Below, piece by piece: positions 1-64,000 of a stretch of DNA of 64,000 bases (position 1 is its first letter; each line of letters begins with the position of its first letter). Location of the stretch: the NCBI RefSeq assembly GCF_051622035.1, contig NC_135365.1:2594501-2658500 (forward strand). The letters run 5' to 3'. The notes below the pieces were generated by a model, which was not told where the DNA came from, did not search any database, and worked only from the letters and a program-made list of their open reading frames with translations. The translations under genes and the position numbers were made by a program. This DNA is from Arctopsyche grandis. Taxonomy: Eukaryota > Arthropoda > Insecta > Trichoptera > Hydropsychidae.

Positions 1-131
1 GTAAATCCTTTGTGAAAAAGGTTTGGCAAACCATTAACAATGCATTTACAACATTTGAACAATACGCGGCACCTTCTGGGTCCGGTGACTACTCATTACC
101 CGTCAAACTTGGAGAATTTCGTGAACGTTCA
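1..131. repeat. Foldback hairpin repeat, truncated by window edge
   Basis: The sequence around 1-100 pairs with itself: TTGTAAATGC-type and GCATTTACAA-type arms surround an AAGGTTTGGCAAACC core. It ends in a GGCACCTTCTGGGTCCG tail. The same unit recurs near 21680, 31590, 32220-32540, 41130, 43486 and 51050, so it is a dispersed short foldback element. No coding capacity. Confidence 0.6.
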
Positions 132-329
132 TGAAACGGCCATATCAAAGGTACGATCATTTAAATCTATGCTTGTATTCAATTTTGTGTTTCAATTTTC
201 AACGAATATTTTATATTTATACACAGGTTCCGACAAGGAAATCAGTACTCAACTATATAAACAGCGCAATCAAATTGATCACGAATACTGAACTCGACAT
301 GGCGATCAAACTTAACACTTTAGGGTAGT

Positions 330-420
330 GATCTAGGAGGGTTTTTTTGGATTCGCTAAAAATTTTATACCTGTTTTGTATTGGATTCTAATTGGAAATG
401 TGAGCAAAATTTTCAGCGTG
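330..420 (-). repeat. Fragment of TTAA/CCCTTTGAG repeat family
   Basis: This segment matches, in reverse orientation, the internal part of the piggyBac-like family best seen at 54285-54850 (the 'CTAGATAACTACCGCC...' and 'AGAAAGCAGGTATAAAAATT' parts). Neither terminus is preserved. Confidence 0.45.
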
Positions 421-514
421 GCAGGCTTTCAACAGAAAATGCGTCAAAACTCAAAGAATTAACTGTTAAAGTGTGCAAGGAATGTCTCAATACAACCTAT
501 TGACATAGAACATA

Positions 515-985
515 GCCATAGCCAGCAGTATGGCTCGGTTTTTGCGTTTATGTTTAGAACCGAGAGATTACTGGATTCGATCGCGTGCTAATCTTTAATA
601 CTGCTGGTTAGATTTGATTATTTGTGACACCAGGTCGATCGTTTCTTAATAGAGATTGCCAATTTATCTGATTTTCATTGTTGAAACGGTTCCTCAAAAT
701 AACCAAAAACCATCCTACTTGCTGGCACAAATATCTGAATTTGATTCATGTACAATATGTTAAAATGTATGTACAAGTCTAATGTTTCAATGGATTGCTT
801 AATTAATTAATTGTCAATTTCGTGTTCTTCAGCCTCTCGAAATACTATAATAATAAATTTTTATGTAATAAAAATGCTGCAATGTTTGTAATTAATTGTC
901 TAGGAAGGCGCATTGGGGTCTACCTGTCAGGCCTTCCTGGCCCATATATGTAAAAAGTAAAAATAAAATAAAATGAAACATTGAG
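515..985 (+). repeat. tRNA-derived SINE, type 1 head
   Basis: The head AGCCAGCAGTATGGCTCGG carries a degenerate A box and a 'GGATTCGATCGC' B-box-like site. The body contains GCCAATTTATCTGATTTTCA and TTGAAACGGTTCC. The tail has the AGGAAGGCGCATTGGGG / GGCCTTCCT stem-loop and an AT-rich run. Other copies in this window share the same order of head, body and tail. Confidence 0.7.
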
Positions 986-1996
986 GCATAAACGGGGCTC
1001 AAACCCATATATGTATATGTAAATCATAATGCCGAAAGTTTAAACGATAATGAAGAATGTTAATAATATTTTAATTTGAAGATTATCTCTTGTTTCATGA
1101 CATTGAGTAGTTTTTTTGTTACATAAAAAGTTAATAATATAATATATTCCGATTGAACAGTGACCTTTAATGCATGTTTTTATTCAACTTTAATTTGAAT
1201 ATGGTATTTACCTTTTTTACTACGGTGAAAATTAGAGGGAAATGGTTGATCTTTTTATCGTTGATATAACCAGTGGCGGCTCGTCCATACGCACTGCGGT
1301 ACTGCAGCACCCCCAAGGAAATTGAGAAAAATTTAACATTATTATATACATAAATGTATGTATGTATATTATATGAAAATATCAATATTATTAATATTAT
1401 TAAGCCTGCCCGCACACCGATACATCCAATAATGATCATACATCGCTATACTAATATCAGACAGTGAGGCATCGTTTATGATTTTGTGCAGTACGGTTTT
1501 CGATGGAATATGCCGAGTGTGCGAAGGAGGGGCGCGGGGGCAGCTAGAAGCTTGGTCCGTACTGCACTCCCAACAGTGCTATACACATTTCTTGTTGCGT
1601 TCGTGTGCGCGCCGCGCCACTTTTCGTCATTTCTTCTGCACCTTTTGTCTTTCCTTCTACACCTCTTACACTTTCTACGTTTCTACACGTCACCTTAAGT
1701 ATTTAAGATGGTATCAAAAATAAGAGAAGCTGAGCCAATGTTTTCAAGAACTTAAATATTCTTCCGAAAATACTGATAAAACAATAACAGATTCTACCAA
1801 TTTACTGAATACAATTTTTTTATTTTAGTCAGAACTTTTTCACAAGTTAATGCTGCATGTAGAAATTATTTATAACCGAATGCAATCTATCATAGTAATA
1901 TCGATGCATTTTCAATTAAAGAAAACTTAAAAAGTTTTACTAATGTCATTATACAAATATGAGATTCCAAAAATATGTGATGCATATATTATATGC

Positions 1997-2028
<32 letters not shown>

Positions 2029-2164
2029 GCTTTTATTCCAGACGATGAGGAGAATAGTGCAATCCCCAACGCCCATATAAATAATATATAGATAATAAAA
2101 AAAAAAAAAAAAGTATTGAAAAATAGTAAACAAAAAATAAATAAATAAATACATAAGTAAATAT

Positions 2165-3487
2165 ATAAATATTACTGATAATAAATAATATTAATAATAA
2201 ATAATAATAATAATAAATAATAATAATAATAATAATTATAATAAATAAATAATAATAAATAAGTCTAATAATAATAAATAATAATAATTTTATGTCTATT
2301 CAAGGCGGTCGGTGTAGCAGTTCCATCCATCGAACATACAATGAAGAATGCAAATGAGAAGATGCAGCAGCAAGAAGACAATTAGGCGATAAAAATATAC
2401 GAAGACGTAGAGAGGCCGCTCTCATCCTGAGAATGGCTTCAAAATGAGGCACATGCCCTTCTACAAACATTTGCGACGCGCTACAGCTCCTAGGTAACCC
2501 GAAAAGAGCACGGTAACAGTTGTTGTATTGTACCTTTATCTTCCTCATCGTCTCCCGCTTGTATCTGGTCCATAATTCACCAGTATAGAGGCTAGTACAA
2601 AAGGACATAAATAATTGTCTCTTAACCTCTACACTGGAGTGGAAAAATCGTCTAGCCAGCATATTTGCCCTTACACAAATGGCTCTTCTTTGTCTTTCGA
2701 TGTCACGGTCATCAGATAGATCCTCCGTCAGCAAGTGTCCCAGATACTTGACTTCCCTAACAGTTTCAAGATTACGCCCATCTAAAATAATGTTGGGGAC
2801 GAAATGAGGACCTCGACCGTATCGGAAAATCAGTACCATGGATTTACTCGTATTATACCGCATATTATGTTCTGCAGCATAACTCGAGCAAACTTCCAGG
2901 AGGCGATTCAGAGCTGACGGAGAAGGCGCCAAGATCACCATGTCATCCGCATAGCTGATGTGGTTACTGCATATTCCTCCTATGTGGCAACCAACTCCAG
3001 TCTGTCGAAGGCGATGTGAAAGTTCATCCATGTAAAGGTTGAATAAGCCAGGAGACATTGACCCACCCTGTCTAACCCCGCACTTCAAAGAAGCGGGATC
3101 AGAGTATGAATTCCCCCAGCGTACATGGCTGAACTGATTCCGGTGCCAGGATGCTAAAAACCTCACGATTTGACTTGGAGCTCCCCTTTTTAACAGTTTG
3201 GACCAAAGTAGATCATGATCCACTCGATCGAAGGCCTTGGATAAGTCTAGAAAACAGGCGTATACGGAAGTTTTTCGCGATGTATAAAAATCCACTACCT
3301 GTTTTAAAGTGTAGATGGCCATGTCCGTCGACGAGTGCTTCTTGAATCCAAACTGCTCATCAGCTGACAAAAGGTAGCCACTTAATCTGCAACTCAATAT
3401 CTTCTCTAGAATTTTAGATAAAATGGTGGCTAGAGCAATAGGACGATAGCTGTCAATGACTGAAGCATCAAGCTTTGATGACTTGAT
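2165..3487 (-). pseudogene. 5'-truncated LINE: reverse transcriptase domain and C-terminus
   Basis: A long minus-strand frame runs from about 3487 to 2300 without a stop and encodes a non-LTR reverse transcriptase. It begins inside the palm domain (SYRPIALATILSKILEKIL), continues through FGFKKHSS, the LDLSKAFDRVDHDLL block, GVRQGGSMSPGLFNLYMDEL and the catalytic YADD box (YADDMVIL), then a C-terminal thumb region with KYLGHLL. The expected upstream endonuclease and ORF1 are missing, so this is a typical 5'-truncated copy. The 3' end runs into a long (AAT)n tract at about 2165-2299, as expected for target-primed reverse transcription with a microsatellite-like tail. It lies inside the hAT element 1271-4169. 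A short related fragment with the same tail is at 20340-20512. The clade (CR1/Jockey-like) is inferred from the C-terminal style only. Confidence 0.88.
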
Positions 3488-3556
3488 ATATGTACTATAT
3501 GTACATATATGTACTATCGCACATATTATATATATTAAGGATATAAAAGAAATATA

Positions 3557-3950
3557 TACTTTTTCTATTCAATTACAAGCTGTGAAATTATTTAATAAAG
3601 AAAATTTTGAAAAGTACTGAAAGAAAATGCCAATGGAAGATCTACTACTAACCGTTGAATCATATCCAATGTTAGATAAAGAAAAACTTCAAACTGAATT
3701 AGAAGTGTTTTACTCGAGGAACGAAATGCATAGTATTAATGATTTATTATTATTTTTAAAACTTATTTTTGCAATCAATTCATGCAAAGTTCGTGTGCAA
3801 ATAACAAAACTTATTCAAATTCTGCTTACAACTTCAACTACCTCTGAGCCAGAATGGTGTTTTTCATCAATAAATAGAATAAAGACATACATATATAAGA
3901 AACATAATGGTTCAGGAAAGATTGACGGCTTCGTCTATGCTGTCAATTGA
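3557..3950 (+). pseudogene. hAT transposase C-terminal (dimerisation) fragment
   Basis: The frame at 3627-3950 encodes a peptide with the signature block LLTTSTTSEPEWCFSSINRI, which corresponds to the hAT dimerisation motif ('TxxSExxFSxxxRIKT') of TTF-type/ZBED-like transposases. Only the last ~110 residues are open and the rest of the transposase is absent. It sits close to the 3' terminus of the hAT 1271-4169, as expected. A near-identical copy, frame-broken near its start, is at 40391-40687. No host function is implied. Confidence 0.8.
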
Positions 3951-4262
3951 AAAAAAATGATGATGAACAGTGAAAACTTTAACGAAAGGTGATAGACCTT
4001 TTTTTAAGGAAAAAAGACAGAAGAATCAATTTTATAATGAAATAAAATACATATAATGTTTAATTTTCATAATTTTGATGTTAATAGTAAAAGATAATCC
4101 AAATAAACATTTTTTTTATTTTTAATCAACCGCAGCATCCCCAGATATCTTATCCACAAGCCGCCACTGGATATAACCAACAATATCTTTATTAAATTTT
4201 CATAAAAAACCTTATATGTACATCGATTGCAATACCCTGTCTTTTTATCATTTTTAATCTTT

Positions 4263-4770
4263 CAATACTGGAGTGCTGACGTCTTTTCATTTCCATTTCC
4301 AACTAGAATTATTTAGAAATCCAATAGAAAGCAGGTATAAAAATTGTAGCAAATCCAAACAAACCCTAGATAACTACCGCCTTGGATTTCGAGTTTTGTA
4401 AAGGTGTGATTAGACTCTAATATGTATATCTTGCAACAAAATAAAATAAACAAAAGAAGTCTATTAATGAATGTATTTTTCCAAAACTGGTTCGATCTTC
4501 TTCATTGTTGTTAAAATGTAATGGTCACAAATCTAAATGCCAAGCCACAGTCTAAAATACTTAGCAGTCAGGGATTTCCATCGGGTAATTCTGCTATGGT
4601 TATAAATTCAGAAATTCCGTTGTAAACCAGTCTTTATAAACATTGACACGAATTACACGAACCATAGTCAATGCATTTTTTTTTCAATGCTACCTGGGAA
4701 GGCTTAGCGGGTAGTATTCTTGTTTATTTTTTACAAACTCGAAAAAACAACACCCATCGGCGTGTGTAAA
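4263..4770 (+). repeat. Piggybac-like TTAA-family copy (CCCTTTGAG type), worn ends
   Basis: The segment contains GGAGTGCTGACGTCTTTTC near its left end and CCATCGGCGTGTG near its right end. Between them is the same body as the intact copy at 54285-54850, including AATGCTACCTGGGAAGGCTT. The terminal CCC and TTAA are mutated. Confidence 0.6.
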
Positions 4771-5205
4771 TTAAAAAAAAATGTTATTGTTTAAGTTTAT
4801 GAGGATCTCATAAGAATCCTAGATGATTTTAACATTAAATTGCGACATGTCACAAATTAAAATAGAAACTCCCAATTAGATTTTGGCCATAAATAGCGAG
4901 TTCTCACCAGTGGTGTCACCCTAATAATTTCCATGGGTTTCCGGAAACCCGTTGTAAAAAATCAAAAGTTTCCGGAAACCCGTTGTTAGAAATCTAATAA
5001 GTTATAAATCTAATAGTAATAACTAATAACAATAAGAAGAGGCTTGTAAAAATACATATAATTTTTGGCAAAAAATATACAAATCTTGAAAATTCAATGA
5101 ACTCGTAAATTTCGATTAACGATTTTCAAGATTATTTCGACGATAGCGATTTATCAATAAATCGAATTCCGAAAAGTATCCAAAAAGGTAAGAAAATAGT
5201 TAACT

Positions 5206-5406
5206 TTTGCTGTGAGCTCTGCAGAAGCTAAAAGAGTATTTAGTTTAATGAATAATATTTCTAATGATCAAAGAAATTGTTTAACTGTAGATAACATATC
5301 CCACTTAATGACTATTAAACTTCTTGGAAAGTTACTTTCTGAATTGGATCCAAAGCCATTTGTTGAATCGTCGTTACGTCAGGGGCATCACACTGCTGAT
5401 GAGTGA
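5206..5406 (+). pseudogene. hAT transposase dimerisation-domain remnant
   Basis: The open frame encodes SSAEAKRVFSLMNNI followed by NCLTVDNISHLM and a terminal LDPKPFVESSLRQGHHTADE. This pattern (SSAEAxRxFSLMNNI ... LTVxNISxLM ... Pxxxxxxxxxx(G)H(H/R)xADD) is the C-terminal hAT dimerisation region found in KIAA1586-like/hAT transposases. About 60 residues remain, against roughly 600 or more in a full transposase, so it is a relic. Its strand and place agree with the enclosing hAT 4908-6946. Confidence 0.75.
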
Positions 5407-5571
5407 TGAAACTCCATAAAATAAAAAACCCACTGTCTGTGTATTAAAATTAGCGACGTAAAAATATTAAATTACACTATTAAATTCAAATTTAACAGCT
5501 AGTGGATTCATACAATAAATAAGCATTTGAAACATTGTAAAATTCAAGTAATATATAAAAAAATGGTGTTA

Positions 5572-5989
5572 CTTTAGTACGCGGTCTACCTTAGCGTGCG
5601 ATCTACCTTTGAATCGCAGTCGACTAGTTTTTTTTTTATTTGTATCGTAGCAACGAAATGTTTATTACAATTTTTTATAAATTATAAAAAATATAAATTC
5701 ATAATGACAATCGTAAATTTTCAATAAAATTAATCATCGAAAAACAAATTTGCAATAATCACTCTAGCTTGTATAGCATTAATAGTAAATAAGTCAAACA
5801 TAGAAATTGTTAAAATTAGTGTGTTGACGGTAGAGCTTGCACGCCAGATGAATGAGCTTCTTCCATAATTAGAAATAGTATTAGGTATGTAAAGGAGCTC
5901 ATTATATCTAGTCATTCTATATTAAAGTAAAAACGTGAAGGTAGATCGCATACTAAAGTAGATATGTGAAGGTAGACCGCATACTAAAG
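5572..5989. mobile_element. Short inverted-repeat element with TA flanks
   Basis: Left end CTTTAGTACGCGGTCTACCT and right end AGGTAGACCGCATACTAAAG are inverse with one mismatch. A second pair, GCGATCTACCT and AGGTAGATCGC, lies just inside each end. The dinucleotide TA flanks both ends. A minus-strand open frame inside (5730-5915) has a weak 'YGRSSFIWRAS' block recalling LINE C-termini. The TA flanks suggest a Tc1/mariner-type insertion, but two bases are weak evidence. Confidence 0.55.
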
Positions 5990-6033
5990 TAGCTAAGAAA
6001 AAGTTTCACCCAAGTCACTATTACGTAAAGACT

Positions 6034-6824
6034 TGTAGGAATTTCGTCATCGTCATCGTCATCGAAACATTCGAGAATATTCCACAACAACAAACCACAT
6101 TCCTGGCAGAACTCACCACACAACACGTGCACTTCTTGGAATCAATCGCCAGTTCCTTCGAGAATGTTCCACCCCTCACACTCGAGCGGAACGAAACCCA
6201 GACGACGCACACCTGCAGCCATTATATTAAACTCAAGCGGAACGCCCCTACCAGTCGAGCGGAACCAAAACGGTCGAAACACGCCGCCGCCATTAAACTA
6301 CATCGAGCGGAACGGCGCCAATCGTTCCAGAAAAGTCCACCCCATCGACAAAAGCTCATTCCTCGCTTACGCATCAACAACCACCACCATCGGTCAGGTG
6401 ATTCCAGAAACACTATAAAAGGAGGTACAACCCAAACAACGCCAGTCGACCCACAGCAGCAAGCGTCGACACACAGCAGCAGACCAGTCGACATCCAGCT
6501 CCTGACCTGCCACCACTACACTACGCGGACTTGGAAGATCAACCAGCCGAACGAGCCAGCAACACACTGCCGTATCCAGAGACCTTCCGAACATAGCCGA
6601 ACGACGAGCCAGCAACACACTGCCGTATCCAGAGACCTTCCGAACATAGCTGAATGCCGAGCCAGCGACACTCTACCATATCCAGAGACCGCTGAACGAC
6701 ATACTTTTGCCCACAAATATAATACCTTTGTACAACCATAGGCAAACAATAAAACTTTATAAAACAAGCACAACAGTGTTTCGTTAGGCTGGGATACGGT
6801 CAACACATCGCTACCCCGCCTACA
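6034..6824 (+). mobile_element. Solo LTR with 4-bp GACT duplication
   Basis: This 791-bp segment begins TGTAGG and ends CCTACA (perfect 6-bp inverse) and is flanked by GACT on both sides (6030-6033, 6825-6828). It contains a TATA-like ACTATAAAAGG near 6412 and an AATAAA near 6748, in the order expected for an LTR. Its base composition (C/A-rich, GC much higher than flanks) marks it as foreign to the enclosing hAT. The 4-bp duplication fits Ty3/gypsy-type integration, but there is no internal coding region to confirm the class. Confidence 0.85.
6556..6714 (+). repeat. 53-bp tandem repeat, three copies, inside the solo LTR
   Basis: Units start at 6556, 6609 and 6662 with CCAGCAACACACTGCCGTAT (third unit diverged). 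Each unit also contains CCAGAGACC and GAACATAGC. They lie between the TATA-like box and the AATAAA of the LTR. Confidence 0.8.
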
Positions 6825-6954
6825 GACTGAAATTTATATTTATTTTAATTCAAATTAAAATTTTCACATAATAGAAAAAAAAAAACATATATATAAATTG
6901 AAAAAAAATTGGAAACCCGCTGTCCAAAATTGTGGTGACACCACTGGTTATCCC

Positions 6955-7671
6955 CAATCCTCTTGTGGGAAATAATCATACCTATATAACCGAATTCTAA
7001 TGAACGATGATTGTACACTGCATTTATGTACATATTCGATTTCGCTCCATGGCGTGTCACTTATCGCCGATTTCGCTACCTTGACACTGCATTACGAGCG
7101 TTGTGACGTATCGTTTACCTGTCGCGATTGTGTACATATATGCAAACATCGGACATTTATAGTTCTTCGTCGAGTGCGATATGCAACGAGGTTTAATTGG
7201 TCAGCGTTTAAGTGATAACACTGATAAATGATCGACGGTGCTGAAAATAAGAGGAGAACGCATGGTCACCGCGCGTGCAATATAATTGCACTAGGTTCGG
7301 CAGATTGTACATATAGCGGGTCTGACGCGGTGAGTCACTCACCCTGTCGGGGCGATTTCGGCTCGAACAGGGTTGCCAGCAAAGGTTGTCAGTTTGCCTT
7401 TTAAAACCCACCGATCAACGAGCATGCCTGTGTGTATGGCGCGATATATCGCGCGACCTATCTCAAGGCTTTGCCAATGGCCCCGCGTGCCGCAAACTTG
7501 AACTTGACTACGGTCGATTTCGTGCACGTGATTCGCACGACACAACAAACCTTATGTCACACGTCTCTGCGTTCGCATCTCATCTCGAATAATCATTTGT
7601 CAAACTGGAAAGTGTTTTTTTCTACGAACTTTTTTTATTTTGCAGATTTTAATTGATTATTCCGGTGGTTC
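6955..7671. other. CpG-rich unique segment, no gene recognised
   Basis: Unlike its surroundings this stretch is rich in CG dinucleotides and is not seen elsewhere in the window. It contains palindromic CGCGATATATCGCGCG near 7440 and a GGTGAGTCACTCACC motif near 7330. Open frames are short and overlapping in both directions with no recognisable domain. It could be a promoter or noncoding exon of a gene outside the window, or an old high-GC repeat. Confidence 0.35.
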
Positions 7672-7675
7672 TTAA

Positions 7676-8156
7676 GAGGGCTGTACACCCGTTAATTTTG
7701 TTGCCGTTCCTTTCTTCGATATATATATTGAGCGAATGCGGCAATATATATCAATATATATATTGAGTGAATGCGAAAGTTGCGCTTCGACCAGATAATA
7801 CGTATTTTAAATCGATAAAATCGAAGTTTCGTATTCTCCTATTATCTCCTCTAAAACTGGACCAATTTTTAAAAAAATTTCATCATCGGTATGAGAAAGA
7901 TATTTTCTGTGCAACTATGCTCGTATTTCTTTTTAAATCGACCGTTAAATAAGCACGCTGGACTCTTTTCGTGGGTGTAAAAAAGAGGCGATTTTATAGA
8001 TGTTTGGCGACTCCTAGCTCCTATAAAAAATAGCTTATCAAAAAAATAAAAGCACAGATGCATGCCAATGGTGGATATCCATTTCTCTAGTGCCATAATT
8101 GAGGAAGGGAGAAGTGTAATACGTTTGTATGGACAAGGCGCTGGTGTCCAGCCCTC
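7676..8156 (+). mobile_element. TTAA-flanked (piggyBac-like) nonautonomous element, array unit 1
   Basis: The 481-bp unit starts GAGGGCTGTACACCC and ends GGTGTCCAGCCCTC, with TTAA on each side (7672-7675, 8157-8160). TTAA duplication is the piggyBac hallmark. The termini do not have the usual CCC start, so the superfamily is inferred. The 61-codon frame at 7767-7952 recurs in all array units and is not credible as a gene. Other copies: 8161-8829, 8834-9744, 20850-21379 and 45491-46142. Confidence 0.75.
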
Positions 8157-8160
8157 TTAA

Positions 8161-8829
8161 GAGGGCTGTACACCCGAAACCTTAATTTTGTTACCGTTCC
8201 TTTCTTCGATATATATATTGAGTGTATGCATATATTGAGTGAATGCGACAATATATATCAATATATATATTGAGTGAATGCGAAAGTTGCGCTTCGACCA
8301 GATAATACGTATTTTAAATCGATAAAATCGAGGTTTCGTATTCTCCTATTATCTCCTCTAAAACTGGACCAATTTTTAAAAAAATTTCATCATCGGTATG
8401 AGAAAGATATTTTCTGTGCAACTATGCTCGTATTTCTTTTTAAATCGACCGTTAAATAAGCACGCTGGACTCTTTTCGTGGGTGTAAAAAAGAGGCGATT
8501 TTATAAATGTTTGGCGGCTCCTAGCTCCTATAAAAAATTACTTATTGTGGCGGCTCGCTTATACGACATGGTCGAGTTTGGTTGCCTTCCTGCGAGTGGG
8601 GACCAACCCGGCTGGGTTCGGAGAGCCACTACTCACTCTGTCTTCAGCTGTCATATAATAAACACGTGCATTAACATGCCAGTCGTCTCATTCGTTCATC
8701 CTCCATATTATCAAAAAAATAAAAGCACAGATGCATGCCAATGGTGGATATCCATTTCTCTAGTGCCATAATTGAGGAAGGGAGAAGTGTAATACGTTTG
8801 TATGGACAAGGCGCTGGTGTCCAGCCCTC
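8161..8829 (+). mobile_element. TTAA-flanked element, array unit 2
   Basis: Same family and orientation as unit 1, sharing the single TTAA at 8157-8160 with it and that at 8830-8833 with unit 3. It has an extra ~22-bp ATATATTGAGTG-type repeat near 8210, shared with unit 3, and a 162-bp insertion at 8546-8707. Confidence 0.75.
8546..8707 (+). mobile_element. 162-bp insertion with TTAT duplication, possible short solo LTR
   Basis: Comparison with units 1 and 3 shows clean insertion of 162 bp, with TTAT on both sides (8542-8545, 8708-8711). It starts TGTGG and ends CCATA and contains a TATAATAAACA polyadenylation-like site. The length and TG start suggest a very small LTR (TRIM-like), but no second copy is visible here. 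Confidence 0.5.
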
Positions 8830-8833
8830 TTAA

Positions 8834-9744
8834 GAGGGCTGTACACCCGAAACCTTAATTTTGTTACCGTTCCTTTCTTCGATATATATATTGAGTGTAT
8901 GCATATATTGAGTGAATGCGACAATATATATCAATATATATATTGAGTGAATGCGAAAGTTGCGCTTCGACCAGATAATACGTATTTTAAATCGACAAAA
9001 TCAAGGTTTCGTATTCTCCTATTATCTCCTCTAAAACTGGACCAATTTTTAAAAAAATTTCATCATCGGTATGAGAAAAATATTTTCTGTGTAACTATGC
9101 TCGTATTTCTTTTTAAATCGACCGTTAAATAAGCACGCTGGACTCTTTTCGTGGGTGTAAAAAAGAGGCGATTTTATAAATGTTTGGCGGCTCCTAGCTC
9201 CTATAAAAAATAACTTATCAAAAAAATAAAAGCACAGATGCATGCCAATGGTGGATATCCATATCCATAATTTCTCTAGTGCCATAATTGAGGAAGGGAG
9301 AAGTGTAATACTGTTACGTACGCAGCGGATTAAGCGAATAGAATCCCAGAGACTGTGTGACCGTTCAAGGATTATCTGTAACGGATATCTGTTAACGGAT
9401 TAACTAAATGCATACCGTGCGACTGGTATAAGTGGTTTTAAGGATTAGCGACAAGCTAAGTGCATGAAAGCTAAACAATCATTGCACTTCTCATACCGTG
9501 GGAATACATATCCGAATACGTGACTATACAGTAGGTAAACAGATTAGACGTCCTGAGAGATCTACCCCTTATAAGGCGGTACGTAGGCGATATCAGGTCA
9601 TTCTGGACTGAGCAGTGGCAATACGTGTATCTCCTTAATCATCAATAAATGCTGTGATACGACTGTTGGCCTTTTACTTGGATCCTCCACCCACCCCTAC
9701 GGAACAATACGTTTGTATGGACAAGGCGCTGGTGTCCAGCCCTC
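8834..9744 (+). mobile_element. TTAA-flanked element, array unit 3, interrupted
   Basis: Third head-to-tail unit, ending GGTGTCCAGCCCTC at 9744 and followed by TTAA (9745-9748). The 911-bp length is explained by a 395-bp solo LTR plus its 4-bp duplication (9312-9710). Without it the unit is about the same length as unit 2 without its insert. Confidence 0.75.
9312..9706 (+). mobile_element. Solo LTR (TGTTACGTACGC family), ATAC duplication
   Basis: Begins TGTTACGTACGC and ends CCCCTACGGAACA, flanked by ATAC (9308-9311, 9707-9710). The uninterrupted reading of units 1 and 2 gives the empty site. An AATAAA is present at about 9645. A second copy of the same family lies in inverse orientation at 23630-24013. 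Confidence 0.88.
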
Positions 9745-9854
9745 TTAAGCGGTGTGTTTGTTGCTTTGAATGAATGTTTTCGATTTTAGTTTTATGATAG
9801 CCAAGTAACCTACGAACCCTCTGTACTAGAGTTTCCAATCCGAATATTCGAATA

Positions 9855-9945
9855 CAGTACACTCTCAATTATCCGGGCCAATGCTTGGGAGGGAGGGCAC
9901 GGATAATCTAAAAACACGGATAATCCGAATAATTTTGACTTGGTT
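9855..9945 (+). repeat. Pogo/Tigger-like terminal fragment
   Basis: CAGTACACTCTCAATTATCC followed by repeated 'GGATAATC' motifs resembles the termini of pogo/Tigger Tc1-mariner elements. The opposite end was not found, so it is only a terminal fragment. Confidence 0.4.
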
Positions 9946-10717
9946 TCGAGTATAACAACAAAATTTTTTGTTTCATAATTTTAATACTCATTATTTATTA
10001 AGAAAAACGCTTGTAGTTAAGCAGATGTGTGGCCGTTAGTACCCATAGTTAGCACTACTGTTGCCAAAATATAAAACAAATCTAGCCAACCAACCATACG
10101 AAAAAAAAAAAGGCTGTTTCCATACACATTTGACCGCTAATTGGTATTCTTTCTGCTCATTTTTGATTTATGTAACTATGTATATGAGTATAGTTGCAAC
10201 CAAATATTCGTATCTTGACATTTCCATACTTTTTCAAGAGAATTCAGGTAGTGAGTATGGATCTAACAATATAATTACAAAGTCACTTCTCATTGTTAGA
10301 GAAGCGAATGATAACTGTCAAACGCAAATCAGAGGCTTAAACTGTTACCTGTCAAACGCAAATCAGAAGCTTAAACTTAACCTATTAAATTTTCAGGGAT
10401 TTATCATTTAAAATTGCTCAAATTTAATTTAGTTTTATTAACAAAAGAAGATTTTAAAAATAAATTTCTGTTGTTTTACTTTTTTTGAATTGATGTTTGC
10501 ATATTTTATTTAATAGTGACCCAGATATTGAACAAGACTCAAGTGATTGTATTTTAAAGCATTCTATAAATCATTGTTTGTGGAGTCGGTTCAAAATTTA
10601 CTATATTTTATAATTCGACTCCGGCTCCAACTTGAAAGATTTGAGTAAGATCAATTTTTTCTTGTCGACGCTAAAATTATTATTAATAAAAATAATATCG
10701 ATTTTCAAAATATGAAA
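9946..10717. other. AT-rich stretch without recognisable gene
   Basis: A 116-codon frame at 10061-10411 is low-complexity and gives no motif. A 23-bp near-repeat (CTGTCAAACGCAAATCAGA twice, near 10315 and 10350) is the only structure seen. Confidence 0.4.
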
Positions 10718-10932
10718 ACTAGTGGCTTTACCCGGCTTCGCTCGGTATTTGTAATAAAAACCACTTAAACATGACTAATCTAATAGTAAACATTTTATTA
10801 AATTTATTTATATAATTTTTTTTGAATATTCATTTGTTTTTTTATAAGCCTATTCTATGTTTCACTTCGCAAAAAATTGATTATTAAATTTAACACATAC
10901 ATACAAAGTCTCTTTCAAAATTATATATTAGA
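10718..10932 (-). mobile_element. Short Helitron-like element
   Basis: On the minus strand it starts TCTAATATATAATTTTGAAA and ends GAAGCCGGGTAAAGCCACTAGT-like (ACTAGTGGCTTTACCCGGC at 10718 on plus). The TC start, CTAGT end, GC-rich pre-terminal region and absence of inverted repeats or target duplication fit nonautonomous Helitrons. Related ends occur at 16032-16893, 26796-28447, 33440-33752 and 46491-46899. Confidence 0.6.
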
Positions 10933-12824
10933 TTAAAGAAATTAAAAGAAAATCATTAAAAATTGACATGTTCCTCGAAAGTATGAGAGGAAACAATCAG
11001 TTTTGGCTAGAACACGTCAAAATATGTGCAATTCGATGATTTTATTTGTAATGTAAATTAAATTCATAATTTTTATAAAGAGATTATTAAATTTCACTTT
11101 ATTTGTGTACATATTTACATACTTCGGTAGAATTGGACATTCTAGTTGACGCACACCGTAAAACTATTAATTAAAAATAATAATAAAAAGACTCCGACTC
11201 CGTTTGAAATGCTTCGACTCCACGACTCCAATTCCATAGCCCTGCTAATCAGGGTTCGTGAATATGCATGTTATTTCCGCAAAAAAAAATATAAGTTCAC
11301 CTATTGAATGCGTCATAATTATAAATTTACTGTAACGTCAATTTTGTCAAAACTTTGCATTTTGTCTAATTTTGGTCTAAAAATTCCAATGTAATGGGTC
11401 TTAACTTTGGTAAAATTAACCAGCGCACTGTTGCCTAGCCTTCGAACAAAATCGAATAAGCATTCATCTATTATTTCAATTTTGCATGATCTCTGCCTCC
11501 ATTACATAAAAAGTAATGCTCTTTGCCTCCATTGCATAAAATATTTTACGTAGAAAGGAATTGTATATAAAAACGCATTAAAGTCTATTCATACTATCCA
11601 GCGGTTCACGGCTCCAGCACAGAACAGCAGCTCACGTAAACGACATAATATTCTATTCATATGTACTAGAATTGAAAATCGATTTGATTTTAAAAGAGAC
11701 GTTTTTAATAGAATTGGAAAATAAATTAAAATTGATTTTAAATAGTATAATTACAATAATTGTTCATCATTCAAATTGAATGATGCGAAATCCTGAGACT
11801 GAAATACAATGCAAAAACTAAGCTGAATTTTTTTTTATGTCTGTTCTGGCTAAAGTTCGGAATAATTTCGAAGCCCAAGTCCTTAAAACCGGAATAGATA
11901 CTAACAAAATGAGATTCTCCTTTCTAGAGTTGTTGTGGTGATCCTTTTTTTGACGACTTTGGGATCTAGGTAAAAAATTGCGGTGAGATAAATATATTAA
12001 TTTCATATTGTGGTTATCAGGTTTCTATTCATACATATACGAGGGATATAACCGGAAGTGAGCTTTTTTTTCACTGGAGCGAAAAAAGTAGGAGTAATTT
12101 TAGATTTTTAGATCGATTTTGACCTACATTTAAAAGTAAATGGAACGGCGATTTGAAGTTGAAAAACGAAACAATGAAGTTATAAAGTATTTATCTAGAA
12201 AAGAATATTAGCAAAAAGTAGAAAAATTAATAATTCATGACACAATCATTAAGGCAATTGATTGCCTGACGAGCATTTCAAAATTGAATTTATATAGTAT
12301 GTATGTATATACGTATATAATATATATGTATAACATAATAATTTGAAGTTGTGGTGAGATCGTGATTTGCATATTCTTATTATGAAATGTTTATAAAATA
12401 AAACGAAACATCAGCGGAAAAATAATCACAATATTACAGTAAATGATGATGATTTTTTTGTGACTTTTGTTGTAACAGATTGAAATGACAATTAAGAACA
12501 GATATAAATAAAGCAATGCGAGTGAACTGTGTACACATGTGTACAAAATCTGAATGGAACATAGAAATCGATTACATACAGAAGTGGAACAAAAGGTGGC
12601 GTGATACTGATGATGTTTACGTTGCAACAATTACTATTATACTAGCGATTCTCAAACATTGGAAACGTTTTGTGTTTGGCAATAAAATGACTAGTGAACT
12701 CTTTCAGGTGTCAAATCTACCAACTGCAAACGCTACTAACTATTAAAATATTTATTATTATTATATCATATGGTACAGTTGAAGTGTATCTTCCAGTTGT
12801 AATATATTTTGACTAGTTGGAATA
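10933..12824. other. AT-rich intergenic stretch, nothing coding recognised
   Basis: Only short, unsupported frames occur (for example 11818-12006 and 12391-12746 on both strands). No splice-compatible domain, tRNA, or complete repeat was identified. Simple repeats of TATA/TATG type are present near 12300. Confidence 0.4.
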
Positions 12825-13305
12825 TGTTTATTTTTATTTATTTTATTTTATTTTTATTTTTACATAGATATATACCAGGAAGGCTTGACAGGAAGACCCC
12901 AATGCGCCTTCCTGGACAATTAATGACAAACAATGCAGCATTTTACTATTACATAAATCACTGTATTTCCAGAAGTTGAAGAACACGAAATAACAATTAA
13001 TTAATTAATTAATTACAGAATTAATCCACTGAGACATCTATGAATTTAGATCTTGTATATAATTTTTACAAATTATAAACACAATAAATACAGAAGATTT
13101 GTAACAGCAGGAAAGATGATTTCTTGCCAATTTTGAGGAACCGTTTCAACAATGATTAGATAAAATTGGCAAACTCTGATAAGAAACGATCGATTTGGAG
13201 TCAGAAATACTCCCAAATCTAACCAGCAGTATGGCGAATCGAATCCACTGATCACTTGGTGCTAAACATACACGCTACCATTAAGCCATACTGATGACCA
13301 ATGTT
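12825..13305 (-). repeat. tRNA-derived SINE, type 1, minus strand
   Basis: Reading the minus strand: a head with 'AGCCATACTGC'-like and GATTCGATTC boxes, the GTTTGCCAATTTTATCTAAT body and GAAACGGTTCC, then CCAGGAAGGCGCATTGGGGT with a complementary CCTTCCTGG, followed by an AT-rich (TAAAATA)n tail at 12830-12870. Confidence 0.65.
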
Positions 13306-13984
13306 CTAAATGTTCTATTTAAACTGGTACCAACTTCCGTTATAGTTGAAGTTTATTATAAGTTGTAATTTATTCTGACTAGTTGGACTATATTCCGTCT
13401 AATCCACGTAAGTTGATTCATATGGCGAATTATATAACAACTGGTCAAAATAATTACAAACAATACGTATCTCAAATTGAGACACTGCAAAAAAGCTTAG
13501 CGTTTAAATCTGTCTCCAAATTTTGATATAACCACGAAGACACACAGCCTTACGCCTACACAAGACAAACAGGAAAATATGTACATACAAATTGCGCACA
13601 GACCAACAAACGTTCCATGTGAAACAGGGACAAAATAAACCTCCATTAAACACACAATGCGCTCAGTGACGAATTTGATATAACGCCTTTTGTGTCTGTG
13701 TTCTTCGGTAAGCGCCTTGCATGTCCGTATTCGTTCGTGTGCGCTTTGCGTGTCCATGTTTGTCGGTGCGCGTCTAATCTGTACGCGGATTACTATTTCA
13801 ATATCGGAAAAAACTTTTTATCTACCGCCCTTCAATTTCCAATAGCTAAATACTGCTTAAATTTATAGTGAAATAAATTTTAAAATGAGGATTCAAAATG
13901 AGCTCTTGATATTATTTAAGGTTTTTATCTATACAGGTATACACCAATTTAATTTTTTTATTAACACGACATCTATTGTCAACA
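13306..13984. other. Unassigned stretch between SINEs
   Basis: Nothing coding was recognised. The 86-codon minus frame at 13497-13757 lies in moderately GC-rich sequence with repeated TTCGTGTGCG/GTGCGC motifs but has no domain signature. Confidence 0.35.
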
Positions 13985-14290
13985 TTGTACATAAGTATTA
14001 TTCAAGGTCAATTACAAACATCGATCATCAAACATTACAATCATCATAGTGATATCTATGGACAAATTTTTGGCAGCATTTTAAATTATGAGTTGGTGTA
14101 AACTCAAATTTTGTAAAAAACGGGACAGGAATGCCAATTTGTTGGAACCAAATGAAATCAGATAAATTGGCAAACTCTGAATGGAAACGATAGACCTTAA
14201 AGTCACATATCAAAGATCTGGCCAGCAACAAAGCCAGGGATAGAGCCCATGACCACACAACCGAAAGAATTATATGCTAACCACTGATCT
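13985..14290 (-). repeat. SINE body fragment, type 2, minus strand
   Basis: Contains the inverse of GTTTGCCAATTTATCTGATT and of the type 2 head (ATATGCTAACCACT near 14272). The hairpin tail is missing or replaced. Confidence 0.5.
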
Positions 14291-14761
14291 ATGTAGTGGA
14301 ATAGACTAGTAGTAAGCATATAATGCTTTGAACAAAGTGGTCACGGATTCAAATCCCACTGGTTTCTGCTTGCCAGACCTTGGATATGTATCTCCAGGTC
14401 GATCAAGGTTTGCCATTTTATCTGATTTTCATTGAAACGGTTCCAACAAATTGGCAACCTTACCCATTTTCTCGCAAATATCGAGTTTTCAGAAATCTCG
14501 AATTTCGCTGAATTGTATAAAATGCTGCAAATTTACACATTTGACCATAAATGTCCTTGTGGATGTTAATTGATATGTATTTATTGAACTTCACTGAATT
14601 GTTTAAAAAAAATGTTGTAAATTTACAAATTTGGCGATAGATTTCTCTGTGAATGTTAATTGATATGTTTTTACTTTTTATAATATTAATAATACTTGTA
14701 TCAAATGTACAATCTTTCTGGCTAGGAAGGCGCATTGGGGTTACCTGTTAGGCCTTCCTGG

Positions 14762-15473
14762 CAGAGTTTGACCAGAAACGAATGACCTTCTAGGAGGGGG
14801 GGGGGGGGGTGTATTTTATTAAAAAAATGAGTGTATATGAATTTTAACTTGGCATTTATTTTTATCAATACAATTTATCTATATATGTATATATATTAAA
14901 ATTGAATGTCTGTTTGTTTCGTATAGGCTCCTAAACCACTCAACCGATTACGATGGAACTTTCAGGATTTGTTGTATGCATATCCGGGAAGCTTGCTGTG
15001 AAAAAAAAACGGGAAAAAACCTCTTAATAATAATATTCGCAATTATGATTTTAACGACGCGGAAGTATGAAGCACCATTGTGCAGTCAAGGGAATGTGTT
15101 CGTTGGTAACCACGTCACCAGTTGGTTTATGACGACATGGCGTTGAAGAGACGTTAGTAGATTTAGTTAGCTTCAACTATTACTTGAAACGCGAACGGGA
15201 ACGGGAATTGCATGCCTTATTCTGGCATTGCAACACATGACGGGTTCAGCCAGTAGTAAAATAATTTTTAAGGATTAACGAGTTTTAAAAATATCTTTCA
15301 AATCGACTTGTTTATACCTAACAGTGTTCTAAAGAATTTAAATATCCATTTTTGTTGGTTTAGTATTTTAATTAAAATTCATAATAATACATTCAACGAC
15401 GTGGATAGTCCCGTTCGAATTTAGGGGGGTGGCTGACCACTCCAGCCCCCTCGCCCCCAAAATGACGCCCCTG
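14762..15473. mobile_element. hAT-type nonautonomous element inserted in SINE hairpin
   Basis: The 712-bp insertion is bounded by an exact 8-bp duplication, CTTCCTGG (14754-14761 and 15474-15481), which is SINE sequence. Ends CAGAGTTTGA and GACGCCCCTG are only weakly inverse (CAG...CTG), so the hAT assignment rests on the duplication length. A Helitron-like element is nested at 14878-15257. Confidence 0.65.
14878..15257 (+). mobile_element. Helitron-like element nested in hAT-type insertion
   Basis: Starts TCTATATATG, followed by the conserved 5' block GTCTGTTTGTTTCG, TCCTAAACCACTCAACCGAT and GATGGAACTTTCA, typical of insect nonautonomous Helitrons. The 3' side reads GACGGGTTCAGCCAGTAGT and is less certain. 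No target duplication, as expected. Confidence 0.6.
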
Positions 15474-15624
15474 CTTCCTGGTATAAATAAAATAAAAATG
15501 TTGCTGGTTAAGTTAACGTTCTCCAACTTGTGCAGTGTAAAGATAGTCGTTGAAAGAATTTTAAAGAATCAACTGCCCTAAGAGATTCTCAAGTCTTGAT
15601 TTAATGATGATCAACCATCAAGGT

Positions 15625-15960
15625 CTGCGACCAGGAACATCATCGTCTACGCACAAATCGTATCCTTCGCACGCATTTTGCGCATGTCCTGCAAACCACA
15701 ATGCTACAATTTCGACCGGGCTGGTGTGATGGAAACACAATGAGGCAAACGAGAGTGATTCGTAATTGTAACGTACTAGAAAGCACAATGGACCGGATTA
15801 CTCCAATCTGACGTCTCGAGTGGTATAATTCTCCGTCGACAATGGACATCCACAATTGGCACGTTTTCCTTTGCTACGAAATTCGACGCCACATTCGACA
15901 GGGTCATCGACTCCCCCAGCCACTGGTTCGACATAACTGCATAACGGACAAAAAATAATG
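15625..15960 (-). other. Possible degenerate cysteine-containing exon
   Basis: This stretch has much higher GC and CpG content than its neighbours. The minus strand reads VEPVAGGVDDPVECG then KGKRANCGCPLSTENYTTRD (about 15800-15935) before a stop. A +1 frame then stays open for 60 codons and ends with ACEGYDLCVDDDVPGRRP (about 15625-15800). A pyrimidine-rich TTTTTTGTCCGTTATGCAG precedes it. One frameshift would join the two. I do not recognise the family; it may be a pseudogene, a transposon remnant, or chance. Confidence 0.25.
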
Positions 15961-16031
15961 TCGGTAACTATACCAATTAGTATTAATGCAATGCGGTTGC
16001 ATTTCTGAAGACTCCATGGCGGAAATACATA

Positions 16032-16893
16032 TCTAATATATAATTTGTATGTAACCTTCGTTCGTTGGATCGTAAATCCGTGACGTCATCGAACAAATAT
16101 GTAATTCGATTTTTTTCGATTCAAAGGATTCGAAGTCCCCGGGGCCAAAGGCGCCGAGGGCGAAGCCCTAGGGGGTGCAGCCACGTGGGCGCAGGCGCCG
16201 GATTGTGGTATACATATAATTTCATATACATAATTTCATATAGAGTTTTAAGAAAACATGATATATTTTTACCAATTAGGGCTAAATCAAACGTGCTCAT
16301 GAACTCCCCCCTCTCGAGAGCTGTTCGACTCCTTAACTTACTGGCACAATACTTGGACCTATTCGATGCCAGTTATGTTGAGTTGGTGGAACACATCCTA
16401 AATAGCACGATATAAATTTTTCAATCTTATTTCTTTGTTTTTATTTTGTGTACATATTTTTTACTTGATTTTTATTATTTTTTTATGATGTTTTTTTTTT
16501 ATTTATGATTTTTATTATTTTCTTATGTTTTTTTTTTATTTATGATTTTTATTATTTTTTTTATGATGTTTTTTTTGTAATTTTTATGATTTTTATTATT
16601 TGTATTAAAATCACATTGACGCTTTGGGGCAACCTGTCAAGTCTCTGTGGTATTGATTTTTTAAAATAAAATAAAATAAAATAAAATATAATTTTTTATA
16701 AGAGACTTACTATATATGTTTGTTTGTTCGTGACAGTCAATTTAATAAAAAATAAACAAATGAGTATTCAAATACATTTATATAAAATAAAACTATTCAA
16801 ATGAACTTAATAAAATGTTAACTATTAGATTAGTCATGTTTAAGCGGTTTATATTACAAAAAATACCGAGCGAAGCCGTGTAATACAGTTAGT
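16032..16893 (+). mobile_element. Composite Helitron-like element carrying LINE 3' end (copy 1)
   Basis: Begins TCTAATATATAATTTGTATG and ends GAAGCCGTGTAATACAGTTAGT-like. It contains, in order, TTCGTTGGATCGTAAATCCG, GTGACGTCATCGAACAAAT, a GC-rich minisatellite stub (about 16130-16200), a LINE C-terminal fragment (16225-16415), a T-rich LINE 3' region, and the Helitron 3' half from about 16680. The same order is seen at 26796-28447. Confidence 0.6.
16225..16415 (+). pseudogene. LINE ORF2 C-terminal fragment
   Basis: The frame reads RVLRKHDIFLPIRAKSNVLM, then NSPLSRAVRLLN and EHILNSTI before a stop at 16413. It aligns by eye with the C-terminus of the LINE fragment at 27085-27924 (IAPIPRAIRLLNEIVAA). 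Downstream, TTGAC-GCTTTGGGGCAACCT-GTCAA (16616-16640) is a degenerate version of that LINE's 3' stem-loop. The rest of the LINE is absent. Confidence 0.6.
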
Positions 16894-17178
16894 TATATAT
16901 AATATATAAAATAAAACAAGGAAACTTTTGAAGTGAACGAGGCAAATTATCTGCCGAATGCATGAATTCAGCATGAATTATTTTACTTTTTTCATTCATT
17001 AGGTAAATTCATGAATTGAGCAACGAGCTTGCATTTTTCATAAGTTGGTAAATTTTTTTGCCTATTTCACATAATGGGCAATTTCTTAAATTCGGCGTAA
17101 CAAATATGTACATAAAAGGAAATTTTATTGTTCGTATTTGTTTTTTTTTTTTGGAAGATATTGATTTATTTAAAGGAT

Positions 17179-17402
17179 GTGGCTATTTGCACATATAGGA
17201 TCGAGGAATTATTGGCTATTTGTACATACAGTATCGGCGAATTATTGGCTATTTGTACATACAGTATCGACGAATTTCTGACTATTTGTACATACTGTAT
17301 CGACGAATTATTGGCTATTTGTACATACAGTATCGACGAATTATTGGCTATTTGTACATACAGAATCTACGAATTATTGGATATTTGTAAATACAGTACA
17401 TA
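17179..17402 (+). repeat. 36-bp tandem repeat, about six copies
   Basis: The unit TTGGCTATTTGTACATACAG + TATCGACGAATTA-type sequence recurs every 36 bp. Because 36 is a multiple of three it yields an open frame with a 12-residue period (AICTYSIDELL). This is a minisatellite, not a gene. A stray unit lies near 17665. Confidence 0.85.
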
Positions 17403-17589
17403 GTGCATAAGAAGATTATAAAATTAGGATTTAAGATTAATTAATTATGAGATTAGAAAAAAGTCGATTAAGAAACTTTTCCTTCAGCCATTGCACATAA
17501 CCTAAAAGCGCAATATTTGACAGCGAAAGTGACGTTTGGTATAAACTTTTTAAAAGTCAACAAAACTGTTCAAAAACCGTATTCAAGAC

Positions 17590-18497
17590 TAAGATTCGAT
17601 TCAATCTCACTTATTTGATGCTTCTTTGCAATGCTGCCATAGTATTACAATGAAATTTTGGACTAATTATTGACTATTTGTAGGTACAGTACATATGAAA
17701 CTTTTTCTTGACTCGATATTTTGGGAGTTCATATGCTTAGGTGTAAATTTAGAAATCAAATATTACAATGAGAAATCAAGTTTATTTGTTTCATAAAAGA
17801 CAGTTTACAAAAATAAATAAATAACAATAAAAAAGTTGTAAAAAATAATGCCAGTTGTTAATTGTTGAAATTGCCAATGGACGAACACACAACAAATATT
17901 TCATCTGAACAAAAAATCTTGGCAAAGTACAAATGTATTAGTAAAAAATCGTTTTCGAGCTATGAAGAGGTTAGTAAAAAATGGCAATATTACCTTTTTA
18001 TTTTAATTTTCGATTAAATGTTGTTTGCTTGGTTTTTTATTTTTGGGACGACCCTTGCTTATGATTTTTTTCTTGAATTTTAAATTTATATTGGGTTTAT
18101 TGATGGTCTCATATAAAACGCATTTGTTTTCTTTAATTTCTTCTGTATTAAGTTCTTGTGTATTTTCCATTACCGTGTCTCGATAGATTTCTATCTGTGA
18201 TTGATTTTGTACGCTGGTTTAGCTATGTTGAGTTTGGTTGAAGAGTGATAAGCCATTTCGGACATCATTTTTAGCTCTTCCATATAATTTAAGAATGACG
18301 GCCATATTAAATTTTTCATTATCCTTTAAAGGTTTCTGATTTTCACTATCACTACTGAGAATTCGAATCAATTCGTAATTCGACTTCAATATCTTGATTT
18401 TTGTTTCTTTGATGAAATCATTCCTCTAATTTCACTGTAATACTATGAAAGCAGTGCAAAGAAGCATCAAATAAGTGAGATTGAATCGAATCTACCA
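17590..18497. mobile_element. Element with ~66-bp inverted terminal arms
   Basis: Left arm 17590-17657 (AGATTCGATTCAATCTCACT ...) matches in reverse the right arm 18432-18497 with a few mismatches. The interior has a short minus-strand frame (about 18010-18175) ending in GRPKNKKPSKQHL. The long arms could indicate a Mutator-like or foldback element. No convincing target duplication was found. Confidence 0.5.
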
Positions 18498-19540
18498 CAC
18501 GTGCTAATAGTTTTATCATTATAGAGTTTTTCACTATAGAGACCAAAAGACAATACAGTACTTCTCAGTACAGTCGTACGATCTCAAAAGACAATACAAT
18601 ACCGCTCAGATCTAACGTCTCTATTGTAATTTATTAGGGTTTTCAACATCTCTATATACATTAAATAATATACATATATGTATGTATTAGACCTTTCAAT
18701 ATGTTCAATGTGATACAATGAGTAATAACGATACAATTACACGACCTGTTTAGAAATCATTCCACCAAAACCGTTTACTGTCTATTGTTAAATACACAAG
18801 GACACTATTATTTATATTATCCACATAATTTGAATTTTTTTTTAATTTTCTCTAACTATTTGTAGTTCGTGTCTTCTCCCTCGATCTCCGGCAAATTCCA
18901 AATTGTTATATTGTTGTGATTTCAAATTAATGTTTATTGTACTCGATAGATTTGACAAACTTTGCGCATCTTTATTTTAAACGCGAACGTTATATTTTTA
19001 TTTTTTACTTAACTTTTATTTTTTAATGAACGATTATGTTAAGTGAACAATTATTTTTTTCACTTAACTTTTAGTTATATCAATTGTTATTTGAAATTTC
19101 ATAGGATAAATAATTTCAAGGTCGTTACAAAATCTGTTTCTCAAATAGTTATCTGAGTAAGCGCCGCGAAGATATTTGAAGCTTGAATAATACCTAAATC
19201 AAATTTTAGTTCAATTACCCCATATATTGAGTAATTGTTAATTGAGAAATTATCTCATAGATTGAGCATTCATACAATAAAGGCGAATCGTATGATGTTG
19301 AATCCATTTAATTATATAAATCTCATTGGTACAACGTTCGTCTACATAGTTCGATATTTGCATGAATCGGTGTGCGTTGGCAATTTTTGTCAATATGGAG
19401 TCGCAGTCTCTTGTCGTTGTGTGTGGCACACTCCAATACAACACTTTGAAGGATCGTGTCAGTCGCTCAGCTCATAAAATCCATGCGACCAGACACATAA
19501 TCGGTTGCAACCGATATCAACCGCCGTCGGACTTCATTAA
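18498..19540. other. No gene recognised; short repeats only
   Basis: Repeated AAAAGACAATACA(G/A)T motifs occur at 18545-18610 and again near 19780. The remaining sequence is AT-rich with short frames only. Confidence 0.35.
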
Positions 19541-19713
19541 GGTCGGCCGCAGCCTGCAACTTTGTCGGCCGACTAGTTGCGCGACACGAAAAAATGTATG
19601 GAAATGTGTGCGACAAACAAGTTGACGGGTGTGGCATGTCCCATCTACCTGCATGCATTGGTCTGGTCGCCCTCCACCAAGTCGCTCGCAAGTTGCACGG
19701 TGCGGACCGGCCC
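19541..19713 (+). mobile_element. PIF/Harbinger-like MITE (GGGCCGGGCC family), worn copy
   Basis: Left end GGTCGGCCGCAGCCTGCAAC, right end GTTGCACGGTGCGGACCGG with CCC. The body (GTCGGCCGACTAGTTGCGCG) is shared with copies at 44360, 45724 and 47946. TAA precedes it, but the matching right-hand TAA has been lost. The long open frames crossing it are artefacts of its high GC. Confidence 0.65.
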
Positions 19714-20161
19714 GAGAGACCGATATATTGTAGAGTGTGGCCCGATTCAATGTGATCCATACAATATGGATGACGAAAAGACAATACAATTTGTCATCAC
19801 CATCGAGACTCCGAGAGTGGTAGTCATTAATATCGATCCCATACAATTTGTATGGGATCGGTCATTTTGCAACTTCCAAGCAACAATCCCCGTCAACCAA
19901 GTCGTTCGCAAGTTGAGTGGTCTGGCCCTGCTCTTATCGTCCTCTCGAACACATAAATCTATATATGTACATATGTATGTATACTACCTTAATCTACAAC
20001 TGGCTGGACGCAGTCTCCACACAGATGTACATACAGGTGGGGTAAAAAAAGCACCCCCGTTTCGGATTGACGTTGCAAGGGGTGTGGTGGGGGTGGAGAA
20101 GTGGCGAGGGTGATTTATATATAATTAGATATTTTTTCAAAATATCTTATTATATTTTATT

Positions 20162-20330
20162 GCAGAAGGGTAAAATGAAGACCGCAGGGAAGATTGGTAG
20201 ACGAAATTAGAAAAATGTGTGGGGTGTGATGGATGAGAGTTGCGCAAAACAGAGACGAGTGGAAGCGTGTTGGAGAGGCTTTGATCCAGCAGTGGATGGT
20301 GAATGGCTATAGATGATGATGATGATGATA
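20162..20330 (+). pseudogene. 3' terminus of a LINE (RTE/BovB-like style) with GATGAT tail
   Basis: The plus strand encodes RPQGRLVDEIRKMCG then WWMRVAQNRDEWKRVGEAF, matching the C-terminal block RxxWxxxA(Q)DRxxWxxxxEAF common at the end of insect endonuclease-reverse transcriptases. It ends in (GATGAT)n at 20308-20330, a usual 3' tail for such elements. The rest of the LINE is missing. Confidence 0.65.
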
Positions 20331-20339
20331 TACATATAT

Positions 20340-20512
20340 ACGTATAATGATATTTAATAATAATAAATAATAATAATATTGAATGAATAACAATAATAAT
20401 AATTATAAAACAATCAATTTAATGTATATTTGAGATGCGACAGCAAGAAGACAACTAGACGACAAAAATACTCGACGGCGTAGGGAGGGCGCTCTCATCC
20501 TGAGAATGGCCC
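20340..20512 (-). pseudogene. Severely truncated LINE 3' end with (AAT)n tail
   Basis: Bases 20437-20512 match by eye the terminal coding part of the LINE at 2300-3487 (CAGCAAGAAGACAACTAG, CGCTCTCATCCTGAGAATGG), and an (AAT)n tract follows on the 3' side. Fewer than 80 coding bases remain. Confidence 0.6.
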
Positions 20513-20849
20513 CACTACGAACAATAATTATAATGAGAAAAGGAAAAATATTTTAATTTTGTTTTTAAATCTTACATGGAACTTCAGCACCAATTATTTC
20601 GCTTTGTTTGTACCTACATACATAGGTATCACTGTAAATGGTTATATTAGAAGTTCTTTCGTACCTCCAGTAAGACTCAAGAGCATGCGACTATTTAACT
20701 TTCATCTTTTCAATATGTTACCAACTGGACTCCGGTCATTCGTAGCAAACTATTTACCGAACGATTTATTGCTCGATAAATTGCCTACTACGATGTGCTG
20801 TCATAAAAAATATAAATCAGTAGTATTATAAAATAATGTTACTACTTAA

Positions 20850-21379
20850 GAGGGCTGGACAGCAGCGCCTTGTCCATACAAACGTACTATACTTCTCCCT
20901 TCCTCAATTATGGCACTAGAGAAATTATTTTTTAATATGCTATGGATATCCACCATTGAGGTGCATCTATCGTTTTATTTTTTTGATTAATTATTTTTTA
21001 TAGGAGCTAGGAGCCGCCAAACATCTATAAAATCGCCTCTTTTTTACACCCACGAAACGGGTCCAGCGTGCTTATTTAACGGTCGATTTAAAAAAAAATA
21101 CGCCGATAGATGCACAGAAAGTATCTTTCTCATACCGATGATGAAATTTTTTTAAAATTGGTCAAGTTTTGGAGGAGAAAATAGTAGAATACGAATCCTC
21201 GATTTTGTCAATTTAAAATACGTTTTATCTGGTCGAAGCGCAACTGTCGCATTCACTTAATATATATATTGATATATATATATATATATTGTTGCATTCA
21301 CTCAATATATACATACACTCAATATATATATCGAAGAAAGGAACGGTAACAAAATTAAGGTTTCGGGTGTACAGCCCTC
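20850..21379 (-). mobile_element. TTAA-flanked (piggyBac-like) element, reverse copy
   Basis: GAGGGCTGGACAGCAGCGCC at the left and GGTGTACAGCCCTC at the right, with TTAA on both sides (20846-20849, 21380-21383). It is the reverse orientation of the 7676-9744 units and is uninterrupted. Confidence 0.75.
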
Positions 21380-21639
21380 TTAAGTTTGTATCTTAAGTTG
21401 AAAGTTCTACACATTGTTATTTACCTCGCTGATCAATGTAGTTCCCACAATGATCGAATTTACTTTCTCACATTCATACGTGAGTAACAAGTCCATTAAT
21501 ATTCCTGTAAAGGGATAGTCAGATAAGAAAGGAGTGTCGGACTTTGCCCAACCCAAAAGATAAAAAATCATTTATATAGATCACGATTTGATCAAAGTCA
21601 GCTATCACCATCGACTCCGAGAGTGGTAGTCATCACCAT

Positions 21640-21850
21640 CGACTCCAAGAGTGACATTCATCACTAGTGAGCGGACCCAAAGCGCGCCGTTCATTGTTCA
21701 ATTGTTGTAAATGCTTTGTTAAAGTTTCACCGAACTTTTTTTTTGCACCCTAGCTTTATAAATAGAGCCAAACCGCCCCGATTCCTGGAAAAAGCACGCT
21801 CTCTATCCGCGCTCTAGTCATCACCATCGAGACTCCGAGAGTGGTTGTCA
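21640..21850. repeat. Foldback hairpin repeat copy with flanking short repeats
   Basis: Contains GCCGTTCATTGTTCAATTGT, TTGTAAATGC and CCGAACTTTTTTTT plus GGAAAAAGCACGCTC. It is flanked by CATCACCATCGAGACTCCGA-like repeats at 21605-21660 and 21820-21870. Confidence 0.5.
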
Positions 21851-22974
21851 TTAATATCTACCCCACAAGTGACGGTCAGCAAAGCAGCAGAACAAAGTGA
21901 AGCAAAGCTATGTAATTAGTTGAAACAAAGTTCTACGTATCTCATTTTAAATTTATCATCGTTCCATAATTCAATCTGCAGTTTTCGAATATATCTAACA
22001 ATAACATAAATTTAACGCTTTTATGATAAAAAATAAATCTTGGTTTTTTTAACCAAGTAATTTAAAAAATATATAAACTGCGTTTTGGAACGTGACAACA
22101 TGTACATACGTCAATGAGAATTAAAATGTAAATATACATATGTATGTACATATGTATGAATAATATATGAATCCAATTTTGGTTTTATTACTTAAAACTT
22201 GCAAAACAATTTTTTATAACGATGATGAGAAATGAGTAAAAAATTGTTATTTGAATAAAAATAGAGTAAAAAAGACTATATGTGGGGACATATTTTCGCT
22301 CTATTCAAACTGCACATTTGTTAGTACCTCGGAGGGTAATGAAAAGGTTAACCCTTTGAGTGCTGACGTCTTTTCTGTTCACGCTGAAAATTTCGCCAAC
22401 ATTTCCAACTAGAATTATTTAGAAATCCAAAAGAAAGCAGGTATAAAAATTGTAGCTAATCCAAACAAACTCTCTGGGACTTCTGTGTATTACTTCAAAA
22501 ACAATTTTCATACCTGCTTTCTATTGGATTTCTAAATAATTCTAGTTGGAAATGGAAATGAAAAGACGTCAGTATTGAAAGATTAAAAATGATAAAAAGG
22601 CAGGCTATTAGAATTAATGTGCATATAAGGTTTTTTATGAAAATATTGTTGGTTATACCATCGATAAAAACCATGTGAAATGCATAAGAGGTATGTAAAA
22701 AGATCAATCATTTTCCTCTATTTTTCACCGTAGTAAAAAAGGTAAATACTATGTATATTCAAATTAAAATTGAATAAAAACATGAATTAAAGGTCACCTT
22801 TAAATCGGAATATATTATATTATCAACTTTTTATGTAAACAAAAAAACTACTCAATGTCTTGAAACAAGAGATAATCTTCAAATCAAAGTATTATTAACA
22901 TTATCGTTTAAACTTTCAGCATTATGATTTTTATATATGGGTTTTAGCACCGTTTAAGTCACAAAGTTTCATTT

Positions 22975-23420
22975 TATTTTATTTTTATTTTTTACATACA
23001 TACTAGATGTAAAAAGACCTGACAGGTAGACCCCAATGCGCCTTCCTAGACAATTAATTACAAACATTGCAGCATTTTTATTACATACATATTTATTATT
23101 ATAGTATTTCGAGAGGCTGAAGAACACGCAATTTATAACGAATTAATTAATCAATCCATTGAAACATTAGACTTGTATATAAATACATTTTTACATATTG
23201 TACATAAATCAAATTCAGATATTTGGGCAAGCAGGTAGGATGGTTTTTGGCAATTTTGAGGAACCGTTTCAACAATGAAAATTAGATAAACAATCTAACC
23301 AGCAGTATTAAAGATTAGCACGGATCGAATCCAGTAATCTCTCGGTTCTAAACATAAACGCAAAAACCGAGCCATACTGCTGGCTATGGCTATGTTCTAT
23401 GTCAATAGATTGTATTGAGG
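22975..23420 (-). repeat. tRNA-derived SINE, type 1, minus strand
   Basis: Inverse of the AGCCAGCAGTATGGCTCGG head at about 23375-23395, of the GAAACGGTTCC body at about 23264, and of the AGGAAGGCGCATTGGGGTCT hairpin at about 23025-23050. The hairpin's outer arm is mutated. Confidence 0.65.
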
Positions 23421-23629
23421 TATTCCTTGCACACTTTAACTGTTTAGTCTTTGAGTGTTTTTTCTGCTAGAATCCGTGCTATGCTGATATTTTATAAAAT
23501 AGCTCTGTCTCACAAATGTTTTGACAGTGTGGAGGTCTAGACAGTTCTTGGAAGGCGCGTCTACCTGAATCTTGCATAAAGCACGCTATACAGTACCTAT
23601 GTATATTAATTCATTATTTTCGCTAGTAT

Positions 23630-24013
23630 TGTTGCGTAGGGGTGGGGGGTAGGATCCAAGTAAAGGCCAACAATCGTTTCACAGCATTTATTGATGATTA
23701 AGGAGATACACGCAGTGTCACTGCTAAGTCCAGAATGAATTATATCGCCTACGTACCGCCTTATAAAGAGTAGATCTCTCAGGACGCCTAATCTGTTTAC
23801 CTGTTGTATAGTCACGTATTCGGATATGTATTTCCAAGACATTGGGTCTTCCCGTACCGATTCTGAGAAATAACTAATAACGGTCATTGTTTAGCCTAAA
23901 TGCACTTAGAGTCCAGATATAATCTTTGGAAGTAAGTGCATGCATTTAGTTAATCCGATAACAGATATCCGTTGGTCTAAGTGCAATTCGCTCAATCCGC
24001 GGCGTACGTAACA
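23630..24013 (-). mobile_element. Solo LTR (TGTTACGTACGC family), reverse, GTAT duplication
   Basis: On plus it starts TGTTGCGTAGGGGTGG and ends GGCGTACGTAACA, the reverse of the LTR at 9312-9706. Flanks are GTAT on both sides (23626-23629, 24014-24017). Read in LTR orientation the target is ATAC, identical to the other copy. Confidence 0.88.
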
Positions 24014-24751
24014 GTATCATCTTCTTCATTATTATTAAAATGCAAACCCCTCAGAATCAAAAAAAATCTATCACGAGACATAAATTTGGAGAATGTGGTG
24101 AGATTGAATAAATAATGTTTTTTTCAATAATCACTTTGACGATTCAATCGTAATTGTCCCCATGTAAATTTGCCCACATTTCCAATAAGAATTATTTAGA
24201 AAATTTTTAGTGAATCCAAAAAAACCCTCCTAGATTACTCCCCTAGAAAACTTCCGCCGAGGATTTCGAGTTTTGTAAAGGTGTGTTTAGACTCTCTAAT
24301 ATATCTTGCAACAATATAAAATAAACAAAAGAAGTCTATTAATGAATGTATTTTTCCAAAACTAGTTCCATCTTCTTCATTATTGTTAAAATGTAACGCT
24401 CACAGTCTAAATGCCGAGCCACAATCTAAAATACTCAGCAGTTAGGGATTTCCATCGGGTAATTCTGCTATGGTTATAAATTCAGAAATTCCGGTGTAAA
24501 CCAGTCTTTATAAACATTGACACGGATTGCACGACCCATGTTCAATGCATTTTTTTTAATGCTACCTGGAAAGGCTTAGCTGGTAGTATTATTGTTTACT
24601 TTGTACACGCTCAAAAAACAACGCCTATCGGCGTATTTCAAGCTCATGGACTTGTTGGCAAAACGCCGATCGGTGTTGGTCAGCATTCAAAGGATTAACA
24701 GCTAGGATATAATGACAAACTTGACATGTTACATATGTATATGTTGGGATG

Positions 24752-25122
24752 CGGTGCATCCGCTCTAAAATCGCCAGACAAATTGAACGACAGATTAACG
24801 GACGGCTGCTTTAAATGCAATTCTCGTCTTCTTGAATGATAGATTGCACATCAGATGACGGGTAACCTTTCGATGTGCACAGATGCAATTATTAAAATGA
24901 TCAATAAGGCAAGATTCGATAATTTCCGAATCTTGCCTAATTAAACTCGCCAGAAAGATCCAATTTTAATAAGTACGATTTTAATAATTGCATCTGTGCA
25001 CATCGAAAGGTTACTCGTCATCTGATGTGCAGTCTATCATTCGCGAAATCGAGAATTGCGTTTAAAGCTGCCGTTCTGTTAATTTGTCGTTCGTTTGTCT
25101 GGCGATTTTAGAGCGGATGCAC
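24752..25122. mobile_element. Long inverted-repeat element (GGTGCATCCGCTC ends)
   Basis: GGTGCATCCGCTCTAAAATC at the left and its inverse at the right border an almost self-complementary ~370-bp element; arms are ~170 bp. Internal GATGTGCACAGATGCAATTA and its inverse are also shared with 46914-47280 and 63238-63585, which have related but different ends. Confidence 0.7.
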
Positions 25123-25179
25123 CAAACCCATATGTTGTTAACTGAAGAAGTACCGAGAGTGACAATGTTACAAATGAAA

Positions 25180-25405
25180 AAATTCAGGTGTAAACCAGTT
25201 TTATAAACGTTGACAAATGAATGACACGGATTACACGACCCATGTTCAATGCATTTTTTTCAATGCTACCTGGAAAGGCTTAGCGGTTAGTATTCTTGTT
25301 TAATTTGTACATGCTCAAAATACAACGCCTATCGGCGTATTTCAGGCTCATGGACTTGTTGGAAAAACGCCGATTGGCGTTGGTCGGCATACAAAGGGTT
25401 TTTAG
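25180..25405 (+). repeat. Fragment of CCCTTTGAG piggyBac-like family
   Basis: Right-hand part only: AATGCTACCTGGAAAGGCTT, CAACGCCTATCGGCG and GGCATACAAAGGG. TTAA is not retained. Confidence 0.55.
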
Positions 25406-25929
25406 AGCATTTGCATATTGTTTCTCTACCCGGCCGTTTTGGTTGGTACATATGCATATTTTGAGAGTCAAATTTTATTATAATGGAAAATGTTTTTCAT
25501 CGTTTGCTATTTTTTTACAAACCTCTTCTTACTTTTTTACTTTATCTATGTACATAGTAATTTTAAATATAATATTAAATTTTTACACGTTTTTGCTTAC
25601 ATAACACTTTTTTACAGCACAAATCACAATTATTGTTTATCACTATAGCACAAAATGAAAATCCTTGAAAGAAAAACATCGCGATTTGCCTGCGCGACCT
25701 AGAGTTGCTTAACTGGAAAATATCCACGGTTACGTGTCTCATTTTATTGCAATATATTCAAGTTAATGTAACAATAAATTGTCCTTCGTGCAAAAAAAAT
25801 GAAATGTGTATGTATGTATGTTTGTATGTATACGAATCATGCGATTGGTTTAAACCTTTTGGAATATAAACGTATCCAAGTTACCTAATAAAGGCTACAC
25901 GGTCGTCAAGTATGAAAACTGTTACTTTA
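25406..25929. other. No gene recognised
   Basis: AT-rich with short frames only. Nothing repeated elsewhere in the window was noticed here apart from TATG-type simple repeats near 25810. Confidence 0.35.
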
Positions 25930-26375
25930 TTTATTATTTTTTTACATAGGAATATTTTAACATACCAGGAAGGCCTAACAGGTAAACCCCAATGCGCCTT
26001 CCTGGCCAATTACAAACAATGCAGCATTTTTATTACACAAGTCGCTGAATTACGAGACTGAAAACTCACTGAAGACACTGAAAATATAAATTTTATTGTA
26101 CATTAATCATACTCAAATAGTGGTGATATAGTAGGTAGGAGGGTTCTTAGCCAATTGAATCGGGAACCATTTCAACAATGAAATCAGAAAAATTGGCAAA
26201 CTCTGATAGGAAACTATCGACCTGGAGTCACAGATATCCAAGTCTGAACAGCAGCACTACATATATAATATAATCAGATAAATTCTTTTCAATCGAGGTC
26301 AGCTCATGGGATCAAACCCGGCGCCTCTCGGTGCTAGGCAGTAGCTTAACGACCGAACTATGCTGCTGGTTAATT
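25930..26375 (-). repeat. tRNA-derived SINE, type 1, minus strand, good copy
   Basis: On the minus strand: CAGCAGCATAGTTCGGTCGT, then the B-box GGTTTGATCCC, a GATTGAAAAGAAT spacer, the GGTCGATAGTTTCC and GAGTTTGCCAATTTTTCTGA body, TTGAAATGGTTCC, and the hairpin GCCAGGAAGGCGCATTGGGG / GGCCTTCCTGG with the perfect 10-bp stem. Confidence 0.75.
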
Positions 26376-26907
26376 TAATTATTTATGACTTTTTACCAGT
26401 AGCGGCTCGCGAGAATTCATAGTGGGGGGGCTGCAGAGATTAATCAGACCGTAGTGGTTCGTTAACCAAATCGGTGATCGAATGAAAACAAAAATAGGAT
26501 AAATATGTACTAAACTGGGAGGTCTGCAGCCCGCAGTCTACGTGGACGACAAAAATAGCATGCATTTGTACTGTACTGGGAGAACCAATGTTACATATAT
26601 GCATACATATATACAAAGTCTCTTTCGAAGTTATATATTAGATTATTTATTGCATAATTTAATTGGCATAACCGATTCCCGATTTATGTTTCAGTTCCGA
26701 TTCCGAATAAATATTACTATTCATATTGTACATTTATTTTAAATCATGTATCGATCCGAAAGCACCCGTTGAAATTTCCACGGGCATAACACTAGTCTAA
26801 TATACAATTTGGATTTTGTATGTATGTATGTATCCTTCGTTCGTAGAAATCCGTGACGTCATCGAACAAATAATTTGGTTTTTTCCGATTCAAAGGATTC
26901 GAAGTTC

Positions 26908-27080
26908 CCGGGGGCGTAAGTGCCAAGGGCGAATCCCTAGGGGACGCAGACGCCGGGGGCGGAGCCTTGGGGGACGAAGCCCAGAGGCTCCGTCCCCTAG
27001 GGGGCGCAGACGTTGGGGGCGGAGCCCTAGGGGGCACAGACGCCGAGGGTGGAGCCCTAGGGGGCGCAGACGCCGGGGGC
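26908..27080 (+). repeat. 30-bp GC-rich minisatellite
   Basis: The unit CTAGGGGGCGCAGACGCCGG + GGGCGGAGCC starts at 26938, 26998, 27028 and 27058, with a diverged unit between 26968 and 26997. It is far more GC-rich than any neighbour. Being a multiple of three, it makes Arg/Gly/Pro-rich frames on both strands that should not be read as proteins. A short relative lies at 16130-16200. Confidence 0.85.
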
Positions 27081-27084
27081 GTAC

Positions 27085-27924
27085 ATATAAGGAGAGAGGC
27101 AAGCCTCTCTCCTTCAAGCAGATATTAACGCTGTTTTAGAGTTCAGTTCCAGTTTAGGGCTTGAACTGAATACTAGTAAATGTGCCATTATGAGTTATGG
27201 ACGTGCGAATTCGCTCTATTGTCATGGATATTCCATTGGATCCGTATTTTTGAAGCGTGTGAAATCTATGGTCGACTTGGGTATCACTTTTGATCCTCAA
27301 TTCACCTTCCACAACCACATCAAGACAGTCGCTGACGTTTCCTTTCGTCGACTTGGATTTGTCTTGAGATATGCTAGGTTATTCTCCAACCCCATGTCTT
27401 CTCGCTTGCTTTTCAACTCGCTTGTTAGAAGTAAGCTAGAGTATAATGCGATTGTGTGGAATCCGCATGAAGCAAACTACTCTCTTATTATTGAAAAAGT
27501 GCAAAAAGCATTTCTTCGTTTTCTATATAAGAAAGAGTTTGGGTATTACCCATATCTCTATCCTACTCCTTTCCTTTTGGGCACGCTTGGGTATAATTCC
27601 CTTGAATTTCGGAGAAACTTCTCGTTAATTCGTTTCGTTCTCCAGCTACTGCGTGGTAATACGTCATGCCCGTTGTTGCTGGAACAGTTGGGACTTTATG
27701 TACCTAGTAATTATGTGCGTGGTAGATATCATAATTTAATGGTTGTACCTCCTGCTCGCACAGTTCTTTTTCGAATAGCTCCTATACCTAGAGCTATTCG
27801 ACTTCTCAATGAAATCGTTGCTGCCGTCCCTGAATGCGATATTTTCCACCTCGCTGAGCGTAGATTATCGGATATTATTTTAACATATTTATCTGGTAAC
27901 CTGCACTCATCATTACTTTCTTAA
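27085..27924 (+). pseudogene. LINE reverse transcriptase, C-terminal third
   Basis: The frame is open from about 27091 to the stop at 27922. It starts in the RT region after the catalytic box (LLQADINAVLEF, then LNTSKCAIMSYGR), passes the thumb block SMVDLGITFDPQFTFHNHI and RSKLEYNAIVWNP, and ends with RVLFRIAP-type IPRAIRLLNEIV. This is the usual order of Jockey/CR1-like ORF2 C-termini. The YxDD-containing palm, endonuclease and ORF1 are missing because the fusion with the minisatellite replaces them. The 3' UTR keeps the stem-loop 28181-28221 and an A-rich tail, so the retroelement's 3' terminus is complete. It is not expressed as a full enzyme. Confidence 0.85.
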
Positions 27925-28180
27925 TTTGAATGTGATGTAAGAGTGGAATCTTAATCTACTCTCTTCCAATTGGGCCTCGCTGTGATTTTTTATTCATATT
28001 TTGTTTTATTTATTTTACTTGTTCTTTCTCCTTTGTACATTTTTATGTACTATTTTAATTACATTATTATTTTCCTTTTGTTACTTTTTTATTATTATTT
28101 TATTTTACCATGTTTTCTGCTTTTTAATTTTTCTGTTTTTTACTAATTTTACTTGTATTTATATCTTTGTTAAATGTAGG

Positions 28181-28221
28181 CCATTGTGGCGCATTGGGGT
28201 CTTCCTGTAATGCCACAATGG
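28181..28221 (+). other. LINE 3' stem-loop
   Basis: CCATTGTGGC (28181-28190) pairs perfectly with GCCACAATGG (28212-28221) around a 21-nt loop beginning GCATTGGGGTCTTCCTGT. The loop is almost the same as that of the SINE hairpins, but the stem bases differ in a compensated manner. Likely the recognition element for the LINE reverse transcriptase. Confidence 0.75.
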
Positions 28222-28447
28222 TCCAAAAATATTAATAAATAATAAATAATATTTTTTTATAAGAGACTTAATATATGTATATGTTTGTTTGTTCGTGATA
28301 GTAAATTTAAAAAAAAAACAAATGAGTAGTCAAATAAATTTATATAAAATAAAACTATTCAAATAAATTTTATAAAATGTTTACTATTAGTCATATTTAA
28401 GCAGTTTATATTACAAATACCGAGTGAAGCTGGGTAATACAGCTAGT

Positions 28448-29370
28448 ATCTTATAATTGAGTTTTTTATTACCCTCTCAATACAAAACTGAACAGAATTA
28501 ACTGCTTCACCGGATATTTTTTATTTACAAATATTTCCTATTTAGAAGATAGAACTCTGAAGATTTACTTGTTGATGACGTAATATATATCATTTTTATT
28601 ATAGAACTTCAAATTTCAACACCTGCTTATGACACACTGTTTTGACTTTAATAACGTCATTGCAATGCGATCGACTCGACTCTGTTAAGTAACATTGAAA
28701 CTTGCTTCCTCGTATCCTCGAGCTAATTGTCGTAATTATAAAGTTAAAAACTGTCAACTTGACACCGACACGAGATCTCGAACACAAAATATGAAGAAAA
28801 ACGTGCAAACATTTGACCTCACCTTGCAATTAGCATGGTAATGACACTTTGACTGAAATATTGCATAGTGTGTCGACGTGTGTAAACAAACATTTGCGAT
28901 AACCGCAACGCGTGTCATAGGTCACAAATCGCCATTTTCCTGGTCTCTTTTGCCCGACGATGGCATTTGACACGTGGCAAAGGTTATGACACATTACGTG
29001 CGACGATTCGTTATCTAATTTGTGACGATAGTGGATGTTAAGGTGAAGGAAATGATAAAATTCTCGATATTGATATGGAAACGTTCCTCTGATATTGCAT
29101 TCTGTCAATGTGACTTACGGATAAAGTGCGTAAATTGTTTTGCGAAATATTATATGTTGCGAAAGTCAATCATGCCTTTTACGATTGTATTTTGCATAGT
29201 AATAAAAAGCAGTATTATAACTAAATATTGATTTTTTTTATTTTTTTTTGGATAATAACAAGCGTGAAATGAGCCATTAGTTCGAAAATGATCAATTATT
29301 TATTAATATTTATTTATTTATTATTATTATCAAGAACAGGGTTTCCAAATCGGGGGTAGGTAATGGCCTG
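28448..29370. other. Non-repetitive, CpG-containing stretch without a recognised gene
   Basis: From about 28600 to 29050 the sequence is balanced in GC and not repeated in the window, with many TGACAC/GTGTCA-type motifs. Open frames on both strands (28599-28829 and 28830-29108 minus, 29022-29231 plus) show no domain. It could be a regulatory region or a noncoding exon. Confidence 0.35.
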
Positions 29371-30316
29371 ATGGTGCGTACGCACCAAGCCAACGAACGG
29401 CCCACAGGCCAACTTTAAAAACCAGTAACGTACAAAATATCGAAATAAAAATTAAATTTAAAAATTGAAATTAAATATCAAAATTAAAACTATTATTATT
29501 ATATTAAAATTAAATTCAAGTATCAAAATAAAATTATAATCATTATATTAAAATTAAAATTAAATATTGAAAGTTAAAACAGAACATGCACAATTTAAAT
29601 AAATTTTCGAGATTGACCTAAAATTAGATCATCAACAATCACATACAGGTAATCCTCGACTTTTGTTTGTCGAAGATGTTTTGACTTACGAAGATACGCA
29701 CTAAGATCGAAAAAAAATCAAAGAATTATTATTTTTACTTCCCCGTAATGCGCAGTTACTGAGAATATATCATGTATTAGTATGGGTGATCCAACGATTT
29801 TTGCTAACCCGGGGTGTTGTCGGTCACATCAAACGGATTTTTTTATTCTTCAATTGTTTCTCTCGTCGAAATAAATCAAGTAATTAAATCATCTCAGAGG
29901 TAAAATTTATCGGAAAATGTGTGATTATTAATTTTATTTCGACGAAAGAAAAAAAACCCTTTGACAAATCACCGACATCCGACACCGCGTTTTTTTATGA
30001 ATTGTTTTTTTTTTATCGATCATCCAAGTGGAAATACAGTAACATCTCGTGACGACTTTAACAATATTTTTTTTCGCTCGTACGCAGAGAAATTATAATA
30101 TTTCTCTGGTTTTAAATACGGTATCGTCGTAATTCAAAACATTGTTGTAATTCAAAACATCAACGATGATCTAATTTTAGCTCAATCTCGCTCTTTAGCT
30201 TGATTTTGATATTTAATTTCAATTTTAAAATTTAATTTTTATTTCGATATTTTGTACGCTACTGCTGGTTAAAAAGTTGGCCCAAAATCGTCGTTGGTTT
30301 AGTCCGTAAGCACCAT
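29371..30316. mobile_element. Foldback element with long inverted arms
   Basis: The left GTGCGTACGCACCAAGCCAA ... TACAAAATATCGAAATAAAA is inverse to the right end (TTTTATTTCGATATTTTGTA ... CGTTGGTTTAGTCCGTAAGC). A second internal inverted pair, TCGTCGAAATAAAT / ATTTCGACGA, lies at 29866-29945. A shorter relative occupies intron 1 of galectin-like gene C (43660-44262). Confidence 0.65.
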
Positions 30317-31585
30317 GAGACACAGCTATTTAGGGCATCTATTTTTGTCAATTTTAGCATTTTCATTTTACATTTTAGCGTTTTAGGGCATTAAAAATGT
30401 TCAATTTTAGCATCTATGTATTTTTATGAAGAGTTTTATTTTAAATAATAAAAATTTCGATGAATTTTAATAAAATTTATATATATGTATATACAATTTA
30501 ACACAACAATTTAAAAAATAATAGAAAAATAAAAAAAAGGTTTAGAATTAAAATTTCAATGAAAAAAGCATGAATATAAAAATACAAAAACAAAAAATAT
30601 GAATATAAAAATATAATACCAATTAAAATTTATTAAAACTCAACATGGAGCATATTGCTACAGATTCTTTTTTGAGATTTGTGCGACGATCGGTAACGTT
30701 TATATTGTATTTACTAAAATACCTTTCAGCATCTACACTTTTGTCTACTATTTACAGTAGTAGACAAAACAATTGTTTGGTTTCGACAGGAAAAACACCG
30801 TCTATGCTAAACTGCAAGCTCTGTTTTATCTCCTCAATTTCTTGACATAATAAATGGGCAAAGGGATAGGAAGACCCTTCTGAATTGTTTATTAATTTTA
30901 TAAATTGTATACAAATTTCATTTTTGTTTGTTATTTTAGCATCTATTCGCACATTTTACGAATTTAATATCTATTCCAAATTTTAGCATCAATTAAGCAT
31001 TAATAGCAAAATGCCCAAATTCGCGTCTCTAAAAACATTATGATCACTGATCATAATTTTTGACTAGTGTTGTATCCGATGAAATATCATCGCATGGGTG
31101 TTGGAATATTAGGTTATTCAATAATAAAAAAAAAATTAAAATAGAAGTGTCCTGTATTCGATCCGCATACAGCAAATTTTTTTTAAATATATTTAATTTA
31201 ATATTTATATTTACTTGTTTAATATGAAAAAAAAATGAAATGTCAACTTGAAGTAGTAATTTTTTTAAAAACAACATTTCATTATTTTATTTTGACCTTT
31301 TAATATATTTCTATCCTCTTGATATTTTATGTTTGTTATATTTATAGTGATTTTAAGTAATAAAAATTTTTTGAACAATATCCGACAGCCGGAATTAGAA
31401 CTTTTGTCTTGTGTAAGTTTCCCTACATTTGCGCTCAATTTATATCGAAAATAATCTCATAGCCGGTATGTATGAACGTGAATGTACATATGTATGTATA
31501 TATCATTATTGAATTTTGTTTTGTAACCTACTTATATTCCTCAAAAACATAGATAAAGTCGTAGGTTGGTCATATCCGAATTTTT
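30317..31585. other. AT-rich stretch, no gene recognised
   Basis: Short frames only (30645-30952 on both strands). Contains TTTTAGCATCTAT-like repeats at 30410, 30940 and 30985, also seen near 51015. TATG repeats near 31490. Confidence 0.4.
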
Positions 31586-31589
31586 TTTA

Positions 31590-31880
31590 ATGAGTGGAGG
31601 TAGGATCGGAAGCGTGCTTTTTCTTTGTAAAGCGTCTATTTACAAAGCTAGAGTGCGAAGAAAAAAGGTTTCTGCATAAAATTGAACAAAGCACAATGAA
31701 CGGCACGCTTCCGGTCCTACCTCTAGTAATGAGCATAGGCCGGTGCGACCCTTGTTCACCATTGTTCATTTTTATGTTGAACCTTTTTTTTGTTTTCTAG
31801 CTTTTCCCCGTTTCCTGGAAAATAGCCCCAAAACGCCCCTTTTTTTTTGGAAAAAGCACGCTCCACCTCCGAAGACTAGT
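31590..31880. repeat. Foldback hairpin repeat copies
   Basis: GAGGTAGGATCGGAAGCGTG and its inverse ACGCTTCCGGTCCTACCTCTA border 31599-31727. The interior and right flank share TTTGTAAAGCGTC/AAGCTAGAGTG and GGAAAAAGCACGCTC with the other hairpin copies. Confidence 0.55.
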
Positions 31881-31908
31881 AATGAGTAAAGCCCGGACCC
31901 AGAGCGCA

Positions 31909-32865
31909 CATTTTTTTATTGTGCAAAGTATACAGTGGTAAAAATGCATTATAAAAAATCTCATAGAATTTGGGTCTCGTTTAAAAACAGCATACATTTT
32001 TTTCCATTGGTATTTTAAATAGAAAATTTAAAATTTGCAGTTTTTTTTTTAATATTATAACTAGGACAAAAAATGGGAGTTTTGGGTATTGAGTATTTTC
32101 CAGGAAAGAGGGCAAACTACAAAGCTAGAGAGCAAAAAAAGGTTCACTATAAAAATGAACAATGCTGCGTAGGGTCGCGCCGAAGTTTAATTATACCTGA
32201 TGACCGAATGGTGATTAGTAGAGGTAGGATAACCAAGGTGCCGTTTATTGTTCAAATGTTGTAAATGCATTGTTAAAGGTTTGCCGAACCTTTTTTACAA
32301 AGGATTTACAACAATTGAACAATGAGCGGCGGGCTTTGGGTCCGTACTCTAGTAATGAGTAGCCGCCCGCCTTTTAGTTATACCTTTTTTCAAAAAAAGG
32401 TTTCCTACGATTACCCTAATCACTAGAGGTAGGAAAGCCAAGGTGCCGCTCATTGTTCAATTGTTGTAAATCCTTTGTAAAAAAGGTTCGGCAAACCTTT
32501 AACAATGCATTTACAACATTAAACAATAAACGGCACCTTGGTTATCCTACCTCTACTAATCACCATCCGGTCATCAGGTATAATTAAACTTCGGCGCGAC
32601 CCTACGCAGCATTGTTCATTTTTATAGTGAACCTTTTTTTTGCTCTCTAGCTTTGCAGTTTGCCCTCTTTCCTGGAAAATACTCAATACCCAAAACTCCC
32701 ATTTTTTTGTCCTAGTTATAATATAAAAAAAAACTGCAAATTTTAAATTTTCCATTTAAAATACCAATGGAAAAAAATGTATGCTGTTTTTAAACGAGAC
32801 CCAAATTCTATGAGATTTTTTATAATGCATTTTTACCACTGTATACTTTGCACAGTAAAAAAATG
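31909..32865. repeat. Large palindrome: 422-bp arms, 114-bp spacer
   Basis: Arm 31909-32330 is the reverse complement of 32445-32865 with only a handful of differences (for example TAAATAGAAAAT against TAAATGGAAAAT). Corresponding positions add to a near constant sum across the arms. Each arm contains a hairpin-repeat copy and an AT-rich segment. All open frames here occur twice in opposite directions and are not genes. Confidence 0.9.
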
Positions 32866-33439
32866 TTAATTGCAAAAAAAGTATTATTAGCGGAAGACCC
32901 CCTTGAAAGTGATCTTGAACTTTATTTTGATTAATAATTGTGAAGTCGTCAAAGCGATAAGCGTGCATAATTCCAACTCTTTACGTATTGTTTGATAAAC
33001 GTGTCCGTTATTTACAGTATTATCAAACGACAAATTGCCACAATTAATTTAACAATAAAATATATTATACGTCACATAAAAAATGTGTAAATTAATCCAT
33101 TTATATTGCACAATTGTTTTTTTTTTTGTTGATTTGTTGAGATTGAAGCAAGTGCACTGAAAATTAATCGAGTAAGCTTTTTTAATTTTATGCGTTGATA
33201 AATTGTATGAAATATTAAATATGTATAATACAAAATTTAAAGATTGTAAATTGTATATATATATACATTTAATATTATTTGTTATCTCGTGGGTCAAACC
33301 TCGTCAGCTCAAACGTGTTCAAGAAACAATCAATCAGCATATTCTGAATGACATCAATGCATCGGTTTGACGCACAAATCAATTGTAAACATCGATAGCA
33401 GCAAAACGTTATAATGTTTTGATATCATTTTTTAAGCTA
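32866..33439. other. No gene recognised
   Basis: AT-rich sequence with short frames only. No complete repeat was identified. An exact GTTTGATAA ... TTATCAAAC inverted pair lies near 32990-33026. Confidence 0.35.
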
Positions 33440-33752
33440 ACTAGTGGTTTTACCCGGCTTCGCTCGGTATTTGTAATTTAAACCGCTTAAACATGACTAA
33501 TCGTATAGTAAACATTTTATTCAATTTATTTTATATACATTTATTTGAATATTCATTTGTTTTTTTTTTTATTAAATTGACTGTCACGAACAAAAAAATA
33601 TATACTAAGTCTCTTTCAAAATTATATGTATACCAGAATCCGGCGCCCCCCGGGACCGGAGCCGAATTTATCTGTCGTCATGGAAACTTTGACTTGTTTT
33701 CGTTTCCCACCCAACTATAGTCACAAAGTCTCTTTCGAAATTATATATTAGA
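33440..33752 (-). mobile_element. Helitron-like element, reverse orientation
   Basis: On the minus strand it begins TCTAATATATAATTTCGAAA and ends CGAAGCCGGGTAAAACCACT then AGT. The interior contains AATAAACAAATG-type sequence shared with 10718-10932 and 46491-46899, plus a GC-rich piece (about 33638-33670) not in the others. The flanks show no duplication. Confidence 0.65.
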
Positions 33753-34202
33753 TATGTGATTCTTATGCACGCTTAATATTTTTTTCAATAATGAAATATT
33801 TTTTGAGATAAAATGACGGCTTTCGATTGGCAGATTCTACCTTAGGACTTCTCAAATTTTTTAAATCGCCAGCTAAATAGCGTAATAGTTTAGTTTCACG
33901 ACCAATGAAGAGATATGTAAATATATAAACAACAATTAAATAATTTTCATTGATGAAAATATTCAATATTATGAATGTAAACCTTGGTTTTGAATAATTA
34001 TCAAATCTTGTTGTTATTTCAGACAGGTTGCAACTTATGCCATCTTCAGATTATAAATGTAATTTATTTATTTATTTTTACATATGCACATATGTATATG
34101 CTAACCACTAGCCTCATACTGTATATTGTGCTACAGTACTCAATCTATTCAGTGGATTGTGTATTAGTAAACTATAGAAAGTGCAAAATAGAGCAATGCG
34201 TG

Positions 34203-34372
34203 CATTGATGTATAATACACTAGATCCGCCCTCACGCTTTATACTGGTCTCCCTTTTGGCGCATGCAAAATACATGGCGCATGCAAAATACATGGCGCAT
34301 GCACAGTTTCTCTCAGTAGGTAAGTAGGTACCGCTGCGTCGTAGGGATAAAACCTTTTTTTCCCCATATTAT
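34203..34372 (+). mobile_element. CATTGATGTATAATACAC MITE, right end lost
   Basis: Matches the element at 43154-43392 from its left terminus through GTACCGCTGCGTCGTAGGGA. A 22-bp piece, CATGGCGCATGCAAAATA, is duplicated. The right inverted repeat is missing, where a SINE begins. Confidence 0.65.
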
Positions 34373-34374
34373 GC

Positions 34375-34720
34375 TTTTGAGCAGAGTGGTCACGGTTCGA
34401 TTCCGACTAGTAGCGGTTGGCCAGACGTTTGTTTGTGCTCCAGGTCGATGGTTTCCTTTCAGAGTTTGCTAATTTTTCTGATTTTCATTGAAACGGTTCC
34501 TGTAATTGGCATCTTCATTCCAATCTCTCTTGCAAATCCCAATTTATTTAGCGTCTTGAGGCTCGCCAATTTGATGTCAATTTTGATGTCACTGTGGATG
34601 ATGTTTGTATGAATTCGCATTGTATTAATTGTATTATTGTATTGTATCTGTATTAGTACACTCGTCGCTTTGGAGCGATCTGTAAAGGCGAGTGTACACA
34701 CATGTTCGATTGCAATAAAA
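34375..34720 (+). repeat. SINE, type 2 head, with a divergent 3' stem-loop
   Basis: Head remnant TTTTGAGCAGAGTGGTCACG with B box GGTTCGATTCC, body TTTGCTAATTTTTCTGATT and TTGAAACGGTTCC, then a 3' stem-loop. In the stem-loop GTACACTCG (34656-34664) pairs with CGAGTGTAC (34689-34697) around a GCTTTGGAGCGATCTGT loop. It ends in AATAAAATAAATAAATA. Confidence 0.7.
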
Positions 34721-34724
34721 TAAA

Positions 34725-34790
34725 TAAATATATACCAGGAAGGCCTAACCCAAGTAAACCCAATGCGCTTTCCTGGCCAATTATAAGTAT
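34725..34790 (-). repeat. SINE tail fragment, minus strand
   Basis: Inverse of the GCCAGGAAAGCGCATTGGG hairpin with one arm mutated, abutting the preceding SINE tail to tail. Confidence 0.5.
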
Positions 34791-34800
34791 CGATAAACAA

Positions 34801-35332
34801 TTATATTTATACAGTATCATAGAGACATCTTTGGACCAATTCGATAATACTAATATTTCTGGAAAAACAAAACTGATATTGTTCTCCTTTTGAAAAGCAA
34901 TAACTGCAATGAATATATATGGTATTCAATGAGACTGTTTTTGTATGAATTTTTTTCCTCTAAGCGAGACATTGTGATGTTCATTTTATTTAAAAATAAT
35001 ACTCTCAAAGGAGCCGAATTTTCTATTTTCGTAATTTCGTAATTCGTAATTTTCTATTTTCTGCAAATTTTGGCGATTAGTTCTTCCGGCAATTTTTGTG
35101 TTCGGTTTTTTTTATGAACAATATGGGTAAAGATAAACAAAATATTTAAAGCAAGAATCTACTCATTTATTTAATTGAAATTTCATTTTTCATTCATTAA
35201 TTCATCGAATACATACATACATACATATAAACATATCATTACACATTTTGAATAATTATGTTTTAATACTTGGTAAATTATTGTACATATATATGCAAAT
35301 TAAAAAGCAATCGATTTAATGGCTTCATTATA
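34801..35332. other. No gene recognised
   Basis: AT-rich, with an ATTTCGTAATTCGTAATTTT short repeat near 35030 and ATAC repeats near 35215. Confidence 0.4.
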
Positions 35333-35340
35333 CATTAAGG

Positions 35341-36923
35341 CAGCGGTTTCCAAACTGGGAGGCGCGGACTATTGCCAGGGGAGGCGCCAAAACTTTTTAA
35401 TAAAAAAATAATTTTCATACCATAATATCTACAAATAAATAAAACTTCATATCGTAGCTTAACAGTAAAAATTCAATGCATGAATGTTTATTTTTATTTT
35501 TCTTTCATTTTTATATATACATTTAATTCCTATAAAAAATTATCCGGAGAAGAAGATTTAAAAATTGCGCCTTTGCATACGCTCTGTTTTAGCTAAAGAT
35601 GCCCATTTAATTGCATATGTTCGATATGTCGCGGATAATAATATATTAGAAGACATATTACATATTTTGCAAACACATTCTTGGGAAGACCACATCCATT
35701 GAAATTTTTGATATAATAGACAGCTTTGTTGAAGAAAACGACATAAAGTGAAATAATTGCGTTGCGAACGACATAAAATAATAATTGGACTGTGTACCGA
35801 CGGAGCTCCCTCAATGTCCGGACACAAAGCAGGTCTTAAAGCATTGATAAAAAAGAAAGCACCACATGCTATCTGGACACACTGTATGATTCTCAGAGCA
35901 GCTCTATTGTCAAAAAATATGAGCGAGTTATAAGAATTATAAACATCATTAAGAATAGTCCTTTGAGAGCAAGGCTGTTTGCAAAGCTGTCTGCTGATAT
36001 GGAAGCTAATTATACCTCACTTTTGTATGACGAACGATAATTTTATTGTTGAACTTGCCTATTTGGTTGAAATTTTTGGAAAATTGAGCGGTTTAAATAA
36101 ATCAATGCAGGGATCACAAATACACCCAATTGTTCAAAAAGACAAAGTAAAAGCTTTCATTAAAAAATTAAAGTTGGGTTGGATAGGTTTTCACTTTCCA
36201 AAGATTTCTGGGCCACAGCTAATATTGAAGTCAGTAAAAATATTTTTACCACTTGGATGTTTTAGTGCTGCATTTTTCCAATTATTTCAAAGACCTTGAT
36301 TTCTCAAAGTTTTTGTGGATACAGAATCCATTTAACTACAATGAAGAAGATGAATTCGAGCTGACAACCATCGAAAAATAAAAATTGATAGAATTATCAT
36401 GCGATAGCTCACTAAAACAAAAGTTTCAAAATGAAACCATAATTAAATTTTGAATGAATCCTAGTGGAGAGTATGAAATTCAAGTGCTTCTACCGTTCGT
36501 AACGTCTTATTTATGCGAAACGGGCTTTTCGGCACTAGCTGCAATGAAAGCCAAATATCGAGCCAGGTTAATAGTCGAAAAGGAGTTACGAGTGGCACTC
36601 TCCATATTGCCCCCAAGATTTGATAAACTTTGTGCCAATAAACAACAAAATCCTTCGCATTCAATTTTGATGTGTTAGATGTAGTTTAATTAGTAATTTA
36701 ATATAAAAATAAATATATGTACGTGTTCGTATAAATTTATGTTATAGCAAAACCTTTTTATTATTCTGTCTATTGTAGAATTCAGTATTTTATTTTTAAA
36801 TAAAGGTTTATTATTTAAAAAGTGTCTATATTATTATGTCTATTAAAAAATAAAAGGTAGGGAGGCGCGGAAAAAAAATTTTTTTTTAGGGAGGCGTAGT
36901 AGCATAAGGTTTGGAAACCGCTG
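35341..36923 (+). mobile_element. hAT element (ZBED/SCAND3-like), exact 8-bp duplication
   Basis: Termini CAGCGGTTTCCAAAC and GTTTGGAAACCGCTG are perfect 15-bp inverses, with CATTAAGG duplicated on both sides (35333-35340, 36924-36931). GGGAGGCGCGG motifs lie just inside both ends. A broken transposase occupies 35784-36678. Confidence 0.92.
35784..36678 (+). pseudogene. ZBED-type hAT transposase, frame-broken
   Basis: Pieces in different plus frames follow the order of a ZBED5/SCAND3-like transposase. At 35785-35890 there is LCTDGAPSMSGHKAGLKALI with HAIWTHC. At 36034-36300 there is the LAYLVEIFGKLSGLNKSMQG block. At 36454-36678 there is the dimerisation region LLPFVTSYLCETGFSALAAM followed by KELRVALSILPPRFDKLC. 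Frameshifts, stops and an N-terminal deletion (no BED finger visible) show it is dead. It lies inside intact-looking termini, so it may have been mobilised in trans. Confidence 0.82.
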
Positions 36924-36931
36924 CATTAAGG

Positions 36932-37700
36932 GGTAAAGGTCATCCAGTAGATTCGATCATCCAGTCATCCAGTAGATCCTTTCGTCTTATGATCAATAAA
37001 TAGACCAAGACTGTTTATTAGCGTCCCAAAAAACAACCTTGTGTGCACTCATGAGCAAGGTAAAACCGAGTAATTCAATCAAATTTATATAGCTTCTGAG
37101 TACAGAACCTATGTAATAGTTGATCTTAGAATTTTAATATATATAATAATACATATATGCTTTATATTACGGATTCCCAACCTATGGGTCGCGACCTCAA
37201 ATAGATTGGTGAAGGGTTTTATGTAGAGTCATCAACTAAATCAATAAACCAAAAATAAGTGTCTAAATAATATCTTATATATAAAAGAAGTTGAAAAAAA
37301 AACATGAAACTATTCAAGAGTAAATGTACCAACTCCGATTGAGAAGAATTTATATAAATAAAAAATACTGTTTTCTGATGAAAAAAAAAAACAAAGAATA
37401 ATTATATATGGAAGATGCTACCTCCGATTGTTTTAAAATTGAAAAAAAAAGTTTCAGTTTCAATTTTGAAAAAAAAGAACTAAAGGCACAAACAGATTCA
37501 GCTGGGTGCTTCGATGGCATTCGAATTATCTCTGTGAAGTCACCATAATGTGTAAATGCAACTATTAAATTAATGTATTTATACATATGATATTAAATAA
37601 ATATTAAACTAATGATGCAAATATTAACATCATAAACTACACTGTCACGTGATGATAAAGAAAACTAAAAAAGCAACGCTTAACCTCGGCCGTTGTTTGT
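36932..37700. other. Intergenic stretch with a hAT end fragment
   Basis: GGATTCCCAACCTATGGGTC near 37171 resembles the terminus of a different hAT but no partner end is visible. The minus frame at 37350-37586 has no recognisable domain. No remnant of exons 2-3 of galectin-like copy A is found here. Confidence 0.4.
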
Positions 37701-37712
37701 TTATGCCTTAAT

Positions 37713-38010
37713 TCATCTCGTTTCACTTCAATCATTACAAATTCGCAGTTCAACATCATCTCCAACTTGGAATTGCTTTGATATGTTGAGATTTAGTTGT
37801 GCTGGAATCTCAAATAGTTGGACAGCTCCACCGAGCACTGATTCCAACATAGCCATCAGCAAAAATGAAACACGCAGCATCTCCTGCATCAAAAATAACA
37901 TTAATATTAATACAGAAGTTTCCAAAAGATTTCAATACCTTTTTGTATGTATACTCCGGAATAGGTTTGAAAGTGTTTCACTTTACCGTGAATGATCAGG
38001 ACACTGATGG
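37713..38010 (-). pseudogene. Galectin-like gene copy A: broken first exon
   Basis: The minus strand holds the 5' noncoding exon (about 37938-38010, ending ACATACAAAAAG before GTATTGAAATC) and coding exon 1 from ATG at 37878-37880. The signal peptide is MLRVSFLLMAMLESVLGG and the start of the mature part is LNLNISKQFQVGDDVEL. Compared with copies C and D, the last ~30 bases of exon 1 and its 5' splice site are deleted, so the frame runs into TGA after RICND while intron-like sequence (GAAGTGAAACGAGATG) follows directly. No exons 2 or 3 are present downstream. A hAT-type element (38032-38662) also separates its TATA-like TTATTTAAAG from the transcription start region. I judge it a pseudogene. 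Confidence 0.75.
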
Positions 38011-38031
38011 CAAATTTAAATCATCTTTTCT

Positions 38032-38662
38032 CAGTGGCGTAGCGTGAATTCTTGGTGCCCCCCCGCAAAATATTTTAAGGCGCCCCACCCCCTCCCCCTC
38101 CCCACATATTTGCAAAATAACTTGCCAAATTAATAATTTATACCTTTTTACGTATCGGTATATGTACCTATATATCAAAGTGCATTAATAGTTTAATCTG
38201 GACGACCAACAAGCAGTGCACATCTGTTCAAAGTAACTGATGGTGAATTTTCCTTAAAAACTTCTCACCTGTAAATGGTGACAGCGAAACATTTATAAAT
38301 TTTATTGATTTTAATCATATAATTTTGTTTTATTGTTTACACATTGAAAACATATATACAAGAATAAGAGAATTCTCAGCTAATAGGTTGAAGTGGCACT
38401 GACGTTCAAAAGATGGAAAAAGACGGTAGTCTTCTAGCCCTATTGGCATAGATCAATTACACAATGAGGATAAATTCAAAATATGTTAATGTATGTACAT
38501 ACACATATATGTAGTACAAATAGGTTGAAAAATAAGAGAAGTTTTTAAAAAAATTACGGAACAAATTAAAAAATCCGTGAAAAAGGTGCGCTTCGTGGCG
38601 CCCCCCCGGGTCTCGGCGCCCCCCGCATTGCGGGGTCTGCGGGAGCGGTAGCTACGCCACTG
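38032..38662. mobile_element. hAT-type MITE inserted in promoter of galectin-like copy A
   Basis: Termini CAGTGGCGTAGCGTG and AGCTACGCCACTG are inverse, with an exact TCTTTTCT duplication (38024-38031, 38663-38670). Runs of CCCCCCC with GGCGCC lie inside both ends. 631 bp, no transposase. Confidence 0.9.
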
Positions 38663-38763
38663 TCTTTTCTTTAAATAAGAGTACATATTTTTGACCCTAT
38701 TCTCACCTTATATCGTACTTAGTACCAATATTTATGCTTAGTGAACAATATTTGCTACTACCA

Positions 38764-38830
38764 ACTATGACAGTGTTACTCAAACGTTGGTCTGAGGACC
38801 GGCGATAGTCCACGAGCAGGGTTGCCAGAT
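38764..38830 (+). repeat. hAT terminal fragment
   Basis: CAGTGTTACTCAAACGTTGG followed by GACCGG resembles the left end of the hAT at 61184-62062 (CAGTGCTACTCAAACTATGG). No right end follows; the LINE fragment begins instead. Confidence 0.5.
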
Positions 38831-38865
38831 TTCCAAAAACACTACTAATCATTGTTCTTCTTGTT

Positions 38866-39390
38866 AATGCCTTGTCTGAATCCGGACGTTGGCGACCACC
38901 TCGTCGATTATTTGAAGATATCCGCATCGGTGTTTAGCGGCTCGGAACATATCTTCGGCGGTCATATCGGTCCACATGCGCATTTTCGAAGCCAAGATAA
39001 CTTTTTCCTGCCAATCCATCCAATCCTTGTCTGAACCCAAACTGCTCTCTGCTAATCGCTTCTTCACACCGTGAGTAAATTCTGCCCTGTATTATCCTTA
39101 GTAGGATCTTCAATGTGTGACTCATTAGGCTAATTATTCTGAAGTCGCTACACGTCCTCGCGTTACTCTTTTTTGGCAACGGGATAAATATGGATTGTAA
39201 CCAATCGCTAGGTAGTTCGCCTGATAAATATATTTTATTGAAGAGTTTTGTGAGATCTTCTATGTTATCGTCGTCCAATAACCTGAGGAATTCGGCAGGA
39301 ATCAGATCCGGTCCAGTAGCTTTCCGACTCTTTGCTAGTTTTATAGCATGTTCCACTTCGGATTTCAATATATATGGTCCCGTTTAATAT
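38866..39390 (-). pseudogene. LINE reverse transcriptase with internal deletion
   Basis: Reading minus from 39368: an RT N-terminal palm (KSRKATGPDLIPAEFL, LPSDWLQSIFIPLPKK, FRIISLMSHTLKILLRII, ISREQFGFRQGLD). It then jumps directly, with a frame change near 39030, to a C-terminal block (WMDWQEKVILASKMRMW, TAEDMFRAAKHRCGY, VVANVR) ending in a stop at 38864-38866. The catalytic YxDD region and thumb are missing between the two. The C-terminal style (W...LR.W.....LF..A......ANVR) is that of insect endonuclease-reverse transcriptases. It is a dead, internally deleted copy. Confidence 0.75.
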
Positions 39391-39639
39391 ATATGGTCCC
39401 GATAATTGTATTACTAATCATAGTAATACAATTATCACATTTTATAGGTAGAATCTGTAAACTGAATATTTATGGAGAAGGGAGACTTTAGCATAAATAT
39501 CTTAAAATATGTAAAATGAAATAATTCTTGAAAATTAAAACGGTTATATGGATACTGATTAGCTAATTAGTTAACAAAGAAATATTCATGTCAGAAAAAT
39601 CCAAAATATGCTGAAATTCGCTTGTGCTCGATCACTACA

Positions 39640-39860
39640 TTCTAAGGCTTCCAATCTGGTACCGTGAATCCCGGTGCTGAAACTAGTCTGAATACCGGGA
39701 TTACGGTTCTGGCAGAAATATCTTTAAAAATATTATTTTTACAAAAATAATATGGAAAAAAAAAACATAATACAACAATGGTGGGATGAGCAATGACAGT
39801 CATAGTCCATTTGTTTGCCACCCGTTTCGACGCCAGCTTGCCGTTTCTCAGAAACCTTTT
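39640..39860 (+). repeat. Dispersed repeat with palindromic CCGGGAT motifs
   Basis: TTCCAATCTGGTACCGTGAA, TCCCGGTGCTGAAACTAGTC and TTTGCCACCCGTTTCGACGC are nearly repeated at 51537-51780. No coding content; superfamily unknown. Confidence 0.6.
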
Positions 39861-40200
39861 GGTTTATTGAACTGAAATTTAATATCTACAAGTGTAAGCC
39901 TAATACCAAGTTATGTATACAATTTGCTAAGCATCCGTCAACTGGAAGTGGCATTTAACTCTTGTTCGATTTTTCTTCCACTATTTTTTCGACCCCTTTA
40001 ACATGTGTGCTCTTCACGTAAAAATTCAAGTATAATTCTTGTATCAATGAGATGAAAAAAAAAATCACTAAATATAATAAACAGAAAGCGGGACTTTTTC
40101 CTCTTAAAAAAGTCAAAAATGTTGTGATAACGATTCTTTCCACGCCCTGAACATATAATATTTAGCTGAAAATTTATATTTATATTATTTTTGTACTAAC

Positions 40201-40359
40201 ATAGAGTTGATAAGGTTTTGGTCGGAATTCGTAAGCCGGGAGTAGAAATTTTGTCTTGTGTAAGTTTTCCTACATTTGTGTTCAATTTGTATTGAAAATA
40301 CTAATAGCCGGTATGTGTATGTACATGCATATGTTCGATATACTTTTTCTAATTAATTA
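40201..40359 (+). repeat. Dispersed repeat (CATAGCCGG / TGTGTAAGTTTTCC type)
   Basis: Shares TTTTGTCTTGTGTAAGTTTT and the CATTTGTGTTCAATTT ... TAGCCGGTATGTGT order with 31381-31510 and 52150-52265. It abuts the hAT 3' half, probably having replaced its 5' part. Confidence 0.5.
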
Positions 40360-40963
40360 AAAGCTATGAAATTATTTAATAAAGAAAATTTTGAAAAGTA
40401 TTGAAAGAAAATGCCAATGGAAGATCTATGTACTACTAACCGTTGAATCATATCCAATGCTGGATACAGAAAAACTTCAAACTGAATTAGAAGTAATTTA
40501 CTCGAGGAAAGAAATGCATAGTATTAATGATTTATTAATATTTTTAAAACTTATTTTTGCAATCAATTTATGCAAAGTTCGTATGGAAATAACAAAACTT
40601 CAAATTCTGCTTACAACTTCAACTACCTCTGAGCCAGAACTGTGTTTTTCATCAATAAATAGAATAAAGACATACATATGTATATAAGAAACACAATGGT
40701 TCAGGAAAGATTGACGGCTTTGTCTATGCAGTCAATTGAAAAAAAAAATGATTATGACCAGTAAAAAATTTAACGAAAAGGTGATAGACCTTTTTTCAAG
40801 GAAAAAAGACAGAAGAATCAATTTTATAATGAAATAAAATACATATAATGTTTAATTTTGATAATTTTGATGTTAATAGTAAAATATAATCCAAATAAAC
40901 ATTTTATTTTTATTTTTAATCAACCGCAGCACCCCCAGATATCTTATCCACGAGCCGCCACTG
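40360..40963 (+). mobile_element. 3' half of a hAT inserted in galectin-like gene B
   Basis: Sequence parallels 3557-4169, including a frame-broken transposase C-terminus (LLTTSTTSEPELCFSSINRI, 40391-40687), and ends in ATCCACGAGCCGCCACTG at 40963. The 5' end is not found. The next bases, GTTACAAA, should be its target duplication and lie inside exon 1 of gene B. Confidence 0.75.
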
Positions 40964-41957
40964 GTTACAAATACAATTGAAAGTTACAAGGTAATTGTAG
41001 TGGTCAAAGTGAAACGGGATGACACACTGTAACCATATGGCCATTTTTTCTTCGGACAATCCTTATATAACACGGTGGATCCACGGTAGAATCGCGCTAT
41101 AAGAGGATTGACTGTCATTACTAGAGTACGGATAGCCAAGGTGTCGGTAATTGTTCAATTGTTGTAAATGCTTTGTAAAAAAGGTTCGGAAAACCTTTTT
41201 TACAAAGCATTTACAATATTTGAACAATAAACGGCACCTTGGTTATCCGGGCTTTAGTCATTACAATTACATTTTTGATTATATACATATAAGGGTTTAT
41301 ACAAATTACATGGGTAGATACAAAGTTTAACTCACGTGTCATAAATGAAGGGCTCGGGGCAAGATAGTGTCAACCATCATTTTGGTCCAAATTTTTCTGA
41401 ATAAGCCATCTATGTAAATTAATCATTTTACATAGGATGGCATATTCACGAAAATTTGGACGAAAATGATGGTTGACACTATCTTGCCCCGAGCCCTTCA
41501 AATGTTAAAATATATTTAATTTCAGCTTCTCGGTAAACCTGATATCTGAATTGGATAAAGATGGAGTACCATACAACACAAATTACCACCACAGATTTGA
41601 TGTTCCTGAAAACAGAGTGCTTCTTACTTCTCGCATTAACGGAAATTGGCAATATGACACTCAGACATTGGTCTCGGGCGTGCCAGTCCACAGAGGTGAA
41701 ATTCAATTTTGATTTCGTTTTGCATTTTATGTTTACACACTGATTTTTCAACCGTTATTTTTCCAGGAGAACGATTCAAAATGACGATGTATTTGGGCCA
41801 AGACGGCATATATTCCACTTTCAAAAATCAATTGACCTTTTATCCCCATAGAATTCGCATGAAGAATATTAAATGGGTCAGAATTATTGACAACCACTTC
41901 AACCAAACCGGAAGCGATGACAGCGTCCGATCGATCGGTTTTAATTATGCAGAATGA
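40964..41957 (+). CDS. Galectin-like protein, copy B, 5' part displaced by hAT
   Basis: Exon 1 survives only as its last ~30 bases (40964-40994, coding LQIQLKVT before a GTAATT donor). Exon 2 is 41526-41695 and exon 3 is 41767-41957, with intact AG/GT borders in the same phases as copies C and D. The exon 2-3 product reads FSVNLISELDKDGVPYNTNY, HHRFDVPENRVLLTSRINGNW and, in exon 3, FKMTMYLGQDGIYSTFKN with LTFYPHRIRMKNIKW. This follows the galectin carbohydrate-recognition domain strand by strand. The signal peptide and start codon are not found upstream because a hAT sits exactly at the exon 1 remnant. An AATAAA lies at 42060-42065. It may be silent unless exon 1 lies beyond the insertion, so function is doubtful. 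Confidence 0.7.
41130..41252. repeat. Foldback hairpin repeat in intron 1 of gene B
   Basis: AAGGTGTCGGTAATTGTTCA ... TTGTAAATGCTTTGTAAAAA pairs with TTTTTTACAAAGCATTTACA ... AACGGCACCTT around a TTCGGAAAACC core. One of the most symmetric copies. Confidence 0.7.
41347..41499. mobile_element. Near-perfect palindromic MITE in intron 1 of gene B
   Basis: GAAGGGCTCGGGGCAAGATA ... and its inverse at the other end make 153 bp almost wholly self-complementary, flanked by AAAT on both sides (41343-41346, 41500-41503). It ends 26 bp before exon 2. Confidence 0.8.
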
Positions 41958-42626
41958 TTATAATCAAAGAAATATTGATATAAAAATGTGTGCCAATAGT
42001 TTTATGTTGTATATATAATATACTATATGATTCGGATAATGTTTATGAATTTCCAATTAAATAAATGACTATATTCTTGCATCAGATATTTCGTTTTTTT
42101 TGTTTTTGACCACAAACGATTTAAAAACACTTTTTTCATGATACATTTATTTGCAATAGCATAGCTGATTTTGAAACCACCTTTTGATCGCTTTGATATT
42201 TTACCAATATATGGGAGTTAACTCTTATATCATGAGCAAATGTCTCCGGCATGAAGCTATAAGAATTTAATCTTCTGTCAGATCGACATGATAACAACTG
42301 GATATAAGATACTCCTCCTCCCCCCTTCTATAACTTAATAAGTTACTTAATTGGACTGCTACTTTTTTCACATTCTCATTGTCTCTTATTCTTCTCATTT
42401 GGCTGACATACCACACTGTCTCACCCTCCCCATTATGAACTTATTGCTTAATGTTATCTCAGTACCAAAAACAAAAGTATCAAGAAGAAAAAAAACACTT
42501 CATCCGATGCAAGAATTTAATAATTTATTAAATTTGAAGTTTTTTTACAATATTTTACTACTATCCGAATCGAATTCATATTAACATAATATAGAAAATA
42601 TTGTCACACATGTGTACATTTACATG
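41958..42626. other. 3' flanks of gene B and gene C
   Basis: The short 3' UTR of B (AATAAA at 42060) is followed by unassigned sequence. From about 42272 onward the sequence is the inverse of the region after gene D (48831-49187) and belongs to the inverted duplication. Confidence 0.5.
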
Positions 42627-44862
42627 TTAATTTGTTATCGGGAAATCTGCAAAATTGAAACCATAAGATTGGATCCTGGTACCGGTACCGACTTGGTTGT
42701 AGTCAGAGTCAATAATCGTAACCCATTTGATGTTCGCAATTGGAATTCTATGTGGATAAAAAGTTAATTGATTTTTGACTGCAGTATATATGCCATCTTG
42801 GCCCAAATACATCAACATTTTGAACCTTTCTCCTGAAAACATAAGAAGAGAAAAATTACAACATAAACACGATAAAAAGCAAGCGGATGCTAATATAAAT
42901 TTTACCTTTTTGGATTGGTGAAGTAGGAACTGAAATTTGAGTCTTATCTTGCCAATCTCCATCAACGCGAGAAGTAAGAAGCACTCTATTTTCAGGCACA
43001 TCAAATCTATGGTGGTAATTTGTGTTGTACATACCTCCATCTTTATCAAAATCAGAGACCAAGTTTACCGAAAAGCTGAAATTTAAGCATTAGCATTAAG
43101 TATTAGCATTTGTTACATGAAAGCTAACCTTAAAAAGTACATAGAGAAGAAGACATTGATGTATAATACACTAGATCCGCCCTTACGTGTTATACTGGTC
43201 TCCATTTTGGCGCATGCAAAATACATGGCGCATGTACAGTTTCTCTTAGTAGGTAGGTAGGTACCGCTGCGTCGTAGGGAAAAAAACCCAACTTCCCCGC
43301 TAGTTAAACCCCCGCACCCCTCATTTAGTGAAGACAAGATCTCCGACCAAAATCACACGTCAGGGCCCATCTATGTGTATTATACATCAATGGAAGAAGA
43401 GTATTAAAGTATGTATGAACGTGATTCCAGAACATGTATGAATGTAAACATATTTAATAAAATATAATCGTAATTAGTCTAAAGCCCGGACCCAGAGGAT
43501 GCCGCGTATTGTTCAATTTTTGTAAATGCATTGTTAAAGGTTCGCCGAACGTTTTTTTTTTTGGACTCTAGCTTTGTAAATAGAGCTAAACCACCCCGAT
43601 TTCTGGAAAAAGCACGATGTCTATTCGCAGTCTAGTAATTACAGTCAATCCGCTTAAAAGTCGTGCAATGTATTCTGCCGTTGATGATTGGTAAAAAACA
43701 AATTTGACAAAAAACCGACGTCGGTATTTTGTAAAGGGTTTTTTTTCTTTCGTCGAAATAAAATTAATAATCACACATTATCCGATAAATTTTACCTCTG
43801 AGCTGATTTATTTATTAATATTATTTCCCTTTGTGATGACCGACAAGAGGATGAATTTTGATCGAATGGGAGCGAATTAATGAATATTCATATACAATCT
43901 CAAATCAACTCATACAACCGTACATATATAGACTAATGTGTGAAGCCGTATAATTGTTTTCTCAGAGGACAGTGGATATCGTGACGACTTTTAAGAAATA
44001 ATAACAAGATTTTTTTTCGCTCGTAAGCAGAGAAGTTATAATACTTCTCTGGTTGTAAATGCGTATCGTCGTAATTCAAAACATTGTTGTAATTCAAAAC
44101 ATCATCGATGATATAATTTAGCTCAATCTCGCTCTTTAGCTTAATTTTGATATTTAATTTCAATTTTTTAATTTAATTTTTATTTCGATATTTTGTACGC
44201 TAATGGTTTAAAAAGTTAGCCTGGGGGCCGTTCGTTGGTTAGGTGCGTACGCAGCATTATAACGCGGTAGATCTATTCCGTAAGAAAACGGATATACCCT
44301 GCTATGTGAGGTTTGGCTGAATTTAAAATGGCGGACGGTGATAGTATGTCATCCCGTTTGGGCCGGGCCGCACCGTGCGACTTGCGAGAGACTCGGTTGA
44401 GATCGACCAGACCAATGCAAGATGGGACATGCTACACCCGTCAACTTGTTTGTCGCACACATTTCCATACATTTTTTTCGTGTCGCACAACTAGTCGGCC
44501 GACAAAGTTGCACGGTGCGGCCCGGCCCTTTCACTTCGACCTCAATCACCTTTTGACGTCGTCTCTCAATTGCAATTGCAGTTCAATCTCATCTCCAACG
44601 TTGAGTTGCTGCGGTACATAGAGATTAACTTGTCCTGTCAGTGCATTCGGAACCACAGCTCCAGCGAACGCTGATGCCAGCATGGCCATAACCAAAAACG
44701 AAACGCGCAGCATCTTCTGCAACAAATATAAACATAAAAATGAAATATCAAAATGATTTTCAAAAAAATAAGTCCCCATAAGATTTTAATACCTCTCTCG
44801 ATGTATGTATACTCCGGGCTAGATTTGAAAGTGTTTCGCGTTGCAGTGAATGATCAAGATCT
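42627..44862 (-). CDS. Secreted galectin-like protein, copy C (three coding exons)
   Basis: Minus-strand exons: 5' noncoding exon about 44793-44862, exon 1 44550-44716 (ATG at 44711-44713), exon 2 42906-43075, exon 3 42627-42832 (stop at 42627-42629). All borders are AG/GT. The product is 179 residues. It has a signal peptide (MLRVSFLVMAMLASAFAG) and a galectin-like domain: LYVPQQLNVGDEIELQLQL, FSVNLVSDFDKD, NYHHRFDVPENRVLLTSRV, DGDW, GERFKMLMYLGQDGIY and LTFYPHRIPIANIKWVTIID. Galectins use H-x-N-x-R, N and W-x-x-E-x-R to bind galactosides. Here the Trp is kept but Asn, Glu and the second Arg are changed, so the ligand may differ. Classical galectins lack a signal peptide; this one is probably exported to haemolymph or gut. 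Intron 1 contains four mobile elements. Head to head with copy D. Confidence 0.82.
43154..43392 (+). mobile_element. MITE with 8-bp GAAGAAGA duplication in gene C intron 1
   Basis: Inverted ends CATTGATGTATAATACAC / GTGTATTATACATCAATG, flanked by GAAGAAGA (43146-43153, 43393-43400). The paralogous intron of gene D (about 48310-48330) shows the empty site. The 8-bp duplication suggests hAT. Another copy is at 34203. Confidence 0.9.
43486..43634. repeat. Foldback hairpin repeat inserted in gene C intron 1
   Basis: AAAGCCCGGACCCAGAG, GCGTATTGTTCAATTTTTGT, AAAGGTTCGCCGAACG and GGAAAAAGCACGATG mark the family. It splits a sequence that is continuous in gene D (CGTAATTACAGTC), with TAATTA on both sides. 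Confidence 0.7.
43660..44262 (-). mobile_element. Foldback-family element in gene C intron 1
   Basis: Shares TTCGTCGAAATAAAATTAAT, TTTTATTTCGATATTTTGTA and CGTTGGTTAGGTGCGTACGC with 29371-30316. Absent from the matching place in gene D (GACTGTAATTAC junction). Confidence 0.65.
44360..44528 (-). mobile_element. PIF/Harbinger-like MITE in gene C intron 1
   Basis: GGGCCGGGCCGCACCGTGCG ... CACGGTGCGGCCCGGCCC inverted ends, 169 bp, with TTT on both sides. The same element sits at the same intron position in gene D, so it predates the duplication. Confidence 0.8.
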
Positions 44863-44896
44863 GATAGCATATGTCAATCGTATTTGCTTTATATAC
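44860..44896 (-). promoter_or_regulatory. Core promoter of galectin-like copy C
   Basis: TATATAAAG on the minus strand (44887-44895), followed about 30 bp later by a TCAGAT initiator-like site. The arrangement and spacing match the copy D promoter. Confidence 0.65.
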
Positions 44897-45486
44897 ATTT
44901 AGTTACATATTATACTAAGAAAAGTTGTCGATCTGCACCTTTATTGACCTGTGGCCTACTTTTGTGGTTAAAATAAATAGTTGATGCATAAATGATAACC
45001 GAGCAAATTGTGAATTCTGCTATCGCTAGTCGTTGTTTTTCAAATTTAATGGTAATAATCATTCGTAAATGAATATTATATGAATTAGGCTTTTATCTTT
45101 TGTTCATTTGGTTGAATTTGGAATTAGGCTTTTATCTTAGTTGACCTACATATGTATGTATTACAAAGTCTTCAAGTTAGGGATGCTTATAGAAATCGCA
45201 AATTTAATGATCGAAAAGCTAACTTTAATCAAGTATTTTTAACTTTTCTTGACGTGTGAGCAATGGCGTAACTAGAAAACTTTTCTAGTTCCCCATTTTT
45301 CTCACAGATATGAACTTATAAATTTTAAATCTCCTTAAAATTTCTGAGCTTTTTCAATTCTGGATTGATCGATTCAATTTCTTCTATAGATCATAAGAAA
45401 CAATAAAACACTGGGAGTCGATGACTTGCAGCGTTGCTTTGAGAATATTGGAATAAATAAACAAAATAGTAATTTATAACGAGTGC
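44897..45486. other. Spacer between head-to-head galectin-like genes
   Basis: Nothing coding was recognised and the two sides do not mirror each other beyond the TATA boxes. An exact repeat TTAGGCTTTTATCTT occurs at about 45086 and 45125. Confidence 0.4.
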
Positions 45487-45490
45487 TTAA

Positions 45491-46142
45491 GAGGGCTGTA
45501 CACCAGCGCCTTGTCCATACAATCGTATTACACTTATCTCTTCTTCAATGATGGCACTAGAGAAATTATTTTTTAAATTGCTATGGATATCCACCATTGG
45601 CATGTTTTTGTGGTTTTATTTTTTTGATTAGTTATTTTTTATATGAGTTAGGAGCCACCAAACATCTATAAAATCGCCTCTTTTTTACATCCACGAAAAG
45701 GGTCCAGCATGCTTATTATATAAGGGCCGGGCCGCACCGTGCAACTTTGTCGGCCGACTAGTTGCGCGACACGAAAAAATGTATGGAAATGTGTGCGACA
45801 AACAAGTTGACGGGTGTAACATGTCCCATCTACCTGCATGCATTGGTCTGTTCGCTCTCAACCAAGTCGCTCGCAAGTCGCACGGTGTGGCCCGGCCCTA
45901 ACGGTTGATTTTTAAAAAATACGACCGCACAAACACAGAAAATAATTTTCTCATACCGATGATAATTTTTTTTAAATCGGTGCAGTTTCGGAGGAGAAAA
46001 CTGGAGAATACGAAACCTCTATTTTGTCGATTTAAAATAGATATCATCTGATCGAGGAGCAACTGTCGCATTCACTCAATATATATGTATATATCGAAGA
46101 AAGGAACGGCAACAAAATTAACGATTCGGGTATCCAGCCCTC
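45491..46142 (-). mobile_element. TTAA-flanked (piggyBac-like) element, reverse copy
   Basis: GAGGGCTGTACACCAGCGCC on the left and GGTATCCAGCCCTC on the right with TTAA on both sides (45487-45490, 46143-46146). Interrupted by a Harbinger-like MITE at 45724-45898. Confidence 0.75.
45724..45898 (+). mobile_element. PIF/Harbinger-like MITE with TAA duplication
   Basis: GGGCCGGGCCGCACCGTGCA ... CACGGTGTGGCCCGGCCC, 175 bp, flanked by TAA (45721-45723, 45899-45901), inserted into a piggyBac-like copy. The 3-bp TAA duplication is the usual PIF/Harbinger signature. Confidence 0.85.
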
Positions 46143-46146
46143 TTAA

Positions 46147-46490
46147 GAGCTGTGACAATTTGTGAAAAATATTTATACATACTTAAGACTGTATCTGTGT
46201 ACATTTTGAGCCACACATACCCCAGTCCAAAGTCTTACGGTTTTTTACTTACCTCTTATTATTTAATAATAATATATTGCATCTTATGTCGTTGAATCTG
46301 TATTTGGTATATCTATAATATTTATTTACTCTCAAAAGCTTATACCCGTCTTGATATTGTCAATAAAGGTGATGTTTGTTTATTGCTGACAACATTGCAA
46401 CTATGTAGATATTAATAAACTTGCATCAGGCACAAATATCGCACTAAATAAATTAAACATTCAATTTATTACATTATTTAAAAAAAGGAA
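46147..46490. other. No gene recognised
   Basis: AT-rich spacer with short frames only. Confidence 0.4.
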
Positions 46491-46899
46491 TATATTATAT
46501 ATAATTTTGAAAGAGTCTTTGTATTTACAATGTATGTATGTATTTTTTATTTTATTTGTAAATGGTTTTTATTATTACTAAATTAAGTTCAGAATACATC
46601 TTATACCTATTTTAATAGCTACCGATCTACTGATCATTTTTTATTGAACAATTTTAATTTAATTATGTTAGTAATCAAAGTATTATATGATTATAATGTT
46701 AATGTACAGCATAATAGGAAAAAATGTAAGTAAGTTTTGGTTTGTAGAATCCATGACGTTAAATTTAATAAAAAAAAAAACAAATGAATATTGAAATAAA
46801 ACTATTCAAATAAATTTAATAAACTGTTTACTATTAGATTAGCCATGTTAAGCTCGTTTATATGACAAATACCGAGCGAAGCCGGGTAAAACCACTAGT
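46491..46899 (+). mobile_element. Helitron-like element
   Basis: Begins near TATATAATTTTGAAAGAG and ends CGAAGCCGGGTAAAACCACT + AGT. The interior has AAACAAATGAATATT and TTTACTATTAGATTAG shared with the other copies. The 5' terminal bases are diverged. Confidence 0.6.
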
Positions 46900-46913
46900 A
46901 TTATATAAGTAAA

Positions 46914-47280
46914 TTTCGATGCGGTGCAAACGATCGAAAAGCGCCAGACAGACTGAACCACAGATTAACGACACGTGTACCTTATGCGTGCGCACTGCTC
47001 GCACTTACACTTAGCGAAATCTACCCGAAGTCCCGACATACACTTACCCTGAATACGTTCTGTGCTTCTGATACTTTAGTTCCGAAATTTTCCTTATTAA
47101 ATTATTAAAAACTCGCCAGAAAGATCCAACTCAATTTTAATAATTACCATTTTAATAATTGCATCTGTGCACACCGAAAGGTTACTCGTCATCTGATGTG
47201 CAATTTTTCATTTGTGAAGTCGAGAATTGCGTTTAAAGCAGCCATTTTTTTTGCACCAAATTTTTTTTGCACCAGTTTGC
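46914..47280. mobile_element. Inverted-repeat element (GATGCGGTGCAAACGATCG ends)
   Basis: Left end TTCGATGCGGTGCAAACGAT. Interior AGTTCCGAAATTTTCCTTAT, GATCCAACTCAATTTTAATA and GGTTACTCGTCATCTGATGT matches 63238-63585 in reverse. The right end is decayed. Confidence 0.6.
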
Positions 47281-47574
47281 ACCAAATCCGTACATTTATC
47301 GACCATGTAAAACAGGACCTTAATTGTGAAAAAATGGCAATTTTAGAGTGAGATTGCAAAAACATCTGTATATTTTATATATCGATTAGTGATTACAAAA
47401 ATATTTATTAGTGATTAGTTTACACTTGCTGATTTGTAAACAAAGAAACGACAAAACAACAGCGCATGTCAACAGAATACAAAGTATGCTGAAGCTCGAT
47501 CATCACTTTTGCAGCAACTGAATAATCTCAAAAGGGGATCATAGATCAATAGAGGTCCCAGACTCGACACATTT

Positions 47575-47616
47575 TCTAAGTATATAAAGCAAATACGATT
47601 GACATATGCTATCAGA
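47575..47616 (+). promoter_or_regulatory. Core promoter of galectin-like copy D
   Basis: TATATAAAGC at 47581-47590 and an arthropod initiator-like TCAGATC beginning about 31 bp downstream (47612). The transcribed 5' noncoding exon would run to 47679 (AGAGAG before GTATTA). Confidence 0.7.
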
Positions 47617-48830
47617 TCTTGATCACTCACTGCAAGGCGAAACACTTTCAAATCTAGCCCGGAGTATACATCCAGAGAGGTATTAAAACTTATGGAGACT
47701 TAATTTTTTGAAAATCATTTTCATATTTCATTTTCATGCTTATATTTGTTGCAGAAGATGCTGCGCGTTTCATTTTTGCTTATGGCCATGCTGGCATCAG
47801 CGTTCGCTGGACCTGTGGGTTCGAATGCACTGACAGGACAAGTTAATCTCTATGTACCGCAGCAACTTAACGTTGGAGATCAGATTGAACTGCAATTGCA
47901 ATTGAGAGACGACGTCAAAAGGTGATTGTAATGGTCGAAGTGAAAGGGGCGGGCCGCACCGTGCAACTTTGTCGGCCGACTAGTTGCGCGACACGAAAAA
48001 ATGTATGGAAATGTGTGCGACAAACAAGTTGAGGGGTGTAGTATGTCCCATCTTGCATTGGTCTGGTCGATCTCAACCAAGTCGCTCGCAAGTCACACGG
48101 TGTGGCCCGGCCCAAACGGGATGACATACTATCACCGTCCACCATTTTAAATTCAGCCAAACCTCACACAGCACGGTATATCCGTTTTCTTACGGAATAG
48201 ATCTACCGCGTTATAAGAGGATTGACTGTAATTACGATTATATTTTAGTAGATATGTTTACATTCATACATGTTTTGGAATCACGTTCATACATACGTAT
48301 ACTTTAATACTCTTCTTCTCTATGTACTTTTTAAGGTTAGCTTTCATGTAACAAATGCTAATACATATATTAAATTTCAGCTTTTCGGTAAACTTGGTCT
48401 CTGATTTTGATAAAGATGGAGGTATGTACAACACAAATTACCACCATAGATTTGATGTGCCTGAAAATAGAGTGCTTCTTACTTCTCGCGTTGATGGAGA
48501 TTGGCAAGATAAGAATCAAATTTCAGTTCCTACTTCGCCAGTCCAAAAAGGTAAAATTTATATTTAGCATCATTTTGCTTTTTATCGTGTTTATGTTGTA
48601 ATTTTTCTCTTCTTATGTTTTCAGGAGAAAGGTTCAAAATGTTGATGTATTTGGGCCAAGATGGCATATATACTGCAGTCAAAAATCAATTAACTTTTTA
48701 TCCACATAGAATTCCAATTGCGAACATCAAATGGGTTACGATTATTGACTCTGACTACAACCAAGTCGGTACCGGTACCAGGATCCAATCTTATGGTTTC
48801 AATTTTGCAGATTTCCCGATAACAAATTAA
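47613..48830 (+). CDS. Secreted galectin-like protein, copy D (three coding exons)
   Basis: Noncoding exon about 47613-47679; exon 1 47755-47921 (ATG 47758-47760); exon 2 48381-48550; exon 3 48625-48830 (TAA 48828-48830). The coding total is 540 bases, 179 residues. Residues 1-18 form a signal peptide (MLRVSFLLMAMLASAFAG). Residues ~25-165 follow the galectin fold: NVGDQIELQLQL, FSVNLVSDFDKDGG, NTNYHHRFDVPENRVLLTS, DGDW at the place of the galectin WG, PVQKGERFKMLMYLGQDGIY and HRIPIANIKWVTIID. The start was chosen because the signal peptide begins there, just after an AG border, and copies A, C and D agree. Exons 2 and 3 are almost identical to copy C; exon 1 differs slightly. The sugar-contact Asn, Glu and Arg of classical galectins are replaced, so binding specificity is uncertain. 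Possible immune lectin, by inference only. Confidence 0.85.
47946..48113 (+). mobile_element. PIF/Harbinger-like MITE in gene D intron 1
   Basis: GGGGCGGGCCGCACCGTGCA ... CACGGTGTGGCCCGGCCC with AAA on both sides, at the same place (24 bp after the exon 1 donor) as the MITE in gene C. Confidence 0.8.
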
Positions 48831-49190
48831 CATGTAAATGTACACATGTGTGACAATATTTTCTATATTATGTTTATATGAATTCGATTCGGATAGTAGT
48901 AAAATATTGTAAAAAAACTTCAAATTTAATATATTATTAAATTCTTGCATCGGATGAAGTGTTTTTTTCTTCTTGATACTTTTGTTTTTGGTACTGAGAT
49001 AACATTAAGCAATAAGTTCATAATGGGGAGGTTGAGAGAGTGTGGTAATTCAGCCAAATGAGAAGAATAAGAGACAATAAGAATGTGAAAAAAATAGCAG
49101 TTAAATAAAGTAACTTGTTAAGTTAAGGAAGGGGGGGGGGGAAAGGAGTATCTGATAGCCAGTTGTTATCATGTCGATCTGACAGAAGAT
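48831..49190. other. 3' flank of gene D, part of the inverted duplication
   Basis: The sequence mirrors 42272-42626 up to GATCTGACAGAAGATT (about 49190), where similarity stops. AATAAA at 49104-49109 may be the polyadenylation signal. A G-run of about ten lies near 49130. Confidence 0.6.
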
Positions 49191-49199
49191 TCCAACGTA

Positions 49200-50979
49200 A
49201 TTTTTAATGATTATAATGATTTCAACAGGACAAGATGTTTTTGATTATATTTCTTCATATTTAGAATAATTTAAAACTTCATGGAAGTTGTGTAGGACTT
49301 TGTACGGATGGTGCTCGGTCAATGGTAGGGTCTTTTTAAGGATGTGTTACTCTTGCAAGGACAAGAAACCCTAATATTATGTATATCTACGCACGGTTTT
49401 TTACATAAAGAATCTCTAGTTTCGAAAAACTTGCCAGCAAAGTCGTAAATATGGTAAATTTCATCAAATCAAGACCTTTAAAAACACGCGTTTTTAAAAA
49501 AACTGCATTTCTATGGAAGCTAGATAACTACATACATACATATGTACATATGTACATACAACGAATGTTTGCTTTTTCACACCAAGTCAAGTGGTTATCT
49601 AGGGGTAAAGTTTTATGCCGATTCATAGAACTTTAGTTAATCTTTTTCCAAAATGAAGGTATGGATGATTTTGTAAAATGTCTTCAGAATGATAATTAAA
49701 TTGCAATTACCGCTTGAGTTAATACGTTTAGATAAAAAAAAAATTTTTAGATAGAAAACCAATCCTTATAAACGTGATGAAATAAAAAAATTGCCAAATA
49801 AATGAAAAATAGCACGGGAAAAAAAAAATATTTTTGACTTTTAAAATTCGCTAGACAATTAATTAGAAGTATTTTAAAGCAATGAAATATAACAATTAAT
49901 AGAAAAAATATCTGACTATTGATTACAATACTCAGTTTGAGCGTAACAATCCTAAATTTTGAGTTAAAGACCGCAAAAGCCAAAAAACTGTAAAAATCGC
50001 GGATTTTTTTAAACGCTCATATCTCGTAAACGATCGCCCACCAACAAAAATCAATATCATATTCGAATTCAGTGGGTCAAACTTAGTAAAGATTGGCTAG
50101 TCTCCGCTCTGGTATTTTTTTTTGTTGCTCAGTGTAATTGGTGTATTAAAATGGCATATTTAGCAGGTATTTTAATTACTTAAATAACGTTAACACAAGC
50201 ATTCAAGGAAAAAACGAAAATGTTTTGACATCCACTGACAAATTGACAGGATATCGGAAAAAACTCTTTTTAAAAATCGAATAATAGAGACAAATAAAGT
50301 TGATATGTTTCCTTCACTTAACGAAAACATTGCCGAGGGAATTATTTCCGCTGTGAACATTTAACTTTATTGGAAGAAAAGATTGCACATTATTTTCCTT
50401 CCTTAAATATAGAAAATTACTGGATACGAAATCCATTTCCTACGATTGATACATTGAGTTGTGGATTTTCGTACTCAGAAGAAGAAGAATTGGTCTCCTT
50501 GTAGTCGGATCATACTCTAAAAATTAAATTTTCCAAAATGACTATGAATTTGGGAATTTTGGATTTCTGTCCAAGAGGAATATCCAGTTCCCTACACGAG
50601 GGTACTGAAAATTTTGTTGCAGTTTTCTACATCATATTTGTGTGAACTCGCTTTCTCAATAATGACTAAAAAACGAGAAAGAATTTAGACGAAGAATTGA
50701 GGGTAGCTGTATCAAATAATCGACCCAATATTTCTGAAATCTGCAAAATGTTCATGTATTAATTGATTTTTATTGCATCAAATAAATTCCATTTTGTCAA
50801 GAATAATTTTACTTACATTGTTTTCCGTATATTTATATATCTTTTCTTTATTAACTGTAATATAATTTGTAATAAAAATTATGTCTACATATTTTGTTTG
50901 ACCGTTTAATTCTGGTGCACCGCCATTTTTTCTCATGATCAAAAGTGCACCGCGACTTAGAAAAGGTTAAGAACCACTG
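49200..50979 (+). pseudogene. ZBED-type hAT transposase relic with one terminus
   Basis: Plus-strand pieces match the ZBED/SCAND3 transposase order: WKLCVGLCTDGARSMVG (about 49275-49330), NMVNFIKSRPLKTRVF (about 49445-49495), KWLSRGKVLCRFIEL (about 49590-49636), EFWISVQEEYPVLHEGTENF (about 50555-50610) and NLDEELRVAVSNNRPNISEI (about 50680-50745). Frameshifts and stops separate them. The right end GGTTAAGAACCACTG (50965-50979) is a typical hAT terminus. No matching left end is visible; the copy starts where the galectin duplication ends. It is dead. Confidence 0.75.
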
Positions 50980-51039
50980 GTATAGTGTATAACTAGAGAC
51001 ACGTATTTTGGGCATCTATTTTTGTCAATTTTAGCATTT

Positions 51040-51140
51040 ACAAAGCTAGAGTCCAAAAAAATAACGTTCGGCGAACCTTTAATAATGTATTTACAACAAT
51101 TGAACAATACGCGGCACCCTCTGGGTCGGGGCTTTAGTAA
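51040..51140. repeat. Foldback hairpin repeat fragment
   Basis: TTTACAAAGCTAGAGTCC, GTTCGGCGAACC and CAATACGCGGCACCCTCTGG match the unit at 1-131. Confidence 0.55.
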
Positions 51141-51169
51141 TCAGTGTCATTCATTTATCAACGTTTATA

Positions 51170-51536
51170 AAGACTGGTTTACACCGGAATTTATGAATAA
51201 ATAACTATAGCAGAATTTATCGATGGAAATCCCTAACTGCTGAGTATTTTATATTGTGGCTTGCCATTAAGATTGTGAGCGTTACATTTTAGCAACAATG
51301 AAGAAGATGGAACTAGTTTTGATGAAATACATACATTAATAGACTTCTTTTGTTTATTTTATATTGTTGCAAGATACATTATAGAGTCTAAACACACCTT
51401 TACAATACTCGAAATCCTCGGCGGTAGTTATCTAGGGTTTGTTTGGATTAGCTTCAATTTTTATACCTGCTTTCTATTGGATTCCTAAATAATTCTAGTT
51501 GGAAATGTTGGCGAAATTTTTAGCGTGTATACTAAG
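51170..51536 (-). repeat. CCCTTTGAG piggyBac-like family copy, reverse, worn
   Basis: Inverse of the body of 54285-54850 (AAGACTGGTTTACACCGG, GAACTAGTTTTG, CTCGAAATCCTCGGC, CTGCTTTCTATTGGATT). Termini are absent. Confidence 0.55.
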
Positions 51537-52265
51537 GCTTCCAATCTCGGGATCCCGGGATCCCGGTGTTTTCTGGCACCGTGAATCCCGGTGCTGAAAC
51601 TAGTCTGAATACCGGGATTACGGTGCTGGCAGAAAATTCTTTAAAAATATTATTTTTACAAAAATAATATGTAAAAAACATAAAGCAATATCATATAATG
51701 AACAATGGTGGGATGAGCAATGACAGTCATAGTCCATTTGTTTGCCACCCGTTTCGACGCCGGCTTGCCGTTTCCACGAAATGGTATGAACGGCCTGTAT
51801 TTTGTCGCAGATATTGTGGTCAACTGCAATGATATTTGAAGTATATTTTAGCTGATTCGAACTCAGAATCGACCACTGATCACGTTTTCGTGATCTAAAA
51901 AAAATGTCTGTGTGTCTGTGTTTCTGTGTGAGTGTCTGTATGTTTATTGTGTGTCAGTGTAATTTGGGGATTTTTTGAACACTGTTCGTCCTATCGAACT
52001 GAAACTTAGTATTGGTTACTGAAACTTTTACCTTAATTTTTTTTCAAATTGTTAAGTTGACCGGAAATGGTACCTCCCCTTATAGATGTTCTCTTTTTTT
52101 TAAGTTTTTGATTTAAATTATCTCCCAAACCACACATCAAATCGGACTGAAGTAGAACTTTAGTCTGTGTAAGTTTTCCTACATTTGTGTTCAATTGATA
52201 TTGAAAATGCTCATAGCCGGTATGTGTGAACGTGTATGTACATACATATGTTCGATCATCGAATT
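51537..52265 (+). repeat. Dispersed repeats: CCGGGAT-type unit and TGTGTG-type unit
   Basis: 51537-51780 repeats 39640-39860 (CCCGGGATCCCGG palindrome, TTTGCCACCCGTTTCGACGC). 51890-52060 has a GTCTGTGTGTCTGTG tract followed by TCGAACTGAAACTTAGTAT. 52150-52265 repeats 31381 and 40201. No gene. Confidence 0.5.
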
Positions 52266-52687
52266 TTGTTTTTTATACTTCTTATATTCCTCAAATACAA
52301 AGATAAAGTCGTAGGTTGGTCACATCCGAATTTTTTACATAAAGTAAATGTAATTGGAGTTTTTTTTATATTGGGTGGATTATTTCAACTATTTGTAAAA
52401 AACAAATCAACGAATCAAAGCGATGTTTTTTACTTTATTTTATTACATTTTCGGATGTATTTTATTTAACCTTAGAAATTTATGGATGCGAACCGAAAAT
52501 TTAAAGAATGTAGCCAAACTCTCAAAATTAGTACGCCAATATGCGAGTATTTTTTGCGTGAAACATCGGGAGAGTTTGCAAAATGCAATTGAACGTTTTT
52601 GAAATATGAAAACATGCAATTGAACTTTTTTTCTTATACATTTGAAATCCCGGTGCTAGCACCTGGATATTACATTACCGTCATAGG
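52266..52687 (+). other. Possible transposase scraps, no gene
   Basis: One plus frame around 52480-52570 reads KFMDANRKFKECSQTLKIST-like sequence with stops. It is suggestive of a transposase but not identifiable. Confidence 0.25.
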
Positions 52688-53030
52688 TACTAACAAATGT
52701 GCAGTTTGAATAGAGCGAAAATATGTCCCCACATATATATAGTCATTTTTACTTTATTTTTATTCAAATAGCAATTTATTAATAAATATTTTTTATGAAA
52801 AGATGTCCCTACATATAGTCTTTTTTACTTTATTTTTATTCAAATAACAATTTGTTACTCATTTTTCATCATCGTTATAAAAAATTGTTTTGTATGTTTT
52901 AAGTAATAAAGCCAAAATTGAATTCATATACATATGTATATTTACATTTTAATTCTCATTGACGTATGTATGTACATGTTACGTTCCAAAACACAGTTTA
53001 TATTTTTTTCTATTACGGCAATGCTTACGG
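52688..53030 (-). repeat. Dispersed repeat, inverse of 22060-22335
   Basis: AACAAATGTGCAGTTTGAAT + AGAGCGAAAATATGTCCCC occurs in reverse near 22275-22325, and GTTACGTTCCAAAACACAGT in reverse near 22080. An internal segment (TTTTTACTTTATTTTTATTC) is duplicated here. Confidence 0.6.
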
Positions 53031-54280
53031 CTTTTAACAAAAAAGACGTGAGCATTCAAAGGGTTAAGGAAGTTTTTCATGAATCGTCACTAATAAAATA
53101 AAATAAATCAATCCAGTCATCATCAGTCATTGTGTACAATTATATGATGTTAAAATAATTTGAAAATCTTCAGTTCCTTTTGTTTTTAATTTCATTTGTT
53201 TTTGTTATATTTTGTTTGGATGAAATAAAAATTGATACATTTGAAATTCTAGCTAAATCCATTCATTCATTCAAATTTACAATGGAATGTCAACCAGTTT
53301 GAAAACATTATATGCATACATTCATTACTAATCACTGTTCTTTTTCCTTATTTCTTTATTTTTTCTTTCAATTTTCGAGAAATGACTTGACATGCAGAAG
53401 TGTACATTGGTGAAATAACACACTCGTCAGAACAAACATACGAGAGTCCAATGTATAGAATCCAATGTATTTAAATACAAACATAATTTGCGTTCATAGA
53501 ACATCACCAAAACAATGTCAAAATGAAATGAGAATAAATTACTATTAGAACTTTTTTAAAACATTCTCCACATTTAGGTGTTTATATAATATATTAAGGC
53601 AATCATTATTTTCTCGGTAATTTGCAAGTAAGCGTGTCAATTAAGGTTAAAGATAGCTCAATAATAATGAACTGTGACCCCCCCGGGGTATAAGTAGGTT
53701 TATCGGTGATTGTGGCATATGGAAATAAAGTAAAATACACATCAATGCAGATATCGAATGAACCCCATCGATTAATACTTATATAAACCACGACTAACGG
53801 ACGTGCAAAGTGAATGTTTATATCATGACATTCTTGCTACGTTTCAAATTATTAATAGTTTAATACGATGTATGTCAAATTAATCTAATTAGTAAAAAAT
53901 AAATAAAACCACACACTATAAACAACATGACTAGTTTATTCATATGAAATATGTTGTTATGGATAACTTTCAATAATACCGAGCATATCAATACATAAAA
54001 AACATATAAAAATCTTAATTATTTTATGTACAACATTATAACATTTATAAACTGCCATATTTATTATAATACAATGTCACAAGCTTTTATATTTGTATAA
54101 AATTTATTATTTCTTTCAATCAAAAACTGTAATCCCCTTGACTTTTTTGAAATGAAAGGAGATCCATCGGCAACAATCTGCAAACTAAGCTGGAAACGAT
54201 AAGGGCATAAGATTTTAACTAAAGATTTATATGATTAAATAGTGCCCAAATCATAACTTTGATATTCATTTTTGAAACTT
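53031..54280. other. AT-rich intergenic stretch without recognised gene
   Basis: Short frames only, including 53606-53791 (minus). Nothing in it repeats elsewhere in the window that I could see. Confidence 0.4.
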
Positions 54281-54284
54281 TTAA

Positions 54285-54850
54285 CCCTTTGAGTGCTGAC
54301 GTCTTTTCTATTGAAAGACCGCCACGCTGAAAATTTCCAACTAGAATTATTTAGGAATCCAATAGAAAGCAGGTATAAAAATTGTAGCTAATCCAAACAA
54401 ACCCTAGATAACTACTGCCGAGGATTTCGAGTTTTGTAAAGGAGTGTTTAGACTCTCTAATATATCTTGCAACAATATAAAATAAGCAAAAGAAGTCTAT
54501 TAATAAATGTATTTTTCCAAAACTAGTTCCATCTTCTTCATTGTTGTTAAAATTTAATGCTAACAATCTAAATGCTAAGCCACAATCTAAAATACTCAGC
54601 AGTTAGAGATTTCCATCAGGTAATTCTGCTATGGTTATAAATTCAGATATTCCGGTGTAAACCAGTCTTTATAAACATTGACACGGATTAAACGACTCAT
54701 GTTCAATGCATTTTTTTTTCAATGCTACCTGGAAAGGCTTAGCGGGTAGTATTCTTGTTTACATGCTCAAAATACAACGCCTATCGGCGTTTTTCACGCC
54801 CGTGGACTTGTTGGCAAAACGCCGATCGGCGTTGGTCAGCATTCAAAGGG
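54285..54850 (+). mobile_element. Intact piggyBac-like nonautonomous element (CCCTTTGAG)
   Basis: CCCTTTGAGTGCTGACGTC at the left, GGTCAGCATTCAAAGGG at the right, TTAA on both sides (54281-54284, 54851-54854). 566 bp. Inside the right end is an inverted AACGCCTATCGGCGTT / AACGCCGATCGGCGTT pair. Best copy of this family; no transposase. Confidence 0.85.
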
Positions 54851-54961
54851 TTAAAAACTGAAAAAATTATAAAAATTTCCTTTTCAATTAATCAATGTAA
54901 GATAAAAAAATATTTTTAAGTAAAAATATTTTTTCTATAATGATTAATATATAAATATATA

Positions 54962-55190
54962 TAAGGAAAAGACACACAGTGTGATAAGCGGCACGTGTTT
55001 TGTTTTAGATAGTTTTGCACATGCAAAAAAAACGCTAGCCTTACTCCGGTACGTCAAATCTGTACCACCGCCTCCCTTCACAAACCTCACCACCTAGAGT
55101 GTCATCAGTGATAGTTTATCCTTGTATTAACAGTGATCGATAACATTGATTTCCATATTTGAAGAAATATAGTATTACCTTGTCGAAATA
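54962..55190 (+). repeat. Partial copy of the GGGCGAAAACACACTGAG element
   Basis: Resembles both ends of 55756-57371 (GGCACGTGTTTTGTTTTAGA, GAGTGTCATCAGTGATAGTT, TCCATATTTGAAGAAAT) without the SINE interior. Confidence 0.5.
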
Positions 55191-55580
55191 ATTAGATCGT
55201 ACGAATTAATAATGACACGAAGATGCGCCTCTCATCACTGGAGTCCACGTACGCGTCCTGTGCCGCACTTTTGAGTATATTTTTACCATTACAGTTTACC
55301 TATAAAATCGTGCGACAAGTAAAAATCAATATAAACAAGAAATTGCCAGTTTTAGAGTTGAGATAAAGTAATTTTTTTTGTAATCATTCTAATTTACAAA
55401 AATAAAACAATTAGATTATACAACTTTTACGATGACACAAATACTTATTGCGATATAAAAGCAAAAACATATTTTTGTCAGTTCGGATCATTATATGTAA
55501 TGTACACTTTAGTACAGTTTATTTTATATCTAATAATAACCAACACCTACATGTATACAAAACTTATAAACAAAACACAT

Positions 55581-58500
55581 TTAAATCGATTCTCCAAGAT
55601 TGATGACGACTTTTCCTCTCAGATGACCATCTTGAACTCGCTTATACGCAGACGGCGTATCTTTAAACTCAAAGACATTTTCAACAATGGGAACCATCTA
55701 GAATCAAATTCAAATCGTTAAGCAAATCCAAAACGAATATTAAAAATCTCCTTAAGGGCGAAAACACACTGAGTGGTACGTGTTTCTTTAGATACTTTTT
55801 AACATGCGGAAAAAACGCAGCACCTTAGCCCATATACAAAGTACACACCTAAAAATCACCCCCTAGAGTGTTTTTGGTGATAATTTATCCTTGTATTTAT
55901 CCTTTGCCTGACAGTGATCGATACCTAGTGGTTAGCATATAATGCTTTGAACAGAGTGGTCACGGCTTCAAATCCCACTGGTTTCTGCTGGCCGGACCTT
56001 GGATTTGTGTCTCCAGGTCGACCGTTTCCTATCAGAGTTTACCAATTTATGTGATTTTCATTGAAACGGTTCCAAAAATCGGCAACCTTACCCATTTTCT
56101 CGCAATACTCGAGTTTTCAGCAATCTCGAATTTCACTGATTCGTATAAAAATGCTGCAAATTTAAAAATATGACCATAGATGTCACTGTGGGTGTTAATA
56201 GATATTTATTTACTTTGTATAATACTTGTATCAAATGTATAGGTACAATTTTTCAAACCACACAATCGAAAGTATTATGTGCTAACCACGGATCTACTTA
56301 GCAGAATAAACTAGTGGTTGGCATATAATGCTTTGAACAAAATGGTCACGGGTTCAAATCCCACTGGTTTCTGTTGGCCAGACCTTCAATTTGTGACTAT
56401 AGATCGATCGTTTCCTGTCAAAGTCTGCTAATTTATCTGTTATTTATCAGACAACAGTTCTAAAAAATTGGTAACCTTGCCTATTTTCTTGCAAAATCTC
56501 AAATTTTCAGCATTTTCGAATTTCGCTGAATTGTATAAAATGCTGCAAATTCACAAATTTGGCCATAAATGTCTCTGTGGATATTAATTGATATGTATCT
56601 ATGATGTACTTTTTATAATACTAATAATATAATACTTATAATATAGCCAGCAGCATAGCTCGGTCGTTAAGCTTCTGCTTAGCGTCGAGAGGCGCCGGGT
56701 TCGATCCCATGAGCTGACCTCGATTGAAAAGAATTTTTCTGAGTATATCTGTAGTGCTGCTGATATTTGTGCCTCCAGGTCGATCGTTCCCTATCAGAGT
56801 TTGCCAATTTTCTCTGATTTCATTGTTGAAACGGTACCCGAATAAAAATTGGCTAAAACCCTTCCTATCTACTATGTCACCACTATTTGATTATGATTAA
56901 TGTACAATAAATTTGCTGCTGGTCAGTACAATAAATTTGCATGCTGGTCCTATCAGAGTTTGCCAATTTTTTCTGAATTTCACTGATTCGTATAAAAATG
57001 CTGCAAATTTAAAAATATGACCATAGATGTCTCTGTGGGTGTTAATTGATATTTATTTACTTTGTATAATACTTGTATCAAATGTATAGGTACAATGTTT
57101 CTGGCTAGGAAGGCGCATTGATGTTACCTGTTTCCTGGTATATATTAAAAATAAATACTCAAAATACTAAATAAATAACGATGAATCCCATATTTGAAGA
57201 AATGTAGGAGAAACTCGTCGGTTGCATATGGATATGCATACACGTGCTACCTCCCAAATATATGCATTCTGCACGTGCAACTACACCCGAATTCTGTTTA
57301 CGGTCACAGCGAGAAGCTGAAGCAAAAAAAGAAGGACGTGACGTCCCATACCACTCAGTGTGTTTTCGCCCTAAAAAACCAACATACCGATTTTGAGCTC
57401 ACTAAATCGTACACATGCTTAATGCCTTCAGAGGACGGAGTGAAGTACGCCCAAGTGATTAAACCTCCATTTTTCATTGACATAATATTAGGACAGATCA
57501 GATCGGACACGGTCGTAACGAATCCTCTGACGAGTCCCAAATTGTCCATATTCTTCAACACTGGAGTCGTGAATGTGACGTAGTTTCTGAACTGAAGCTT
57601 ATTCTTCATGGCATAGTCCGAACCGAGGCCGGCACAATCCACTATAACATCAAATCTGAAACATTTCACAGTTTGATGAGATTCAATTCAGATTTCGAGA
57701 AGTATTTTTAAGCAGACGCATTTCGAGCACCTTCCCAAGTCTGCTAGTTTTTGATGGAATTCAGGTGAGCTGTAATCCAACACGCATTCAGGCCCAAAAG
57801 ATTCGACCAAAGGTATGGCATCGGTTGAGCAGGTGCATCCAACCTATATCATATACGAAATATGTAATATAGTAGATAAATAAGTGTAAAAATGCTAGAC
57901 TTTCATTATATTGTGTACTTTGGCTCCTCCTGCGATTAACATTTGAACGGCTGCATTTCCCACTCCTCCGGAAGCTCCTAAAACGAGCGCTTTTAAACCG
58001 GTCATTCCATGTAATTTTAAGTTTGCACTGAACATAAGACCAGACCATGCAGTGAGAGCCGTATATAACATAGAAGCGGCTTCTTGTGTATTGATGTTAT
58101 TTGGTATTTCACTTATCTGAAACAAGTTCATATAAAATTGAAGTGTATGTCGTTCCAGGTTTTGTCTATCATACATACATCAATGTAATTCTTAAGTTGC
58201 TAAGGCATTTTTAAAAGCGTACGAATATAGTACAGCTTCTACACAAGGGCAAAGACACAATTCGATTCGCTCCATATTAATGATATCGAGCCCCAGAAGC
58301 ATGATCTCATCACTCGACTGTACATCGAGAAATTGAGTACAACTTCACAAAGAACAACCTTGTAGGAATCTTCCAGAACATGATCTCACTAGTCAAGCTA
58401 CACATTACACAACCAACCAGGATATAAACTATCGCACCAGCCCCAGACGTCAGCGAGCCTCTGGAGTTCAGCCAGCCCACTCCTCCGAAGTCGAGCAACT

Positions 58501-59888
58501 ACCTCCTTCGCCGTACATACAATGATAGTTGCTGTCTCAAGGTTTGTCTTTTCTAGAGTATCTATCCTAGACTCTAGTTTATGTATCTTCTGTGTAAAAT
58601 CATTTATTAAGGAATGGGCCATCTCCAAAGAGTTCTTCAAATCAGAAACATCAGATTTCAGGGATTTGATGTCATCTGACATTGATCTGAGAGGGGCTAA
58701 GTCCATCTAAATATCGAATATAAATTAAGAAAACCGAGTTTCCATAGGCCGGGAACGGTGTCATCATAAACTAACTGCCTATAAAAGTCACAAAATAATG
58801 TAACAAGCTGCAGATATCTGTTTATGTATATATAGCCAGCAGCATAGCTCGGTCGTTAAGCTTCTGCTTAGCGTCGAGAAGGCGCTGGGTTTGATCCCAG
58901 GGCCGGGTCTCGAATGAAAAAATGAATTTTTCTGGATTTGTGACTTCAGATTGATCGTTTCCTATCAGAGTTTGCCAATTTTCTCTGATTTCATTGTTGA
59001 AACGGTTCCCGGAAAAAATTGGCTAAAATCCCTCCTATACGATATGTCACCTATAATGTGTTATTAATTAATGTGCAATAAATAAGTTTGTGTACAAATT
59101 GATAATGTCTCATTGATTTGCGAGTTTTTCAGTGTCTCGTAATTCAGTGATTTATATAAAAAATGCTGCATTGTAATTGTAATTTATAATTGGCCAGGAA
59201 GGCGCATTGGGGTTTACCTGTAAGGCCTTCCTGGTATATATGTAAAAAATAAATAAATATAATATAATTAGTATATATACTCGGGTGATGTTAAGCTGTT
59301 CTAAAAGTAGCGTTTAAATGTATTATTATATACCATATTTGCATCTACTACGACATATTCGGCGTGGCTTCCTTGTTGATGCACTGGAACTACACCCCAA
59401 ACTCGACTCCCGACAGGAAGTTTATTATATTCTCCCAATCCTTTCGAGACGATTTTACCACAGAAGTCCCGTCCCAAAGTGAGCGGAAATTCAACATTAT
59501 CAATGTGACGCATCAAGTTCAAAGCGGTTGCACCATATCCACCTAAAGCAAATCACAATGTTAATTATATCGTTGATGTTTTAAAATGTAATCAATGCGG
59601 TTGTGATGTACTCTCACCGATCATTGCAACGTCTATTGGATTTACTGAAGCTGCCTCGACCTTTATGAGGACTTGGTTGGGGTGTGCGATGTGAGGGATT
59701 CTGGTTTGTGGCGAAAGTTGGAGTTCGCTGAGGTCTCCGTATGAGTGGATTTGCCACGCTGACATTTTGTCTCGAGCATTCGCCAAGGGCAGAGCGGCTG
59801 CTGATGATGATTGTCGAGGGGTGGAGCAGCCCACTTGTCGGGCCGCCGCCCTCAGGGTCGTCGCCCATCTCGAAGCCCCCATAACCAT
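55581..59888 (-). CDS. RTN4IP1: RTN4IP1-like mitochondrial oxidoreductase, six exons
   Basis: Exons on minus: 59618-59888, 59334-59542, 57919-58116, 57731-57843, 57388-57655, 55581-55697; all borders GT/AG and all phases compatible; 391 residues (human protein about 396). Residues 1-40 are Arg/Ala/Ser-rich without acidic residues, fitting a mitochondrial presequence. The GroES-like part includes EAASVNPIDVAMIGGYGATA, EFPLTLGRDFCG and QGSHAEYVVVD. The Rossmann part has LVLGASGGVGNAAVQ for NAD(P)H, then RFDVIVDCAGLG, VTFTTPVLKNMDNLG and the C-terminal HLRGKVVINLG. The family (medium-chain reductases; NADPH oxidoreductase linked to coenzyme Q synthesis and complex I assembly) is established for vertebrate RTN4IP1. 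Function here is by homology. The start has a good AACAATGG context. AATAAA (minus) at 55518-55523 lies about 60 bases past the stop. Introns 2 and 5 hold SINEs and DNA elements. Confidence 0.93.
55922..56262 (+). repeat. SINE, type 2 head
   Basis: TAGTGGTTAGCATATAATGC then B box GGCTTCAAATCCC, GTCTCCAGGTCGACCGTTTC, GAGTTTACCAATTTATGTGA and TTGAAACGGTTCC. The hairpin tail is cut off by the next SINE. Confidence 0.7.
56290..56640 (+). repeat. SINE, type 2 head, second tandem copy
   Basis: Begins GGATCTACTTAGCAGAATAA and TAGTGGTTGGCATATAATGC, with B box GGGTTCAAATCCC. The body is as in the previous copy. Tail ends in AATAATATAATACTTATAAT. Confidence 0.7.
56641..57140 (+). repeat. SINE, type 1 head, plus a further body/tail fragment
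   Basis: AGCCAGCAGCATAGCTCGGT with A box TAGCTCGGTCGTTAAGC and B box GGGTTCGATCCCATG, the closest to a functional tRNA-like promoter here. The body is followed at about 56940 by another partial body and a damaged hairpin (57104-57136). Confidence 0.72.
58290..58706 (-). pseudogene. LINE ORF1-like coiled-coil fragment in RTN4IP1 intron 2
   Basis: The minus frame from 58706 starts with heptad-patterned MSDDIKSLKSDVSDLKNSLE ... INDFTQKIHKLESRIDTLEK, a coiled coil as in non-LTR ORF1/gag-like proteins. Then an abrupt change to GC-rich LRRSGLAELQRLADVWGWC, which looks like another repeat. No RNA-binding knuckle is seen. Not part of RTN4IP1, as it lies between exons 2 and 3. Confidence 0.45.
58836..59255 (+). 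repeat. Full-length tRNA-derived SINE, type 1
   Basis: Head AGCCAGCAGCATAGCTCGGT ... GGGTTTGATCCCAGG, body GAGTTTGCCAATTTTCTCTG and TTGAAACGGTTCCC, tail hairpin CCAGGAAGGC (59194-59203) / GCCTTCCTGG (59225-59234) with a GCATTGGGGTTTACCTGT loop, ending in AAAAAATAAATAAATA. About 420 bp; the best reference copy. It lies in RTN4IP1 intron 2, antisense to the gene. Confidence 0.8.
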
Positions 59889-60048
59889 TGTTAATCTGTT
59901 CGAATAGTATGCACTTACAAGTCAACAGCTGATCTATTACCGGTATGCCGGATATCTGTCAAAATGACATTTACAAAATGCTGCCATATTAAAAATAATG
60001 GAATACTTTTTATATGGTATTGTTTTACTTTTCAGTGTTCACTTTTCA

Positions 60049-60868
60049 AGGTCTGTTCATACCTAGTCAGCACGTACCGACTTCAGCAGGTATCCGGCCG
60101 TACGAAAAGTATTATTTGGTACATTTTGTATGGGTATATTCATACCAACCGTCACGTTTACGCCAAGGCGGGCTTACAGCAGTACCCGACATTTCCTGTT
60201 CATACATTACAGCAACATCCGTCAACGTATCGTATCCGTTTTTTTGGCCATCGTGGAAATATACACGCGAATTACGTGCCATGAGTCTGCCGCTTTGCTG
60301 TTTTGGACCAATTATCGATAGTGACAGTTGACAGCTGTTAAATCTTTCGATATGGTTTTGGCAAAAATATTTTAAAAAAATTTAATTTTTTTACGGAAAT
60401 ATTTAAAAAAAATTTGTCCATCATCCACAAGCTCCTTATACAGTGTCCAAAACTCTCCTTCGGTTTTTCTATTTTTTAACATGGGATGCACATCAAAACG
60501 CCTCCGTGCTTTTTTATTGCCTTCTTGAGCTTCTTCTTTCAACAACAACGCGATTATACATAATTTTTCGTTCGATAAACGCCGAAACATTTTTGCTGAC
60601 TTGTATTCTGACGCGTAGCTACGAATGTACGTGTATGCATTCATATTGTAAATACTCTACAATACGACGTAAGCAATATTGCGCCGTTTCGTCATGGCCT
60701 GTAATGTATAAGTAAGCCGATTTTGCCTTGCACTCGGCCAAAGTGCTGTGAACGTGACGTGACCGCGACGTGTAGGTAGATATGAATAGAAATGTAATAA
60801 AATGACATATTTGAAACGGAGTCGTGCAGTGCTGAAGCCGTGCAGTGCTGTTAAGTATGAACAGACCT
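60049..60868 (-). mobile_element. PIF/Harbinger-like element with TCA duplication
   Basis: Ends AGGTCTGTTCATAC and GTATGAACAGACCT are perfect 14-bp inverses with TCA on both sides (60046-60048, 60869-60871). 820 bp, containing a transposase N-terminal exon. About 160 bp upstream of the RTN4IP1 start codon. Confidence 0.85.
60372..60644 (-). pseudogene. Harbinger transposase N-terminal fragment
   Basis: The minus frame encodes RRLSNEKLCIIALLLKEEAQ then KKARRRFDVHPMLKNRKTEG and EFWTLYKELVDDGQIFFKYF. The pattern 'V/HxMLxxRxxxGEFxTLYxELxDDxxxFFxYFR' is the start of HARBI1/ALP1-like transposases. The DDE nuclease domain, normally ~250 residues downstream, is entirely missing within the element, so this is an internally deleted derivative. 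It could express a short protein but not a nuclease. Confidence 0.75.
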
Positions 60869-60889
60869 TCAATGGGGATTTTTTTAAAG

Positions 60890-61183
60890 TCAACTATTCT
60901 TTTAGAAAATGAATCACTACAAAGCGAGGTGAATTAAATTGAATTTTAATGGTTTGATGATTATTAGGCACAAAGCGATCTCGCAAATGCAATTAAATCT
61001 CGATCACAGAACATCCGGCACCCGAAAATTCCATCCATCTAGAGGCCCCCACCCGAACTATCATACTAACGAGAACTCGAGTGTCAGATATTCCGTAATT
61101 GCGATTTCAGAGGCAACGATTGTCGTGTGCGCAATCGCAATGTGCGAAATAGTCCGTTCACCTTAAAATTCATGTGGCTAACG
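60890..61183. other. Short unassigned segment
   Basis: Contains CGATTGTCGTGTGCGCAATC and other CpG-containing words; the frame at 60939-61166 has no motif. Confidence 0.35.
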
Positions 61184-62062
61184 CAGTGCTACTCAAACTA
61201 TGGTCCGCGGCTCAGTACTGGTTCGTGTACCGGGGGCAGCCGGTCCGTGCACAAAGAAGTAAATAAAAAAATTAAAACAATAGCTTATTATAACGTATAT
61301 ATTAATTAATTTGGAAGGATTGTAAATAGGTTTTTGAGCTATTTTTCCTATTATGCTGTAGATTAACATTACAATAATATAATACTATGATTACTAACCA
61401 AATTAAATTAAATTGTAAAATAGAAAATGATCAGTAGATCAGTAGCTATTAAAATAGATATAAGATGTATTGTGAACATAATTTCGTAATAATAAAAGGC
61501 ATTTAAAAAATCAAAAATAATAATAATAATTTGGAAGATAAACTAATTGATCTGACTACAAATGAAGAATTAAAAAAGTGTTTCTAAACCACAACTTCAC
61601 TTGTGTCCTTTTGGATCAAATTGAAAGCAGAATTCTTCGCAGATATTAAAAATATGCACTGAAACTCTTTTACCTTTACGAGACTGGTTTCTCAACAATT
61701 AGTTTAATAAAGACAAAATATCGTAATAGTGTAAATTTTCATGATCAATTACGTGTGGAATTAATTGTCTTCGATAAAACCATGACTGGATAAGTTATCT
61801 AATAACAATCAAGCTCATTTCTCATTAGTTTTTTTTTTCATTTTCATTTTTCATCTTTGTCTGAGTACATATGTATATGATATATAGATATTGTATTTCT
61901 TCGAATTCAACAAAATAAATTTTACTACTTTTATTTGTTATATGAACAAATTTTCACTCATATTCATATATAACTTTTTTATTTAAAAATATGATGCTGG
62001 TCCGTGAGAATTACTGAAAAATATATGCTGCTCCGCTAACTGAAAAAGTTTGAGTAGCACTG
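61184..62062 (+). mobile_element. hAT element with exact GGCTAACG duplication
   Basis: Ends CAGTGCTACTCAAACT and AGTTTGAGTAGCACTG are perfect inverses, flanked by GGCTAACG (61176-61183, 62063-62070). 879 bp. GTCCGCGG / CCGTG-rich motifs lie inside both ends. A decayed ZBED-type C-terminus is visible at about 61660-61790 (LYLYETGFST-like, then DQLRVELIVFDKTMTG) with a frame break. Confidence 0.9.
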
Positions 62063-62070
62063 GGCTAACG

Positions 62071-62901
62071 TCTGTTTTGTCTTTAATTTTGGATTTGCAA
62101 CCGGGCACCAACTACCCTTAGAGCAGCCCTGAGTTAGCAACTCTATATATGTACATAGATTTTATTGGGTATTTGTCTTAAATTACTAAATAAAATAAAA
62201 CTTTAGTTTCAATAATTTGTTTATTTATTTTATACCAATACAAATATTTTTCTTAGTAAAAAAACACAAATAATTAAATAGATCTGTATCGAGTTAATAA
62301 TTAAACATTTACAGTTGTTACGAAAACTGTGGTTAGATCTAAAATACCCTTAGTAACTTTCAACTATAAATCTTAGCCCCACTTTTTTCGGAATTGAACT
62401 GATAATAAATTAATATAATAAATTTATTTATCATTCAAAAGTTTTCAATCTGCTTAAATTATAATAAAATACATCAGATATTGTTTCAAATAAATGATAA
62501 TTTCATATGTATGTGTGTAGTTATTTCAATACCTACATATGTAGTTTAATAAGTTAAATAAAAATTAAAACACTTAAAACTGCCGCAATTTAAATACAAA
62601 AAACACGCAATACCTTCAAATTAAACATAAATTAATATTACGTAAATAATGTTAGTATTAAAATTAAGACTGAGATCAGTACAGTTGTAACTACACTTTG
62701 TAAAATAAAGTATCGCATAACTAAATTCGTCAATAAAACGCATACATAATAAATTAATCATTTCACTCCACTATTAAATAAGATTTCCATTTCGAAATCG
62801 AAGCAGTGCAAGATTAATTTTTAATTTCATGCGAGTAAATAAATATACATATACCAATGAAGCAATTATCGAGAATGGGAGACGGAATGATATTTTGATG
62901 T
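62071..62901. other. AT-rich region, probable 3' UTR and flank of the peptide gene
   Basis: No coding frames of note. Several minus-strand AATAAA signals (for example 62161-62166 and 62423-62428) lie downstream of the stop codon at 62902. Confidence 0.4.
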
Positions 62902-63799
62902 TCAATCACACTCTAAATTCTCACATTCTCTCATATGATGGCAACAGTAGACAAAGTAGATGTCCTCATCTGGCGAGAGATTCCTTTTCTTGTGTTTGTT
63001 ATGTCTTCGCTTGGCAACCAAAGTAGAATTTGGCGGAAGCATATTTTTTGGTATACGTGGCAAACTGTGATGATGCAGCCGGAATCGATGATGAGACGGA
63101 TATCTTAGCATATTTCCTGCAAAGGTAATCAACTTTATGAACATGGGTATACAAGTGCATTTATATATGTACTCTAGAAAGGTTATCACGCTGTTAAAAA
63201 ACTTCAAATAACACATTACAAAAGAAAATGGGTTTGGTGTAAACGATCGACAAGCGCCCGACAGACTGAAGCACAGATTAACTGGATGGCTGCTTTAAAC
63301 GCAATTCTCGACTTCACGAATGATAGATTGCACATCAGATGACGAGTAACCTTTCGATGTGCACAGATGCAATTATTAAAATTGAGTTGGATCTTTCTGG
63401 CGAGTTTAATAAGGCAAAATTCGGAACTAAAGTATCAGAAGCACATAGCGTATACAGGGTAGGTATGTCGGGACTTCGGGTAGATTTCGCTTAGTGTAAG
63501 TGCGAGCAGTGCGCACGCATAAGGTACACGTGTCGTTAATCTGTGGTTCAGTCTGTCTGGCGCTTGTCGATCGTTTGCACTGCATCGAAAGAAAATATAT
63601 CGATTTGCTATAATAGTTGATTTATTTCATTACCATTTGTACTATTCGTTGATATACTCGTAGAATGGATATGTCTTTTCTCTCGGTTATATTCACAAGT
63701 ATCCTTGACGAGCTGTCGAAAATATTCCAGGTTGCAATTCTTGTAGTCTGGATGTTGTGAGAATATTGAAGCTGCCAAAGCGGAGAACATCATAATGCT
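62902..63799 (-). CDS. Secreted cysteine-rich peptide precursor, insulin-superfamily-like layout
   Basis: Two minus-strand exons: 63634-63799 (AG acceptor before AGCATTATG, donor ATG|GTAATG) and 62902-63116 (acceptor TTTGCAG), joined in phase 1. An upstream exon may lie beyond the window edge. The first exon reads MMFSALAASIFS (end of a signal peptide), then NCNLEYFRQLVKDTC with EYNREKR. The second has a basic linker, a KRRHNKHKKR dibasic region and the C-terminal YFVYCCHHMRECENLEC before the stop. A 12-residue Cys-Cys spacing before a basic site, a phase-1 intron in the linker, and a CC pair after a KKR site recall B-, C- and A-peptides of insulin/relaxin-like hormones. However, the A-like spacing (CC-x5-C-x4-C) is not the canonical CC-x3-C-x8-C. 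A strong GTGAGA inside MREC could be a further splice donor. Gene probable; family uncertain. Confidence 0.5.
63238..63585. mobile_element. Inverted-repeat element in the intron of the peptide gene
   Basis: Left GGTGTAAACGATCGACAAGC and right GCTTGTCGATCGTTTGCAC + TGCATCG are inverse, continuing through GACAGACTGAA(G/C)CACAGATTAAC. The interior is shared with 46914-47280 and with the arms of 24752-25122. Confidence 0.75.
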
Positions 63800-64000
63800 C
63801 TGTAAAGTAAAAATATTCCGTTTAATACATAAATGAATAAAATAATAAATGGCAAAATCGCAGTGAATCGATTTTAAAATGTATAATCTTTTAACACAAC
63901 ACTTAACGCACAAGTAAATATTTCATTGTAGAATGCGGTTGCAACTAATGAGCTGATGATTGTGAATGGCACCGAATCAAGTTCTTTTTTATATTTGTGC
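63800..64000. other. Window edge, likely intron of the peptide gene
   Basis: The pyrimidine-rich acceptor of the 63634-63799 exon lies here (minus). No further exon was recognised before the window ends. Confidence 0.35.

Follow-up and report, generated by a model that had tools for sequence, protein, structure and literature searches.

The window analysed here, a 64-kb stretch of DNA from Arctopsyche grandis, contains the ends of two LINE families and copies of several SINEs. On the plus strand, a 5′-truncated copy of the family that we call LINE1 (27091..27924) encodes the C-terminal 277 aa of ORF2 and is ~95% identical to young genomic copies. It is followed by a U-rich 3′ UTR (27925..28179, +), a hairpin (28180..28222, +) and an A-rich tail (28223..28250, +), which in young copies is made of AAAT repeats of varying length. 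Another LINE family, LINE2, is represented by its C-terminal end at 16285..16415 (+), with a 3′ hairpin at 16610..16651 (+). The SINEs comprise SINE_A at 58836..59270 (+), which has a tRNA-like head with A and B boxes, and a second copy at 25915..26372 (-); SINE_B copies at 520..990 (+), 12840..13300 (-) and 22960..23385 (-); SINE_C at 34330..34735 (+), with the B box GGTTCGATTCC and a central domain; and a further SINE at 14310..14762 (+; start approximate), with a central domain and an A/B-type tail. The SINE flanks are of low complexity. Scanning the window with Rfam returned no family and with ARAGORN no tRNA. Two reverse-transcriptase fragments, at 2300-3568 (-) and 38934-39383 (-), match Pfam RVT_1 (the second below cut-off); they are 28-30% identical to LINE1 and belong to other LINE lineages.

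Searching the window with a covariance model (R1, filters off) detected 10 copies of one kind of hairpin, ~41-44 nt long, with scores from 61 down to 28 bits; the next match, at 17.8 bits, was the reverse strand of a true hairpin. R1 was built with 7 of these 10 hairpins, whose R1 matches are therefore true by construction. The LINE1 hairpin (R1 match 28181-28221) consists of the stem GCCATTGTGGC/GCCACAATGGT and the loop GCATTGGGGTCTTCCTGTAAT, and the LINE2 hairpin (R1 match 16611-16650) of ATCACATTGAC/GTCTCTGTGGT, with 9/11 pairs, around GCTTTGGGGCAACCTGTCAA. SINE_A carries GCCAGGAAGGC/GCCTTCCTGGT at 59193..59235 (+; R1 match 59194-59234), and its second copy has a hairpin at 25964..26006 (-; R1 match 25965-26005). 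Those of the three SINE_B copies are located at 899..941 (+; R1 match 900-940; CTAGGAAGGC, one G-U), 12874..12916 (-; R1 match 12875-12915) and 23008..23050 (-; R1 match 23009-23049; outer 3′ arm decayed). The further SINE ends in a hairpin at 14721-14762 (+; R1 match 14722-14761) and SINE_C in one at 34656-34697 (+; R1 match 34657-34696), the tail of the latter adjoining a degenerate hairpin of SINE_A/B type at 34734..34777 (-; R1 match 34735-34776). The predicted folding energies of the six intact window hairpins ranged from -20.8 to -26.5 kcal/mol. A loop pattern allowing up to 3 mismatches gave 7 matches in the window (6 exact and 1 unrelated) versus a mean of 0.22 in shuffled sequence.

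Six of the window hairpins (at about 900, 12875, 14722, 16611, 23009 and 34735) add to those named in the original prediction, which had proposed that the LINE and SINE tails share a stem-loop with a covarying stem and a conserved loop. The LINE stem it described, CCATTGTGGC (28181-28190) paired with GCCACAATGG (28212-28221) around a 21-nt loop (28191-28211), was correct in both letters and positions, as were the stem and loop of the SINE hairpin at 59194-59234 and the four compensated stem positions between LINE and SINE. A second SINE hairpin, placed at 25969-26007, is real but lies at 25965-26005 on the minus strand. The third SINE, at 34656-34697, indeed has a different stem, although this is made of 11 bp rather than the proposed 9 (GTACACTCGTC/GGCGAGTGTAC, one G-U, 20-nt loop).

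The structure common to these hairpins comprises an outer stem of 10-11 bp, an internal loop (5′ strand GCWU, 3′ strand UNA) and an inner helix (RGR/YCU) with an invariant U-G as its closing pair. RNAalifold returned the same structure, including the invariant U-G pair, with the alignment as its sole input. Covariation was measured in 16 intact representatives, one or two per family or variant, picked with their stems known. In this set 97.8% of 224 stem cells were paired, against 69.4% after shuffling, and 69 cells were changed on both sides, against 23.5; neither value was reached in 500 shuffles (0/500 each). The covariation score was 0.843, compared with a maximum of 0.276 in controls with slid partners. 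The remaining two of the five measures were less extreme: 11 of the 14 pairs had at least one two-sided change (a count reached in 8/500 shuffles), and 28 pair types were found versus 24.6 in shuffled alignments (32/500 shuffles reaching 28). Stem covariation at the level of families was therefore well above both the shuffled and the slid controls, as the original prediction had anticipated. The shuffle statistics ignore kinship among families and, since the compensated changes fall in four main stem types, independent events are far fewer than cells. Covariation was also present in the SINE representatives alone. The inner helix covaries as well, being G-C in 8/16 and A-U in 7/16 representatives, and of 11 invariant positions 10 lie within the 21 positions of the LINE1 loop. 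A group formed by the LINE family LINEY and SINE_C, SINE_D and SINE_E displayed further compensated changes, from C-G to U-A at pair 2 and from U-A or U-G to C-G at pair 10. A wider set of 57 model matches in 43 loci (48 distinct rows), whose alignment was fitted to the structure, gave a similar but noisier picture: 93.5% of cells were paired and 177 two-sided cells were counted versus 64.7, and the 10 pairs with two-sided change compared with 9.1 in shuffles, 98/500 of which reached this number.

Changes among individual copies followed another pattern. Across 25 SINE copies in which no more than 4 pairs had changed, one-sided changes numbered 29 (10 keeping a G-U), and the only two-sided change was broken. 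Among 28 distinct SINE_A/B copies with the exact loop, 10 stems were unchanged and 51 changes were one-sided (15 keeping a G-U); 3 changes were two-sided, one of them paired, in a copy that had lost its 3′ arm. The one-sided changes in SINE_A/B copies are read as neutral decay of dead copies. Because dead copies decay uncompensated, the evidence for covariation lies between families and not between copies; the expectation that stem variants are compensated holds for the former, whereas compensation is absent within SINE_A/B copies.

Four related LINE families (LINE1, LINE2, LINEX and LINEY) and five SINE types (A-E) carry the hairpin at their 3′ ends, just upstream of the A-rich tail. A protein search with LINE1 returned 140 matches with scores, almost all of which share 94-95% identity with the window copy (27091-28250); by our own count 18/140 had the same 989-aa open frame, and in two full copies a 366-aa ORF1 frame overlapped ORF2. 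LINE1 ORF2 contains an APE-type endonuclease and a reverse transcriptase (Pfam Exo_endo_phos, 8.6e-7; RVT_1, 1.6e-27), with no match to RNase H; in a set of 14 PDB sequences it matches human L1 ORF2p and R2 proteins. The window LINE1 fragment alone gave no PDB match and only a sub-threshold match to RVT_1. All 29 distinct young LINE1 ends (33 rows) have the hairpin followed by TCCAAAACTATT and then by 8-40 nt of AAAT-like repeat, and their flanks differ; A-rich repeats 3′ of the hairpin were seen by eye in the other families. In a search with a LINEX protein query, 88/94 matches were 57-58% identical to the query and corresponded to LINE2, and 46/94 had 960-aa frames (own count). Three fetched LINE2 3′ ends matched the window LINE2 copy (16.3-16.7 kb). 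The two fixed mismatches of the LINE2 stem (9/11 pairs) occur in young, abundant copies. The LINE2 ORF2 that was read is 38% identical to that of LINE1 over 946 aa. Partial ORF2 sequence puts the identity of LINEX (loci L066 and L110-L112) at 42% with LINE1 and 57% with LINE2, and that of LINEY (L070 and L103), whose matches are 70-95% alike, at 46% with LINE1. The hairpin is thus kept across LINEs with ORF2 identities from 38% (LINE1/LINE2) to 57% (LINE2/LINEX). LINE1b (L022), which is related to LINE1 and has a shorter loop, was counted as a variant; LINEY2 (L063) was also counted as a variant because it is 80% identical to LINEY in DNA, so that the LINE families number four and not five. 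A LINE less closely related to the others, L006 (28-35% aa identity), carries an AAAT-type tail, and no hairpin of its own was detected at E≤3; its end (minus strand) directly abuts TTAGTACACTCGTC, a sequence similar to the 5′ stem arm of SINE_C/D/E.

The LINE1 and LINE2 fragments (26825-28440 and 16046-16890) occupy the same spot in two copies of one repeat. The 33-kb copy of this repeat (33430-33760, -) ends in GCGAAGCCGGGTAA...CTAGT, and the repeat may be Helitron-like; this third copy has no LINE at the shared spot (TACATATAATTTTGAAAGAGACTT). By eye, ATATAATTT flanks the LINE2 copy at 16 kb on both sides as a candidate target-site duplication, the related repeat at 33.6 kb being assumed to be the empty site. 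A young LINE1 copy (L041) also ends next to TTTCGAAAGAGACTT. The shared spot in the repeat copies, together with this position of L041, suggests a weak target preference. GC-rich tandem units (GGAGCCCTAGGGGGCGCAGACGCC-like) are found at 26935-27081, directly 5′ of the LINE1 fragment.

A central domain is common to all five SINE types. A and B boxes with up to 2 mismatches each were found in SINE_A, B, D and E, spaced by 42-43 nt in 5/6 copies scanned, a pattern that 122/2000 random stretches also matched. SINE_C contains a B box with no matching A box, and a 13-bp acceptor-like stem forms in the predicted fold of the SINE_D head. The stem CCAGGAAGGC is found in SINE_A and SINE_B, and GTACACTCGTC, or a sequence near it, in SINE_C, D and E; rarer A/B-like SINEs were found at L096, L100 and 14.7 kb of the window. 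The alignment of SINE_A with SINE_B ran between central domain and tail (69% over 380 nt) and did not extend, in that search, into their first 100 nt. In head and body, SINE_B and SINE_D show 81% identity over 270 nt, yet they end in different hairpins, which argues for an exchange of tails between SINEs and so, probably, of partners.

A LINE-only alignment (A4) was discarded because its 3′ arm was misaligned, and a model made of seven SINE hairpins was used instead. Searched in 91.9 kb, this SINE-only model detected LINE1 (46.9 and 36.7 bits), LINE1b (28.0), LINE2 (31.9), LINEX (40.6) and LINEY (46.5), with best E-values per family of 8e-10 to 8e-5 (LINE1, LINE1b, LINE2, LINEX, LINEY and LINEY2). 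Each of the 37 matches at E≤0.1 coincided with a hairpin of a LINE or SINE; two unexpected ones, in L070, were SINE_B- and SINE_D-type copies, and the weakest (L120, E=0.058) was a partial hairpin in a LINEY stretch. We also analysed 16 stretches selected solely for lying ~180-560 nt 3′ of diverged LINEY protein matches. Ten of them contained the hairpin at E<0.001, always on the coding strand, and one gave only a partial match (E=0.015), also on the coding strand; the other 5 had no hairpin match at E≤1. The hairpin was present in 6/6 LINE2 and LINEX 3′ ends (three each) fetched blind after the protein search, a seventh, degenerate end (L113) having been fetched with its loop match already known. 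Together with the covariation between families, the matches of the SINE-only model in every LINE family support the proposed link between SINEs and LINEs through a shared, covarying RNA hairpin.

Genome-wide (475.7 Mb, 189 contigs), the exact loop GCATTGGGGTNTNCCTGT was found 4456 times and the young LINE1 loop GCATTAGGTTCTTCCTGT 1739 times, reversed controls giving 0 in both cases. Looser loop patterns, in which no stem letters were fixed except the one or two preceding the loop, gave 5932 matches versus 31 in the control when a non-G then a C stood 5′ of the loop, and 2561 versus 117 with a non-C at this place; all these match sets may partially overlap and are not additive. Near-identical SINE or LINEY matches were crowded on one contig (G000:C2, ~0.9-3.4 Mb and 30.8-34.4 Mb), hinting at amplified segments. 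For 72 of the 77 distinct loops with enough flank, the sequence 5′ of the hairpin identified the carrier as a LINE or a SINE, and 5 loops were left unassigned; 7/72 assignments rest on weak scores (<100 bits), and about ten are self-matches since the references came from the same loci. The hairpins of short loci L075-L094, at position 103, were omitted from this assignment (<120 nt upstream, the script minimum). The loops assigned in this set were all found in a single orientation, after LINE or SINE 3′ sequence. The loop motif is therefore not scattered at random positions, the outcome that would have spoken against the original prediction. A 24-place hairpin pattern gave no matches in IMG/VR viral contigs.

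These data are best explained by a hairpin that serves a group of stringent-type non-LTR retrotransposons as 3′ recognition element and that tRNA-headed SINEs carry so that those LINEs copy them; we give this reading a probability of about 85%. An RNA element so close to the 3′ end, with the strong fold predicted for the six intact window copies, could also act in RNA 3′-end formation, stability or export and be retained by SINEs as a transcript stabiliser. We consider such a role unlikely. The SINE heads contain Pol III-type boxes, whereas LINE RNA is presumably made by Pol II, so a shared copying enzyme is the simpler explanation of a shared 3′ element; moreover, the near-fixed letters of the loop suggest a sequence-specific reader. 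The perfect inversion of the stem in many copies would likewise fit an inverted repeat at the DNA level, a small DNA transposon or cruciform present in LINEs and SINEs by chance, but this is very improbable: 72/77 loops follow LINE or SINE 3′ sequence in one orientation, the loop is asymmetric and conserved, and the inner helix covaries.

With the hairpin read as a recognition element, the question of partners can be addressed. LINEs with long intact frames and the same hairpin, which the original prediction had called for, were found in LINE1 and LINE2. In place of the single LINE partner envisaged, several related families form a group in which the stem differs from one family to the next. 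SINE_C/D/E match LINEY closely in both stem and loop, whereas SINE_A/B share only the loop of LINE1 and not its stem. LINE1 is favoured as the partner of SINE_A/B because the 18 loop letters GCATTGGGGTCTTCCTGT are identical in SINE_B and older LINE1; the abundance of the young LINE1 loop in the genome (1739 matches) points the same way. The SINE_A/B tail may instead derive from a further LINE family with the CCAGGAAGGC stem, extinct or unsampled, LINE1 then not being the partner. This derivation, compatible with a recognition hairpin read by the reverse transcriptase, is a serious possibility to which we give somewhat less than even odds. It would account for the far closer stem and loop match between SINE_C/D/E and LINEY. 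It also agrees with a limited search that targeted LINEs through the CCAGGAAGGC stem and an upstream T-run: none of its 68 matches was recognisably LINE, and nearly all had SINE_A/B flanks, as judged from 33 letters each. More doubtfully, the SINE_A/B stem could lack any counterpart among the LINEs of this genome and have been re-invented by compensated change while the loop read by the enzyme stayed fixed. If so, the stem would be free space in which a parasite diverges from its helper while keeping recognition, for example by losing homology to small-RNA silencing directed against the helper.

Under the recognition reading, ORF2 would bind the hairpin by reading the sequence of its fixed internal loop and inner helix, the outer stem being needed mainly in duplex form; target-primed reverse transcription would then start in the downstream AAAT-like repeat, and a SINE could change partner by swapping its tail. 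That the reverse transcriptase would read the hairpin is drawn from published work on zebrafish and eel LINEs. In cell assays of the zebrafish L2-clade elements ZfL2-1 and ZfL2-2, exchange of the stem was tolerated (at about half the rate in ZfL2-1), exchange of the loop was not, and an unpaired stem failed; in eel UnaL2, altered stem sequences were harmful (PMC4176376). The tail-binding region of ZfL2-2, between the endonuclease and the reverse transcriptase, has conserved Pro324, Trp325 and Trp344 (PMC4176376). P, W and W with spacing 0, +1, +20 are found between the same two domains of ORF2 in LINE1 (PPWFGSKLITDVRAKWLSHRRWK) and LINE2 (PPWFTKEIINLLKSKYQTHKLWK), a likeness to ZfL2 by spacing alone (PMC4176376); the positions of Arg334 and Glu341 of ZfL2-2 were matched in neither. 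From the ZfL2 stem and loop results and these P/W/W residues we infer that ORF2 may read the internal loop and the inner helix. What ORF2 reads becomes directly testable in this system, and the pairs in which a LINE mobilises a SINE become predictable.

Tails of SINEs and LINEs with a 3′ stem-loop, a variable stem and a conserved loop have been described for zebrafish, eel and monocots (PMC4176376, PMC3747384). As in UnaL2/UnaSINE and ZfL2-1/ZfL2-2, the stem-loop found here lies near terminal repeats; unlike in the UnaL2 and ZfL2 elements presented in PMC4176376, the loop is different and its apical part forms an internal loop with a covarying inner helix. Monocot LINEs and SINEs share a ~50-nt 3′ end with a variable, compensated stem and conserved loop letters (PMC3747384). 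LINE and SINE are linked here as are the monocot L1-clade LINEs with ZmSINE2/3 and sorghum SINEs, although the monocot case concerns the L1 clade in plants and differs in loop and flank in the account given by PMC3747384. Insect SINEs with LINE-like tails are represented by HaSE1/HaSE3-HaRTE1.1 in Helicoverpa (PMC3272025) and PxSE5-PxLINE1 in Plutella (PMC8010984), in which some SINEs combine a tRNA-type head and a conserved central domain, and one tail occurs on SINEs with different heads; the word "stem-loop" is absent from the main texts of both papers. The HaSE1 partner is described as an RTE-type element with TGA repeats, unlike the LINEs studied here (PMC3272025). A literature search, with Repbase, insect repeat libraries and most subscription papers outside its range, found no description of this hairpin and these families. 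The arrangement is known, and the loop and families reported here are a new, clear case of it. They provide a natural counterpart of the stem- and loop-swap experiment on zebrafish LINEs, in which the loop has been held constant and the stem varied among five SINE types and four LINE families, of which two are apparently young.
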